Positions 1 to 64,000 of a DNA stretch of 64,000 nucleotides are shown here, piece after piece. Position 1 is the first letter of the stretch. Each line of letters opens with the position of its first letter. The notes under the pieces are model-generated. The model did no database searches. It was not told the DNA's origin and saw only the letters and a program-made list of their open reading frames with translations. Position numbers and translations under genes: made by a program. Source of the stretch: Neoarius graeffei (taxonomy: Eukaryota; Chordata; Actinopteri; Siluriformes; Ariidae); NCBI RefSeq assembly GCF_027579695.1, contig NC_083577.1, positions 61,034,741 to 61,098,740 on the forward strand, read 5' to 3'.

Positions 1-323
1 TCGAATTTGAAGGTGTTTCCAAACATTTGACTGGTACTGTGTGTATATATATATAATTATTTTTTAATTATATTTATAATCGGGGCGGCACGGTGGTGTA
101 GCGGTTAGCGCTATCGCCTCACAGCAAGAAGGTCCTGGGTTCGAGCCCCGGGGCCGGCAAGGGCCTTTCTGTGCAGAGTTTGCATGTTCTCCCCGTGTCT
201 GCGTGGGTTTCCTCCGGGTGCTCCGTTTTCCCCCACAGTCCAAAGACATGCAGATTAGGTTAACTGGTGACTCTAAATTGACCGTAGGTGTGAATGTGAG
301 TGTGAATGGTTGTCTGTGTCTAT

Positions 324-996
324 TGCCGCTTTTCCACTACCAACGCGGCTGAGTTGGGCTGAGCCGTGCCGTGCTGAGTTGGGCTGAGTGGGGCTGTTGG
401 AGTTGCATTTCGACTACAACCGCGCTGAACCGTGCTGGCTGGAAGTGGGTGGACACATTGGGTGGAGTTAGCGAAAGTGGGTGGACGTCACGTGATGTCG
501 TTAGGCGGCACAAACAGTGACATCAGTGACCTTTTAAGCGGTAGTCTCACGACCCGGAGAGTAAACAATAAACATGGAGGACATGGAGTCGTTAGTGTTG
601 CTGGTCTTGGTGCTGTGGCTTGTTGTCACCGACAACGCCAACAGATACTGGCAAGAGCGTATAGATGAGGCGAGGCACATAAGGCTTCAGAAATTCTCGT
701 AATTCGTAATTCTCCTTCTTCCGGGTTTACGGTGTTTACAGATCCCAGGGTGCTCGCGGGGCGTGTGTGGGCATGTGAGGACACTCCTCCTCACCAATCA
801 GTGCACAGGGGAGTGTCTCCTCACGCCCCTAGCCCCACTCAGCTCAGTCTGGCTCACTTCAGCCCTACTTCAAAACCGTGCGAGTTTGGGGTGCTGAGTA
901 GGGCTGAAGCGAGCTGAGTCGTGCTGCTCTAAGGTAGTCGAAACGCGAGCTGTGTCGGGATGAAGTGAGCTGAAAAAGGGTAGTGGAAAAGGGCCA
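324..996 (+). mobile_element. PIF/Harbinger-like non-autonomous element, copy 1
   Basis: A 673-bp element with TIRs of the form TGSCSCTTTTCCACTAC at both ends. The flanking 3-bp TSD is TAT (321-323, 997-999), splitting the SINE between TCTAT and GTGTC. A 3-bp TSD is what PIF/Harbinger elements make, although TWA is their usual target. Three more copies of the family occur at 3596-4260, 9608-10874 and 10929-12195. The superfamily call rests on TSD length and on the TTA TSD of copy 2. Confidence 0.75.
574..702 (+). CDS. short ORF conserved in all Harbinger copies
   Basis: A 42-residue ORF begins MEDMESLVLLVLVLWLV and ends QKFS. The same ORF occurs in the other three copies, on the minus strand at 3877-4005 and 11243-11371 and on the plus strand at 10432-10560, with only a few substitutions. 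A leucine-rich start like this resembles the N-terminus of Harbinger transposases, so it is probably the 5' remnant of a transposase gene left after internal deletion. It has no catalytic residues. A function for the peptide itself is not supported. Confidence 0.4.
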   Translation: MEDMESLVLLVLVLWLVVTDNANRYWQERIDEARHIRLQKFS

Positions 997-1047
997 TATG
1001 TGTCAGCCCTGTGATGACCTGGCGACTTGTCCAGGGTGTACCCTGCC

Positions 1048-3135
1048 CAGGGCCGTACCCAGGATTTTTCAAATACCGAGGTCAAACATGGCTGACAGCA
1101 CTGAAGCCCCCCGGCACAACTTAAATAAATAAATAAATAAATAAATAAAGGATAGATTTGGTGGAGGACACATTTATTTTAACGATTCTAAAACTGTGGC
1201 ACCATAACTGTGGTATTTTATCTGACGTAAAAGTAGAAAAGTAGTAAACTCTTGAACTGAGTATACATACCTAAAGTACTGGCATTATTTACATTGCAGC
1301 ATACACATGACAGAAAGGGTGTGAACTGCTGAATTGTAAGTTTTAGTATTACACCTTATAATAATAGTGTGAGTGTGTGTGTGAGAGCGAGCGTGAGCCC
1401 ATGTTTACCTTAGACCGTATCAGCGGATCATCAGATTAACGTTTTTAAAACGATTAGTGTGCACACAGCAACACCAATACACGATTTGCGTGCACACAGC
1501 AACACCAATACACGGATACGCTCGGCTCCGCAGGCATCCTGCGCTCCAAATCACTCCGCCCTGAACAGCGAGTGCCCTCTGGAGGGTGCGCACTCCGGCC
1601 CTGCGCAGCTCACAGAGCGCGCGAGTGAAGTGCACAAGCTGTGATTCGGGACTGAGCCGCTGTGTGTGTGATCCCAGCGCTTATCACTTACCACTTGCAA
1701 GTGGAAGGATGGCAAGCCTAAAGACAATCATAACTACACAATGGGCAGTATTTGCATCAGTATTTTCATACTTTTATACTCTTTAATGAAAGGTGATACA
1801 AGGCGGAAGTCCGTGCTGTTTTTCAGCAGTCGCGTCACATGACCAACGCCAGCGAATCAGGAAGGTGGATGTCACAGTGACGTTGTCCAATGACGACGCC
1901 AGCTAGAGCTCAGCACAGCGTATCCGCGTATCTCAATGTTTACACAGCACTGGACCAGACACGATCTGGATTGAATACGTGGACCCTGGCGGATTCCCGT
2001 TTCCCGGCGTTTTAATGTAAACGAACAGTGCATCCGCAAAGAAAACGAGACAGATACGGTCTAATGTAAACTTGGCCTGAGAGAGTTTGTGTGTTATTTG
2101 TGGGTGTCTGTATGTGTAGAGACATTCTGAGCAGTAATGTAAAGGCATCAGTCTATCTAGCTGTCTTGAATTGAGATCCATTTGCATGCATTCTCTGAAA
2201 CAGTGTGTTCTCACCATTGCCTGTAATGCAAGTTTGGCTCACAACACATTTACTTTAACAATTCTAAAACTGTGCCATCATAACTGTGGAGTTTTGTCTG
2301 ACATAAAAGTCAAAACTGAACTGAGTGTATTGCTCAGCTACCTGAAGTATTGGCATTATTTACATTTCATTATCTTAAATTACATTAGAATGTAGAGTTA
2401 TTAGTTCTGTGTGAAGACTATGCATTAGAGAGAGTGTGTGAGAGTGTATTATTTGTGTGTATGTGTCTGTGTGTGTGAGTGAGTGAGAGAGAGTTATGAG
2501 AGAAAGAGAGAGTTACTCGAACAAGCCTGTTTAGTCAGCCCTGCACAGGGCTGCCTGTGACAACTTAGTTTTGAATGTTTCTCGAAATGCTAACTAAAAT
2601 GTAATAGGCAATGACAATGAAACGTTTCCCCTTGGAAAGTTAGCATGATACCGCTGAACGGTCTGCCACTGCACTGACAATATTTTCTCACCTTCCCTCC
2701 TTCTCTTTCTCTGCTCTTCTGTTGGCTGTCCAAACCTTAATTTAGTTTGTTGCAACTTTTTCATTTTGCACTCAGGTAAAGCTCTATAATGCTATGTGAC
2801 TATTAGCCTACGTTAGGTTAGGTAGGCATATGTGATAGAGCGTACACTACACCCTGGCTGTTTTATCCAAAACCCAACTTCCCCGGCCGACACTAGTATA
2901 GGCTATGTCGCGTGACGCTGCGTTAGACACGGCAACGATAGAGATAGAGGCTGAGAGATTTCAGATGACATTAGACAAATGTGAATTTTATTGGGGGGAA
3001 ATACAGATGACATGTGGATGCGGACGCTGCGTTTCACATTGATCACTGCTTGAATTCAGCGTAGTCCAATTTGAAATTTCTGAAAAAAATACCGAGGACA
3101 TGACCTCGGTGTCCTCAATGGTAGTTACGGCCATG
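1048..3135. mobile_element. hAT-like non-autonomous element (2.1 kb)
   Basis: The ends read CAGGGCCGTACCCAGG and, reversed, CATGGCCGTAACTACC, each followed by a segment containing ACCGAGGTC. The flanking TSD ACCCTGCC (1040-1047, 3136-3143) is a perfect 8 bp, as expected for hAT. There is no transposase ORF. Inside, a block at about 1157-1300 recurs in diverged form at about 2239-2375, so the element carries an internal duplication. It also holds (AAAT)n near 1122-1147 and GT/GA-rich stretches. The 945-bp element at 23677-24621 shares the termini. Confidence 0.85.
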
Positions 3136-3285
3136 ACCCTGCCTTTCGCCCGTAGTCAACTGGGATAGGCTCCAGCTTGCCTGCGACCCTGTAGAACAGG
3201 ATAAAGCGGCTAGAGATAATGAGATGAGATATTTATAATCTGATTTTACAAGTAAGGTGAGAAAGAAACTTCGATTCTCCTATAA

Positions 3286-4747
3286 GGGTTGTTTTACAAT
3301 CAGGGCACAAAGTTTGTGTCACAGGGGTCCAAAATTCAAATTGATTCAAACTGGTTCTTGTACCGGTTTTTAAGTGAAGGACAAGTTAAAGAACAGATTT
3401 CAGGTAATTTTTTGACATGTGTGTATGGTAGTTTTGTGTAATCTGCTATAAGATAAAGAAGATTAAGTGGAGCTTTAAGCAGGGCTGGGAGAAACAAATG
3501 AAGTTATTCTCGGAGAGGACTTTTTTTTTTTTTGACAATTCAGAATCCACTACTTCCATAGTGCTTTTAAATACAAGGCTGTAAGCTTTGTGTTATGGCC
3601 CTTTTCCAGCTCACTTCAGCCCGACACGGCTCGCGTTTCGACTACCAAAAAACAGCACAACTCGGCTCGCTTCAGCCCTGCTTAGCCCTTAAAACTCGCA
3701 CCATTTTGGAGTGGGGCTGAAGCGAGCCAAACCGAGCCGAGTGAGGCTGGGGGCGTGAGCAGACACTCCCCTGTGCACTGATTGGTGAGGAGGAGTGTCC
3801 TCACATGCCCACACACACCCCGCGAGCACGCTGGGATCTGTAAACACCGTAAACCCGGAAGAAGAAGAATTACGAATTACGAGAATTTCTGAAGCCTTAT
3901 GCGCCTCGCCTCATCTATACGCTCTTGCCAGTATCTGTTGGCGTTGTCGGTGACAACAAGCCACAGCACCAAGACCAGCAACACTAACGACTCCATGTCC
4001 TCCATGTTTATTGTTTACTATCCGGGTCGTGAGACTACCGCTTAAAAGATCACTGATGTCACTGTTTGCGCTGCTTAACGACATCACGTGACGTCCACCC
4101 ACTTTCGCTAACTCCACCCAATGTGTCCACCCACTTCCAGCCAGCACGGTTCAGCGCGGTTGTAGTCGAAATGCAACTCCAACAGCCCCGCTCAGCCCGA
4201 CTCAGCACGGCACGGCTCAGCCCAGCCCAACTCAGCCGCGTTTGTAGTGGAAAAGCGGCATTAGTTGTCTCTAATATTTATGTCCCAATATCTTGACCAC
4301 ATTTTAGGATGAAAATAATCATTTTAGATATGTTATTTTATATTGAAAAATTAGCTGTCTCGGAGAGGACTTTTTTTTTTTTTTTACACAATTACATACT
4401 AATTTGATCAAAACAGTCTGAAAACTTACTGGCATTCAACATTAAAACTTAACTATGTTTCTTTGTTTTATAGTATAAAGAATGATTTAAGTGCATCCCT
4501 TTTGGAGCTACCTGTGGTCAAAAAAGCACTTGTTCTAAATGACACGAGTAATTTTGCTAAATATGACCTATATTGCCATACATTCACCAAAAATAACGTT
4601 ATCACCAATTTTTTTTTTGCATGGTAAATAGAGCTATCACAGGGCTACAATAAACAACCAAGTTTATTTAGTCAAGCCTTTTGATATTGAAGATAATAAG
4701 TGTTAAATGTGATTTTTAGCTTGCGTACCCTGATTGTAAAACAACCC
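3286..4747. mobile_element. unassigned TIR element with nested Harbinger copy 2
   Basis: A perfect 20-bp inverted repeat, GGGTTGTTTTACAATCAGGG, sits at 3286-3305 and, reverse-complemented, at 4728-4747. The interior is AT-rich and non-coding apart from the Harbinger copy at 3596-4260. A direct repeat, TCTCGGAGAGGAC followed by a T run, occurs at 3508-3534 and 4358-4385, on either side of the Harbinger insert. No clean TSD could be read at the outer ends, so the superfamily is open. Confidence 0.6.
3596..4260 (-). mobile_element. PIF/Harbinger-like non-autonomous element, copy 2
   Basis: A 665-bp copy in the opposite orientation to copy 1, with the same TIR family and a 3-bp TTA TSD at 3593-3595 and 4261-4263. 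TTA is the classical Harbinger target and is the best support for the family assignment. It carries the conserved 42-codon ORF on the minus strand (start 4005, end 3877). Confidence 0.8.
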
Positions 4748-5188
4748 ATACTGTAAGTCCTGGATATACACTGAAGTGACAATAAAAATCTTTGAATCCT
4801 GAACTCTAACTCCGAGCTCCCAGTCACTTCTACAGTCCATTGTTAACAGTCCAGTCCTGCAAGTCTGGCGACACATCATCCAGGCTAAAGTTCCATATTT
4901 AATTAAAATCCAGTGCATTATCTTGCGTTATTGTTTACATGTTCCTTGTGTAACAGCGTGTGGTTTGTGTTTATACACGGTATGGATGTGTACAAGCTAC
5001 GGCTGAGAAGTTAAACCCTGTAAACAACGGCGTTTTTAAAACAAAGTCAGTAGGAATATCTTGCTTTAACCGGTGTGAAGAGCCACAAATAGTATTTGTT
5101 GCTAAGTCGGAAATCTCCCAAAAAAAAACCTCTCCAGGCCTCTCGCGCGCGCTCTCTCTCTCTCTTTCTTGCTCTCTCTCTCTCTTAC

Positions 5189-5510
5189 CTTCAGTAAAGG
5201 GGCTTTTGTTCCGGACAGCCAGTCGACTTTTTTTTTCCGGTGTAACACACACTTTCAAACTTGTCATTCCTTCGCCGCCATCGCTGTCGCTACCTCCCGC
5301 CGCCCCGCGCTTCTCCTCCTGCCGCCTCACAACTCTCGACCTGTCGCAGCTCCACTCCACCGCCGCTCGTGCTCGTATGGAAGAGTGCGCGTGCAACACG
5401 GTCGGAGGCGGGCGCGAGCATAGGCGCGTGCACGCTCGCATTCCAGGACCGCTTGTAAAATTCCCAACCCCCCCTCCGCGGGCGCGCGCCGGGAGAGCGG
5501 AAGTATCTGC
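5189..5510 (-). other. CpG-rich segment with a candidate host first exon
   Basis: About 5270-5510 is strikingly GC- and CpG-rich compared with the AT-rich surroundings, and GA-rich sequence follows it. Read on the minus strand, an ATG at 5267 opens 26 codons (MTSLKVCVTPEKKSRL, then about ten more residues) and runs into a strong splice donor, GAAG|GTAAGAG, with the exon ending at 5189. A short upstream ORF (ATG at 5281, MAAKE) overlaps this start. CpG island, short first coding exon and consensus donor together suggest a promoter and first exon of a host gene transcribed toward lower coordinates. I do not recognise the protein and see no second exon in the window. The long ORFs on both strands here are expected in GC-rich, stop-poor DNA. 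Confidence 0.4.
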
Positions 5511-5901
5511 TATCAAAGTATCCGGGGACAAGTGGGTTTACCACCTTACATAGGTTCAGAGACCAAACAGTTATGGCAAAGAGGAGTCAAGAACTTATAA
5601 ACAGGTGTCATCTCTGACACTCTCAGAAAATAAAGTACGTCGGCTTGTCACTGGTACCCTCTAAGGTACTTATTTGTACCAGTTCAAAAGTTTGGGGTCA
5701 CTTTGAAATGTCCTTATTTTTGAAAGAAAAGCACTGTTCTTTTCAATGAAGATCACTTTAAACTAATCAGAAATACACTCTATACATTGCTAATGTGGTA
5801 AATGACTATTCTAGCTGCAAATGTCTGGTTTTTGGTGCAATATCTAGCCTGGGCCCGCCCATCCTAAGCGTGACGCAACACGAGGGCCTGTTGCGAGCTT
5901 A

Positions 5902-6403
5902 AGGCCAATTTATGCTGACAACGCAGTCCTCGCAGATGGCGTCTGCGTAGCCCCCCCACCTTCGCAGACGCTCTGTGCGCACCTCCCAAAAATTGTGACC
6001 ACCGCAGACAGCGTCGCAGACAAGAGGGCTCTGATTGGTCCACTCTACATCCGCTGTACACGCACTTCCGCTTCCCTACTTTCCCGGTTTGGTTTGTTTT
6101 CACGACCGCCATTTTTAAAAACACGAGCGAAGATGGAGCAGCACGAAGAGCGGTTGATCGAGGAAGTGAGGAAGTACGTACATCTATACGACTCCAGTTC
6201 TAGTCATTATAAGTAACCGGAGGATAAACACTCCACTAACCACATCCACCAACTACTCCTAGCGATTTCGCGACTTCGCGCCCCCTTGCATTGTGGTGGT
6301 GAATAACATTGCGCACGCCTATTACTCCCCGCTCAACGATAAATTACAACTGTCTGCGAAAAGCTATCTGCGAAAGCCTTGTCGCAAGAGCATGCAGAGG
6401 CCC
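5902..6403 (+). mobile_element. Harbinger MITE, first of a tandem pair
   Basis: A 502-bp element with left end AGGCCAATTTATGCTGACAA and right end, reversed, GGGCCTCTGCATGCTCTTGC. TTA flanks it at 5899-5901 and 6404-6406. It contains a short coding remnant at 6133-6216. The second copy at 6407-6932 follows with no sequence between them except the shared TTA. Confidence 0.8.
6133..6216 (+). pseudogene. MADF/Myb-like DNA-binding domain fragment (Harbinger)
   Basis: A 27-residue ORF, MEQHEERLIEEVRKYVHL followed by YDSSSSHYK, then stop. The pattern LIEEVRKYxxLYDSSSxxY matches the start of the MADF/Myb-like DNA-binding protein that Harbinger transposons encode beside their transposase. The normal domain is about 80-90 residues, so only its first helix remains. 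The same fragment recurs at 6662-6745 with one substitution. It is a deletion remnant and is unlikely to act as a protein. Confidence 0.6.
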
Positions 6404-6406
6404 TTA

Positions 6407-6932
6407 AGGCCAATTTATGCTGACAACCCAGTCCTCGCAGATGGCGTCGCAGATGGCATCTGCGTAGCCCCCCCACCTTCGCAGACGCTCTGCGCGCACC
6501 TCCCAAAAATTGTGACCACCGCAGACAGCCTCGCAGACAGCGTCGCAGACAAGAGGGCTCTGATTGGTCCACTCTACATCCGCTGTACACGCACTTCCGC
6601 TTCCCTACTTTCCCGGTTTGTTTTGTTTTCACGACCGCCATTTTTAAAAACACGAGCGAAGATGGAGCAGCACGAAGAGCGGTTGATCGAGGAAGTGAGG
6701 AAGTACGTACATCTATACGACTCCAGTTTTAGTCATTATAAGTAACCGGAGGATAAACACTCCACTAACCACACCCACCAACTACTTCTAGCGATTTCGC
6801 GACTTCGCGCCCCCTTGCGTTGTGGCGGTGAATAACATCGCGCACGCCTATTACTCCCCGCTCAACGATAAATTACAACTGTCTGCGAAAAGCTATCTGC
6901 GAAAGCCTTGTCGCAAGAGCATGCAGAGGCCC
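6407..6932 (+). mobile_element. Harbinger MITE, second of a tandem pair
   Basis: A 526-bp copy of the preceding MITE with TTA at 6404-6406 and 6933-6935. It differs mainly by two 12-bp expansions of GCAGA-type sequence. Its MADF remnant is at 6662-6745. Joining the outer flanks across one TTA restores continuous Academ-like sequence (...TGTTGCGAGC-TTA-GTCTGG...), which shows that both arrived by insertion at, or duplication from, a single target. Confidence 0.8.
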
Positions 6933-7090
6933 TTAGTCTGGCCAGGCAAGCTATCTACAGCTTTTCCAAGCTCCCGAAAAATCGGGAGCCAATCAACTTT
7001 GAGCATCTCCAACGGCCCTGGGGAGAGGCGTGTTCAAGGCAATGACGCAGTAGAACTGCGACCGGAAGCCATAGATTGTTTAAAGAATCT

Positions 7091-7282
7091 ATGCCAGAAG
7101 CGCTTCATTCACTAGAAACATTACGAACATGGAGCGAGTTCTCATTGAAAACGGAGCAAAGAGCAGCCCTGGAGGTATTTATTGAAAGGAAGGACGTTTT
7201 CGCCTTGCTCCCGACCGGCTCCGGTAAGAGTTTAATCTACCAGTTAGCCCCGTCGCGTCACATACGTCAGAGGAAAGAGTGA
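7091..7282 (+). pseudogene. RecQ-like helicase N-terminal fragment
   Basis: From the ATG at 7091 the frame reads MPEALHSLETLRTWSEF, then FSLKTEQRAALEVF and DVFALLPTGSGKSLIYQLAP, then diverges and stops. The TEQ...AL segment resembles the helicase Q-like motif and PTGSGKSL is a Walker A (motif I), as in superfamily II RecQ-type helicases. DEAH-box motif II and everything downstream are missing, so this is a non-functional stub. Its place inside a TIR element with a 9-bp TSD suggests it is the 5' end of a transposon-encoded helicase rather than a host RecQ gene. Confidence 0.65.
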
Positions 7283-8010
7283 TGTGATTGGTTTAAGCTT
7301 CGTCACAGCCTTTTCTGGCTTTGACCAGTAGCAAACTGAGGCATTTCAGGGAGGCGGGTCAACCACGCCTTTGGGAAACAGTTGGGCTTAATATCTTTGC
7401 CAGACAAATGCTCGCAGAGCTTTGAAGTCGCATTAGCCAGACTATGCAATATCTACATAGGTGTATAGAGGCCCATTTCCAGCAACTATCACTCCAGTGT
7501 TCTAATGGTACAATGTGTTTGCTCATTGCCTCAGAAGGCTAATGGATGATTAGAAAACCCAATCGTGTTAGCACAGCTGAAAACAGTTTAGCTCTTTAGA
7601 GAAGCTATAAAACTGACCTTCCTTTGAGCAGATTGAGTTTCTGGAGCATCACATTTGTGGGGTCGATTAAATGCTCAAAATGGCTAGAAAAATGTCTTGA
7701 CTATATTTTCTATTCATTTTACAACTTATGGTGGTAAATAAAAGTGTGACTTTTCATGGAAAACACAAAATTGTCTGGGTGACCCCAAACTTTTGAACGG
7801 TAGTGTATATACTGATTGGGAACATATATGTACCTTTTTGACCCTAAAAAGGGACACACAGTTACCTTGAAGTCCAATAATGAGCCCAAGGGAGTGGTAC
7901 ATTACTACAGATTGTATCTTGGGGGACGGAAATGGACTCTTACTGTACCCCTATTTCTGACAGTGTACCTATATAAAGTATAACTTATAGATTTATAGAA
8001 TACGTGCTAG

Positions 8011-8296
8011 AGCGGCATGGTGGTGTAGTGGTTAGCGCTGTCGCCTCACAGCAAGAAGGTCCTGGGTTCGAGCCCAGCAGCCGGCGAGGGCCTTTCTGTG
8101 TGGAGTTTGCATGTTGTCCACATGGGTTTCCTCTGGGTGCTCCGGTTTCCCCCACAGTCCAAAGACATGCAGGTTAGGTTATCTGGTGACTCTAAATTGA
8201 CAGTGAGTGTGAATGGGTGTCTGTGTGTCAGCCCTGTGATGACCTGGTGACTTGTCCAGGGTGTACCCCGACTAGAGATAATGAGATGAGATGAGA
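8011..8296 (+). mobile_element. SINE copy (internal 3' deletion)
   Basis: Head with box A and box B as in the 23119-23490 reference copy. The stretch between GTGTACCCCG and CTAGAGATAATGAG is deleted. The tail ATGAGATGAGATGAG is followed at once by the next SINE. Confidence 0.88.
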
Positions 8297-8304
8297 CATG
8301 TTAG

Positions 8305-8667
8305 AGCGGCATGGTGGCCTAGTGGTTAGCACTGTCGCCTCACAGCAAGAAGGTCCTGGGTTTGAGCCCAGCGGCTGGCGAGGGCCTTTCTGTGTGGAGT
8401 TTGCATGTTTTCCCCGTGTCTGTGTGGGTTTCCTCTGGGTGCTCTGGTTTCCCCCACAGTCCAAAGTCATGCAGGTTAGGATAATTGGTGGCTCTAAATT
8501 GACCATAGGTGTGAATGGTTGTCTGTGTCTATGTGTTAGCCCTGTGATGACTTGTCCAGGGTGTACCCCACCTCTCACCCATAGTCAGCTGGGATAGGCT
8601 CCAGCTTGCCTGCGACCCTGTAGAACAGGATAAAGCGGCTAGAGATAATGAGATGAGATGAGATGAG
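8305..8667 (+). mobile_element. SINE copy, second of a head-to-tail series
   Basis: Full-length copy. The linkers before and after it (GAGACATGTTAGAG near 8291 and 8665) are the same, which suggests insertion at the tail of its neighbour or a tandem duplication. Confidence 0.9.
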
Positions 8668-8767
8668 ACATGTTAGAGTGGCACAGTGGCCTAGTGGTTA
8701 GCACCGTCACCTCACAGCAAGAAGGTCCTGGGTTCGAGCCCAGCAGCTGGCGAGGGCCTTTCTGTGT

Positions 8768-9471
8768 CATACATGTCAACCTTTGGTCAATCAAACCTGT
8801 ATAACCAACCTCCAAAATCCGTATTTCCCTTATAAAATCCGTATAAGATGCAAATTAAAATAATTTACCTAAAATTTGAATGATAATTAACAATGATATA
8901 TCCAAGTTACTTTTTATTCAATATTAATAACAATAAACCTTCAGAATGAATACAAAGCTCCAATGTTCGACAAAAACACAAAGTGTCACTCTAATGTTCT
9001 GAATTGTACTCCATGACAGCTTTTTTTAGCAGTCTGCACCAATACCTCACGAGGCTGCATGTCACAGCAAGTGTCTGTTGATCTTGCCAGAGTGCCCATT
9101 CAGAATCTTTTCAGTCGCTATTGAAAGTCGCTCAGGTGGAAATACGCGTTTCAAACAAAATGTAACTTCCCGGTTGGCGGGATTCTCGCAATGCAGTGTG
9201 CACATGATCAAAAGTGGAACGAAGTCTCGCTACCACGAGATAACGTGCGATTTCATAAGACTCTTTACTGGCTGGCTGTGCTTTCTGTGGTGTACAGTAC
9301 GTTTCTAAATGTTATGCGCTCTTTTATCATCGTGGGAATTGATTATAGCTCTAAATAAATATCGAAGTTTTTTTAAAGAATCCGTATAACTTTATTTGTA
9401 CGCCTGTATACAACATTTATTGAATCAAATCCGTATAAAATACGGACATTCCGTATAGGTTGACATGTATG
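8768..9471. mobile_element. MITE with CATACATGTCAACC termini
   Basis: A 704-bp, AT-rich insert in the SINE. Both ends read CATACATGTCAACCT inward. The flanking repeat CTGTGT (8762-8767, 9472-9477) suggests a 6-bp TSD. The interior repeats CCGTATAA-type motifs near both ends. No coding capacity is seen, and I cannot assign a superfamily. Confidence 0.75.
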
Positions 9472-9607
9472 CTGTGTGGAGTCTGCATGTTCTCCCCATG
9501 TCTGCATGGGTTTCCTCTGGGTGCTCTGGTTTCCTCCAAAGTCATGCAGGTTAGGATAATTGGTGGCTCTAAATTGACCATAGGTGTGAATGGTTGTCTG
9601 TGTCTAT

Positions 9608-10874
9608 TGCCGCTTTTCCACTACAAACGCGGCTGAGCCGTGCCGTGCCGAGTCGAGCTGAGTCGAGCTGAGCGGGGCTGTTGGAGTTGCATTTCGACTA
9701 CAACCGCGCTGAACCGTGCTGGCTGGAAGTGGGTGGACACATTGGGTGGAGTTAGCGAAAGTGGGTGGACGTCATGTGATGCCGTTAAGCAGCGCAAACA
9801 GTGACATCAGTGACAGTGGCGGAACAAGTCAGAGCCGGGCCGGGGGCGGGGCAAATGACCGGGCCCTTTATTAAAGCTTATCATAACATCATTTTAGGCT
9901 ACAAAATGTCCGCAACTGCGGTGTTTACCAATTTCAACACTACCGGGTGCAACTATGTTATTTAGTACATCAAGTCCTTCAAACGAACATGTAACTCAGA
10001 AACAAAAAACATTAGGATACTGTACATGGCTCATAATAAAACATCAATAGCCTATACTGCGCACATTATTTGAAGGGCATACGAATGAGCGCTCAGAGGT
10101 TGCAACGCTGACAGGAAGAGTCATAAATAAAAGGAGGGCGGTGCAAACCTCACTGAATGCACTGTGTTTACCAATTTCAACACTACGGGGTGCAACTATG
10201 TTAGTTTGTACATTAAGTCCTTCAAACGAACATGTAACTCAGAAACAAAAAAACATTAGGCGACATACTGTACATGGCTCATAATAAAACATCAATAGCC
10301 TACTGCGCGCATTATTTGAAGGGCATACGGCGAGCCTTGCGCTCCGCGAACTCGTGCACGATGCTCTGTATGTCACTGATTCAGTGAGCTTTTAAGCGGT
10401 AGTCTCACGACCCGAATAGTAAACAATAAACATGGAGGACATGGAGTCGTTAGTGTTGCTGGTCTCGGTGCTGTGGCTTGTTGTCACCGACAACGCGGAC
10501 AGATACTGGCAAGAGCGTATAGATGAGGCGAGGCGCATAAGGCTTCAGAAATTCTCGTAATTCATAATTCTTCTTCTTCCGGGTTTACGGTGTTTACAGA
10601 TCCCAGCGCGCTCGCGGGGCGTGTGTGGGCATGTGAGGACACTCCTCCTCACCAATCAGTGCACAGGGGAGTGTCTGCTCACGCCCCCAGCCTCAGTCGG
10701 CACGGTTTGGCTCGCTTCAGCCCCACTCCAAAACGGTGCGAGTTTTAGGGGCTAAGCAGGGCTGAAACGAGCTGAGTCGTGCTGGTTTTTGGTAGTCGAA
10801 ACGCGAGCCGTGTCGGGCTGAAGTGAGCTGAAGCGAGCTGAAGTGAGCTGAAAAAGGGTAGTGGAAAAGGGCCA
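9608..10874 (+). mobile_element. Harbinger copy 3 with internal hAT-like insert (palindrome arm 1)
   Basis: Exactly 1267 bp with the same termini as copy 1. The TSD TAT (9605-9607, 10875-10877) marks the same SINE position as copy 1. It includes a hAT-like insert at 9814-10379 flanked by ATCAGTGA/TTCAGTGA, which holds an internal duplication (about 9921-10085 and 10163-10331). The conserved 42-codon ORF is at 10432-10560. It is the inverted near-duplicate of 10929-12195. Confidence 0.85.
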
Positions 10875-10928
10875 TATGTGTCAGCCCTGTGATGACTTGT
10901 CCAGGGTGTACCCCACCTCTCACCCATA

Positions 10929-12195
10929 TGGCCCTTTTCCACTACCCTTTTTCAGCTCACTTCAGCTCGCTTCAGCTCACTTCAGCCCGACACGGCTCGC
11001 GTTTCGACTACCAAAAACCAGCACGACTCAGCTCGTTTCAGCCCTGCTTAGCCCCTAAAACTCGCACCGTTTTGGAGTAGGGCTGAAGCGAGCCAAACCG
11101 TGCCGACTGAGGTTGGGGGCGTGAGCAGACACTCCTCTGTGCACTGATTGGTGAGGAGGAGTGTCCTCACACGCCCACACACGCCCCGCGAGCGCGCTGG
11201 GATCTGTAAACACCGCAAACCCGGAAGAAGAATAATTATGAATTACGAGAATTTCTGAAGCCTTATGCGCCTCGCCTCATCTATACGCTCTTGCCAGTAT
11301 CTGTCGGCGTTGTCGGTGACAACAAGCCACAGCACCAAGACCAGCAACACTAACGACTCCATGTCCTCCATGTTTATTGTTTACTATTCGGGTCGTGAGA
11401 CTACCGCTGAAAAGCTCACTGAATCAGTGACATACAGAGCATCGTGCACGAGTTCGCGGAGCGCAAGGCTCGTCGTATGCCCTTCAAATAATGCGCGCAG
11501 TAGGCTATTGATGTTTTATTATGAGCCATGTACAGTATGTCGCCTAATGTTTTTTTGTTTCTGAGTTACATGTTCGTTTGAAGGACTTAATGTACAAAAT
11601 AACATAGTTGCACCCCGTAGTGTTGAAATTGGTAAACACAGTGCATTCAGTGAGGTTTGCACCGCCCTCCTTTTATTTCTGACTCTTCCTGTCAGCGTTG
11701 TAACCTCTGAGCGCTCATTCGTATGCCCTTCAAATAATGTGCACAGTATAGGCTATTGATGTTTTATTATGAGCCATGTACAGTATCCTAATGTTTTTTG
11801 TTTCTGAGTTACATGTTCGTTTGAAGGACTTGATGTACTAAATAACATAGTTGCACCCGGTAGTGTTGAAATTGGTAAACACCGCAGTTGCGGACATTTT
11901 GTAGCCTAAAATGATGTTATGATAAGCTTTAATAAAGGGCCCGGTCATTTGCCCCGCCCCCGGCCCGGCTCTGACTTGTTCCGCCACTGTCACTGATGTC
12001 ACTGTTTGCGCTGCTTAACGGCATCACATGACGTCCACCCACTTTCGCTAACTCCACCCAATGTGTCCACCCACTTCCAGCCAGCACGGTTCAGCGCGGT
12101 TGTAGTCGAAATGCAACTCCAACAGCCCCGCTCAGCTCGACTCAGCTCGACTCGGCACGGCACGGCTCAGCCGCGTTTGTAGTGGAAAAGCGGCA
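10929..12195 (-). mobile_element. Harbinger copy 4, inverted twin of copy 3 (palindrome arm 2)
   Basis: Also 1267 bp, in reverse orientation, carrying the same hAT-like insert and ORF (minus strand, 11371 to 11243). The flanking bases are ATA at 10926-10928 and TTA at 12196-12198, a degenerate 3-bp TSD distinct from that of copy 3. The few differences I found from arm 1 are single bases. Confidence 0.85.
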
Positions 12196-12274
12196 TTAGT
12201 CAGCTGGGATAGGCTCCAGCTTGCCTGCGACCCTGTAGGACAGGATAAGCGGCTACAGATAATGGATGGATGCT

Positions 12275-12640
12275 AGGGTGGCACAGTGGTGTAGTGGTTA
12301 GCACTGTCACCTCACAGCAAGAAGGTCCTGGGTTTGAGCCCAGTGGCTGACGAGGGCCTTTCTGTGTGGAGTTTGCATGTTCTCCCTGTGTCTGTGTGGG
12401 TTTCCTCCGGGTGCTCTGGTTTCCCCCACAGTTCAAATACATGCAGGTTAGGATAATTGGTGTCTCTAATTTGACCGTGAGTGTGAATGGTTATTTGTCT
12501 TTATGTGTCAGCCCTGCGATGACCTGGCGACTTGTCCAGGGTGTACCCCGCCTCTCGCCCATAGTCAGCTGGGATAAGCTCCAGCTTGCTTGCAACCCTG
12601 TACAGGATAAGCGGCTACAGATAATGGATGGATGGATGGA
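12275..12640 (+). mobile_element. SINE copy with GATGG-type tail
   Basis: Full-length copy directly downstream of the previous SINE tail. It ends in AGATAATGGATGGATGG repeats, marking a tail variant distinct from the GAGAT type. Confidence 0.88.
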
Positions 12641-12699
12641 TGGAATGCATGATTGTTTTTGAATGAATAGCCACATAATTGCCTTACTGTCTTGGACTT

Positions 12700-13018
12700 A
12701 CAGTTCTTCATTCGTTCATGTTCAGTAACTGCTTTACCCTGGTCAAGGTTTGCAATGGACCTACAGCCAAACTTCAGCACAAGCTGGGAGAATTCACCCC
12801 AGTCCATCGACACACACATTCACACTTATTGTTTAGCATAGTCACCTACCTGCATGGTTTTTGTGGGTGGGAGGAAACCAGAAAACCCAGAGGAAACCCA
12901 CAGACACAAGGATAACATGCACAGAAACTCTCCACAGAGAGTAACCTGAGCTCGGGATTGAAACAGGGACCCTGTGAGTTGGCGATGATAGCCCCTGCAC
13001 CACTGTACCACCCACAGC
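12700..13018 (-). mobile_element. old diverged SINE relic
   Basis: Reverse-strand landmarks of the same superfamily remain: GGAGGAAACC near 12870, AACATGCA near 12916 and GCACCACTGTACCACC near 13000. It is far more diverged than the other copies. No TSD was found. Confidence 0.6.
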
Positions 13019-13515
13019 TCCTAATACTCAAAGAATTTGTTCAATCTGCTCACAACTCTTACTCTCTTATCTAAACCTGTGAGACATTCTTTTTTTATCA
13101 TTGCAATTTTTTCTTTGAAAATTGATTCACATGAAAGATTGATTCATATGAGGGATCTGTTGCTACCTGCTTTTGACAGTACCAGTCAAATTCTGTTCCT
13201 GTTTAGCAAGTAGTTTATAGAGTGCAAACCTTTATCAAGATGACTGTATGTTACAAAACTAAAAATTTTAGATCATGACTATGAGGATTTAGTACACAAT
13301 GAAAGTTAGGCTTGCTAATTGTTTTCACAAAGTAGCAGTATATTGTGAAACGAAAAGTGTGTGGTTCGTATCCCATGTTAGGTACCTGGGATTTGCAGAG
13401 AAATGATAAAGTTGATGCAGTTAAGAAACAAATTTCAACAATCACTCACTTTTTCCAGTTTGTCCCACTTATGTTTGGGGGGGGGGGGGGGGTCACTGCT
13501 ACATGGACCCTATTG
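13019..13515. other. stretch without a recognisable gene
   Basis: AT-rich single-copy-looking sequence with a run of about 17 G residues near 13475-13491. I see no conserved ORF, splice-flanked exon or repeat family. Confidence 0.5.
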
Positions 13516-13528
13516 ATCCCCATGTTAC

Positions 13529-13627
13529 GTGTCTGTGAAGATTCTCAGTCATCCAGGTCATAGTAACTGTGGGTGGTTGCTTCAAGAATCTTCAAGCAAG
13601 TCCAGTTGCTCTCTTTTACCACCCACA
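13529..13627. mobile_element. 99-bp mini copy of the foldback retroelement
   Basis: It starts GTGTCTGTGAAGATTCTCAG and ends TTTTACCACCCACA, the same ends as the 13819-15249 element, with the middle removed. It is flanked by a perfect 13-bp TSD, ATCCCCATGTTAC, at 13516-13528 and 13628-13640. It can fold back on itself through GTGGGTGG/CCACCCAC. Confidence 0.75.
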
Positions 13628-13818
13628 ATCCCCATGTTACATTAATTGGAGCATAGTTTTACACCAGATGCCCTTCTTGCCACAACCCTCCCATTTCCAG
13701 GCTTGGGAAACAACCATTCACACCTATGGGCAATTGCTGGGTTTCACGTGACGTCACATCTGCCTCATTAATTATTCAAAACTTTAGCTGGTGGGCTACC
13801 AAAGCTCAGTTGACAAAG

Positions 13819-14179
13819 ATGTCTGTGAAGATTCTCAGGCCCTGTCCACACAGCAACAGATTCAGGTGAATCTGATAAAATTGTTTATCGTTTCGGCCTG
13901 GCGTCCACACGGCACCGGCGTTTTGGGTGCCCCAAAACGAAATCTTTTGAGAATGGGTTTCAGAGTCAAAAAATCTGGCAACGGCGCCATTGCGAAGTCG
14001 TCTGGATGAGTAGAAAGGATTTGTTTACGATGACATCACAACCACATGACTGTCAGTGCTTCACGCCGGGGAGAAGTGTAACGAACTCGATGCGAGTTGT
14101 CAACAAATCCTATAACTTGGTTCATGAAACGCGCTTACAAAATATTTTCACTGTGAATATTTATTGTGTAATGGTGCAA

Positions 14180-14223
<44 letters not shown>

Positions 14224-15249
14224 GCCCTTAGGGCAGAGTCTTTAGTCCAAACACTGTGGAAGCAGTACCAAACCGCGCACCGCCCGTGCACTTTCCAAAA
14301 ACAAAAACAATCCCGCCAGCAAAAATAGGAAAAAAAAAGGAGCGATCTCACCTCTTCAGATGTTGGTTTAAGTCCGACAATACATTCCTCAAAAAGGGCG
14401 TAGAAGAACAAAGTAATCCATCAACGTGTAGCATTCAATTTATTCCGGACCATTAAAGAATTCTGGAGGATATCAGAATGTTGGCGTACCGGCTTCCATC
14501 TACCCCCATTCATTCCTCTTTCCGCGTCTTTCGTTTTACGCTACTGATTAATAATCTAAACTTTGTGGCTGATCCTACAGAAGAAGGGGTTTATGCGCAT
14601 GCGTTTACTTCTTCTATTGTTCTGGTGTCTCCGATGGGACCGTCTTATAGCGCACATAGAGGTGTGGCATGTGTATTGCATCGTTTTCAGCAAGCGTTGC
14701 GTTGCCATATGAACCTAATATTTTACTGATCCGTTGCCCATGTGGACGCGATATTTTTTTTTAAAAATCTCGTTGCCGTTGTCGTGTGGATGTAGCCTCA
14801 GTCATCCAGGTCATAGTAAACTGTGGGTGGTAAAAGAGAGCAACTGGACTTGCTTGAAGATTCTTGAAGACGCTTCACCTCTCATCCGAAAGGCTTCTTC
14901 AGTTCTGTCTGACTGGTAGGGAGCATCAGGTATTTATCCTCTCATGGATGGAAAGCTCATCTAAGGTGTCATGGAGTCATCCTGTTGGTGTGGGTCACTG
15001 GGGGCTGGTTGTGAACAGCCTCGAGATCATGATCATCCTATCGACTCTCGAGGCCGTTCACAACCAGCCCCCAGTGACCCACACCAACAGGATGACTCAA
15101 TGACACCTTAGATGAGCTTTTCATCCATGAGAGGATAAATACCTGATGCTCCCTGCCAGTCAGACAGAACTGAAGAAGCCTTTTGGATGAGAGGTGAAAC
15201 GTCTTCAAGAATCTTCAAGCAAGTCCAGTTGCTCTCTTTTACCACCCAC
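13819..15249. mobile_element. foldback retroelement (Penelope-like, tentative), interrupted
   Basis: It has the same ends as the 99-bp copy at 13529-13627. A 16-bp TSD, AGCTCAGTTGACAAAG, lies at 13803-13818 and 15250-15265. Apart from the insert at 13838-14797 it is one long inverted repeat: arms of about 200 bp (14798-15025 and about 15035-15249) meet near GATCATGATCATCCTATCG. Long, variable-length TSDs point to target-primed retrotransposition. Inverted terminal duplications are known for Penelope-like elements, hence the tentative label. No reverse transcriptase or GIY-YIG domain is present. Confidence 0.6.
13838..14797. mobile_element. 960-bp TIR element (GGCCCTGTCCACAC ends)
   Basis: Left end GGCCCTGTCCACAC; right end reversed GGCTACATCCACAC. 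The 3-bp TSD is TCA (13835-13837, 14798-14800). It contains a (GA)n tract at about 14181-14221 and no transposase. The 3-bp TSD would fit a Harbinger-type mechanism, but the family is unproven. Confidence 0.7.
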
Positions 15250-15301
15250 AGCTCAGTTGACAAAGCATTTGTACAGAGAAGGTGTATTGCTCGCATGAAA
15301 A

Positions 15302-15547
15302 ATGCCTTACACTTGCATTGTTTTAGGTTGTTTGAATCGATCAAGCTGTGAAACTGATAAAAGTTTCTTCAGAGTTCCCCATGAACTAATAAAAAAGGGT
15401 GAACGAACACAGGATTTCACAAAAAGACGTCGAGAAAGGTGGCTTTTGAACCTCTCACTGAAATCGAAGGGAGCTGGGTCGAAGCATGCTCGAGTTTGCA
15501 GTGATCACTTCGTGAAAGGTTTGTATATCCCTCAGCTATGTCCTTAG
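15302..15547 (+). pseudogene. THAP zinc-finger domain, first exon remnant
   Basis: An 81-residue ORF starts MPYTCIVLGCLNRSSC. It shows the C2CH THAP pattern: Cys5-x4-Cys10, then Cys66-x2-His69 within RVCSDHF, together with the conserved SFFRVP proline, RRERW tryptophan and final phenylalanine. THAP domains bind DNA sequence-specifically and are the DNA-binding part of P-element-type transposases and of several host factors. The spacing between the Cys pairs (55 residues) is slightly longer than usual. Beyond VKG the frame soon stops, and GTGAAAG|GTTTGT could be a splice donor. The start lies about 120-150 bp inside the left TIR once the foldback insert is removed. No catalytic domain remains. 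Confidence 0.75.
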
Positions 15548-15907
15548 TGTTTTCCAAGTACTTTTCTTGCTATGTGTCATTATTTTACAGTACGTTTTTT
15601 AGTCACGAAGTGCTAAAGTCCCCAGCTGTTTCTTTGTTTACTCCTCACTCCTCACAAAGTCCATATGCATGAAGGTCGCGACAAAATTCTTACCCAGCCA
15701 TACAGTTACAATGCGCTGTGATCACCATCTTGTATAACTAAGATCCAGGTCTTTAAAGGGGTTTCTGATGATCTTTGTGAATGATTTACCTGAGAGATAA
15801 GAGCCAACACAAGTGAAAATCAAGCGAACAGTTGTTTATTTACACTTCAACTTGCAGCACTTCATTGTAAAGACGCAAACGAAAAGCTTAAAAAAAACCA
15901 TACTTAC
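15548..15907. other. interior of the THAP/YqaJ-type element
   Basis: AT-rich non-coding sequence between the two inward-facing coding ends, presumably containing the internal deletion junction and intron remnants of both genes. Confidence 0.5.
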
Positions 15908-16247
15908 ACGGGCAAAAACAATACAGGATTCATTCGGCAGCGACTTGATACCGAGGTCCTTTACCCAGCCACATACAAAAAAGTTGTAAGCCTCCATACT
16001 CTTACATACTTTCATCTGTTTTGCGGTGTAGAAGGATGTCTGCAACACCAGATAGTTCGAGATGTCAAGGAACCCGACTGAAGGGTCGTTTTCAAGATCG
16101 TATGACAAATCCTTCTTTCCCAGACTGTAGGGGTTGATTCCATTGCACATAGCGATCTTCTGAATAATATCTAAAGTGAGCAGTGGCTTCTAGATTACCA
16201 GCATACTCTGATAAGTTATCGCTAGTTGTTTGCACTACGGCAGCCAT
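15908..16247 (-). pseudogene. SWIM/YqaJ-associated protein, N-terminal exon with frameshift
   Basis: On the minus strand an ATG at 16247 reads MAAVVQTTSDNLSEYAGN. A one-step frame change near 16185 then continues KPLLTLDIIQKIAMCNGIN, followed by DISNYLVLQTSFY and KSMEAYNFFVCGWVKDLG. The exon ends IVFARV at a consensus donor, CCCGT|GTAAGTA (exon edge 15908). The YLVxxTSFYTxxQMK...KSxEAYNxFVxGWVKD pattern is what I know from the segment just before the SWIM zinc finger in large fish and cnidarian families that end in a YqaJ-type exonuclease domain. Neither SWIM nor YqaJ is present here. The ATG lies only 65 bp inside the right TIR. Confidence 0.5.
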
Positions 16248-16530
16248 TTAGACCACCAGCTATTTCACTTCTGGTAAAACCACTAAGAAAAGTCACGTGA
16301 CTGAAACCCAGCAATTTAGAGTAGCCAGTTAACCTAACTGCATGTCTTTGGACTGTGGGGAAACCAGAGCACCCAGAGGAAACTCACACAGAGAGTATAC
16401 AAACTCCAAACCAAAAGGCCCCTTCCAGCTACTAGGCTCAAACCCAGAACCTTCTTGCTGTGAGGCGACAGTGCTAACCACTGCACCACTGTGCCAACCA
16501 AACAATTTTCAGCAATAATGAAAGGAATGT

Positions 16531-16679
16531 CTCATCTCATCTCATCTCATCTCATCTCATTATCTCTAGCTGCTTTATCCTGTTCTACAGGGTCACAGGC
16601 AAGCTGGAGCCTATCCCAGCTGACTACGGGCGAAAGGCGGGGTACACCCTGGACAAGTCGCCAGGTCATCACAGGGCTG
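16531..16679 (-). mobile_element. 5'-truncated SINE with TSD
   Basis: Only the 3' half (tail TCTCATCTCATCTCATTATC to CAGGGCTG on this strand) is present. A TSD, AAAGGAATGT, flanks it at 16521-16530 and 16680-16689. 5' truncation with a TSD is the hallmark of LINE-driven target-primed reverse transcription. Confidence 0.88.
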
Positions 16680-16919
16680 AAAGGAATGTGTCTTCCTCAT
16701 TTGTTTTAAGGAAACATTTTTTGATGGTCAGTTCAGAAAGTCATAATTCCACTCTTATGGTACCCACTTACAAATCTCCCATCAAGAAAGCCTGCTATTA
16801 CATGCAGTGCTATGCAGCTAACATCAAGTACTATATCCAGTCTACTTATTTGGGTCAGCTTATGTAATGTTCACTGGAGTGTGATGCTCTGTCTAAAAAA
16901 ATCACATAATACTCTATAC

Positions 16920-17236
16920 CAGCCTTTCTCAACCGGGGTGCCGTGGCACCCTGGAGTGCCATCTGACTTCGTTAGGGGTGCTGTCAAAAAATTATATATT
17001 CTAAATAAAATAAATAAAATGAATTAAAATTCCAAAAAACAATAGTTACACTAGTGCACATCATCGCCGCCTCATGCATCATCAAAATTTGTCTCACGGC
17101 CCCCTTTCCCATGTCACAACGTCACTGCCGGGGTCAGCATATGGTCAGTGTGACTGCATATTTTTTATATAGGGGTGCCTTGAGAATTTGCATTTTTCTG
17201 AAAGGTGCCATGACTGAAAAAGGTTGAGAAACGCTG
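16920..17236. mobile_element. hAT MITE (317 bp)
   Basis: Ends CAGCCTTTCTCAACC and, reversed, CAGCGTTTCTCAACC, flanked by a perfect 8-bp TSD CTCTATAC (16912-16919, 17237-17244). The GGTGCCGTGGCACC-type interior is typical of Charlie-like hAT relatives. Confidence 0.9.
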
Positions 17237-17247
17237 CTCTATACGAT

Positions 17248-17284
<37 letters not shown>
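17248..17284. repeat. (AAT)n microsatellite
   Basis: About twelve AAT units directly before the hairpin head of the 17285-22483 repeat. AATAAT also follows its far end, so this may be the insertion target or an expanded terminus. Confidence 0.9.
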
Positions 17285-17285
<1 letters not shown>

Positions 17286-20200
17286 TAAAGCCGCAAGCGG
17301 CCTCGACGGGCCCTCGCGCCAGCGGCCAAGGGGGGCGGGGGCATGCGTCCCCGCGAAATACCTTCCACAGCTTCTTTGGCAAGAGACATTACTCCCACAA
17401 TGGTGACAAAGCACAGAATTGGACACAGAGTACACGGTGCGCTGAGATGTTGTCATGGACAGAACATTTTATGCCATGGCCTCCCAACCAAATTAATGTA
17501 TTTACCTCATCAGTCACCAAGCTAAAGCTACATAGGATTGTCTTCTGTTAGACATCTATTAGTCTGTATGTAACGCTACAACACTTGCTCCCGACTGCCT
17601 ACCCATTCCCCACAAGTCATGTGTTTTTAAGGCAACCAAAACAACATACTCCTGGTGCCTCATGATTGTAAACACCTCTCCTGCAACTGCTACAGCGCAA
17701 TGAGCGCCCCCAGTGGTCCACAAGTCATGTGTGTTTAAGGCAACCAAAACAACATACTCCTGGTGCCTCATGATTGTAAACACCTCTCCTGCAACTGCTA
17801 CAGCGCAACGAGCGCCCCCAGTGGAGAAAGTTCACCAAATTTGGTATACATGTCAAGGGACCTATGAAGAGTTGTTTTGTAAAGTTTGATCAAGTTTGAC
17901 CAATCAGAAGCCGAGATATAAATTGTTGCCTGAAAACAGCGCCCCCAGTGGCAAAAGTTCACAAAATTTGGCACATATGTCAGGTGACCTGTTAAGAGTG
18001 TGCCTATCAAGTTTGATCAAGATTGAGAAAATAGAAGATGAGATATTGATTTTTGAAGAATAAATTTTCTGGTTTCTCCCATGTCAGTAGGTGGCGCTAT
18101 GCTGCACATGAGCGATTATGAGTTGGAAAAATAAGTGTCTACAACAGCAACGTACTATCAGAAGGTAGTGGTGTGAAGGAGAAGCATTATGGAATTATTT
18201 ACCAAAAACCTGTTTCGGAGCAATTGCGTTGGCCAAAAACAGCGCCCCCCATGGACGAAAATTCCCAAAATGTGGTGTACATGACATGGGAGGTAGTAAG
18301 AGGGTGGCCGTGAAGTTTGACCAAATTTGAGGAAAGATTGGATTTTTTGCCCAAAAATAGCGCCCCCAGTGGCGAAATATCACAGAAATTGGGTAACATG
18401 TCAGATGCCCAATGAGTGATTTGCGTGTGAAGTATGAGCAGTTTTGAGCAATTTGAAGATATGTTATGAATTTTTAAGCATGTAAAATTTTGCATTGAAA
18501 ATTGATTGACGTATAACTTCTGAACGGTTTATTCTACGTGAAACGTATTTAGGAACTTTTGTCAGCCGTGTCTGTAGATGATGTGTATCAATTTTGGTGA
18601 CATTCCTATGAACGGTCTAGGAGGAGTTGCGCCGTCTTCGTCGCCATGCATTTCGCACAAAAGTGAAATTACCTCACTTCCTGTTGGGCGTGGCTAATGC
18701 ATTGGCATTACATTTTTGTCCGGCTTAGTGAGATACATATGCGTACCAAATGGCATGCCACTACTACAAACTACATGGCAACCAGGCACCTTAATGCGGG
18801 AGGCCAAAATCACAATGAGTTAGGGGGCGCTATAGAGGCCCTGAGGCCCGCCTGGATCTGGGCTTCTGGTTCTCAGTAGCGGTGGGAGTCTAAGAAAAAG
18901 GAGCCAAATTTCGTGCGATGTCGACCATGGCAAGCGCCCCAAAAAGGGTCTTGTAAAGAGTTTGCTTGCCAAGTTTGACAAATCAGAAGCTGCAATATCA
19001 TTTCTGCCATAACCAGCACCCCCAGGGGCGAAAGTGCACAAAATTTGGCGTACATGTCAGGTGAGCTATGAAGAGTTCGCGTATGAAGTTTGATGACAAT
19101 TGAGTAAACAGAAGATGAGATATAGATTTTTGAAGAATACATTTTTTGGTTTTTCCCATGTCAGTAGGTGGCGCAATGCTGTACATGAGTGATTATGAGA
19201 TGGAAAAATAAGTGTCCACAACAGCAACGCACTACCACAAGGTAGTGGTGTGAAGGAAAAGCATTATGGAACTATTTACCAAAAACCCGTTGTGGAGAAA
19301 TTGCGTCGGCCAAAAACAGCGCCCCCCATGGACGAAAATTCCCAAAATGTGGTATACATGACATGGGAGGTAGAAAGAGGGTGGCCGTGAAGTTTGACCA
19401 AATTTGAGGAAAGATTGTATTTTTTGCCCAAAAATAGCGCCCCCAGTGGCGAAATATCACAGAAATTGGGTAACATGTCAGAAGCCCAATGAGTGATTAG
19501 CGTGTGAAGTATGAGCAGTGTTGAGCAATTAGAAGATTTGTAATGAATTTTTAAGCATGTAAAATTTTGAAGTGAAAATTGATTGACGTATAACTTCTGA
19601 ACGGTTTATCCTACGTGAAACGTATTTAGTAACTTTTGTCAGGCATGTCTGTAGATGATGTGTATCAATTTTGGTGACATTCCTATGAACGGTCTAGGAG
19701 GAGTTGCGCCGTCTTCGTGGCCATGCATTTCGCACAAAAGTGAAATTACCTCACTTCCTGTTGGGCGTGGCTAATGCATTGGCATTACATTTTTGTCCGG
19801 CTTAGTGAGATACATATGCATACCAAATGGCATGCCACTACTACAAACTATATGGCAACCAGGCACCTTAATGCGGGATGCCAAAATCACAATGACTTAG
19901 GGGGCGCTATAGAGGCCCTGAGCCCCGGCCAAGTGTGGGCTTTTGGTTCTGAGTAGCGGTGGCAATTCTCGGAAGTGGCGCCAAATTTCGCGCGTTTTCG
20001 CCCATGGCAAGTGCCCCGAAAATGGCCCAACAGCGGAGAAAAATAAAGAAGAAGAAGAAGACGGAAGAAGAAGAAGAAGAAGAAGAAGAAGAAGAAGAAG
20101 AAGACGGAAGAAGAATTAAAGCCGCAAGCGGCCTTGACGGGCCCTCGCGCCAGCGGCCAAGGGGGGCGGGGGCATGCATCCCCGCGAAATACCGTAAAGA

Positions 20201-22483
20201 GTTTGCTTGCCAAGTTTGACAAATCAGAAGCTGCAATATCATTTTTGCCATAACCAGCACCCCCAGGGGCGAAAGTGCACAAAATTTGGCGCATATGTCA
20301 GGTGAGCTATAAAGAGTTTGCGTATGAAGTTTGATGACAATTGAGTAAATAGAAGATGAGATATAGATTTTTGAAGAATAAATTTTTTGGTTGTTCCCAT
20401 GTCAGTAGGTGGCGCTATGCTGTACATGAGCGATTATGAGTTGGAAAAATAAGTGTCCACAACAGCAACGTACTATGACAAGGTAGTGGAGTGAAGGAAA
20501 AGCACTATGGAATTATTTACCAAAAACCCGTTTTGGAGCAATTGCGTCGGCCAAAAACAGCGCCCCCCATGGACGAAAATTCCCAAAATGTGGTATACAT
20601 GACATGGGAGGTAGTAAGAGGGTGGCCGTGAAGTTTGACCAAATTAGATTAAAGATTGGATTTTTTGCCCAAAAATAGCGCCCCCAGTGGCGAAATATCA
20701 CAGAAATTGGGTAACATGTCAGAAGCCCAATGAGTGATTTGCGTGTGAAGAATGAGCAGTTTTGAGCAATCAGAAGATTTGTTATGAATTTTCAAGCATG
20801 GAAAATTTTGCATCGAAAATTGATAGACGTATAACTTCTGAACGGTTTATCCGACGTGAAACGTATTTAGTAACTTTTGTCAGCCATGTCTGTAGATGAT
20901 GTGTATCAATTTTGGAGACATTCCTATGAACGGTCCAGGAGGAGTTGCGCCGTCTTCGTGGCCATGCATTTCGCACAAAAGTGAAATAACCTCACTTCCT
21001 GTTGGGCGTGGCTAATGCATTGGCATTAAATTTTTGTCCGGCTTAGTGAGATACATATGCGTACCAAACGGCATGCCACTACTACAAACTACATGGCAAC
21101 CAGGCACCTTAATGCGGGAGGCCAAAATCACAACGAGTTAGGGGGCGCTATAGAGGCCCTGAGGCCCGCCTGGATCTGGGCTTCTGGTTCTCAGTAGCGG
21201 TGGCAGTCTAAGAAAAAGGAGCCAAATTTCGTGCATTGTCGACCATGGCAAGCGCCCCAATAAGGGTCTTGTAAAGAGTTTGCTTGCCAAGTTTGACAAA
21301 TCAGAAGCTGCAATATCATTTCCGCCATAACCAGCACCCCCAGGGGCGAAAGTGCACAAAATTTGGCGTACATGTCAGGTGAGCTATGAAGAGTTTGTGT
21401 ATGAAGTTTGATGACAATTGAGTAAATAGAAGATGAGATATAGATTTTTGAAGAATAAATTCTTTGGTTTTTCCCATGTCAGTAGGTGGCGCTATGCTGT
21501 ACATGAGCGATAATGAGTTGGAAAAATAAGTGTCTACAACAGCAACGCACTATCACAAGGTAGTGGTGAGAAGGAAAAGCATTATGGAATAATTTACCAA
21601 AAACCCGTGTTGGAGCAATTGCGATGGCCAAAAACAGTGCCCCCCATGGACGAAAATTCCCAAAATGTGGTATACATGACATGGGAGGTAGTAAGAGGGT
21701 GGCCGTGAAGTTTGACCAAATTTGAGGAAAGATTGGAATTTTTGCCCAAAAATAGCGCCCCCAGTGGCGAAATATCACAGAAATTGGGTAACATGTCAGA
21801 TGCCCAATGGGTGATCAGCGTGTGAAGTATGAGCAGTTTTGAGCAATAAGATGATTTGTTATGAATTTTTAAGCATGTAAAATTTTGCATCGAAAATTGA
21901 TTGACGTATAACTTCTGAACGGTTTATGCTACGTGAAACGTATTTAGTAACTTTTGTCAGCCATGTCTGTAGATGATGTGTATCAATTTTGGTGACATTC
22001 CTATGAACGGTCTAGGAGGAGTTGCGCCGTCTTCGAGGCCATGCATTTCGCACAAAAGTGAAATTACCTCACTTCCTGTTGGGCGTGGCTAATGCATTGG
22101 CATTACATTTTTGTCCGGCTTAGTGCGATACATATGCCTACCAAATGGCATGCCACTACTACAAACTACATGGCAACCAGGCACCTTAATGCGGGAGACC
22201 AAAATCACAACGACTTAGGGGGCGCTATAGAGGCCCTGAGCCCCGGCCAAGTTTGGGCTTTTGGTTCTGAGTAGCGGTGGCAATTCTCGGAACTGGTGCC
22301 AAATTTCGTGCGTTTTCGCCCATGGCAAGCGCCCCGAAAATGGCCCAACAGCGGAGAAAAATAAAGAAGAAGAAGAAGAAGAAGAAGACGGAAGAAGAAG
22401 AAGAAGAAGAAGAAGACGGAAGAATAATAATAGTGAACTCTTACAAGAACAATAGGGCCTTCGCCCATAGGGCTCGGGCCCTA
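17285..22483 (+). repeat. hairpin-ended higher-order repeat, about 1077-bp units
   Basis: The left end is a perfect hairpin, GCCGCAAGCGGC. The right end is a GC-rich hairpin-like tail around GGGCCTTCGCCC and GGGCTCGGGCCC. Between them, landmarks such as CAGTAGGTGGCGC recur at about 18085, 19162, 20403 and 21480, giving periods of 1077, 1241 and 1077 bp. The longer period holds a (GAA)n tract (about 20047-20115) and a second copy of the hairpin head (20116-20192). A (GAA)n tract also precedes the final tail (about 22365-22425). Within units the motif GCGCCCCCAGTGGCGAAA recurs in diverged forms. The many short repeated ORFs have no recognisable domain, and I treat them as non-coding. Confidence 0.75.
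17611..17826 (+). repeat. 108-bp tandem duplication
   Basis: Two nearly identical copies of a segment starting CACAAGTCATGTG (17611 and 17719), each ending near AGCGCCCCCAGTGG. Confidence 0.85.
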
Positions 22484-23108
22484 ATAATACCATGGATTTT
22501 TGCCTGTTCTGATTATTTAGTGTGCTAGCGTGCAGCTGTGTAGGTAGTTTTTCCCTATCCACTACGTAGTTCACTATTTTGGAGGTTTTGCTGTTTTGTA
22601 ACTATACCCACAAGCACATGATGTCCCACAGTGCAATGCAATACGTCACAAACCAAATGAGATGGTATACAATACCCATAATGGCATTTGTAGTGAGCAG
22701 GGCACCATTTCGAACACAGAGTCATTCTTTCTCCACATCTAATGAAACAGGAAGCCACTGCAGTGTTAAAGGTCTGCTCCTTTGGCAGTCATTTAAACAT
22801 TTTACATTTTGGTAGGCAATGAATGAAGAAATCCACCACACAGAACAAAATTTTCAGAGTAAATATGGATAGTGAGCACAAGTGTTATTGTTCTTGCAGC
22901 AGAAAAATGGTGATGAGTTTACCGCTTAGCAGTGAATTGAAAAAAACAGTTGTCCTTGTGGAATAAATTCACATGCCACTGATAGAGAACTGTTCTTGTT
23001 TGTGTATATTTGCTCCAATATTTGAATATATGCTGAATGTAATAATTCATGTTTTATCAACTCTAACTTAGCTCAACAGTGCTTCCATAACAATTTTGTA
23101 AATTGTAG
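22484..23108. other. stretch without a recognisable gene
   Basis: It includes an old repeat-like piece near 22545-22760 (TATCCACTACGTAGTTCACTA...) that resembles degraded fish TIR elements. The rest is AT-rich with no convincing ORF. Confidence 0.45.
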
Positions 23109-23118
23109 TTTGAGACAG

Positions 23119-23490
23119 GGCGGCACGGTGGTGTAGTGGTTAGCGCTGTCGCCTCACAGCAAGAAGGTCCGGGTTCGAGCCCCGTGGCCAGCGAGGGCCT
23201 TTCTGTGTGGAGTTTGCATGTTCTCCCCGTGTCCGCGTGGGTTTCCTCCGGGTGCTTTGGTTTCCCCCACAGTCCAAAGACATGCAGGTTAGGTTAACTG
23301 GTGACTCTAAATTGACCGTAGGTGTGAATGTGAGTGTGAATGGTTGTCTGTGTCTATGTGTCAGCCCTGTTATGACCTGGCGACTTGTCCAGGGTGTACC
23401 CCGCCTTTCGCCCGTAGTCAGCTGGGATAGGCTCCAGCTTGCCTGTGACCCTGTAGAACAGGATAAAGCGGCTAGAGATGATGAGATGAG
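23119..23490 (+). mobile_element. full-length reference SINE copy (372 bp)
   Basis: The cleanest copy in the window, with a perfect 10-bp TSD TTTGAGACAG at 23109-23118 and 23491-23500. Box A lies in GGTGTAGTGGTTAGCG and box B in GGTTCGAGCCC near 23172. A long tRNA-unrelated body and an AGATGATGAGATGAG tail follow. It is transcribed by pol III in principle. The many 60-110-codon ORFs found in SINE copies are chance frames. Confidence 0.95.
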
Positions 23491-23582
23491 TTTGAGACAG
23501 ACTGGCGTTCTTTTAGATCCCATCATTTGCTGATATATAGATGGCTGTGTAATGCACCGACTACACAAGTTCATGTGTGTGT

Positions 23583-23640
23583 TTAATATATAGATAGATA
23601 GATTTACTTTATTAATCCCAAGCTGGGAAATTGTTAAATT
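23583..23640 (-). repeat. GATA tract plus LINE-like 3' end fragment
   Basis: ATAGATAGATAGATTTACTTTATTAATCCC resembles the reversed 3' terminus common to some fish non-LTR elements. Too short to assign. Confidence 0.4.
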
Positions 23641-23676
23641 GTTCAATAATTAATTGCTTGTGTGTGTCTGTGCGTG

Positions 23677-24621
23677 CAAGGCTGTAGCCAGCATTTTAAA
23701 ATCACTGAGGTCCGTGAAGCGCACGCAAAGTGCGCACTGAAAAATTTTTGACATATTTAAATGAAAGGGGTGACTTACACATCACACAAGAGATCTCATC
23801 TCATCATCTCTAGCCACTTTATCCTGTTCTACAGGGTTGCAGGCAAGCTAGAGCCTATCCCAGCTGACTACAGGCGAAAGGCGTGGTACACCCTGGACAA
23901 GTCGCCAGGTCATCACAGGGCTGACACATAGACACAGACAACCATTCACACTCACTTTAGAGTCACCAGTTAACCTAACCTGCATGTTTTTGGACTGTGG
24001 GGGAAACCGGAGCACCCAGAGGAAACCCACGCGGACACGGGGAGAACATGTAAACTCCACACAGAAAGGCCCTCGCCGGCCACAGGGCTCGAACCCGGAC
24101 CTTCTTGCTGTGAGGCGACAGTGCTAACCACTACACCACCGTGCCGCCCCCACAAGAGAGCTATTCCTGAAATTACTTTTAATGGTGTTTGAACTGAATA
24201 TCATCAGTTTTGAAAAAAAAAAATCATGTATGTGGCAAGAGTAAGAATAATTTAAGCTTGTTTAATGGTTTGATCTGGCCCAAGCAATGAGGACAAAATT
24301 GCGCTGCTTTGAAAATGTAAATTTAACAGCTTCATGAAAGTGCGCTGATGGTTACCATGAAAGAAACGTGTCTCCTGCACTGCGTTCCTCCCCTGAGTCG
24401 TGCGCTCATTCGTTTTTGTGTTCTTGGTCTCAGAGCCGCTTGCACAAAACAGACACAGAAGACAGAATCAACGTTTAACATAATTAACAATGCACTTTTT
24501 ACGGAGATGTTTTAATGTTATTCTTTATTTTTTATCCAGTTGAATATTTAGCGTACAAATTCAGCTCTTAAAAATGACCGAGGTCCGGACCTCGGTGGCC
24601 TCATAGCTGGCTACGGCCATG
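23677..24621. mobile_element. hAT MITE related to 1048-3135, with nested SINE
   Basis: Ends CAAGGCTGTAGCCAGC and, reversed, CATGGCCGTAGCCAGC, with GAGGTCCG/CGGACCTCGG just inside. The 8-bp TSD is TGTGCGTG/TGTGTGTG (23669-23676, 24622-24629). A minus-strand SINE sits inside at 23794-24150. Confidence 0.85.
23794..24150 (-). mobile_element. SINE copy nested in hAT MITE
   Basis: Full-length reverse copy with a 9-bp TSD, CACAAGAGA (23785-23793, 24151-24159). Confidence 0.93.
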
Positions 24622-24664
24622 TGTGTGTGGTGTGTTTCAGTATCTCAAAAGCAAGTGGGTCATA

Positions 24665-26314
24665 CGGTTAGGTCCATAAATATTTGGACAGAGACAACAT
24701 TTTACTAATTTTGGTTCTGTACATTACCACAATGAATTTTGAACAAAACAATTCAGATGCAGTTGAAGTTCAGACTTTCAGCTTTAATTCAGTGGGTTGA
24801 ACAAAATGATTGCATAAAAATGTGAGGAACTAAACCATTTTTTAAACACAATCCCTTCATTTCAGGGGCTCAAAAGTAATTGGACAAATTAAATAATTGT
24901 AAATAAAATGTTCATTTCTAATACTTGGTTGAAAACCCTTTGTTGGCAATGACTGCCTGAAGTCTTGAACTCATGGACATCACCAGATGCTGTGTTTCCT
25001 CCTTTTTAATACTCTGCCAGGCCTTTACTGCAGCGGTTTTCAGTTGCTGTTTGTTTGTGGGCCTTTCTGTCTGAAGTTTAGTCTTTAACAAGTGAAATGC
25101 ATGCTCAATTGGGTTGAGATCAGGTGACTGACTTGGCCGTTCAAGAATATTCCACTTCTTTGCTTTAATAAACTCCTGGGTTGCTTTGGCTTTATGTTTT
25201 GGGTAATTGTCCATCTGTATTATGAAACGCCGACCAATCAGTTTGGCTGCATTTGGCTGGATTTGAGCACACAGTATGTTTCTGAATACCTCAGAATTCA
25301 TCCGGCTGCTTCTGTCCTGTGTCACATCATCAATAAACACTAGTGACCCAGTGCTACTGGCAGCCATGCATGCCCATGCCATCACACTGCCTCCACCATG
25401 TTTTACAGATGATGTGGTATGCTTTGGATCATGAGCTGTACCACGCCTTCGCCATACTTTTTTCTTTCCATCATTCTGGTAGAGGTTGAGCTTGGTTTCA
25501 TCTGTCCAAAGAATGTTCTTCCAGAACTGTGCTGGCTTTTTTAGATGTTTTTTAGCAAAGTCCAATCTAGACTTTTTATTCTTGAGGCTTATGAGTGTCT
25601 TGCACCATGCAGTGAACCCTCTGTATTTACTTTCATGCAGTCTTCTCTTTATGGCAGATTTGGATATTGATATGCCTACCTCCTGGAGAGTGCTGTTCAC
25701 TTGGTTGGCTGTTGTGAAGGGGTTTCTCTTCACCATGGAAATTATTCTGCAATCATCCACCACCGTTGTCTTCTGTGGGCATCCAGGTCTTTTTGCATTG
25801 AGGAGTTCACCAGTGCTTTCTTTCTTTCTCAGGATGTACCAAACTGTAGATTTTGCTACTCCTAATATTGTAGCAATTTCTCGGATGTTTTTTTTTTCTG
25901 TTTTCACAGCTTAAGGATGGCTTGTTTCACCTGCATGGAGAGCTCCTTTGACCGCATGTTTTCTTCACAGCAAAATCTTCCAAATGCAAGCACCACACCT
26001 CAAATCAACTCCAGGCCTTTTATCTGCTTAATTGAGAATGACATAACGAAGGAATTGCCCACACCTGCCCATGAAATAGCCTTTGAGTCAATTGTCCAAT
26101 TCCTTTTGGTCCCTTTAAAAACAGGGTGGCACATGTTAAGGAGCTGAAACTCCTAAACCCTTCATCCAATTTTAATGTGGATACCCTCAAATGAAAGCTG
26201 AAAGTCTGGACTTTATGTCCATGTCCATTATATAACTATAACTTGAATATGTTTCAGTAAGCAGGTAAAAAAACAAAATTTGTGTCAGTGTCCAAATATA
26301 TATGGACCTCACTG
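24665..26314 (-). mobile_element. Tc1-like transposon, nearly intact
   Basis: A 1650-bp element between TA dinucleotides (24663-24664, 26315-26316). Long inverted ends start GGTCCATAAATATTTGGACA on the left and GGTCCATATATATTTGGACA from the right, with an internal GACTTTCAGCTTT block on both sides. This is the classic long-IR Tc1 layout. The transposase is on the minus strand. Confidence 0.92.
24918..25957 (-). pseudogene. Tc1-like DD34E transposase, one frameshift
   Basis: The ATG at 25957 opens MRSKELSMQVKQAILKL. A 2-bp excess (TG near 25906-25909) then shifts the frame, after which 329 codons run open to the stop at 24918. The helix-turn-helix region (IREIATILGVAKSTVW) and the second, homeodomain-like helices (ISISKSAIKRRL) precede the catalytic domain. 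Within the open 329 residues the triad is Asp136 (LWTDETKL), Asp233 (IQMDNYPKH) and Glu268 (DLNPIEHA), 34 residues after the second Asp, so DD34E is intact. The total, about 345 residues, is normal for Tc1 transposases. It would excise and insert the element at TA. The frameshift near codon 17 should abolish full-length protein unless a later start is used. Confidence 0.92.
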
Positions 26315-26316
26315 TA

Positions 26317-27388
26317 TTTGCAGGGGTGATGTGGCAGTTGGAGTGTTTAGTAACCTCCAGCCTGCATTCCAACATGTCTGACTTTTATTTCTAACAGATC
26401 TCAACTTTGGCAAGTGGCTTGCATTATTTAATCAGTTAGATGTGTATGAACTGCTTATGCAGCAGTTTTATAATTGGTGCATTGCACAAAAAGTTTCAGA
26501 TAAAGCTGTAATGCAGACATACTGTACATGCTATCATTAGTATCAGTTCCTTGAGTCTATTCACTTTGCTGATGCAAACTGTACAAAACTATCCCAGCAT
26601 GCACAGACATTTTTTCCACAGTTTAAAAACAAAAACAATTTTTTCATGCTTTCAAATGCCATGCTTTCAAAACAAATTAAGATTGATGTGTAAAGTGTGC
26701 TTGGATAATCAATCCATTGTGTGATGCTTGTAAGTCATGCATCTGCTTTTGAGTTGAACTAATGTAGATTCACCAAGCAACTGTTTCTGAATATTCTCAA
26801 ACACAGAGTCTGGCAATCTGATGTTGTATCTATGTAAACAGGACTACGCCCTTGATTGGGTACGAGGGTATACACATTCACATTTGTAAGGTGGGAATAA
26901 ATTGGAGACCCCAGATGCATCTGTGCAAACATGTGAAACAGACAATTCAGGATTGAGCAATGGACCCTGTATCTGTGAGACAGCAATGCTAGCTGCACCA
27001 CTGTGCCACCATTCTGATCCTTGCCAAAGAGTCGATGACATCTGTTATTAGATTGGTAACAAAAATAAGTTCATTACTGCTTAATACCATAATCTACTTT
27101 AAACCATGAAACCTGAAACATTAGGATATGAAAACTAATGATAGTAATACATAGAAAAACACAGAAACTACTGTTCCTTTGTAACACTCCCCCCCCCCCC
27201 CCCCAAAAAAAAAGCTCTACTTGGCAGACAATGCTGAAGCAGATGGTGATTTATTTTACTAATGCATGTCCTGCATTTTTAGTGTTTTTCACCATGCCAA
27301 GAACGCCCTAGTATACATATTTATTTTAAAATTTGAATTACCACCAATACAACTAAATACTAATGTGGAGAAAAGGACTAAACATTAC
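26317..27388. other. stretch without a recognisable gene; old SINE relic near 26865-27010
   Basis: Mostly AT-rich unique-looking sequence. A degraded minus-strand SINE is suggested by CACATTCACATTTG and CAGCACCACTGTGCCACC-like landmarks. A C run followed by an A run lies near 27187-27213. Confidence 0.5.
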
Positions 27389-27390
27389 TA

Positions 27391-28853
27391 CAGTGTCTTG
27401 CAAAAGTATTCATCCCTCTTGGTGTTTGTCCTGTTTCATTGCATTACAAGATGGAATTAAAATGGATTGTTGGAGGGGTAGCACCATTCGATTTACACAA
27501 CATGCCTACCATTTTAAAGGTGAAAATTATTGTTTTTTTGTGACACAAACAATAATTAAGATGAGAAAACAGAAATCTGGAATGTGCATAGATATTCACC
27601 CCCTTTCGTATGAAACCCCTAAATAAGAGCTGGTCCAACCAATTCACTTCATAAGTCACATAATTAGTTGATTAAGATCCACCTGTGTGCAAAGTGTCAC
27701 ATGATCTGTCATATAATGAACCCTGTTCTGGAAGGACCCTGACTCTGCAACACTACTAAGCAAGCAACATGAAAACCAAGGAGCCTCCAAACAGGTCAGA
27801 GACAAAGTTGTGGAGAAGTATAGATCAGGGTTGGGTTATAAAAAATATCCCCAACTTTGAATATTCCAGGGAGCGCCAAACCTGACAAGAAAAGGCTGCC
27901 CACCAAAACTCACAGACCAGGCAAGGAGGGCATTAATCAGAGATGCAACAAAGACACCAAAGATAACACTGAAGGAGCTGCAAAGATCCACAGCGGAGAT
28001 GGGAGTATCTGTCCATAGGACCACTTTAAGCTGTACGCTCCACAGAATGGGGCTTTATGGAAGAGTGGCCAGAAAAAAAGTCATTGCTTATGAAAACACA
28101 TTTGGAGTTTGTCCATGGGAAATGCCATGTATGGCACAAACCCAACACCTAGAGAACACAATTCCTCAAGTGAAGCATGGTGGTGGCAGCATCATACTGT
28201 GGGGATATTTTTCATCTGCAGGGACAGGAGAGCTGGTCAGGATTGAAGGAAACATGGATGGCACTAAATACAGGGCAATTTTGGAGGAAAACCTGTGAGT
28301 CAGCCAGAGGTTTGAGACTGGGATGAAGGTTCATGTTCCAGAAGGACAATGACCCTAAACATACTGCTAAAGCTACACTGGAGTGGTTTAAAGGGAAACA
28401 TTTAAATGTCTTGGAATGGCCTAATCAAAGCCCAGACCTTAATCCAACTGAGAATCTGTGGCATAATTTGAAGATTGCTGTACACCAACGTAACCCATCT
28501 AACTTGAAGGAGTTGGAGCAGTTTTGCCTTGAGGAATGGGCAAAAATCCCAGTGGCTAGACATGCTAAGCTAATAGAGGCATATCCCAAGAGACTTGCAG
28601 CTGTAATTGTAGCAAAAGGTTGCTCTACAAAGTATTGACTTGGGGGGTGAATACCTATGCACACTCCAGATTTCTGTTTTTTCATCTTAATTATTGTTTG
28701 TGTCACAATAAAACAGCAATTTCACCTTTAAAGTTGTAGGCATGTTGTGTAAATCAAATGGTGCTAATCCCTCAAAATCCATTTTAATTCCAGCTTGTAA
28801 TGCAACAAAACAGGACAAACACCAAGGGGGATGAATACTTTTGCAAGGCACTG
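27391..28853 (+). mobile_element. Tc1-like transposon, second family
   Basis: A 1463-bp element between TA dinucleotides (27389-27390, 28854-28855), with inverted ends CAGTGTCTTGCAAAAGTATT and, reversed, CAGTGCCTTGCAAAAGTATT that extend over 100 bp. It contains a degraded plus-strand transposase. Confidence 0.92.
27999..28638 (+). pseudogene. Tc1-like transposase remnant, deleted core
   Basis: Two open blocks survive. The first (27999-28298) starts [19 protein letters not shown] and includes [14 protein letters not shown]. The second (28333-28638) has [16 protein letters not shown] and [14 protein letters not shown] and ends GCSTKY. The segment carrying the first catalytic Asp (W[ST]DET) is deleted between KKVIA and YENTFG, and a stop separates the blocks. 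The second Asp and the Glu remain. It cannot be active. Weaker N-terminal similarity extends upstream to about 27770. Confidence 0.88.
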
Positions 28854-28855
28854 TA

Positions 28856-29270
28856 TTTACTACAAACATATATTGTAGGTTGAAAATGTAATATAGTTTG
28901 GAAGAACAATTTCCAAAGTTTAAAAATCTTAAAAGGAGTCCCTATTTGGAATAAAGCCTACTGTAAGATTTATGTTTTTCAGTTACTTCAAATACACCAT
29001 AAGGAGTATACATGTGGAATATCTGCTTCTAAGTTGCATACAAGCTATTTCCACAGATGAGTTTGGGTCCTGTGGCATTTCCGGCAGATATCTACTCTTT
29101 CATTCCGGCTTGACTGGACACAGTTATCTGATGAGCTCCGCGTCACACAACCATTCAGTCCTTCTCATGTACACAACTGATGTAATCATCTCATAGCTTA
29201 AGGCACAACAGAATTACTGACATATTTCCACAATGATCTGCTAAGAGTTTGGAGACGATGGTACTGATTG
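28856..29270. other. stretch without a recognisable gene
   Basis: AT-rich sequence with no conserved ORF or repeat landmark seen. Confidence 0.45.
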
Positions 29271-29593
29271 TGTAGGGAAGAGTGGGGAGACTTGGGACAG
29301 GAGTCTTGAGACAGTTTGTTTTCCCATAAATTCATTTCAACCAATCAGGATTTTTAAAAATCCATCAGAAGTTAGGTGTTGCCCCTTAGAGTAACCTACT
29401 TCCTTTGGAACCAGGAAGCTGGACACTGCAGTAAGGTCTGTGCAGTTCAATATTTTTGTCAACCAAAACTTGTATTTTCTACTTCGCAATCCACCTCCAT
29501 TCAATGGTATAATGTTCAGGATTTGTTAGAAATTAAAGTATGTAGCCTAGAGTTACCATATAGTATTATTTATTAAACTTAATTTCTGGTGAA

Positions 29594-29977
29594 GGCAGCA
29601 CAGTGATATAGTGGTTAGCACTGTCGCCTCACAGCAAGAAGGTTCTGGGTTCGAGCCCAGTGGCTGGTGAGGGCCTTTCTATGTGGAGTTTGCATGTTCT
29701 CCCCGTATCCGTGTGGGTTTCCTCTGGGTGCTCCGGTTTCCCCCATAGTCCAAAGACATGCAGGTTAGGTTAACTGGTGGCTCTAAATTGACTGTAGGTG
29801 TGAATGTGAGTGTAAATGGTTGGTTGTCTATGTCTCAACCCTGTGATAACCTGGCGACTTGTCCAGGGTGTACCCCGCCTCTCGCCCATAGTCAGCTGGG
29901 ATAGGCTCCAGCTTACCTGCGACCCTATAGAACAGGATAAGCGGCTACAGATAATGGATGGATAGATGGATGGATGG
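29594..29977 (+). mobile_element. SINE copy with GATGG-type tail
   Basis: The 13-bp TSD is AATTTCTGGTGAA (29581-29593) against AAATTCTGGTGAA (29978-29990). The tail is ATAATGGATGGATAGATGG. Confidence 0.92.
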
Positions 29978-30088
29978 AAATTCTGGTGAAAAACATTTAA
30001 GGATTTTTTTTTTTCAAAATAACCAGAAAGGGAGAGTTGGGACAGTTCATGTTACAGGTTTTTTCTTGTGACAAACAAGCAAACAAAC

Positions 30089-30089
30089 A

Positions 30090-30172
<83 letters not shown>
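30089..30172. repeat. (ATCT)n microsatellite
   Basis: About 21 tetranucleotide units inside the dispersed repeat. Confidence 0.97.
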
Positions 30173-30355
30173 TGTTAAAAATGTGGGTGTGTACCTGCAT
30201 GAGAATTAAACTTGTTTCATTCCTTCTTGAGAATGGAACTGTTTTGTCTAGTCAGATTTTGGGTAAACTGACATTTTTCTATCGCTGTACCAGCATTGTG
30301 TGTTCATACAGTTCATATGTTACAAGTTTTGATAATAAATAAAAATGAAACATGA

Positions 30356-31566
30356 AGGCCAAATTTATTCCAAATGTATTTATTTATCAAGATTGCCTTT
30401 ATCAGGATCTAGGTGTGACTTAGATCGTTTTTCCTTGTTCTTAATAAAGACGTCAGTGCAAAACTGATTACTTTAGCATAAAAGTCTAACATTTAGTGCT
30501 AAATTCTGTATAACTTCATGCTTGGATGGCTCTGGTTCCTCAGGCCAACATGTGTGCAGTGAACACTGCATGCCTCTTACGCATCTCCTAGTAACTACAG
30601 TCTGAAATGCAGACAGACAATTATTAATGGCAGACCATCCTGTGCCCTCATTTCCCAGGAGTATAACTGTTTTGTTAAGCACACTGTTGTCAGGCCAACC
30701 CCTACCCCCTCTGTCTCTGTATATTCAATCTGTGACTCTAAAGATTACAACAAGTCAGGCAAGGGCTCTGGGTGAGTTTTACGCTGAGCTGCTTTTTCTT
30801 CAAGCCCTCCTTTTTAGGACAAGCAGCTGAACTGAACAGTACACTACATGATTGTGTCCAGTATATGAGTGTGACGTGATCACTGAATTGATGCACTCTC
30901 AGAAATAAAGGTACCAAACTGTAATGTTCCTTCTCACTGGGTAGCATAAAGAGAGCATCTTTTGTACTAAGGTACAAGTTATCACAAAGTAGTACATTAT
31001 GTCCTTCAATGAAATAAGAAGCCACCCTGAATGCCTTAGATTAAAATCACCCATGTTGAGTATAACAAAACTTCAAGGAATAAAAACACTGAAACTGAAC
31101 AAAAAATAGCATTATACATTAATTCACAAGTATACAGATATTTAGGTCTAATATAAAGTGGATCTCATGCCAGTTCAGCTTCTCAAAAAGCTCATAATGC
31201 TTCCTTATGAGCCGTTTAACCAGTTCATCATAAATGACACTTTCAAGGGGACATTTTCAAGAACGATGTTCAGTCTTTCAATTCTGCTTCTCTGAAATAT
31301 GCACATGAATTCTCACATGCATTATTATCATCATGGCTCAACATTAGAGCTTTCACGAGACTCTTCCAGTCCTATTATTAAACCTAGAGAAGGTAACAAA
31401 ACAGGGCAGGGTGAAGTGCTGGCCAAACAACCTGGTCAAGACAATCCACTCACTCATATTTTACATCACTCATTCACTTACTCTTACCCCTCACTCATTT
31501 ATTCACGTTCACTAACACAGCCATTCATTTGTTTGTTTGCTCATGCAAGAAATGTCAAATTGCAAC
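30356..31566. other. mostly unique stretch; DNA-element fragment at 30895-31020
   Basis: ACTCTCAGAAATAAAGGTACC near 30897 matches the outer TIR element of 5618-7966. Otherwise no gene or repeat is recognised. Confidence 0.45.
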
Positions 31567-31574
31567 AGTTATTA

Positions 31575-32453
31575 CTAGTGCTGTCAAGCGGTTAAAATAT
31601 TTAATCGCGATTAATGTCGCGACTGTCGTAGTTAACTCGCGATTAGTCGCAATTTAATCGCACATTTTTGTCACATGAAAAACCATTGTAATTCTCTTAT
31701 CAGCATAAAAAAGTGAATGGGCTTGCTTTGTACCAATGTTTTTTTTTTTTTTATTGCAGAGCATAACACGTCTTGTCACAGCCACTGACATCCATAACTT
31801 CCATATTAGATGAGAAAACCAAGGGATGAAAAATAAAGTGCATATCACTGTGAAAATAAAAAAAAATGTTTTATTTTACTCTTCATTAGTTTCTTTTGAA
31901 GAGAAGTATTTGCCATAAAAGAAGAAAAAAACATAACAAAAATAAAAACATTCATCATACGTTCAAAAACGTTCATCATAGTGTGGCACTGTATTATCTA
32001 ATTCTCACTGCTTATAACTCTACACCTACCCGGTGGAGATGAGCTGGGAAACTGAAGACTGAAGGAACAGTATTGAAAAGTATTTTTCCAGTCTCACCTG
32101 TGAAAGGTAATCCCATGTGATCTCATTTGGACGGTAAACCTGTTGGTACAGTTAAACACAGCACATGAATGAGGCATCTTTATTCTCGGCTACTGTATAG
32201 ATGCTATACCAGAGACGGTTGAAGAATCTCCACTTTGCCCCATCCAATATGGCGGCGAGGATGTTTATATGTCTATGCCTTTCTCCATCACTCACATGTA
32301 CTCTTATTGAAGCAGCGCACGACAAGCCTCAACAGGAACTACGGGTGACTCGCAGGGCCAAATTAGAATTTGCGTTAACGGCACTATTTTTTTTAATCAA
32401 GTTAAATTGAGATCGCGTTAACGCGTTATTATCGTGTTAACTTTGACAGCACT
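31575..32453. mobile_element. TIR element with CTAGTGCTGTCAA ends (hAT-like?)
   Basis: The ends are CTAGTGCTGTCAA and its inverse. Subterminal sequence is rich in TTAATCGCG and GTTAACGCG motifs. The target repeat reads as AGTTATTA (8 bp, hAT-like) if the ends are taken asymmetrically, or as TTATTA with symmetric ends. No transposase is seen. Confidence 0.7.
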
Positions 32454-32454
32454 A

Positions 32455-33410
32455 GTTATTACATTACATTACATTAGCATAAAGGGAGCAGACGCTCTTA
32501 TACAGAACGATGTACGAATGCAAAAGTCAGGTACACACAGTGCTGAACTTCTAGACAAGAAAGTTCTAGTGCCAACTGAACAAGTGACAGCAATACTTCG
32601 TGTAATATTCTGTTGAAGTATCAATACTCAAACAGCCAAGGAAACAAACCAACCATATAAAGTATAACTAGAGAACTCAAACAGCTAACCCCAGGCTAGA
32701 CCATACACAGCCTGGATTGGTCTAGACCGAAACGCAGTTACACAGTGGGCAGGGAAGCAGGGGAGAGGTGCAGCCTGAAGAGGTGAGTCTTCAGTCTGTG
32801 CTTGAAGGTGGTCAGGGAGTCAGCAGTTCTGACCTTAATGGGAAGGTCATTCCACCAACAGGGAATCAGGACAGACAATAGTCTTGAGTGGGCTGGGCAG
32901 GAGCAGAGAGGAGGAGGAGCCAGGCAACCAGTAGTAGCGGAGCATAGGGATCTGGCTGGCCTGTAGGGTTGGATCAAACTGTGGCAGTATGCTGGACCTA
33001 ACCCCTTAACAGCCTGGTAAGCTAGCACCAATGTCTTAAATTTGATGCGAGCTGCGATAGGTAGCCAGTGCATGTTGGCAAGCAGAGGGGTAATATGAGA
33101 AGAATGAGAGAGGTTGTAGAGCAGGCGAGCTGCAGCATTCTGGATGAGCTGCAGAGGTCTGATGGTAGAAGCTAGAAGGCCAGCAAGGAGAGAGTTGCAG
33201 TAGTCCAAGCAGGAGAGGGTCAGTGCTTGGACCAGGAGCTGAGCAGAGTAGGTGGTGAGAAAAGGGCGGATCCTTCAGATGTTGTAGAGGAGGAATCTAC
33301 ACATTTGGGTCACTGCAGCGATGTTCGCTGAGGAAGAGAGTTTGTCATCAAACATGACCCCTAGGTTCTCCGCACTGGGTGAAGGTGACCTAGAGAGGTG
33401 ATTTATGCAC
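32455..33410 (-). pseudogene. L2-like LINE, 5'-truncated reverse transcriptase C-terminus
   Basis: On the minus strand the sequence reads SAENLGVMFDDKLSSSANI, one in-frame stop, then LDYCNSLLAGLLAS, IRPLQLIQNAAARL, ITPLLANMHWLPIAARIKFK and WWNDLPIKVRTADSLTTFK. This is the thumb and C-terminal end of L2/Rex1-type non-LTR reverse transcriptases. The 3' end has an AGCGTCTGC-like segment and TAATGTAATGTAAT repeats. The upstream RT core and endonuclease are absent, as expected for a 5'-truncated copy. It is dead because of truncation and the stop. Confidence 0.85.
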
Positions 33411-33448
33411 TTACCAGCCTCTTTAATTGGAACACTTGTACCCCTGCT

Positions 33449-33772
33449 CCATCCATAATCTATACCACTTATCCGGCAGGGTCGTAAGGGAAGCTGAAGC
33501 CAATCCAAGAGAGGCAGGGTCAGGCCCTGGGCAGGCTGCCAATCCACTGCAGGGCTAACACAGAAACAAACAACCATTCACACTCAGATTCACACCTATG
33601 GGCAATTTAGAGTAGCCAATTGACTTAATCCACATGTCTTTGGACTATGGAAGGAACCCCATACAGGAACGAGGAGAACATGCAAACTCTGCACAGAATG
33701 TTCCCAGCGAGGATTGAACCCAAAACCTTTCTGCTGTGAGGTGACAGTGCTAACCACTGCACCACAATGCCA
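33449..33772 (-). mobile_element. old diverged SINE copy
   Basis: Reverse-strand SINE landmarks run from CCATCCATAATCTATACC to CACTGCACCACAATGCC. Divergence is high. Confidence 0.75.
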
Positions 33773-33779
33773 CCTCTGC

Positions 33780-34190
33780 CCCTGCTCATTTTTGCAACTG
33801 TCCAATCATCCAGTCATGTGGCAGAAAATAAAGGCTCTCAGTGACTTTGATGGTGGCAAGTTTGGTGGTGCCAAATGGACTGGCTTGAACATTTCTGAGT
33901 CTCCTGGGATTTTCACACATAACAGTGTTTAGAGTTTACACAGAATAGTGCAAGAACCATAAAACATCCACCGTGCAGCAGTGAGTGAAAACATCTTGTT
34001 GATGAGAGACATCAGAGGAAAATGGTCAAACTGGTTTGATCTGACAGGAAGGCTATGGTAACTCAAACAACCACTCTTCAACCTTGGTGAAGAGAAAAGC
34101 ACTGTAAAATGTACAACTCACCAAATCTTGAGGAGGACGAGCTACAACAGCAAAAGACGACATCAGGTTCCACAGTCGGTCAATAACAGG
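33780..34190 (+). pseudogene. degraded Tc1/mariner-like relic
   Basis: The segment GTTGATGAGAGACATCAGAGGAAAATGG...CTGACAGGAAGGCTATGG...ACAACAGCAAAAGACGACATC belongs to a dispersed fish Tc1-like family that I recognise at nucleotide level. The frame is broken repeatedly and no catalytic motif survives. A TIR-type piece of what looks like the same family lies at about 42960-43260. Confidence 0.5.
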
Positions 34191-34294
34191 AATTTAAAGC
34201 TACTGTGGTCACAAGTTCACTAAAACAGGATAGGTGAAGATTGAAAAAAAGCTTTTTTCTCCCAAAAAATTATAATAAATATAATTCTAATTTA

Positions 34295-34668
34295 GGGGTG
34301 GCACGGTGGTGTAGTGGTTAGCGCTGTCGCCTCACAGCAAGAAGGTCCAGGTTCGAGCCCCGTGGCCGGCGAGGGCCTTTCTGTGCGGAGTTTGCATGTT
34401 CTCCCCGTGTCCGCGTGGGTTTCCTCCGGGTGCTCCGGTTTCCCCCACAGTCCAAAGACATGCAGGTTAGGTTAACTGGTGACTCTAAACTGACTGTAGG
34501 TGTGAATGTGAGTGTGAATGGTTGTCTGTGTCTATGTGTCAGCCCTGTGATGACCTGGCGACTTGTCCAGGGTGTACCCCGCCTTTCACCCGTAGTCAGC
34601 TGGGATAGGCTCCAGCTTGCCTGCGACCCTGTAGAACAGGATAAAGCGGCTAGAGATAATGAGATGAG
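34295..34668 (+). mobile_element. full-length SINE copy
   Basis: Perfect 14-bp TSD, ATAATTCTAATTTA, at 34281-34294 and 34669-34682. Tail GAGATGAG. Confidence 0.95.
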
Positions 34669-34682
34669 ATAATTCTAATTTA

Positions 34683-35332
34683 TTGTTGCTGATGCCCCCT
34701 AAATCCCCCCCCCCCCCGAGGTTGAATGACAAACAGTAGTTATTATAATACAGCTTTCCATCATAGTTAAAATGAATTATAAGTGCCAGTAATCCCTGAC
34801 ACAATATAGGGTTGGGTTGTTTTTTTTTTGCATTAAAAACTATAACTATACCTCTTTTCATTACATGTGTGACATATGAGGCCACACACAAATTGACTTA
34901 TTTTTGTATCTTCATTACCAGCCTCTAGCACATGTTATTTCAAAAGGATAAAGAAATTTAGACGCACATCCTTGTATTTCACACTGGAACAGACCTTGAA
35001 CACACTAAAACTCACACTAGAATCTTTTGGAAGAACAGTGTTCATCCCTCAAGTTCAGTAACTGACACTTGTAGGATTTATGTCAAGGCTTACTGAACTG
35101 GTTTTGGTGACTCATGGTGCCCCTAAGACACTTTGTGCTGTTTTATCCTTTCATTTGTCACCTTTTTTGTTTGTTTTTGAAAGAAAATACTATACTACGA
35201 AGACTATACAAAGTGTAAAGTTTATTTGATACATTTGTTTTTGTTCATTTAAAGGGTGCCAATTATTCTATTCAATAATAAGTTTAATAGTAGTAAACTT
35301 ATTATAACAATAATACGTTTACATATTACAGA
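34683..35332. other. stretch without a recognisable gene
   Basis: It contains a C run near 34707-34718 and AT-rich sequence. AATAATAAGTTTAATA near 35274 recurs beyond the next SINE. Confidence 0.45.
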
Positions 35333-35703
35333 GTGGCACAGTGGTGTAGTGGTTAGCACGGTCGCCCCACAGCAAGAAGGTTCTGGGTTCGAGCCTAGCA
35401 GCCGGTGGGGGCCTTTCTGTGCGAAGTTTGCATGTTCTCCCCGTGTCTGCGTGGGTTTCCTCCGGTTTCCTCCACAGTTCAAAGACATGCGGTTAGGTTA
35501 ATATGGGACAGCCTTGGGCTGAGGTGCCCTTGAGCGAGGCACCTAACTCCCAACTACTCCCTGGGCGCTGTTAGCATGGCTGCCCGCTGCTCTGGGTATG
35601 TATGTGTGTGCTCATTGTGCATGTGTGTGTTGATTGCTTCAGATGGGTTAAATGCAGAGAGGAATTTCACAAGTGTGTGATGAATAAAGTTCTTCTTCTT
35701 CAA
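35333..35703 (+). mobile_element. chimeric SINE: common head, different tail
   Basis: Bases 35333-35500 are the usual head and part of the body. At about 35500 the sequence switches to GGGCTGAGGTGCCCTTGAGC, then a GTGTGTGCTCATTG block, then AATGCAGAGAGGAATTTCAC, ending AATAAAGTTCTTCTTCTTC. The same tail family is seen reversed at 43552-43745 and 62571-62730. Confidence 0.8.
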
Positions 35704-35799
35704 ACAATAATAAGTTTAATAATAATATTCTATTTAATAATAAGTTTGAACTGTATTGTAGGGCTGTCAAAAATCAATAATAAATAAATAACATGAATT

Positions 35800-35935
35800 G
35801 ATCTATCCATCCATCCATTACCTATACCACTTATCTGTCAGGGTCACAGGGGAAACTAGGGCTAATCCCAGCTGACTTCGGATGAGAGGGTGGGTTACAC
35901 ACTGGGCAGGTCGCCAGTCTAACAGGATTTGATAA
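35800..35935 (-). mobile_element. SINE 3' fragment, diverged
   Basis: It begins CCATCCATCCATTACCTATACC and ends near GTCGCCAGTCTAAC on this strand. Head absent. Confidence 0.7.
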
Positions 35936-35990
35936 TGTTATAAATAATATCAATATTGAATAGAGTATTCAAATAACAAAATACAATAAA

Positions 35991-36127
35991 GCCCTGTGAT
36001 GACCTGGCGACTTGTCCAGGGTGTACCCTGCCTTTCGCCCGTAGTCAGCTGGGATAGGCTCCAGCTTGCCTGCGACCCTGTAGAACAGGATAAAGCGGCT
36101 AGAGATAATGAGATGAGATGAGATGAG
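35991..36127 (+). mobile_element. 5'-truncated SINE with TSD
   Basis: Only GCCCTGTGATGACC to the GAGATGAGATGAG tail is present. The flanking direct repeat is AAATACAATAAA. Confidence 0.88.
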
Positions 36128-36152
36128 AAAATACAATAAACTCATGTGTGAT

Positions 36153-36181
36153 AATAAATAAATAAATAAATAAATAAATAA

Positions 36182-36262
<81 letters not shown>
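36153..36262. repeat. compound microsatellite (AAAT)n(CAGA)n(GATA)n
   Basis: Three adjoining tetranucleotide tracts. Confidence 0.97.
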
Positions 36263-36263
<1 letters not shown>

Positions 36264-36337
36264 CAGGTGATATTTAGATTGTGGTATTAAAAGATATATA
36301 CAGCTAACACAATGGAGTAAGGAATTCCACGAACAAA

Positions 36338-37300
36338 TATAGCTGCAAGCAGCAATGTGGGGGTCTAGCAGAAATGGCAGCGTCCGCACTGGTCTTCAGA
36401 TGCAACACTGACTGCACTACATGACAAACACTACATGACAAACAACCAAAGATTCACAGAGATGTGAACTTATCTCCTGCCTGGGGGCTTTTGGGTAAAT
36501 GCTTTAAAAACTAGAGGTCAAAGGTCACATATAATGGTTTCATAGTCTTAACTGAATAATCCGTCCATGTACCAAATTTGGTTTCAACATGTGAAAGCGT
36601 TACTGAGCTATAACACATTTTCACTAATTATAGTGCCCCCCAGAGGTCAAAGGTCACCATATTTAATGTGTGCCCTCAGGATGGGGTCAAGAGTCTATGT
36701 ACCAAGTTTGAACTTGGAACGTCAAACCGTTCCTGAGATATGACCTCACTTCCTGTTTGGCGGCTTCACCGCCGTTTTCGTTCGGCTGTGGCAGGCAAAC
36801 GCTTTGGAATTTCTAAACGGCTATAAGTAAGTTTTGTGGGGAATGGCCTGAAGACCATGTGTTCCAATTTTCATGACAATCGGACTAAATTTGCGACCGC
36901 TGAAAATTTTGTTTCACTTTCAACAAAATCCAAAATGGCGGAAAATCCAATATGGCGGAAAATGACGTCATAGGGTGCGTTGAACCCAAGGATTCCAACG
37001 GTACCTGATTTTTGAAAATCGGGCATACGGTTCAAAAGTTACACTCATGGACGCAACTCCAAATTTGATCCATTGGTGGCGCTAGACCGCTTGACTTGCA
37101 TACATGGAACTTGGTCAAATTAATCAGGGTGCCATCCCCAATGTGTGTGCAAAATTTCACAACGACTTCCATTACGGAAGAAAATTGAACAATCCTTGCT
37201 TACATGAATGGTCCTCTCATCATTCTGAATGCACTTTTAGAATAATCCACACAAATGCCGCCACCTACTGGAATAATGATGCCTAGCACAATATTTCACT
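36338..37300 (+). repeat. repeat related to the hairpin-headed family
   Basis: It starts with the hairpin AGCTGCAAGCAGC, parallel to GCCGCAAGCGGC at 17288. Phrases shared in style with the 17-22 kb repeat include AGTGCCCCCCAGAGG, ACTTCCTGTTTGGCGG, CATTGGTGGCGCTAGACC and CAAAATTTCACAACG. The right boundary is uncertain. No coding domain is seen. Confidence 0.55.
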
Positions 37301-38266
37301 TGATCTGTACCTGAGAGGAAAACGATTGAATACCCTATTTTGATACATAAACAGGGTTGTTCCAGAAAAATCTGGATCCTGGATCCTGTGCAAGCGATCC
37401 TGGAAATCTGTGGGTTGAAATCCTATGTCTTGGGGGAAAAAAATAGTACAGGACCTTCCTGGGTTGCCATGTCCAGTCCCTGCTGTAAGTAGAGAATATG
37501 AAATGGTGTTGAGAAATTGTTGAAAACATAAACAGGTGTACCTAGTGCAGTAGCTGACATGGACAATAACTGAGTTGAGTCTTTTATAATGAACTAGGAG
37601 ACAAAGGATGCAACACTAAAACTTTGACTGTTGTTTTTACTGGCTAGTGCCCACAGAATCTCTATAATGCAAATGAACTTCAGTAAGCACCGAGTGTGAG
37701 TGAGAAAAGATCAAAACCAAGGCACCAGTTCACAGAAACCAGTTATCTTTATCTCCACCAAACTTCTGTTTATGAGTTGCCAGAAAGCTGTGTTAAATAA
37801 GATCTGTGTGAGATGCTTTGCTTTTTGCACATAACTGATACACAAAGTCAGCAGGAAACATTGCCTTCTTTCTCTCACTCTGTCTTTGTGTCTGGCCTTT
37901 ATTTTCTCTGCAGAAATGAAAACCTCAGGGTTGCTGAGTGGACACATTCATAATGAAACTCGGTGACACTGCTTCTCAGCATCTCAGTGTCTGGAGCTCA
38001 CACAGCTCACACAGAACAAAAAAGTTTTTTTTTCCCCCTGTCCTGTGCCAGAACACACAACCTACCGCAAATGTGACATGAAGTTTCTCAGAGAGCCAAA
38101 ATCCTTACACAGCTCTGACTGAAACACATACATTGTCTTTTCCTATCTCTTTACTATTTTAAATGTTTTATTCCTCTTATACTGCTGCAAATTTGCCAAC
38201 AGTAACAAATTTTTATTTATTGAAGATGGACACATCATGCCATTTTCTAAAATCCATTTATAGGTT
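37301..38266. other. stretch without a recognisable gene
   Basis: No conserved ORF, exon or dispersed-repeat landmark identified. Confidence 0.45.
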
Positions 38267-38268
38267 TA

Positions 38269-39764
38269 CAAGCCCAGTTCCAAAAAAAGGGGACATTCTG
38301 TAAAATGTAAATAAAAACAGAATGCTATGATTTGCGAGTCCTTTTTGAATACAATACAAAGACAAGATATTTAATGTTTAAACTGAAAAAAACTTACATT
38401 TTTTTTGTAAATGTATACTCATTCTGAATTTGATGCCAAAATTGCTATGACAGGGGCATGTTTACTAATGTGTTACATCACCTTTTCTTTTAACAATACT
38501 CAGTAAGCATTTGGGGACTGAGGACATTAATTGTTGAAAATTTTAAAATGAAATTCATTCCCATTCTTGCTTGATATACGATTTCAGTTGATCAACAGTC
38601 CAGGGTCTCCGCTGTTGTATTTTGTGCTTCATAATGTACCACACATTTCAATGGGAGGCAGGTAGGCCAGTTTAGCGCACATACTCTTTTACTATGAAGC
38701 CATGCTGTTGTAACACGTGCAGAATGTGGCTTGGCATTGTCTTGCTGGAATAAGCAGGAACATCCCTGAAAAAGACTTCATCTTAATAGCAGCAAATGTT
38801 GCTCTAAAACCTGTATCGATATTTTAGCATTAACAGCGCCTTCACAGATGTGCAAGTTACCCATGCCACGGGCACTAACACACCCCCATATCATCACAGC
38901 TTCTGGCTTTTGAACTTTGTGCTGGTAAAAATCTGTATCGTTCCTATTTAGCCCGGAGGAAGGACACAATGTCCATGATTTCCAAAAACAATTTGAAATG
39001 TAGACTCATCAAATCATAGCACACCTTTCCACTTTACGTAAGTCCATTTCAGATGAGCTCGGGCCCAGAGAATTCAGCAGAGTTTCTGGATGTTGTTGAT
39101 ATATGGCTCTTGCTTTGCATGGCAGATGCAGCGATGAATTGTTTTTACTGACAACGATTTTCCAAAGTGTTCCCAAATCCATGTAGTAATGTCCTTTATA
39201 CAATCATGTTGGTTTTTAATGCAGTGTGACCTGAGGGATCAAAGGTCACAGGCATTCAATGTTGGTTTTTTGGCCCTGCCCCTTACATGTAGAGATTTCT
39301 CTGGATTCTCTGAATCTTTTGATTATATTATGGATTGTCGATGGTGAAATCTCTAAATTCCTTGCAACTGTACATTGAGAAACACTATTCTTAAACTATT
39401 GGACTATTTGCGCATGCAGTTTTAGTACACCTTGCTCCATCCTTGCTTGTGAATGACTGAGCCTTTCTAACTACCAGTTAACCTGTTTACCTGTAGAATA
39501 TTCCAAACAGCCATTTTTGAGCATGCTACAACTTTCCCAGTCTTTTGTTGCCCCATCCCAACTTTTTTGGAATGTGTTGTAGGCATCAAATTCAAAATGA
39601 CTGTATATTTACAAAAAACAACAAAGTTTATCAGTTTGAACAGTAAATATCTTGTCTTTGTATTGTATTCAATTGAATATAGGTTGAAAAGGATTTGCAA
39701 ATCATTGCATTCTGTTTTTATTTACATTTTATACAGTGTCCCAGATTTTTTGGAATTAAGGTTG
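38269..39764 (-). mobile_element. Tc1/mariner-like element with dead transposase
   Basis: 1496 bp between TA dinucleotides (38267-38268, 39765-39766). The inverted ends start CAAGCCCAGTTCCAAAAAAA and, reversed, CAACCTTAATTCCAAAAAAT, and share AAATAAAAACAGAATGC. Minus-strand transposase debris includes KVQKPEAVMIWGCVSARGMG near 38850-38920. Frameshifts and stops break the frame throughout. Confidence 0.82.
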
Positions 39765-39766
39765 TA

Positions 39767-40191
39767 CTTAATGTTGTGGAATATCCAAGAAATAAGTTAA
39801 TATTTTGTTATCACTTACCTTACAGCAGCTATAAACAGTCATTCACTCACCAGCCTCTCATTTTTCTATCAACAACCCACAAACTCTCCATCCTGAATAC
39901 TTTCCACTTTTAGACAGTCTGCAAATGGACAAATAGTCATTTTTCTTCAGTTTACATTGCAATAATTAATCATAGATGAGAACAAGAAAAGAGTCCCAAA
40001 AACAATTATAAGGTATTTTAAAACCATTGATAAATCCTGTATTCGACACCCTAAAATATCAGCTTTTTATTCAATTATTCATCATAATACATTATATTAA
40101 TCAGTGACTACTGTGAATTGTTCAGTATTTATTCATATTCTGGATGACACGTATTGATGGTGTAATATTAACTGTATGATAAGTCCTTTTA
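39767..40191. other. stretch without a recognisable gene
   Basis: AT-rich, no supported feature. Confidence 0.45.
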
Positions 40192-40373
40192 CTTTAAGGC
40201 CATGGCCTAATGGTTAGAGAAGCAGCTTTGGGAACAAAAGGTCACTGGTTCAATTCCCTGGACCAGTAGGAAAGGCTGAAATGCCCTTGAGCAAGGCACC
40301 TAGCCCCCAACTGCTCCTGGTACATTGTACATCGCTCTGAATGAGTGTCTGCTAAATGCCTGTAATGTAATGT
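40192..40373 (+). mobile_element. second tRNA-derived SINE family with L2-like tail
   Basis: The head GGCCTAATGGTTAGAGAAGC and the box B-like GGTTCAATTCCC indicate a tRNA origin. The middle has GCCCTTGAGCAAGGCACCTA. The tail AGTGTCTGCTAAATGCCTGT then AATGTAATGT matches in style the 3' end of the LINE at 32455-33410, which suggests that LINE's machinery mobilised it. Confidence 0.75.
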
Positions 40374-40449
40374 TTAGATAACAAAAAAAAATTTAACTTG
40401 TGTTACACCTGCCTGTGGTTCCTCTACACTGTGTTCATTTCATGCCTCA

Positions 40450-40553
40450 CTGCACAGTCTCCACACAGAAAAACCCCAGTTGGCCACAAGGCTTGAACCT
40501 AGAACCTTCTTGCTGTGAAGCAACAGTGCTGACCACTGCACCACCATGCTGCT
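40450..40553 (-). mobile_element. SINE head fragment
   Basis: Reverse-strand head only: ACCTTCTTGCTGTGAAG and ACCACTGCACCACCATG landmarks. Confidence 0.75.
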
Positions 40554-40981
40554 GCTTTGTACCTCCTTTTGTGTAAATATACTTAAATGTCACATAAGGG
40601 ACTGTTGGCATGATTTTTCCAGTGTATGTTCATCTTCAGCTCTTAGTCATGATTTACATTTGTCATTTTCATAACTGCTTACTTTTCTTGTTAGTTTCAG
40701 TGGAGATATTAAATAATTTATAGTGGTTCCTGAATAATTAGCTTTAAGTTGAATAATTGGTCAGATCACTTCCTGGACACCAAAGATACACTCTGTATGT
40801 GATATGGCTTTCTAGCCATCACAGACAAGAAAATGAAGTCATCAGAACGACTTCTACATGCAATATGAAGCACAGAACTATTAGTGTGTGAGAAATATCA
40901 CACATGCTCCTCTGAAGACCAAGGTCTGTCCACAGATGACACCAGGAAAATGCAACCCCTATATGGCTGACAACATACATA

Positions 40982-42400
40982 CAGTGGTGCTTGAAAGTTT
41001 GTGAACCCTTTAGAATTTTCTATATTTCTGCATAAATATGACCGAAAACATCATCAGATTTTCACACAAGTCCTAAAAGTAGATAAAGAGAACCCAGTTA
41101 AGCAAATGAGACAAAAAATATTATACTTGGTCATTTATTTATTGAGGAAAATGATCCAATATTACATATCTGTGAGTGGCAAAAGTATGTGAACCTCTAG
41201 GATTAGCAGTTAATTTGAAGGTGAAATTAGAGTCAGGTGTTTTCAATCAGTGGGATGACAATCAGGTGTGAGTGGGCACCCTGTTTTATTTAAAGAACAG
41301 GGATCTATCAAAGTCTGATCTTCACAACACATGTTTGTGGAAGTGTATCATGGCCCGAACAAAGGAGATTTCTGAGGACCTCAGAAAAAGCGTTGTTGAT
41401 GCTGATCAGGCTGGAAAAGGTTACAAAACCATCTCTAAAGAGTTTGGACTCCACCAATCCACAGTCAGACAGATTGTGTACAAATGGAGGAAATTCAAGA
41501 CCATTGTTACCCTCCCCAGGAGTGGTTGACCAACAAAGATCACTCTAAGAGCAAGGTGTGTAATAGTCAGCAAGGTCACAAAGGACCCCAGGGCAACTTC
41601 TAAGCAACTGAAGGCCTCTCTCACATTGGCTAATGTTAATGTTCATGAGTCCACCATCAGGAAAACACTGAACAACACTGCATTCCAGCATAAGAACCTT
41701 ATCCCATCTGTGAAACATGGTGGTGGTAGTATCATGGTTTGGGTCTGTTTTGCTGCATCTGGGCCAGGACGACTTGCCATCATTGATGGAACAATGAATT
41801 CTGAATTATACCAGTGAATTCTAAAGGAAAATGTCAGGACATCTGTCCATGAACTGAATCTCAAGAGAAGGTGGGTCATGCAGCAAGACAACGACCCTAA
41901 GCACACAAGTCGTTCTACCAAAGAATGGTTAAAGAAGAATAAAGTTAATGTTTTCGAATGACCAAGTCAAAGTCCTGACCTTAATCCAATCAAAATGTTG
42001 TGGAAGGACCCGAAGCAAGCAGTTCATGTGAGGAAACCCACCAACATCCCAGAGTTGAAGCTGTTCTGTATGGAGGAATGGGCTAAAATTCCTCCAAGCC
42101 GGTGTGCAGGACTGATCAACAGTTACCGGAAATGTTTAGTTGCAGTTATTGCTGCACAAGGGGGTCACACCAAATACTGAAAGCAAAGGTTCACATACTT
42201 TTGCCACTCACAGATATGTAATATTGGATCATTTTCCTCAATAAATAAATGACCAAGCATAATATTTTTGTCTAATTTGTTTAACTGGGTTCTCTTTATC
42301 TACTTTTAGGACTTCTGTGAAAATCTGATGATGTTTTCGGTCATATTTATGCAGAAATATAGAAAATTCTAAAGGGTTCACAAACTTTCAAGCACCACTG
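40982..42400 (+). mobile_element. Tc1-like element, third family, copy 1
   Basis: 1419 bp between TA dinucleotides (40980-40981, 42401-42402). Inverted ends CAGTGGTGCTTGAAAGTTTG are perfect on both sides, and the inverted repeats extend about 200 bp. A second copy is at 55400-56697. Confidence 0.93.
41350..42180 (+). pseudogene. Tc1-like transposase pseudogene, copy 1
   Basis: It starts MARTKEISEDLRKSVVDAD with an N-terminal helix-turn-helix (LHQSTVRQIVYKW). A stop follows LPRSG, another interrupts after MNSELYQ, and a third follows VNVFE. The segment with the first catalytic Asp is deleted between STIRKTLNN and TAFQHKN. QQDNDPKHTSRS keeps the second Asp, but NPIKMLW has Lys in place of the catalytic Glu. 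The C-terminus GGHTKY is intact. Clearly inactive. Confidence 0.9.
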
Positions 42401-42402
42401 TA

Positions 42403-43344
42403 TGTTCAGAGAATGTGTTGATCAGCTTGCTGAGGCTAGAGGGCATGTTTTGATATCTCCATCATCATCTGAGTGGTGAAAAAGTCAACAGTGTCTCGCC
42501 TCAGTTACTCTTGCTTTCATCCAGGACACTTAATAACCACCAGCATTGCAGATGACCCCTCCCAACACTCCCATGGACTATTAATCGGAGCATCCATGCC
42601 TTATCAGGGAAACTACAACAACTTCCTTACCTCAAGCAATCAGCTTCTCAATAGCCTGCTCAAATGGACTAGACTTGACAACACCAAACTAAACAGCACC
42701 CTAAACAGCACTGTACTCGTATCCTAACAGTTTATGTAACTGCTAATTAGAGCCTTTTATATTCAGTACGCCCTTTATATTTAATATCTGATAGATTGAA
42801 TAGGTTTTGCCCAGGTCCTGTTATGCCATGCAGTGTGTTATATATTATGCCAGAGATATGGCCTAATCAAGCCTGAGTTGTGGTTGTGTTCTGCTAGCAG
42901 TCACATTCAAATATATTAATCCCACAGTGATATGTTTGCCAGATGAAATTGTTAAGTGTGAGTCAGCACTGGGGCGCCACTCATTTATTAGATACACCTA
43001 CCTAGTACTTGCACTGCCTGGCCATGTAATCATAGAATGCATATATAAATCATATAGGTCCATTCTGGATATAGCCCATCTGTTTCATTGCACAATTTGT
43101 CACCTCCTACCAAATTCATCAATGAAAATGGAGCACCATTGGACCACCAGTCTGGGTGGTGGATCATTCTGCCTGTAGTGGTACTGACATAAAAGTGGCA
43201 TAGTAGTGTGCAGTGCTGGTAACAGTAGCATGCCAGGGTTTTTAAACACTAAGTATTCTTAGATTATTCGACATGCCATCCTTTTTGAAACACCTTGTAA
43301 GGGGTACAGTTATCTTCTGCATAATTTAAAGTAATATCAATCAT
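42403..43344. other. mostly unique; Tc1-type TIR fragment near 42960-43260
   Basis: CATTTATTAGATACACCTACC near 42980 is a common Tc1-family end. No gene is recognised in the rest. Confidence 0.45.
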
Positions 43345-43520
43345 CCATGGTGGAACGATGGAGCAGTGGATTTCTGTGTAGGTTTCCTCCAGCCTCCCAA
43401 AAAGATGCAAGTTGGTGGACTGGCAATTCAAAATTGACCCTGTGTGTGAATGATGCCTTGCAACAGACTGGTGTTCCATGCATGGTGTATTCCCAGCTGA
43501 TGCCCAGTATTCCCAGAATT
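43345..43520 (+). mobile_element. old SINE relic
   Basis: Weak plus-strand landmarks: GGAGCAGTGG, TTTCCTCCAGCCTCCCAAAAAG and CAAATTGACCC-like. Highly diverged. Confidence 0.5.
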
Positions 43521-43551
43521 TTATTTTATTTTATTTTATTTTTGAGGGGGG

Positions 43552-43745
43552 TAGTTAAGTCTTTATTAATCACATGTATATTAGGGCACAGTGAAATTTT
43601 TTCTCTGCATATGAACACACATACCGAGAGCAATGGGTAGCTGTGCTGCAGCACCCAGGGAGCAATTGATGGTTAGGTGCCTTGCTCAAGGGCACTTCAG
43701 CCATAGATGTAGAGCGGAAAGTGGTATTTATTCACTCCCCACGCC
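43552..43745 (-). mobile_element. SINE tail module (TTCTTC type), reversed
   Basis: It contains GGGCACAGTGAAATTT, ACACATACCGAGAGCAATGG and GGTGCCTTGCTCAAGGGCAC, the reverse of the tail module in the chimeric SINE at 35333-35703. Confidence 0.65.
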
Positions 43746-44012
43746 CACACATTTTTCCTAGGAATCAAATCAATTATTTATTTGTTTGTTTGTTTATTTG
43801 TTCATTTTTTGTACAGGCTCCAAGTCCATTGTCACCATGACCAGGATAAAACAGTTGCTGAACATAAAGAAGATCAAAATGTTAATCATCCTCTAACATA
43901 CTGTAGCCTATCAGTGGTTAGTTTCTGACTACAGGATGGCACTTGTACCAGTATCACACATCTGAGAAGGATCCATCACCCAAATACGAACATAATGCAT
44001 ACAATATGCAGC
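43746..44012. other. stretch without a recognisable gene
   Basis: Includes a short (TTTG)n-like stretch near 43777. Nothing else supported. Confidence 0.45.
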
Positions 44013-44230
44013 ATAGTGGTGCAGTGGTTAGTGTTGTCACCTCACAGAAGAAGAAGATTCTGGGTTCGAGGCCAGTGGCCGAAAGGGGCCTTTCTGTGTG
44101 GAGTTTGCATGTACTCCTCGTGCCTGTGTGGTTTTCCTCTGGGTGCTCCACAGTCCAAAAACATGCAGATTAGGTCACCTGGCCAATCTACATTGCCCAT
44201 TGGTGTGTATATGTACCTGCTACGAGATGA
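44013..44230 (+). mobile_element. SINE copy, diverged and 3'-truncated
   Basis: The head CATAGTGGTGCAGTGGTTAG and box B-like GGTTCGAGGCC are recognisable. The body ends near GTGTATATGTACCTGC. Confidence 0.75.
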
Positions 44231-44974
44231 GGGTTTGGATCCCTCTGGTGGCCTATAATCTTCTTCTTTTGGCTGCTCCTGATTAGGGGTCCCCACAGCG
44301 GATCTTTCGTCTCCATTGCTCCTTGTCTTCCGCATCCTTCTCTACCACACCTGCCACTTTCATGCCCTCTCTCACCACATCCATGTATCTCCTCTTTGGC
44401 CTTCCTTGTTTTCGTGTACCTGACAGCTCCATCCTCAACGTTCTCCTTCCAACATGCTCTGCATCTCTTGATTGATTGATTTGATTGATTGCTTTATTCC
44501 GAACAGTAAAGAAGATATTAAAAAATTAAAAAATTAAAAAATAAAAAATAAAAAATGCAATAATCAAAACATCGTCATAAACAAACAGAATAGCGTAGCC
44601 ACAAGGCAGTAACGTAAAAATGTTTGGAAAGGATTAGGAATAAGTAAATAACATCAAATCCTAACCCTCTATACCATCGCTAATCAAACATCACTTTCTG
44701 CCATAATAAACTATATATACAAAAGAAAACAAAAGCAACAAACAAAAAAGAAAACATACCAACATACCAAGACATACCAACATGGTATAATATCGACCAA
44801 ATCAAATCATATATACAGATACTTATGTTATGCATATATACACACATGCAATACATATATACAGTACATACATATACACATACCTATAACTATACACATA
44901 TCCATACGTACACAGAAACCCATGATATCATAATTATGCATATTATGCATATATATTATATACAATTATGCATA

Positions 44975-45005
<31 letters not shown>

Positions 45006-45372
45006 GGGTGGCACAGTGGTGTAGTGGTTAGCGCTGTCGCCTCACAGCAAGAAGGTCCGGGTTCAAGCCCCGTGGCCGGCGAGGGCCTTTCTGTGCGGAG
45101 TTTGCATGTTCTCCCCGTGTCCGCGTGGGTTTCCTTCGGGTGCTCCGGTTTCCCCCACAGTCCAAAGACATGCAGGTTAGGTTAACTGGTGACTCTAAAT
45201 TGACCGTAAGTGTGAGTGTGAATGGTTGTCTATGTGTCAGCCCTGTGATGACCTGGCGACTTGTCCAGGGTGTACCCTGCCTTTTGCCCATAGTCAGCTG
45301 GGATAGGCTCCAGATTGCCTGCGACCCTGTAGAACAGGATAAAGCGGCTAGAGATAATGAGATGAGAGATGA
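45006..45372 (+). mobile_element. SINE copy next to a (TA)n tract
   Basis: Full head and body, inserted at an ATATAT tract (44976-45004), with ATATATAA resuming after the GATGAGAGATGAG tail. The TSD is obscured by the TA repeat. Confidence 0.9.
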
Positions 45373-45658
45373 GTATATATAATCCTCTTCTCAGGATGTG
45401 CCCATACCATCTCAATCTCATCTCTCTTAGCTTAATTCCCAAGCTCTCCACATGTGCTGTCCCTCTGATGTGCTCGTTCCTCATCCTGTCCAACCTTGTC
45501 ACTCCCATCACAAACCTTAACATCCTCAACTCCGCTACCTCCAACTTTGCCTCCTGTCTCTTCCTTAAGGGTAAGGTCTCCAATCCATACATCACAGCTG
45601 GTCTCACTACTGTCTTATACATCTTACCTTTCACTTTTGCTGGGACTTTCCTATCACA

Positions 45659-46755
45659 TCATCATCATCATTCGGCCTCAAGAGGTTGGAACACCAGCAA
45701 CCACCTTGTATCACACTTCTCGGTTGTTCATTGCACTCCCCAAGTCCGACCTTTGCATCCCCGAGTCCCTCACGATGATGTCGGGGAAGGTCATTCTTCT
45801 TGAGTGGATGCGGCCGCTTGGTTTCCAGAGTAGAATTGACTGGATCACTTCACCCGTTGTACGATGACAGTGACCGGCAAATTGGAGGCATCGCTTTGTC
45901 TGGTAAATAGGTGGAATGTTTCCGTAGATGCGCTCACGTGTGGCATGCTCTGACCAATGAATGTTTTGGACATGTCAAAGCAAGTTGGTATATGCGCCAT
46001 CTAGCCGTTGTTGTTGACGCATGGTTAGCATCCATGTCGCAGATCCGTAGAGGAGGACTGGCTTGATCAACGTGTGAAACAAGCTGAGTTTCTGGTCATT
46101 AGCCAGGCTAGAGTTCCATATGTGGTTACAAGCTGCCCACGCTAATGCCTTATGGGTCTTCGTGTCCCTTTCTGAGTTCACGATATAAGACCCAAGGTAT
46201 CTGAAGTCTTCGACTTGCTTGATGGTTGCACCTGCCAGCGATCGTAGGTGACAGTTCATGGTTGTAGAGATGTACTCAGTTTTACTCTCGTTACAGTGTA
46301 GCCCCACTAGTTTTGCCACCTTTTCAAGGGACTGTAGAAGGGATTCTGCATTCTCAACAAGATCTGATAACAAGGCGAGATCATCTGTGAAGTCAAGATC
46401 CGTGAGATACCTTGCAGGGTGCCTCCGACTACGCATAGGATGGATTTGTAGGCCCTTGTTGTTGATAGTATCTACTGAGAGGTGAAGAATATAGTCCAGC
46501 ACAATGATGAAAAGAAATGGCACCAGGGTATCACCCTGAAGGACTCCTGCTTCAATACCAATGAATGGTGTTTCGCCGTCTGATGTTATAACTGTGGCCT
46601 TGATGTTTATGTACAGTAACGATAGGTTGTGGGATACCGTAGAGGGGAAAAATGGTAAACATGGCGTCTCTAGTGATGGAGTCAAACGCCTTTCGAAAGT
46701 CTACAAAACAGATGGTGAATTCCTTATTCAGCCTCTTCATTTCCTCTATTACAAA
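45659..46755 (-). mobile_element. non-LTR retrotransposon inserted in the RTE-like LINE
   Basis: A perfect 12-bp TSD, TTTCCTATCACA, lies at 45647-45658 and 46756-46767. The 3' end (low coordinate, minus strand) is an (ATG)n-type simple tail. It is 5'-truncated. The RT coding part is described separately. Confidence 0.9.
45975..46740 (-). pseudogene. LINE reverse transcriptase fragment
   Basis: An upstream frame (46740 downward) reads KEFTICFVDFRKAFDSITRD, containing the RT palm Asp (FVDFRKAFDS). After a frameshift near 46600-46640 a 236-residue ORF continues with GIEAGVLQGDTLVPFLF, then LDFTDDLALLSD, the FxDD form of the catalytic YxDD box, then DDFRYLGS-like VEDFRYLGSYI and LLYGSATWML. It is the palm and thumb of a non-LTR RT. 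A further C-terminal stretch extends toward 45670 in another frame (HATRERIYGNIPP, LQFAGHCHR). Endonuclease missing. Dead through truncation and frameshifts. I cannot name the clade with confidence. Confidence 0.85.
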
Positions 46756-47034
46756 TTTCCTATCACAAATTACTCCCGAAATCCTTCTCCAACTGCTTCA
46801 CCCTGCCTGCACTCTCTTTCTCACCTCACTATCGTAGCCCCCATTTTCCTGCACAGTTGACCCCAGGTAGTTGAATTCACCAACTTTCTTTACGTCTACT
46901 CCTTGCATCTTCACTACACTCTCTCTGATGTGCTATAATCACCCAAGAGAACTCAAAGAAGCTAGCTTCTTGGATTGCTGACCCTCAAATATGAGGATGG
47001 CAGGAGACAGACTTGGAATGGGAGTGAAATGACA

Positions 47035-47274
47035 ATCCATCCATTATCTGTAGCTGCTTATCCTGTTCTACAGGGTCGCAGGCAAGCTGGAGCCTATCCC
47101 AGCTGACTATGGGCGAGAGGCGGGGTACACCCTGGACAAGTCGCCAGGTTATCACAGGGCTGACACACAGAGACAAACAACCATTCACACTTACGGTCAA
47201 TTTAGAGCCACCAATTAACCTAACCTGCATGTCTTTGGACTGCGGGGGAAACCGGAGCACCCGGAGGAAACCCA
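47035..47274 (-). mobile_element. SINE, head missing
   Basis: Reverse copy from CCATCCATTATCTGTAGC to CGGAGGAAACCCA. It is followed by a repeat of the flank GTGAAATGACAATCCATCC that also precedes it. Confidence 0.85.
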
Positions 47275-47286
47275 GTGAAATGACAA

Positions 47287-47638
47287 TCCATCCATTATCT
47301 GTAGCCGCTTTATCCTGTTCTACAGGGTCGCAGGCAAGCTGGAGCCTATCCCAGCTGACTACGGGCGAAAGGCGGGGTACACCCTGGACAAGTCGCCAGG
47401 TCATCACAGGGCTGACACATAGACACAGACAACCATTCACATTCACACCTACGGTCAATTTAGAGTCACCAGTTAACCTAACCTGCATGTCTTTGGACTG
47501 CGGGGGAAACCGGAGCACCCGGAGGAAACCCACGCGGACACCATGCAAACTCTGCACAGAAAGGCCCTCGCTGTCCACGGGGCTCGAACCTGGACCTTCT
47601 TGCTGTGAAGCAACAGTGCTAACCACTACACCGCCGTG
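47287..47638 (-). mobile_element. SINE copy adjoining the previous one
   Basis: Near full-length reverse copy ending ACCACTACACCGCCGTGC. The shared GTGAAATGACAATCCATCC at 47021 and 47275 suggests duplication or nested insertion of the pair. Confidence 0.88.
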
Positions 47639-47640
47639 CA

Positions 47641-49000
47641 TACAGTAGTAGACTAATAAATGGTCTATAATAAAATTGTAGCTGCAAAAATGTACGTCTA
47701 TCCTGGAGGATGCAGCTGATAAAATGGGTTATGGGCGTATCTACCGTACAAGGAGTGACTAGTAGTGAATTTCTCCTGACTAGACATGTGTGTAAGTGTG
47801 TGTGTGTGAGAGAGAGAGAGAGAAAGAGAGAGGAGGACAGTGCAGCACTTGGGCGCTAACTGAAGCGATGCCTACAGAGCGAACCGTTATTGAGTGAGTC
47901 CACAGCACCAACTGTCTCTCCATGATCTCTCCAAAGATGGTAGCAGCTCACACCTCTGCTCATTCCTCCGCATCTGCAGAATGGATAACCTGCCTCGACA
48001 AGCGGTAAGCTGCATTAATTACAGTGTCATTTATTATTATTATTATTATTTTTTTTTTTATCACAGTGCTTTTCCACCCGTGTGTTCACGCTTTGTCACG
48101 GTGTGTGTGTGATGTTACTCTGCTAACGTTACTCACTAGCCTATGCATGAATCATAATAATTAGAAACAACATAACAGTTGACCCACTAGCCCAGTGTTT
48201 ATCCAGAAACCATGTTTGTGTCAGAGGAAGCCTGGAATGAAACAATGTGTCGGGTTGGGGATGCGGTCGCAGCCCTCACGTCTTCACACCTCTCGACGTC
48301 GCACACCTTACGAGTCATAATTCAGCCTTCCTTCATCCCATTTTCCTGCTCCATTCGGTGTTTTATTTTTAAACAAAGATATATTTTCGCGTTTAGGATA
48401 TTACTGAGAATAAAACCCCAAACAGGAAGTGATGTTTAAAGGGACATGTATGGAACCTGAGGCAGCGTGGCAGTGACAGTAATACTGCAGACTCATTCAT
48501 GTTCCTGCCCTGTGTGTGCAAGCTGTACAACAAGGTATAGATCGAGTCTGTCTGTAGGTTTCTTTCTGCTCTCATTTTATTTAGTGCCTCATAAGGATGT
48601 GGCTCTGTATTCATTTCTCAATATCAGCTCTCTCATTTAAACTTTATCTCTGGTCAGTTCCTCACAAGCTGCCTGTCCATCATATATTCCTGAGAAACAG
48701 ACCATTATTGTGTTATTATTATTATTATTATTACTACTACTACATGATTATCGATTACTGTAGCTTTCCTAATGTGCTTATAGCGCACGCAGAGCTCATT
48801 TCTGCCAAATTAATGAGCTCCAGTCCATCCATGGTCAGCTTTAATGGATGTATTATCCTCGAGCAAATCAATATATGCGCAGTTTCACACAAGGATGTTG
48901 AGAATAAGGCAGAGCCACGCCTCAGATGCCCTCACCCCTTCCTCAGATCACTGGGCACAGAGTCAAAACATTTTCTGAGTCTCCTCAGTTTTCTAAAAAT
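47641..49000. other. largest SINE-free unique stretch; weak first-exon candidate at 47937-48003
   Basis: It contains GT/GA repeats (47794-47832), (TTA)n (48031-48050) and (ATT)n (48713-48733). An ATG at 47979 reads MDNLPRQA and runs into GCG|GTAAGCTG, a good splice donor, in a locally GC-balanced context. An alternative ATG at 47937 shares the donor. I recognise no protein and see no acceptor partner, so a host 5' exon here is only a possibility. Confidence 0.3.
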
Positions 49001-49013
49001 CATATTTGATTGG

Positions 49014-49369
49014 GGGCGGCACGGTGGTTAGCGCTGTCACCTCACAGCAAGAAGGTCCGGGTTCAAGCCCCGTGGGCCTTTCTGTGTGGAGTTTGCATGT
49101 TCTCCCCGTGTCTGCGTGGGTTTCCTCCGGGTGCTCCGGTTTCCTCCACAGTCCAAAGACATGCAAGTTAGGTTAACTGGTGACTCTAAATTGACCGTAG
49201 GTGTGAATGTGAGTGTGAATGGGTGTCTATGTGTCAGCCCTGTGATGACCTGGCGACTTGTCCAGGGTGTACCCAGCCTTTTGCCCGTAGTCAGCTGGGA
49301 TAGGCTCCAGCTTGCCTGCGACCTTGTAGAACAGGATAAAGCGGCTAGAGATAATGAGATGAGATGAGA
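49014..49369 (+). mobile_element. SINE copy with small head deletion
   Basis: GGGGCGGCACGGTGGTTAGCG lacks the usual TGTAG of box A. The body and GAGATGAGATGAG tail are intact. Confidence 0.9.
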
Positions 49370-49423
49370 TGTTGAATGGATGTTTGTTTACTAGTTTTCT
49401 AGCAAAATACAGTGACAGGAGTA

Positions 49424-49764
49424 TATATCCATCCATCATCTGTAGCTGCTTATCCTGTCCTTCAGGCAAGCTGGAGCCTATCCCAGCTGACTATGGGCGA
49501 GAGGCAGGGTACACCCTGGACAAGTCGCCAGGTCATCGCAGGGCTGACACAGACAACCATTCACACTCACATTCACTTTAGATCCACCAATTAGCCTAAC
49601 CTGCATGTCTTTGGTGGAAACCGGAGCACCCGGAGGAAACCCACGCAGACACGGGGAGAACATGCAAACTCCACAGAGAAAGGCCCATGTCAGCCACTGG
49701 GCTCAAACCCAGGACCTTCTTGCTGTGAGGCGACAGCGCTAACTACTACACCACCATGCCGCCC
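49424..49764 (-). mobile_element. SINE copy with 14-bp TSD
   Basis: TSD CAGTGACAGGAGTA at 49410-49423 and 49765-49778. The tail is of the GATGG type (reversed CCATCCATCATCTG). Confidence 0.95.
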
Positions 49765-49884
49765 CAGTGACAGGAGTAGTGTAGATTAAATTTTATTAGA
49801 TAGCTATATATTAGACAAGATATTGTGACACCACAAGTGGTGACAACATGAAAAGTAGAGATAACCCTCACATAATCAGGGTTA

Positions 49885-50760
49885 ATAGGGGAGAGCGGGG
49901 AGACTTAGGACGAGGGAGACTTGGGACAGTTTGTATTCCCATAAATTCATTTCAACCAGTCAGGTTTTAGATTACATCAGAAGTTAGATGTTGCCTCTTA
50001 GAGTAACCTACTTCCTTTGGAGTCAGGAAGCTGGACACTGCGGTAAGGTCTGTGCAGTTCAATATTTTTGTCAATCAAAGTGTGGATTTTCTACTTTGTA
50101 GTCCACCTCCATTCTATGGTGTAATGTATGCTGGTGAATTCAGGATTTGTTAGGAATTAAAGTATGTAGCCTAGAGTTACCATATATAGTATTATTTATT
50201 CAACTTCAATTCTGGAGAAAAGCATTAAAGGATTTTTTTATTTATTTTTTTCAAAATGGCCAATACCGAGTTTCTCAAAAGCATCGCAGCACAAACATCA
50301 TCGTTAAATGGTAGAGCAAGCAGCCCAGGGAATGCTCTCTCTCCAAGTTAAGATGCTCTTAGCATTAAGAGGTTTTTGGGAAACCCACCTCTGATGGGGA
50401 GAGTTGGGACAGTTCATGTGCCAGGTTTTTTCTTGTGGTTTAGAAATGCAATTTTAAAAAAAAAATTTTGTTAAAAAAGTGCACGTGTATTTGCTTGAGG
50501 ATGAAGCTTATTTCATTCCTTCTTGAGAGTGGAACTGTTTTGTCTCATCTGGTTTTGGGTAAACTGACATTTTTCTATTGCTATACCAGCATTGTATATT
50601 CATATAGTTCATATATTACAAGTTTTGATAATAAATAAAAATTAAACATGTAGGCCTAGGTATTTTATTTTTATTCCATGTCTCCCCACTTTGTCCCAAG
50701 TCTCCCAACATAATGCCCCATATCTTCCCTCAATGTCCTATGTCTCCCTTTAAAAAATAA
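49885..50760 (+). repeat. GGGGAGACTTGGGACA dispersed repeat, copy 2
   Basis: Partner of 29274-30355. It begins GGGGAGAGCGGGGAGACTTAG and ends with reversed echoes, TCTCCCCACTTTGTCCCAAG and TCTCCC repeats (50683-50748), so the outer ends are inverted copies of the same GGGAGACTTGGGAC-type motif. That suggests a TIR-like element. Non-coding. Confidence 0.75.
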
Positions 50761-50950
50761 TGACAGAAAAATTGAAGTCTGAAGGCCAGTACATATATGT
50801 GACAAGCTGAGAAACTAATGTTATGGTAAGAGGGTACTGTACAGTAAATACTCTCTAATGCAATATGAATGTGATGCTACTTGCAAAGAATTTAACACGG
50901 TCTACAAAAGCCGAAAACTTGTTCAAAGTGTCCCTGCTTTACCCTATATA

Positions 50951-51478
50951 CCTTACCGTTCAAAAGTTTGGGGTCACCCAGACAATTTTGTGTTTTCCAT
51001 GAAAAGTCACACTTTTATTTACCACCATAAGTTGTAAAATGAATAGAAAATATAGGCAAGACATTTTTCTGGCCATTTTGAGCATTTAATCGACCCCACA
51101 AATGTGATGCTCCAGAAACTCAATCTGCTCAAAGGAAGGTCAGTTTTATAGCTTCTCTAAAGAGCTCAACTGTTTTCAGCTGTGCTAACATGATTGTACA
51201 AGGGTTTTCTAATCATCCATTAGCCTTCTGAGGCAATGAGCAAACACATTGTACCATTAGAACACTGGAGTGAGAGTTGCTGGAAATGGGCCTCTATACA
51301 CCTATGGAGATATTGCACCAAAAACCAGACATTTGCAGCTAGAATAGTCATTTACCACATTAGCAATGTATAGAGTGTATTTCTGATTAGTTTAAAGTGA
51401 TCTTCATTGAAAAGAACAGTGCTTTTCTTTCAAAAATAAGGACATTTCAAAGTGACCCAAAACTTTTGAATGGTAGTG
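50951..51478. mobile_element. Tc1-type MITE, uninterrupted copy (528 bp)
   Basis: The ends contain GTTCAAAAGTTTGGGGTCAC and, reversed, ATTCAAAAGTTTTGGGTCAC, with TA at 51479-51480. It matches both halves of 5673-7805 and gives the empty site of the Academ-like insertion there. Confidence 0.9.
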
Positions 51479-51480
51479 TA

Positions 51481-52484
51481 GTGGCATAGACTACCCCAGC
51501 TGTCTGCTTATGCTGGGATCAGACTAGATGATATTTTCTGTCTTTCACAATGATCACTACGTCAGATTATTCTTGCCATGTCTTGGTTGGGAGATTGGCA
51601 CCACTACAAGTTTGACCCCAACCTATCATCGTTCCTCAGGTGAAGAAATTTTCAATCATGGCTACAGAAGGAACGACAAGGAACATGTTATCGGAATTGT
51701 CAAACTAGGCAAGAAAATACAAAAAAAATTCTGACATGCTATATTTTTGTTGTGGTGTTGCTGTTCTTTGATTATGTTACACTACAAGGCCCGTTCATGT
51801 TTGGGCCTGATGCTGGATATTTGTCAGCCACAATAAAATTGTGTCGAAATTGGGCTGAATTTGTGTAATCTGGTCCTTGCATTAGTGTCTGAGGTAGATG
51901 TTTACAAAAATGTTGTGAATAGTTTAAAGCTGTAGGATATAAGATTGCTGGAATTTCACTCTTTCTGTGGGGAGAAAATGCAAAAATACTATTGGAAGCT
52001 ATATGTGGAGCATTTTCTGACATGCATTGTTCTGTGTCCTTGTCCAATGTGTGGATTCATAAAAGCGGCTGCCTTACAAAACAAAAACAAAAACAAAAAA
52101 CCCTGCATTGTATGCACTTAATGAGATGGATCAATAATAATGACACTGTAGGTGTAGTACTGTATTATTTAGTAGTGTAGCACATCTGGAAGTACAGGAA
52201 GACACACAAAAGCTCTGGTTAGTCACTAGTTGTGTGTATTAATGCAGCAGCTAAACCAGTTTAGAGAATAAATAAATACAGATTTGTCAAAATTACAGAC
52301 ACCAAAAGTGAACAGACATATTGATCATCTTGCTGTTGCTTAATTTAACTGAGCTTGAAATGCAGAAGTACACATGACTCCTCAAACACACCTTGGTATC
52401 ACTAGCTAACTGGCTAAAACAGCTTAAAAGTGGCTAATAATACGAATGCCCCAAGAAGAGGTTCATAGTAAATTAGAGAACAAA
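51481..52484. other. stretch without a recognisable gene
   Basis: AT-rich, with a short (AAAAC)n near 52079-52099. No supported feature. Confidence 0.45.
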
Positions 52485-52671
52485 TACAAACCCCATTTCC
52501 AGAAAAATTGGGATATTTTCCAAAATGCAATAAAAACAAAAATTTGTGATTTTTTTTAAAATTCACGTGAACCTTTATTTAAGTGACAAAAGCACAAAGA
52601 AAATATTTTCAATAGTTTTACTGACCAACTTAATTGTATTTTTGTATTTAATGAGGTTAGAATTTGATGCC

Positions 52672-53051
52672 GGCAGCAGGGTGGTGTAGTGGTTAGCACT
52701 GTCGCCTCACAGCAAGAAGGTCCGGGTTCGAGCCCCGTGGCCGGCGAGAGGGCCTTTCTGTGGAGTTTGCATGTTCTCCCCGTGTCCGTGTGGGTTTCCT
52801 CCGGGTGCTCCGGTTTCCCCCGCAGTCCAAAGACATGCAGGTTAGGTTAACTGGTGACTCTAAATTGACCGTAGGTGTGAATGTGAGTGTGAATGGTTGT
52901 CTGTGTCTATGTGTCAGCCCTGTGATGACCTGGCGACTTGTCCAGGGTCCCCCGTACCCCGCCTTTCACCCGTAGTCAGCTGGGATAGGCTCCAGCTTGC
53001 CTGCGACCCTGTAGAACAGGATAAAGCGGCTAGAGATAATGAGATGAGATG
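52672..53051 (+). mobile_element. SINE copy nested in Tc1/mariner-like element
   Basis: 13-bp TSD AGAATTTGATGCC at 52659-52671 and 53052-53064. Tail GAGATGAGATG. Confidence 0.95.
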
Positions 53052-53245
53052 AGAATTTGATGCCTGCAACACATTCAAAAAAATGTTTGGACAGAGGCAA
53101 AATAAGACTGAAATGTTTATAGGATATCCAAGTAACACCATTTTGGATAATTCCCCAATAAGCACATTAATTGGTAACAGGTAAGCGTAACATGATTGGG
53201 TATAAAAGGAGCATGCACCAAAGATTCAGTCTTTGCAAGCAAAGA

Positions 53246-54112
53246 TGGGTCATGATTCACCCCATTGTGTCAAAATTGTTAGTCGATTCAAAAGAATTGT
53301 TTGTCAGTTCAAAAAGTACATTTCTCAGTGCAAGATTGCAGAAAATTTAGGTCTTTCAAAATCTACAGTACATAATATTGTGAAAAGTTTCAGGGAATTC
53401 GAAGACATCTCAGTTTGTAAAGGGCAACGTCAGAAACCACTGTTGAATGTGCGTGACCATCGAACCCTCAGGTAGCACTGCCTGAGAAACCGTCATGCTA
53501 ATGTGACAAATATAGCAACATGGGCTCAAGAGAACTTTGGAAAACTGTTGTCACTTCACACAGTCTGCTGCTGCATCTAGAAATGCAACCTGAAACTGTA
53601 TTATGCAAGGAGGAAGCCATTCATCAAGTTTATACAGAAACGCTGCCGATTTCCCCGGGCCCGAGCTCATCTCAGATGAACCAAAAGACAGTGGAAATGT
53701 GTGCCATGGTCAGATGAGTCCACATTTCAGCTTGGTGAACACGACCATCCGATTTGTTATCAGAGAAAGGTGCAAAAGCCAGCATCTGTGATGGTGTGGG
53801 GGTGCATAAGTTCCCATGGCATGGGTGATGTCTCTTCCTGGGAAGTCCATGCTTATTTGAGTAGGGCAATACCAGGTCTCATTCTGCATGTGCTACAACA
53901 GTGTGGCTTAATAGACACAGAGTACGTGTGCTTGACTAGCCTGCTGCCAGTCCATATCTGTCTCCTCTTGAGAATGTATGGTGCATCATGAAGATGAAAA
54001 TAAGACACTGACAACCTCAGACTGTTGAGCAGTTGAAGTCTTGTATCAAGCAAGAATGGACAAAACTTCCAATTGCAAAACTGCAAGAATTAGTATCCTC
54101 AGTTCCCATATG
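53246..54112 (+). pseudogene. Tc1/mariner-like transposase pseudogene
   Basis: It begins MGHDSPHCVKIVSRFKRIV. A helix-turn-helix follows (IAENLGLSKSTVHNIVKSF), then several stops and frameshifts. [11 protein letters not shown] at about 53698-53730 holds the first catalytic Asp, and [14 protein letters not shown] follows. The remainder decays. The same gene is represented, in worse condition, on the minus strand of 38269-39764. Confidence 0.85.
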
Positions 54113-54379
54113 ATTAAAAAGTCTTATTAAAAGGAAAGGTGATGTAACACAGTGGTAATAATGCCTCTGTCCCAACTTTTTTGAGTGTGTTGCAGGCATC
54201 AAATTCTAACTTCATTTATATTTACAAAATTCAATTAAGTTGGTCAGTAAAACTACCGAAAACCCTTTCATTGTACTTTTGTCAGTTAAATAATGGTTCG
54301 CATGAATTAACAAATCATAGATTTTTGTTGTTATTGCATTTTGGAAAATATCCCAACTTTTCTGGAAATGGGGTTTGTA

Positions 54380-55399
54380 AATACCTTACCTGTTCAAGCA
54401 AGAAAAAAGTCAAAACCCCATTATATCTGAATCCATTTTTCCTCATGTAGTATTATATTGGAGCCTCTCACTCTCTCAATTCTGATTGGCTGTGACTTTT
54501 GCCAGTCATTGCTTTCTAGCCAAATACAACCCACCACCTCTGACTGAGAATTACTATTACAGGAGTGTCAAGGTGATTCATAGCAGCTCAGAAACATCAG
54601 GGTATTCTTTTTTCTTTCAATACCCAATAATAATAGAAAAGTTTTAATAAAAAAAAACCCTATGCACTGCAGCTTTAAGATATAGTCATTTTTTGCCTAA
54701 AATAGGCCAAGTGAGCAGCCTGGAGAGCAATTGAATCGTCGGGTGTCATAAAAGAATGTAATATGACCAGCAGGCCTGCCATAATTTCAATTACATTTGC
54801 ATTACCTTCATGTAGAGGTGTTCGATATGACAAAAATACATTATCACAGACGCCATTTCTATGATACATGATATGTATCACCATATTGCTCACAAACTGC
54901 TAACAATACAACAGTGTGGCATTTAAAATGTTCAGTGTTTTATTTAATGCCTACAAAAATGTATTTATTTGTATTTTTTAAATTTACAAACAAACAAACA
55001 AACAAACAAACAAACAAACAAACAAACAAATATTTAACAATGGAAGGGAGAAAGCAGGTCTATAAAAATATTAACATTTTACAATATAAAAGACTAAAAA
55101 CAAAATTTGAACATCAGTTGCTTTCGGTCAGTTTGTAATTATTATTATTTTTAAAATAAAACAATTAAAAAGGTATAAAAAAGATATCACACTATCCACA
55201 GAAAATCCTTCTGAGACATAAGTTCTCATGATATTGATATTATATCATCATATTGCCCAGCCCTACCTCTAATTCCCATATTTTATTTCATTTCATTTAG
55301 TAAGACTCAATTCAATTCAAATTTTCAGTTCAAATGTCTTCATTTCATCGGATAAAAGTATACATCAGATGTTACAATTTAAGGTAGATTAAAAAAAGG
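54380..55399. other. stretch without a recognisable gene
   Basis: It contains (AAAC)n at about 54987-55029 and AT-rich sequence. GATATTGATATTATATCATCATATTGCCCAGCCC near 55230 resembles the end of an old dispersed element. Confidence 0.45.
54987..55029. repeat. (AAAC)n microsatellite
   Basis: About ten units. Confidence 0.95.
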
Positions 55400-56696
55400 T
55401 AATTTGTTTGAAAGTTCGTGAACCCTTTAGAATTTTCTATATTTCTGCATAAATATGACCTAAAACATCATCAGATTTTCACACAAGTCCTAAACGTAGA
55501 TAAAGAGAACCCAGTTAAGCAAATGAGACAAAAAATATTATACTTGGTCATTTATTTATTGAGGAAAATGATCCAATATTACATATCTGTGAGTGGCAAA
55601 AGTATGTGAACCTCTAGGATTAGCAGTTCATTTGAAGGTGAAATTAGAGTCAGGTGTTTTCAATCAATGGGATGACAATCAGGTGTGAGTGGGCACCCTG
55701 TTTTATTTAAAGAACAGGGATCTATCAAAGTCTGATCTTCACAACACATGTTTGTGGAAGTGTATCATGGCACGAACAAAGGAGATTTCTGAGGACCTCA
55801 GAAAAAGTGTTGTTGATGCTCATCAGGCTGGAAAAGGTTACAAAACCATCTCTAAAGAGTTTGGAATCATGTGGACAAGCCAGAAGGCTATTGGAAAAAT
55901 GTTTTGTGGACGGATGAGACCAAAATAGAACGTTTTGGTTTAAATGAGAAGCGTTATGTTTGGAGAAAGGAAAACACTGCATTCCAGCATAAGAACCTTA
56001 TCCCATCTGTGAAACATGGTGGTGGTAGTATCATGGTTGGGGCCTGTTTTGCCGCATCTGGGCCAGGACGGCTTGCCATCACTGATGGAACAATGACTTC
56101 TGAATGATACCAGCTAATTCTAAAGGAAAATATCAGGACATCTGTCCATGAACTGAATCTCAAGAGAAGGTGGGTCATGCAGCAAGACAACGACCCTAAG
56201 CACACAAGTCGTTCTACCAAAGAATGGTTAAAGAAGAATAAAGTTCATGTTTTGGAATGGCCAAGTCAAAGTCCTGACCTTAATCCAATCGAAATGTTGT
56301 GGAAGGACCTGAAGCGAGCAGTTCATGTGAGGAAACCCACCAACATCCCAGAGTTGAAGCTGTTCTGTATGGAGGAATGGGCTAAAATTCCTCCAAGCCG
56401 GTGTGCAGGACTGATCAACAGTTACCGGAAACATTTAGTTGCAGTTATTGCTGCACAAGGGGGTCACACCAGATACTGAAAGCAAAGGTTCATATACTTT
56501 TGCCACTCACAGATATGTAATATTGGATCATTTCCCTCAATAAATAAATGACCAAGTATAATATTTTTGCCTCATTTTTAAACTGGGTTCTCTTTATCTA
56601 CTTTTAGGACTTGTGTGAAAACCTGATGATGTTTTAGGTCATATTTATGCAGAAATATAGAAAATTCTAAAGGCTTCACAAACTTTCAAGCACCAC

Positions 56697-56697
<1 letters not shown>
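55400..56697 (+). mobile_element. Tc1-like element, third family, copy 2
   Basis: The right end CAAGCACCACTG matches copy 1. The left terminus is degraded (TTGTTTGAAAGTTCGTGAACCC). Very similar to 40982-42400, with a different internal deletion. It ends next to a long (TA)n. Confidence 0.88.
55767..56479 (+). pseudogene. Tc1-like transposase pseudogene, copy 2
   Basis: MARTKEISEDLRKSVVDAH opens the frame. A deletion after SKEFG joins it, frame-shifted, to sequence encoding VLWTDETKIERFG, which keeps the first catalytic Asp that copy 1 lost. A stop occurs near 56105. The last block has QQDNDPKHTSRSTKEW and SPDLNPIEMLWKDL with the catalytic Glu intact, and ends GGHTRY. It lacks most of the DNA-binding domain and is inactive. 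Confidence 0.9.

Positions 56698-56787
<90 letters not shown>
56698..56787. repeat. (TA)n microsatellite
   Basis: About 40 TA units after the Tc1 end, likely an expanded TA target. Confidence 0.97.
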
Positions 56788-56789
<2 letters not shown>

Positions 56790-57480
56790 CAGTTTTAATG
56801 TATTTGAGAACAAAGACAAAGCATTCACTGTCAGTTATCCAAGGGTGGTACTGTAGCTACTCAACCGTTATCTGTATCTGAGATCATTCACATTATAAAT
56901 TGCAAGACAGTAAATGGTGCTATGCATCCAATTACTAATTGCAAGGATGTTGGTGAGGGGGTTGATTTAAAGCAAAATTGTTCTAATATGGCTGAAAGCT
57001 GCATAGACAGAAGGCAAAAAAAAGGGTAAACCAGTTGACTTTTCCCAAAGAGTTCAGAGTCTGTTAATGTTATATTCATGTTACACGGCTGGAAGCTGTT
57101 CTGTGCTCAGGTTTACAATGTGGTGTTCATGGTGACCTGACGCACTGTGCCAGATGTGTTTGCATAGTAAATGGGACTTTAGTTCCACTTTAACAAACAC
57201 ACTTGCGTACACAGATGAAAGGATGACAGTTTGCTCAGGTGTAATTCACCTGTGAGCTGCTCATTCAAGGCACAAGGTTTATTCATTGTCAAGACTGCTG
57301 ACATTTGCTTATTGTTTTTTTTCTAAGCTGTTGAAATTGTAATATACTGTTTGTTTAGTTGTAATGCTAAGAGAAAGAGCATAATACTTTAGAGTACTGA
57401 TCACCTAAATTGTGCTCTGGGCCAAGACCACGCTTGCTATATAGGTGAACTGGGCACCACTTAACAGTAGCACTTTTCTG
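56788..57480. other. stretch without a recognisable gene
   Basis: No conserved ORF or repeat landmark identified. Confidence 0.45.
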
Positions 57481-57506
57481 ATTGCTGCCTTTGTTTCCCC
57501 ACTTCT

Positions 57507-58443
57507 ATGGAATCAATTTTGTGCCAAAATGTTCATACAATACTTTTGAAATATCAAACAAAAACGACAAATCAAAATACAAAAAAAGAAAAAAAAAGTC
57601 AATTTTTTTAGACTGGCAAACAAATTATTCGTGTAATCGTGCAAAATATCAGTCTATCACTCTTCAGAACCCTTTTATTTTTGTTCCGCGTCTTTCTCAG
57701 TTTTGTTTGACGTAATTTATTTTGGTTGCGATTCCAGCTTTCTCGTTTGCGCTCCCTGACTTTTTGCTTGCAGTTTTGGCACAAACTTCACGTGTGGGTG
57801 GGCTGTCCAGGAATGCATTCCCATTGGGTAACTTGTGTTTGACTGACAGCTACGCTCAGCCATTCCCTACTCGGATTCTGGCGGACTGTTTGACGAGTGA
57901 CCGATCCATTGATGGTAAACAAGGATTGAGTGGACTTCAGTGGCGACTATGATATTGAATTTACACTTTGTTGAATTAATTCAATATCATAGTTGCCACT
58001 GAAGTCCACTCGATCCTTGTTTACCGTCAATGGATCGGTCACTTGCCAAACAGTCCACCAGAATCCGATGGCCGCAACAGCCTCCGGGGAATGGCTGAGC
58101 GTAGCTGTCAGTCAAACACAAGTTAGCCAATGGGAATGCATTCCTGGACAGCCCACCCACACGTGAAGTTTGTGCCAAAACTGCAAGCAAAAAGTCAGGG
58201 AGCGCAAACGAGAAAGCTGGAATCGCAACCAAAGTAAATTACATCAAACAAAACCGAGAAAGACGCGGAACAAAAATAAAAGGTTTCTGAAGAGTAATGG
58301 ACTGATATTTTGCACGATTATACGAATAATTTGTTTGCCAGTCTAAAAAAATTGACCTTTTTTCTTTTTTTGTATTTTGATTTGTCGTTTTTGTTTGATA
58401 TTTCAAAAGTATTGTATGAACATTTTGGCACAAAATTGATTCC
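57507..58443. repeat. foldback palindrome, about 470-bp arms
   Basis: The left arm (57507 to about 57960) and right arm (about 57975-58443) are inverted near-copies meeting at GATATTGAATT...AATTCAATATC with a spacer of about 14 bases. Both arms carry the same frame, VAIPAFSFALPDFLLAVLAQ, in mirror orientation, which has no known domain. The right arm has a short extra stretch (GGCCGCAACAGCCTCCGGGG near 58069). It could be a foldback transposon or an inverted duplication. No clean TSD was found. Confidence 0.8.
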
Positions 58444-58785
58444 ATACACTTCCAGACTGCTTTGTTTACAACGTGCAACCCTTCACCCATGTAGACTAGA
58501 GTACTGTTTGTCAGCCCTTGCTAGCAGTTGATTTGGTCCAAGCACAGATTGATAAGTTTGGGATAAAATCTTTAAGAGTTATTCCACAAAATTGAGTCGT
58601 ACATGAGCTGATAGCCGATGAGGCGCGTAGCACTGAGTCGGCTATAAGCCACGTACAATGAGATTGAGTGGAATAACTGTTTTATTCTATCCACATTCAC
58701 TGAATTTTGAGAAACAGAGCATTTTTATTTTTTGCAAATTTGATACATAAAAACTTTATACAAAATGTCCGACACAATCATTTCC

Positions 58786-59149
58786 GGGGCGGCACGGTGG
58801 TGTAGTGGTTAGCGCTGTCGCCTCACAGCAAGAAGGTCCGGGTTCGAGCCCCGTGGCCGGCGAGGGCCTTTCTATGTGAAGTTTGCATGTTGTCCGCGTG
58901 GGTTTCCTCCGGGTGCTCCGGTTTCCCCCACAGTCCAAAGACATGCAGGTTAGGTTAACTGGTGACTCTAAATTGACCGTAGGTGTGAATGTGAGTGTGA
59001 ATGGTTGTTTGTCTATGTGTCAGCCCTGTGATGACCTGGCGACTTGTCCAGGGTGTACCCCGCCTTTCGCCTGTAGTCAGCTGGGATAGGCTCTGGCTTG
59101 CCTGTGACCCTGTAGAACAGGATAAAGTGGCTAGAGATAATGAGATGAG
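58786..59149 (+). mobile_element. SINE copy with 12-bp TSD
   Basis: TSD ACAATCATTTCC at 58774-58785 and 59150-59161. Confidence 0.95.
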
Positions 59150-59381
59150 ACAATCATTTCCGCTTAGAATATAAACAAACTGGCAAAATGACAGTAGCAC
59201 TTTGTGAAAAGTGCTATAAAAAAAGATACGTTCTTACCCTCAAGTACTTTCCTCCCATATTTTGTTGCTTTTTTAAAAAATATTTTTGGGGGTGTTGTTT
59301 TCGAGTAGAGTTTTTATTTCTTCCTCGGCTGGTTCAGTAACACACTCCACCATTTTGTTTTTCTCTACTCACAGTATTGTA

Positions 59382-59987
59382 CAGGGTTAGTCAAAATTAT
59401 CTTAACACTAATGGATTATTTTTCTCCTGAATGTGTGGTGCACCGTGACCGCTGCTGGCGTAATTGGGCCCTACTTTTTTGACACCCCAACAGTGATGTC
59501 AGATGTCTGCTTACAGATGGTGCAACAGTACGCCACTGATGAACTTCCACTACAGATCTGATTGGCGGGGTATTTCCAACAGGGTGGCACACTGCTGCAT
59601 TTTGGCCGTACTGTTCGTGCTTATCTCGACCACACGTTTCCATTTCGATGGGTAGGTCGCGGTGGACCATTACCGTGGCCTCCACACTTCCCTGATTTGA
59701 CGCCCTGTGATTTCTGGTTATGGGGTATGGTGAAGGAGTGCGTGTATAGCAGGAAAGTTCGTGATATCAATGACCTCAAGTACAGAATAAGGACTGTGGT
59801 ATCATCTATTCCCTGCGAAATGTGTGTCCAGGCTTTAAATGGTACTATTGCTTGCTGGTTTTTGTGTATTGAACATGATGGCAAACAGGTTGAGACCGTC
59901 CTGTAAATCATCTTTCACATATGATGTATGTTTTGTGAATAAATGGTTTCTACCATTTAAGTGTTAACATAATTTTGACTAACGCTG
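59382..59987 (+). mobile_element. mariner-like element, deleted
   Basis: Ends CAGGGTTAGTCAAAATTAT and, reversed, CAGCGTTAGTCAAAATTAT. It encloses a transposase C-terminal fragment. TA precedes the left end; the right TSD base is unclear. Confidence 0.75.
59562..59906 (+). pseudogene. mariner-like transposase C-terminal fragment
   Basis: The frame reads YFQQGGTLLHFGRTVRAYLD, FPFRWVGRGGPLPWPPHFPD and LTPCDFWLWGMVKECVY. This is the second half of the DDE domain of a mariner-related family, where the usual DGAPPH is here GGTLLH, so the second catalytic Asp appears replaced by Gly, and PxDFWLWG holds the third acidic residue. The first half of the transposase is missing. Inactive. Confidence 0.75.
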
Positions 59988-60081
59988 CACCGTATATGAG
60001 CTGATATATGAGCCTAGTAGTAGAGTAGCCAATCAGAGTGTGCGATTGCTCATATCCAGTGAATGTGGATAGAATAATACC

Positions 60082-60752
60082 TGATATTCCAACAAACTGC
60101 AGGTAGAACAGCCCTGTAGTACTGCCTCTGTAGTATTTTTCTGGTGAAAGCCAGGCGGCAGATTTATATCGGCACATTAGTTTTAAAGATCTATGGTAAT
60201 TACATTACACTTTGTTTGTGTGTGCATGTGTTCTTTTGTCATCTGTTCATTCTGCATGCAGGATGCATTGCAGCCAAGCACCATCGGTCAGTGGAGCCAG
60301 CAAACCTGTCTTTAACTTAATAGTGAACTGTGAGTTAAAAGAGGTTATATTATAGTGGCCAGTGTCTTTTATAGTAGTTACTGAATGACATGTTTTCAGG
60401 TGAATAACGGAAGAATAAGCTGAGGTTTTAAGGTGTAAAAGGTTGATACGGATTTAAAAGTGGGAAAAATGTATCCCTGAATATATTTTATTTTCTTTTG
60501 GTTTCCGTGTTTAGCTACATGTGTATTTTGTGTGTGTTCTAGGATCTTGGAAAGTTATAATTGGATGACTGGACATTACTGACCACGGTTTTACTCTATT
60601 TCAGAGCTTGTCTCTATTCAGGTCCAGACTCACAGGCAACTATCCAACATAATTAGTTCATTGAGCTCAACGTCTCACACACACACACACACACACACAC
60701 ACTTTTCTCTGATTTAGCTATAAAAGAGAGCTCTGTCTCATGATCCATATCT
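60082..60752. other. stretch without a recognisable gene; (CA)n at 60677-60702
   Basis: Apart from the dinucleotide tract nothing is supported. Confidence 0.45.
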
Positions 60753-60754
60753 TC

Positions 60755-61113
60755 TCATCTCATCTCATTATCTCTAGCCGCTTTATCCTGTTCTACAGGG
60801 TCGCAGGCAAGCTGGAGCCTATCCCAGCTGACTACGGGCGAAAGGCGGGGTACACCCTGGACAAGTCGCCAGGTCATCACAGGGCTGACACATAGACACA
60901 CAACCATTCACACCTACGGTCAATTTAGAGTCACCAGTTAACCTAACCTGCATGTCTTTGGACTGTGGGGGAAACCGGTGCACCCGGAGGAAACCCACGC
61001 GGACACGGGGAGAACATGCAAACTCCACACAGAAAGGCCCTCGCCGGCCACGGGGCTCGAACCCGGACCTTCTTGCTGTGAGGCGACAGCGCTAACCACT
61101 ACACCACCGTGCC
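60755..61113 (-). mobile_element. full-length SINE copy
   Basis: Reverse copy from the CTCATCTCATCTCATTATC tail to the CCACTACACCACCGTGCC head. Confidence 0.92.
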
Positions 61114-61591
61114 ACCACCTGCTATAATATAAACCCATATTGTTGTGTCAAAAAATTTAACTATTTTGTTTTGAAGATATCTGAATCAGTTCCCATAGGT
61201 TAAATGAACAGCCAGAGGTCAATCAAATATTTATAATCTCGTCTCCCACCTCCAGTGCCATAAGCATAAAGAACAGAATCAGACATGTATTTTTGAGGTT
61301 TATTTTGGAAAACAAACTCTTTTTGATGGCTCTTCTCATAACTATTTATAAAAGCTGAGATATTGCAGACTAACTGTATGTTCACACCAGATGCGGCCAG
61401 AGCATCAAAATTCGCTCTGGCTGCCCTGTCAATGACGTTGGTAAGTTTGTGGACGCTCTGTGATGTAGATGGAATAGTTGGCTACATGGTTGTTCAGAAT
61501 GCTTCATCTTGCAAAGTTTATTTACAAGGCTCACAGAGCAAAGACAAACATCTCAATATGTATGTTATATCTTAATAAAATAATAAAAAAT
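61114..61591. other. stretch without a recognisable gene
   Basis: AT-rich, no supported feature. Confidence 0.45.
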
Positions 61592-61603
61592 ACAGCTATT
61601 TAA

Positions 61604-61923
61604 GGTAGCACGGTGGTGTAGTGGTTAGCGCTGTCGCCTCACAGCAAGAAGGTCCGGGTTCGAGCCCCGTGGCTGGCGAGGGCCTTTCTGTGCGGGGTTT
61701 GCATGTTGTCTGCGTGGGTTTCCTCCGGGTGCTCCGTTTTCCCCCACAGTCCAAAGACATGCAGGTTAATTCTAAAGTGAGTGTGAATGGTTGTCTATGT
61801 GTCAGCCCTGTGATGACCTGGCGATTTGTCCAGGGTGTACCCTGTCTTTTGCCCGTAGTCAGCTGGGATAGGCTCCAGCTTGCCTGCGACCCTGTAGAAC
61901 AGGATAAAGCGGCGAGAGATGAG
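61604..61923 (+). mobile_element. SINE copy with internal deletion
   Basis: 12-bp TSD ACAGCTATTTAA/ACAACTATTTAA (61592-61603, 61924-61935). The body lacks part of the GTTAACTGGTGACTC region. Confidence 0.93.
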
Positions 61924-61935
61924 ACAACTATTTAA

Positions 61936-62570
61936 AAAAAATTAAAAATTGGTTAACAATGCCATTTGGGAGACCGGGTTGATTTTTTTTGTTTTAATTT
62001 GTTTTTGCATTGTTGCCCAAAAACAAACAAACAAAAAAATTAAAATAAAATAAAGTAAAATAAAAGAGTCAGTAAAAGTAATTCCCTTCTGTTTTCACAA
62101 ATATATTGTGCACTTCACCAACTCACTTGAAACACCCACAGTTTGTGATATGTTTCAGGGGTGGGAATTTTTTTTTTTAGTTAATGTTTCTATATGCAAG
62201 CAAGGACACATCATAAATAAGGGGGAAACCTGCCACCACAAGTATTAATTTCTCTTCCATTCTACTTGAGAACGATTTGCATGGAACCAAAATTCACATG
62301 GTTGTGTTTTCTAGTATTCTCTAGAGCAGACCACCTCGAAATTCCGATTACTGCCACACTGTCTTAGCTCATTACTATGAAGTTTCCTGGACTTCAACTT
62401 TATTCTGACGCCCTACCACTCAAGATTCACCACCAGCGGTCATGCTGCTGCTCACTGCCAGGAGACACTGGCTCACAGAGAAAATAAAAGATTTCCAGTC
62501 ACTTTGATGCTGTCACTGCTTTTGGTCTGAACACACTACTGTATAATGCTCAGAGCAGGAAACTGTTGAA
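61936..62570. other. stretch without a recognisable gene
   Basis: AT-rich with A and T runs. No supported feature. Confidence 0.45.
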
Positions 62571-62730
62571 GAAGAAGAAGGATTTATTTGTCACAATGTT
62601 CACTCAAGCACAGCGAAATTCCTCCTCTGTATTAAACCCATCTGGAACAGTGAACACACACATGCACACACAAGTGAGCAATGAGCACACACACATACCC
62701 AGAGCAGTGGGCAGCTATACTGTGCTAATC
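62571..62730 (-). mobile_element. SINE tail module (TTCTTC type), reversed
   Basis: GAAGAAGAAGAAGGATTTATTTGTC, then CAGCGAAATTCCTCC and ACACATACCCAGAGCAGTGG, the reverse of the tail of the chimeric SINE at 35333-35703. Confidence 0.75.
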
Positions 62731-62777
62731 TTATGTTGATTCATGTGTTTTCTTGAATCGTGATTATGGAGACAGAC

Positions 62778-63255
62778 GGTACAGTTTCTGGGAGTGGCCA
62801 TCACGGAGGACCTCTCCTGGACTGATAGCACCTCAGTGGTAGTAGGCAAAGCACAACAACGACTCTACTTTCTGAGGAGATTAAGGAGAGTCAACCTCCT
62901 CCAGAAGCTGCTGGTCAATTTCTATAGGTGCACCATAGAAAGCATATTAACAAACTGTATGACCGCCTGGTACAGCAGCTGCACCAAAGCTGCCAGAAAA
63001 GCCCTACAGCGTGTTGTGTAAATGGCACAGGACATCGTTGGCACTGAGTTGCCATCTCTGGATCTGCTACACAACACTCGCTGTGTCAGAAGGGCCAAAA
63101 ATATTATATTACCCCGCACATCACTTGTTTAAGCTCCTCCCATTAGGCAGGCGCTTCAGATCTATACGCACATGTACCAACAGACTTAAAAACAGTTTCC
63201 TTCCAACTGCAATAAACTTACTGAACTGCGACATCTCCACAGTCTGAGATATGAC
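62778..63255 (+). pseudogene. LINE reverse transcriptase C-terminal relic
   Basis: The frame reads VTFLGVAITEDLSWT-like at its start (FLGVAITEDLSWTDST), then AQQRLYFLRRLRRVNLL, FYRCTIESILTNCMTAWYSS and ALQRVVKMAQDIVG. It continues across a stop and frame changes to HLFKLLPLGRRFRSIRT and RLKNSFLPTAINLLN. This is the familiar C-terminal end of a fish non-LTR RT. No catalytic box remains. Confidence 0.8.
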
Positions 63256-63483
63256 ATGATATTCAAGCCACAACCTGCACATATTGCTTGATTTCCATAT
63301 CGTTTCTGTTAAGTGTATTTATGTTCATTTCATATACAGTGGCATGCAAAAGTTTGGGCACCCTTGCTGAAAATGTCTGTTACTGTGAATAGTTAAGTGA
63401 GCGGAAGATAAACTGAACACCAAAAGGCATAAAGGTAAAGATGACACATTTCTTTAATATTTTCCGCAAGATTACATTTTTAT

Positions 63484-63629
63484 GGGGGTGTCATGGCTCA
63501 GATGGCTAAGGCACCATGCCATAAATCCGGGGACCCGGGTTCGATACCGACCCAAAGTCATTTCCTGATCCCTCCCCGTCTCTCTCTCCTGCTCATTTCC
63601 TGTCTCTCTACACTGTCCTATCTAAAAAA
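63484..63629 (+). mobile_element. third tRNA-derived SINE family (146 bp)
   Basis: GTGTCATGGCTCAGATGGCTAAGG (box A) and CGGGTTCGATACC (box B), followed by a pyrimidine-rich body (CTCCTGCTCATTTCCTGTCT) and a short A tail. A perfect 16-bp TSD, AAGATTACATTTTTAT, lies at 63468-63483 and 63630-63645. Confidence 0.92.
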
Positions 63630-63718
63630 AAGATTACATTTTTATTTCCATCATTTACAGGCATAAAATACCAAAAAATGAAAAGGACCTGAAGCAAAAG
63701 TTTGGGCACCTGACATAG

Positions 63719-64000
63719 TCAGTACTTAGTAACACTCCCTTTGGCAAGTATCACAGCTTGTAAACACTTTTTGTAGCCAGCTAATAATCTTTCAGTTCTT
63801 ACCTGGGGGATTTTCGTGCATTCATCCTTGCAAAAGACTTCCAGTTCTGCAAGTGTCTTGGGCTGTCTTGCATGCACTGCTCTTTTGAGATCTCTACACA
63901 GATTTTCAATGATGTTTAGGTCAGGGGACTGTGAGGGCCAGGGCAAAACCTTCAGCTTGTGCCTCTTGAGGTGTTCCATTGTAGATTTGGAGGTGTGTTT
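63719..64000 (-). pseudogene. Tc1-like transposase C-terminus, partial
   Basis: The minus-strand frame runs in from beyond 64000 through the internal Met at 63979. It includes LKVLPWPSQSPDLNIIENL, with the catalytic Glu in NIIEN, and HARQPKTLAELEVFCKDE, and ends GSVTKY at the stop 63719. The C-terminal part is open without stops, so the gene could be intact outside the window. Its state cannot be judged from here. A DD34E Tc1-type transposase is expected. Confidence 0.88.

What the first reader, a model, noticed from the sequence alone, without database searches (positions are those of the whole stretch)
13736..16312. A TIR element carrying a THAP start at one end and a SWIM/YqaJ-family start at the other
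Inverted ends (GCTGGGTTTCA...), an empty site provided by the surrounding SINE and a short AATT TSD define a mobile unit. Just inside the left end lies a THAP zinc-finger exon (15302-15547, plus) and just inside the right end an N-terminal exon (15908-16247, minus) resembling the segment before the SWIM zinc finger in YqaJ-exonuclease proteins. The two starts face inward, as if an autonomous parent held two convergent genes: a DNA-binding protein and a recombinase-like nuclease. I do not know of a named superfamily with that pair. It would explain why such YqaJ/SWIM proteins form large lineage-specific families in fish.
Basis: partly seen in the sequence, partly recalled or inferred. Interest (0 to 1): 0.82.

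Follow-up and report, generated by a model that had tools for sequence, protein, structure and literature searches.

The report
Deletion-derived ISL2EU transposon, high copy

Summary
An element with inverted ends lies at 13735-16313; an uninterrupted copy of its target repeat is in the same window. One end holds a THAP first exon (Pfam E=1.5e-9), the other the first exon and half of the SWIM exon of a SWIM/YqaJ gene, both facing inward. The duplication is AT (both sides in 15 of 18 copies), not AATT (identical 4-mers in 2 of 18). A later insertion lies at 13819-15249.

The proposed gene pair is real: 36 of 71 YqaJ matches in this genome have a DDE_Tnp_4 transposase match within 10 kb, all 36 convergent (shifted control mean 0.06). 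Three long relatives were read; they carry both genes, with frames broken in places. That architecture is the published ISL2EU group (PMC4482050, PMC9179366), so it is not a new superfamily.

The window element is an internally deleted, nonautonomous ISL2EU family with 1377 and 1233 intact ends in the genome. Its THAP exon shows no codon-level constraint. No autonomous parent with these ends was found. New member of a known kind; interest low.

The parts
13733..13734 (.). target duplication AT, left copy (target read as A|AT|T)
   Evidence: empty site
13735..13818 (+). left (THAP-side) end of the element, TIR TGCTGGGTTTCACGTGACGTCAC...
13803..13818 (+). 16-bp duplication AGCTCAGTTGACAAAG, first copy (target of the nested insertion)
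   Evidence: D5
13819..15249 (.). later nested insertion with a retroelement-type long duplication: Penelope-like (name recalled) pieces around another element at about 13837-14796; not part of the transposon proper
   Evidence: the 18 copies measured are 1127-1138 bp and so lack it
15250..15265 (+). 16-bp duplication, second copy
15302..15518 (+). first exon of the transposase gene: ATG and THAP zinc finger, followed by a GT at 15519 (splice donor inferred)
15519..15692 (.). probable remnant of transposase intron 1 up to the inferred deletion breakpoint
   Evidence: inference; parent not found
15693..15789 (-). piece of exon 2 of the YqaJ gene, VNHSQR...AHCNCMAG, cut inside the SWIM motif; frame broken in this copy
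15790..15907 (-). intron 1 of the YqaJ gene (GTAAGT donor, CAG acceptor; inferred from sequence)
15908..16247 (-). exon 1 of the YqaJ gene, ATG (MAAVVQTTSDNL...) to donor; frame broken in this copy, open in the majority of 18 copies except that the majority reads ACG where this copy has ATG
16248..16313 (.). right (YqaJ-side) end of the element, TIR read inward TGCTGGGTTTCAGTCACGTGAC...
16314..16315 (.). target duplication AT, right copy

Best explanation
A nonautonomous, internally deleted member of the ISL2EU group (PHIS superfamily) of cut-and-paste DNA transposons. The parent had two convergent genes: a THAP+HTH+DDE transposase starting at one end and a SWIM/YqaJ exonuclease starting at the other. 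A deletion ran from intron 1 of the first gene into the SWIM exon of the second. What remained, about 1.13 kb with both ends, spread to more than a thousand copies, presumably using transposase supplied in trans. Inferred mechanism: the THAP finger binds the ends, the DDE domain cuts with a 2-base stagger at AT, and gap repair gives the AT duplication. The role of the YqaJ nuclease is not known. Shown: ends, duplication, empty site, copy number, exon identities, architecture of relatives, absence of the catalytic domains. Inferred: the deletion event, mobilisation in trans, THAP binding to the ends.
For: THAP exon. SWIM/YqaJ exons match YqaJ genes in the same genome (majority reading: exon 1 44.7% over 85 aa, E=1.6e-23; exon 2 up to 58.8% over 34 aa). 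Relatives L059, L060, L061 carry a THAP exon (Pfam for L059; tblastn for L060 and L061), HTH_Tnp_4/DDE_Tnp_4 and, convergent, YqaJ, with AT beside each end as read by eye. 36 of 71 YqaJ matches have a DDE_Tnp_4 match within 10 kb and 36 of 36 pairs are convergent; shifted control mean 0.058, maximum 1 of 500 trials (it used the 150 DDE places listed, which scored 150 of 1485 candidates, so 36 is a lower bound). AT at both ends in 15 of 18 copies. 1377 and 1233 exact ends, reversed controls 0. Published definition of ISL2EU: AT duplication in target A|AT|T, THAP+HTH+DDE ORF and YqaJ ORF (PMC4482050).
Against: No autonomous copy with these ends was found. The one longer copy read, L076, is the same short element with a 3.35-kb insertion that by its ORFs looks like a non-LTR retrotransposon. 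TIRs begin TGCTGGG, whereas PMC4482050 says ISL2EU TIRs usually begin GG. The base outside AT is T on the left in 11 of 18 and A on the right in 11 of 18, against the published A|AT|T. This family's own DDE domain has not been seen, so placement rests on THAP, YqaJ exons, ends and duplication. The relatives read are distant (THAP 27-40%), and L061's exon 1 is not among the hits when the window's own reading is the query.
Confidence: 0.95

Rival explanations
1. The two exons are remains of unrelated insertions that happen to lie between two inverted repeats.
For: The window element does hold an unrelated nested insertion (13819-15249), so composites occur here.
Against: 18 copies align end to end at 1127-1138 bp, and their majority reads both exons in the same order. 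Both match the corresponding exons of single long elements L059, L060 and L061.
Confidence: 0.01
2. A new superfamily with a recombinase-like nuclease as its mobilising enzyme.
For: The YqaJ/SWIM gene is a constant partner: 36 of 36 neighbouring pairs are convergent. No role of the YqaJ protein in movement is given in the passages read.
Against: The THAP gene in relatives continues into HTH_Tnp_4 and DDE_Tnp_4, a standard transposase; the set is published as ISL2EU.
Confidence: 0.02
3. A P-element-type or Kolobok-type transposon, since both are known (recalled) to use THAP domains.
For: THAP exon just inside one end.
Against: Duplication AT in 15 of 18, not 8 bp or TTAA (recalled defining duplications); partner gene is YqaJ; relatives carry DDE_Tnp_4.
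Confidence: 0.01
4. A domesticated host locus in which the THAP exon is kept for a function.
For: The THAP frame is open in this copy (82 aa) and shows no stop in many of the 150 matches scored.
Against: Substitutions in the THAP exon of 19 sequences fall on codon positions 1, 2, 3 at 5.2%, 5.8% and 3.8% (72/1384, 80/1380, 52/1382): positions 1 and 2 are not spared. The YqaJ exon frame is broken in the window copy. This tests the family, not this one locus.
Confidence: 0.01

Closest known systems
ISL2EU group of the PHIS superfamily (PMC4482050, PMC9179366)
   Same: AT duplication, short TIRs, THAP-bearing transposase gene and YqaJ exonuclease gene; present in teleosts; target A|AT|T at the window copy
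   Different: This family is internally deleted and lacks HTH, DDE and YqaJ domains; TIR starts TGCTGGG rather than GG; in the 18 copies the bases outside AT are more often T and A than A and T
Long ISL2EU-type elements in the same genome: L059 (C17:3.05 Mb), L060 (C2:6.12 Mb), L061 (C12:35.44 Mb)
   Same: Same gene order and facing; homologous THAP exon, YqaJ exon 1 and exon 2; by eye L059 and L061 share subterminal TTTCAC or TTGCA followed by TGAYGTCAC-like sequence
   Different: THAP 27-40% identical, YqaJ exon 1 33-45%, different outermost bases (AGATAG..., AGAGTGCT..., RGAG...), so different families
PIF/Harbinger (PMC4482050)
   Same: DDE transposase related to that of ISL2EU, and a second ORF
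   Different: TWA duplication and a Myb/SANT partner instead of AT and YqaJ
MITEs and other deletion derivatives of DNA transposons
   Same: High copy, ends kept, most of the coding interior lost
   Different: Longer than typical MITEs (recalled) at about 1.13 kb, and still carries recognisable first exons of both parental genes

Membership tests
ISL2EU | 2-bp AT target duplication | tested here: met
   15 of 18 copies AT at both ends; identical 4-mers only 2 of 18
ISL2EU | target A|AT|T | tested here: inconclusive
   Window copy yes, with empty site; in 18 copies the base before AT is A in 6, T in 11, G in 1; after AT it is T in 7, A in 11
ISL2EU | ORF with THAP, HTH and DDE transposase | tested here: inconclusive
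   THAP exon met here; HTH and DDE deleted in this family; present in relatives L059-L061
ISL2EU | second ORF with YqaJ exonuclease | tested here: inconclusive
   Exon 1 and half of the SWIM exon kept; YqaJ domain deleted here, present and convergent in relatives
ISL2EU | TIR of 6-259 bp, usually starting GG | tested here: inconclusive
   12 matched terminal bases, 13735-13746 with 16302-16313, within the length range; starts TGCTGGG, not GG
ISL2EU | autonomous length about 4.8 kb | tested here: inconclusive
   Not for this family (no parent found); L059 measures about 4.9 kb between its terminal repeats at 2015 and 6891
P element | 8-bp duplication and P-type transposase (recalled) | tested here: not met
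   AT duplication; Pfam finds DDE_Tnp_4 in L059-L061
Kolobok | TTAA duplication (recalled) | tested here: not met
   AT duplication
PIF/Harbinger | TWA duplication and Myb/SANT partner | tested here: not met
   AT duplication; partner is SWIM/YqaJ

The most novel reading that the evidence does not exclude
The family scattered more than a thousand ready-made 5' modules (subterminal E-box/CRE-like motif, start codon, THAP DNA-binding exon, splice donor) through one genome, and some have been spliced onto host exons to make new THAP fusion genes. A weaker form: this ISL2EU lineage has shifted its target from A|AT|T towards T|AT|A.
Probability: 0.08. Interest if true: 0.5.

Novelty: new member of a known kind. 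Interest (0 to 1): 0.2.

Why it matters
It settles a proposed new superfamily as ISL2EU, and gives in one genome a count of how regularly YqaJ genes belong to ISL2EU elements (at least 36 of 71 have a convergent transposase beside them). Gene predictions of THAP or YqaJ/SWIM proteins in such genomes should be screened as transposon genes. What the YqaJ nuclease does in transposition is still open and is the one point of real interest.

Tried and rejected
Parent search. The THAP exon as protein query gave 16498 first-look candidates, of which 150 were scored and none was read. YqaJ loci L029-L058: a search for the end with up to 2 errors gave imperfect matches in L031, L041, L042, L046, L055 and L058, not followed up; these loci reach only 1.5 kb beyond the match, so ends may lie outside. 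L059-L061: one 1-error match to the end, inside a gene in L060. L062-L075 were not searched for the ends. tblastn of the exons over L029-L075 found relatives, over alignments of 60 aa or more, at up to about 45% (exon 1) and 43% (THAP), no near-identical gene copy. In the end positions listed (first 100 of each only) I saw by eye three convergent pairs about 4.5 kb apart; the one read (L076) is a short element with another insertion, the other two were not read. By eye, no listed end on C1 lies within 10 kb of any of the 9 YqaJ matches on C1.

AATT as a 4-bp duplication: rejected. P element, Kolobok and Harbinger: rejected as above. Codon constraint on the THAP exon: none. Extra conservation of the ends: none seen; agreement is 0.945 and 0.950 in the outer 60 columns against 0.954 for the whole core. 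No structure prediction was run.

One search paired YqaJ with only 57 of the DDE matches; one search repeated it with the 150 listed and gave the same 36 of 71. The control shifts DDE positions forward by 0.05-40 Mb, so some fall beyond the chromosome end, which lowers it somewhat. In one search, 2 of 20 copies (L009, L026) were dropped because my end pattern did not find both ends. The 20 copies are the best matches to the window, so the divergence figures (3.5-5.7% from the majority) are not a random sample.

Full report
What is there. The inverted ends are exact over 15 bases, 13732-13746 and 16302-16316. The insertion sits in a repeat that occurs many times in the window and in the fetched loci; window 33593-33617 reads CACCTATGGGCAATTTAGAGTAGCC without interruption, which is the empty site. 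The shorter exact string is in none of 75 loci.

The duplication. AATT at one site cannot tell a 4-base from a 2-base duplication, because AT with element ends T...A gives the same string. Twenty further copies were fetched; both ends were found in 18. AT stands at both sides in 15 of 18 (left 15, right 18), the base between AT and the left GCTGGG is T in 17 of 18, the base before AT on the right is A in 18 of 18, and the two flanking 4-mers are identical in only 2 of 18. The element is therefore TGCTGGG...CCCAGCA (13735-16313) with an AT duplication. Outside AT the left base is T 11, A 6, G 1 and the right base A 11, T 7.

Nested insertion. 13803-13818 and 15250-15265 are the same 16 bases, and the 18 measured copies are 1127-1138 bp long, so they lack the stretch between. 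Its outer parts resemble pieces of L061 around an ORF that by recall looks like the GIY-YIG end of a Penelope-like retroelement (not tested against Pfam), and its middle, about 13837-14796, recurs in L061 in three pieces at 91-95%. The element proper is about 1.13 kb.

The two exons. THAP: ATG at 15302, Pfam THAP E=1.5e-9, then a GT. YqaJ side: exon 1 at 16247-15908 minus ends at GTAAGT; Pfam finds nothing in it. With the window's own reading the best matches among the loci held are 41% over 85 aa for exon 1 (E=2e-20, L068) and 39% over 71 aa for THAP (E=1e-14, L059). With the readings of the majority of 18 copies they are 44.7% over 85 aa for exon 1 (E=1.6e-23, L059) and 38% over 71 aa for THAP (E=2.6e-14, L059). 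The majority is open through exon 1 but reads ACG where the window copy has its ATG. After a 118-base intron there is a second piece, 15789-15693, VNHSQR...AHCNCMAG, up to 58.8% over 34 aa to the SWIM exon of those genes. It stops in the middle of the SWIM motif.

Long relatives. Pfam YqaJ gives 71 matches in the genome and DDE_Tnp_4 151, with 150 of 1485 candidates scored. With the 150 listed, 36 of 71 YqaJ matches have a DDE_Tnp_4 match within 10 kb; all 36 pairs are convergent; when DDE positions are shifted at random the mean is 0.058 and the largest of 500 trials is 1. The other 35 YqaJ matches have no listed DDE neighbour. Three loci were read over 9.9 kb. L059: THAP exon 2189-2398 plus, HTH/DDE ORFs 3012-3575 and 3517-3984 plus, SWIM/YqaJ 6019-4424 minus, exon 1 6744-6349 minus. 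L060: THAP 830-1042 plus with a stop inside, HTH/DDE 1613-2887 plus, YqaJ 6257-4668 minus. L061: THAP 9270-9061 and HTH/DDE 7854-6505 on minus, YqaJ gene 3303-5580 on plus. The THAP of L059 was confirmed by Pfam, those of L060 and L061 by tblastn only. At their ends, read by eye, AT stands beside repeated terminal sequence: ATAGATAGTTTTCAC (L059), ATAGAGTGCT (L060), and a looser pair in L061.

The known family. PMC4482050 (text read in parts 1 and 2 of 4) defines ISL2EU by AT duplications in target A|AT|T, one ORF with DDE, HTH and THAP, and another with a YqaJ exonuclease domain, in animals, average autonomous length about 4840 bp. PMC9179366 (passages) describes ISL2EU in teleosts as a DDE transposase with HTH or THAP domains plus a YqaJ exonuclease ORF, and states that to its authors' knowledge no proof of ISL2EU activity had been reported; it does report expression. 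Both were found by searching ISL2EU with YqaJ; a search of YqaJ, transposon, fish lists both again. So the pair is named. A search for ISL2EU with catfish listed one plant paper and one for at least two of ISL2EU, MITE and nonautonomous listed 20 of 201 papers; by title none describes this particular family. Repbase itself was not available, so whether this family has a Repbase name is not known.

Abundance, age, constraint. Exact ends allowing CpG decay: 1377 on the THAP side, 1233 on the YqaJ side, 0 for each pattern reversed. The 18 copies and the window differ from the majority by 3.5-5.7% (window 4.3%); they are among the best matches to the window, so this is a biased sample. Of 950 substitutions 370 are CpG transitions; the ends are no more conserved than the rest. 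In the THAP exon substitutions by codon position are 72/1384, 80/1380 and 52/1382: no sign that the protein is kept.

How it works. Most likely: a deletion from transposase intron 1 into the SWIM exon of the nuclease gene left both ends; the short element spread by cut-and-paste with transposase supplied from elsewhere. The DDE domain of relatives makes that the catalytic enzyme. The YqaJ domains of L059-L061 keep, by eye, acidic and ExK residues recalled for this nuclease class; what the nuclease does for the element is not known. The exact parent was not found; the one long copy that was read (L076) is a short element with a 3.35-kb insertion in it.

Verdict. The remaining points of interest are the target preference, which differs in this sample from the published A|AT|T, and the dispersal of a THAP exon with start codon and splice donor.

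Noticed in passing
window 13819-15249: Insertion with a 16-bp duplication made of Penelope-like (recalled) pieces in inverted orientation (206-base arms, 97% complementary, 14821-15026 and 15046-15251) holding another element at about 13837-14796 that recurs in L061 in pieces at 91-95%.
   Followed up: partly
window 17610-17824: Tandem repeat of 2 copies of 108 bases, 98% matches.
   Followed up: no
G000:C17 2.20-4.52 Mb (L029, L030, L033-L036): Six YqaJ matches on the minus strand spaced about 0.4-0.6 Mb; four of them have the DDE match at a gap of 704-713 bases. Could be large segmental duplication or an assembly effect rather than transposition.
   Followed up: no
G000:C11 37.98-40.31 Mb: Cluster of 11 DDE_Tnp_4 matches in open frames of 416-425 aa; no YqaJ match is listed on C11.
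   Followed up: no
window 13735-13760 and 16290-16313; L059, L061 ends: Subterminal motifs TGACGTCA (THAP side) and CACGTGAC (YqaJ side) recur, by eye, in L061 clearly and in L059 loosely, near both start codons; could be transposase sites or promoter elements. In 19 aligned sequences TGACGTCA is intact at the left in 10 and CACGTG at the right in 8, and the ends are no more conserved than the core.
   Followed up: partly
L076: A copy of the short element interrupted by about 3.35 kb with ORFs that by eye look like endonuclease and reverse transcriptase of a non-LTR retrotransposon.
   Followed up: partly
window 16245-16247: The window copy has ATG at the YqaJ exon 1 start where the majority of 18 copies reads ACG; L076 also has ATG.
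   Followed up: no
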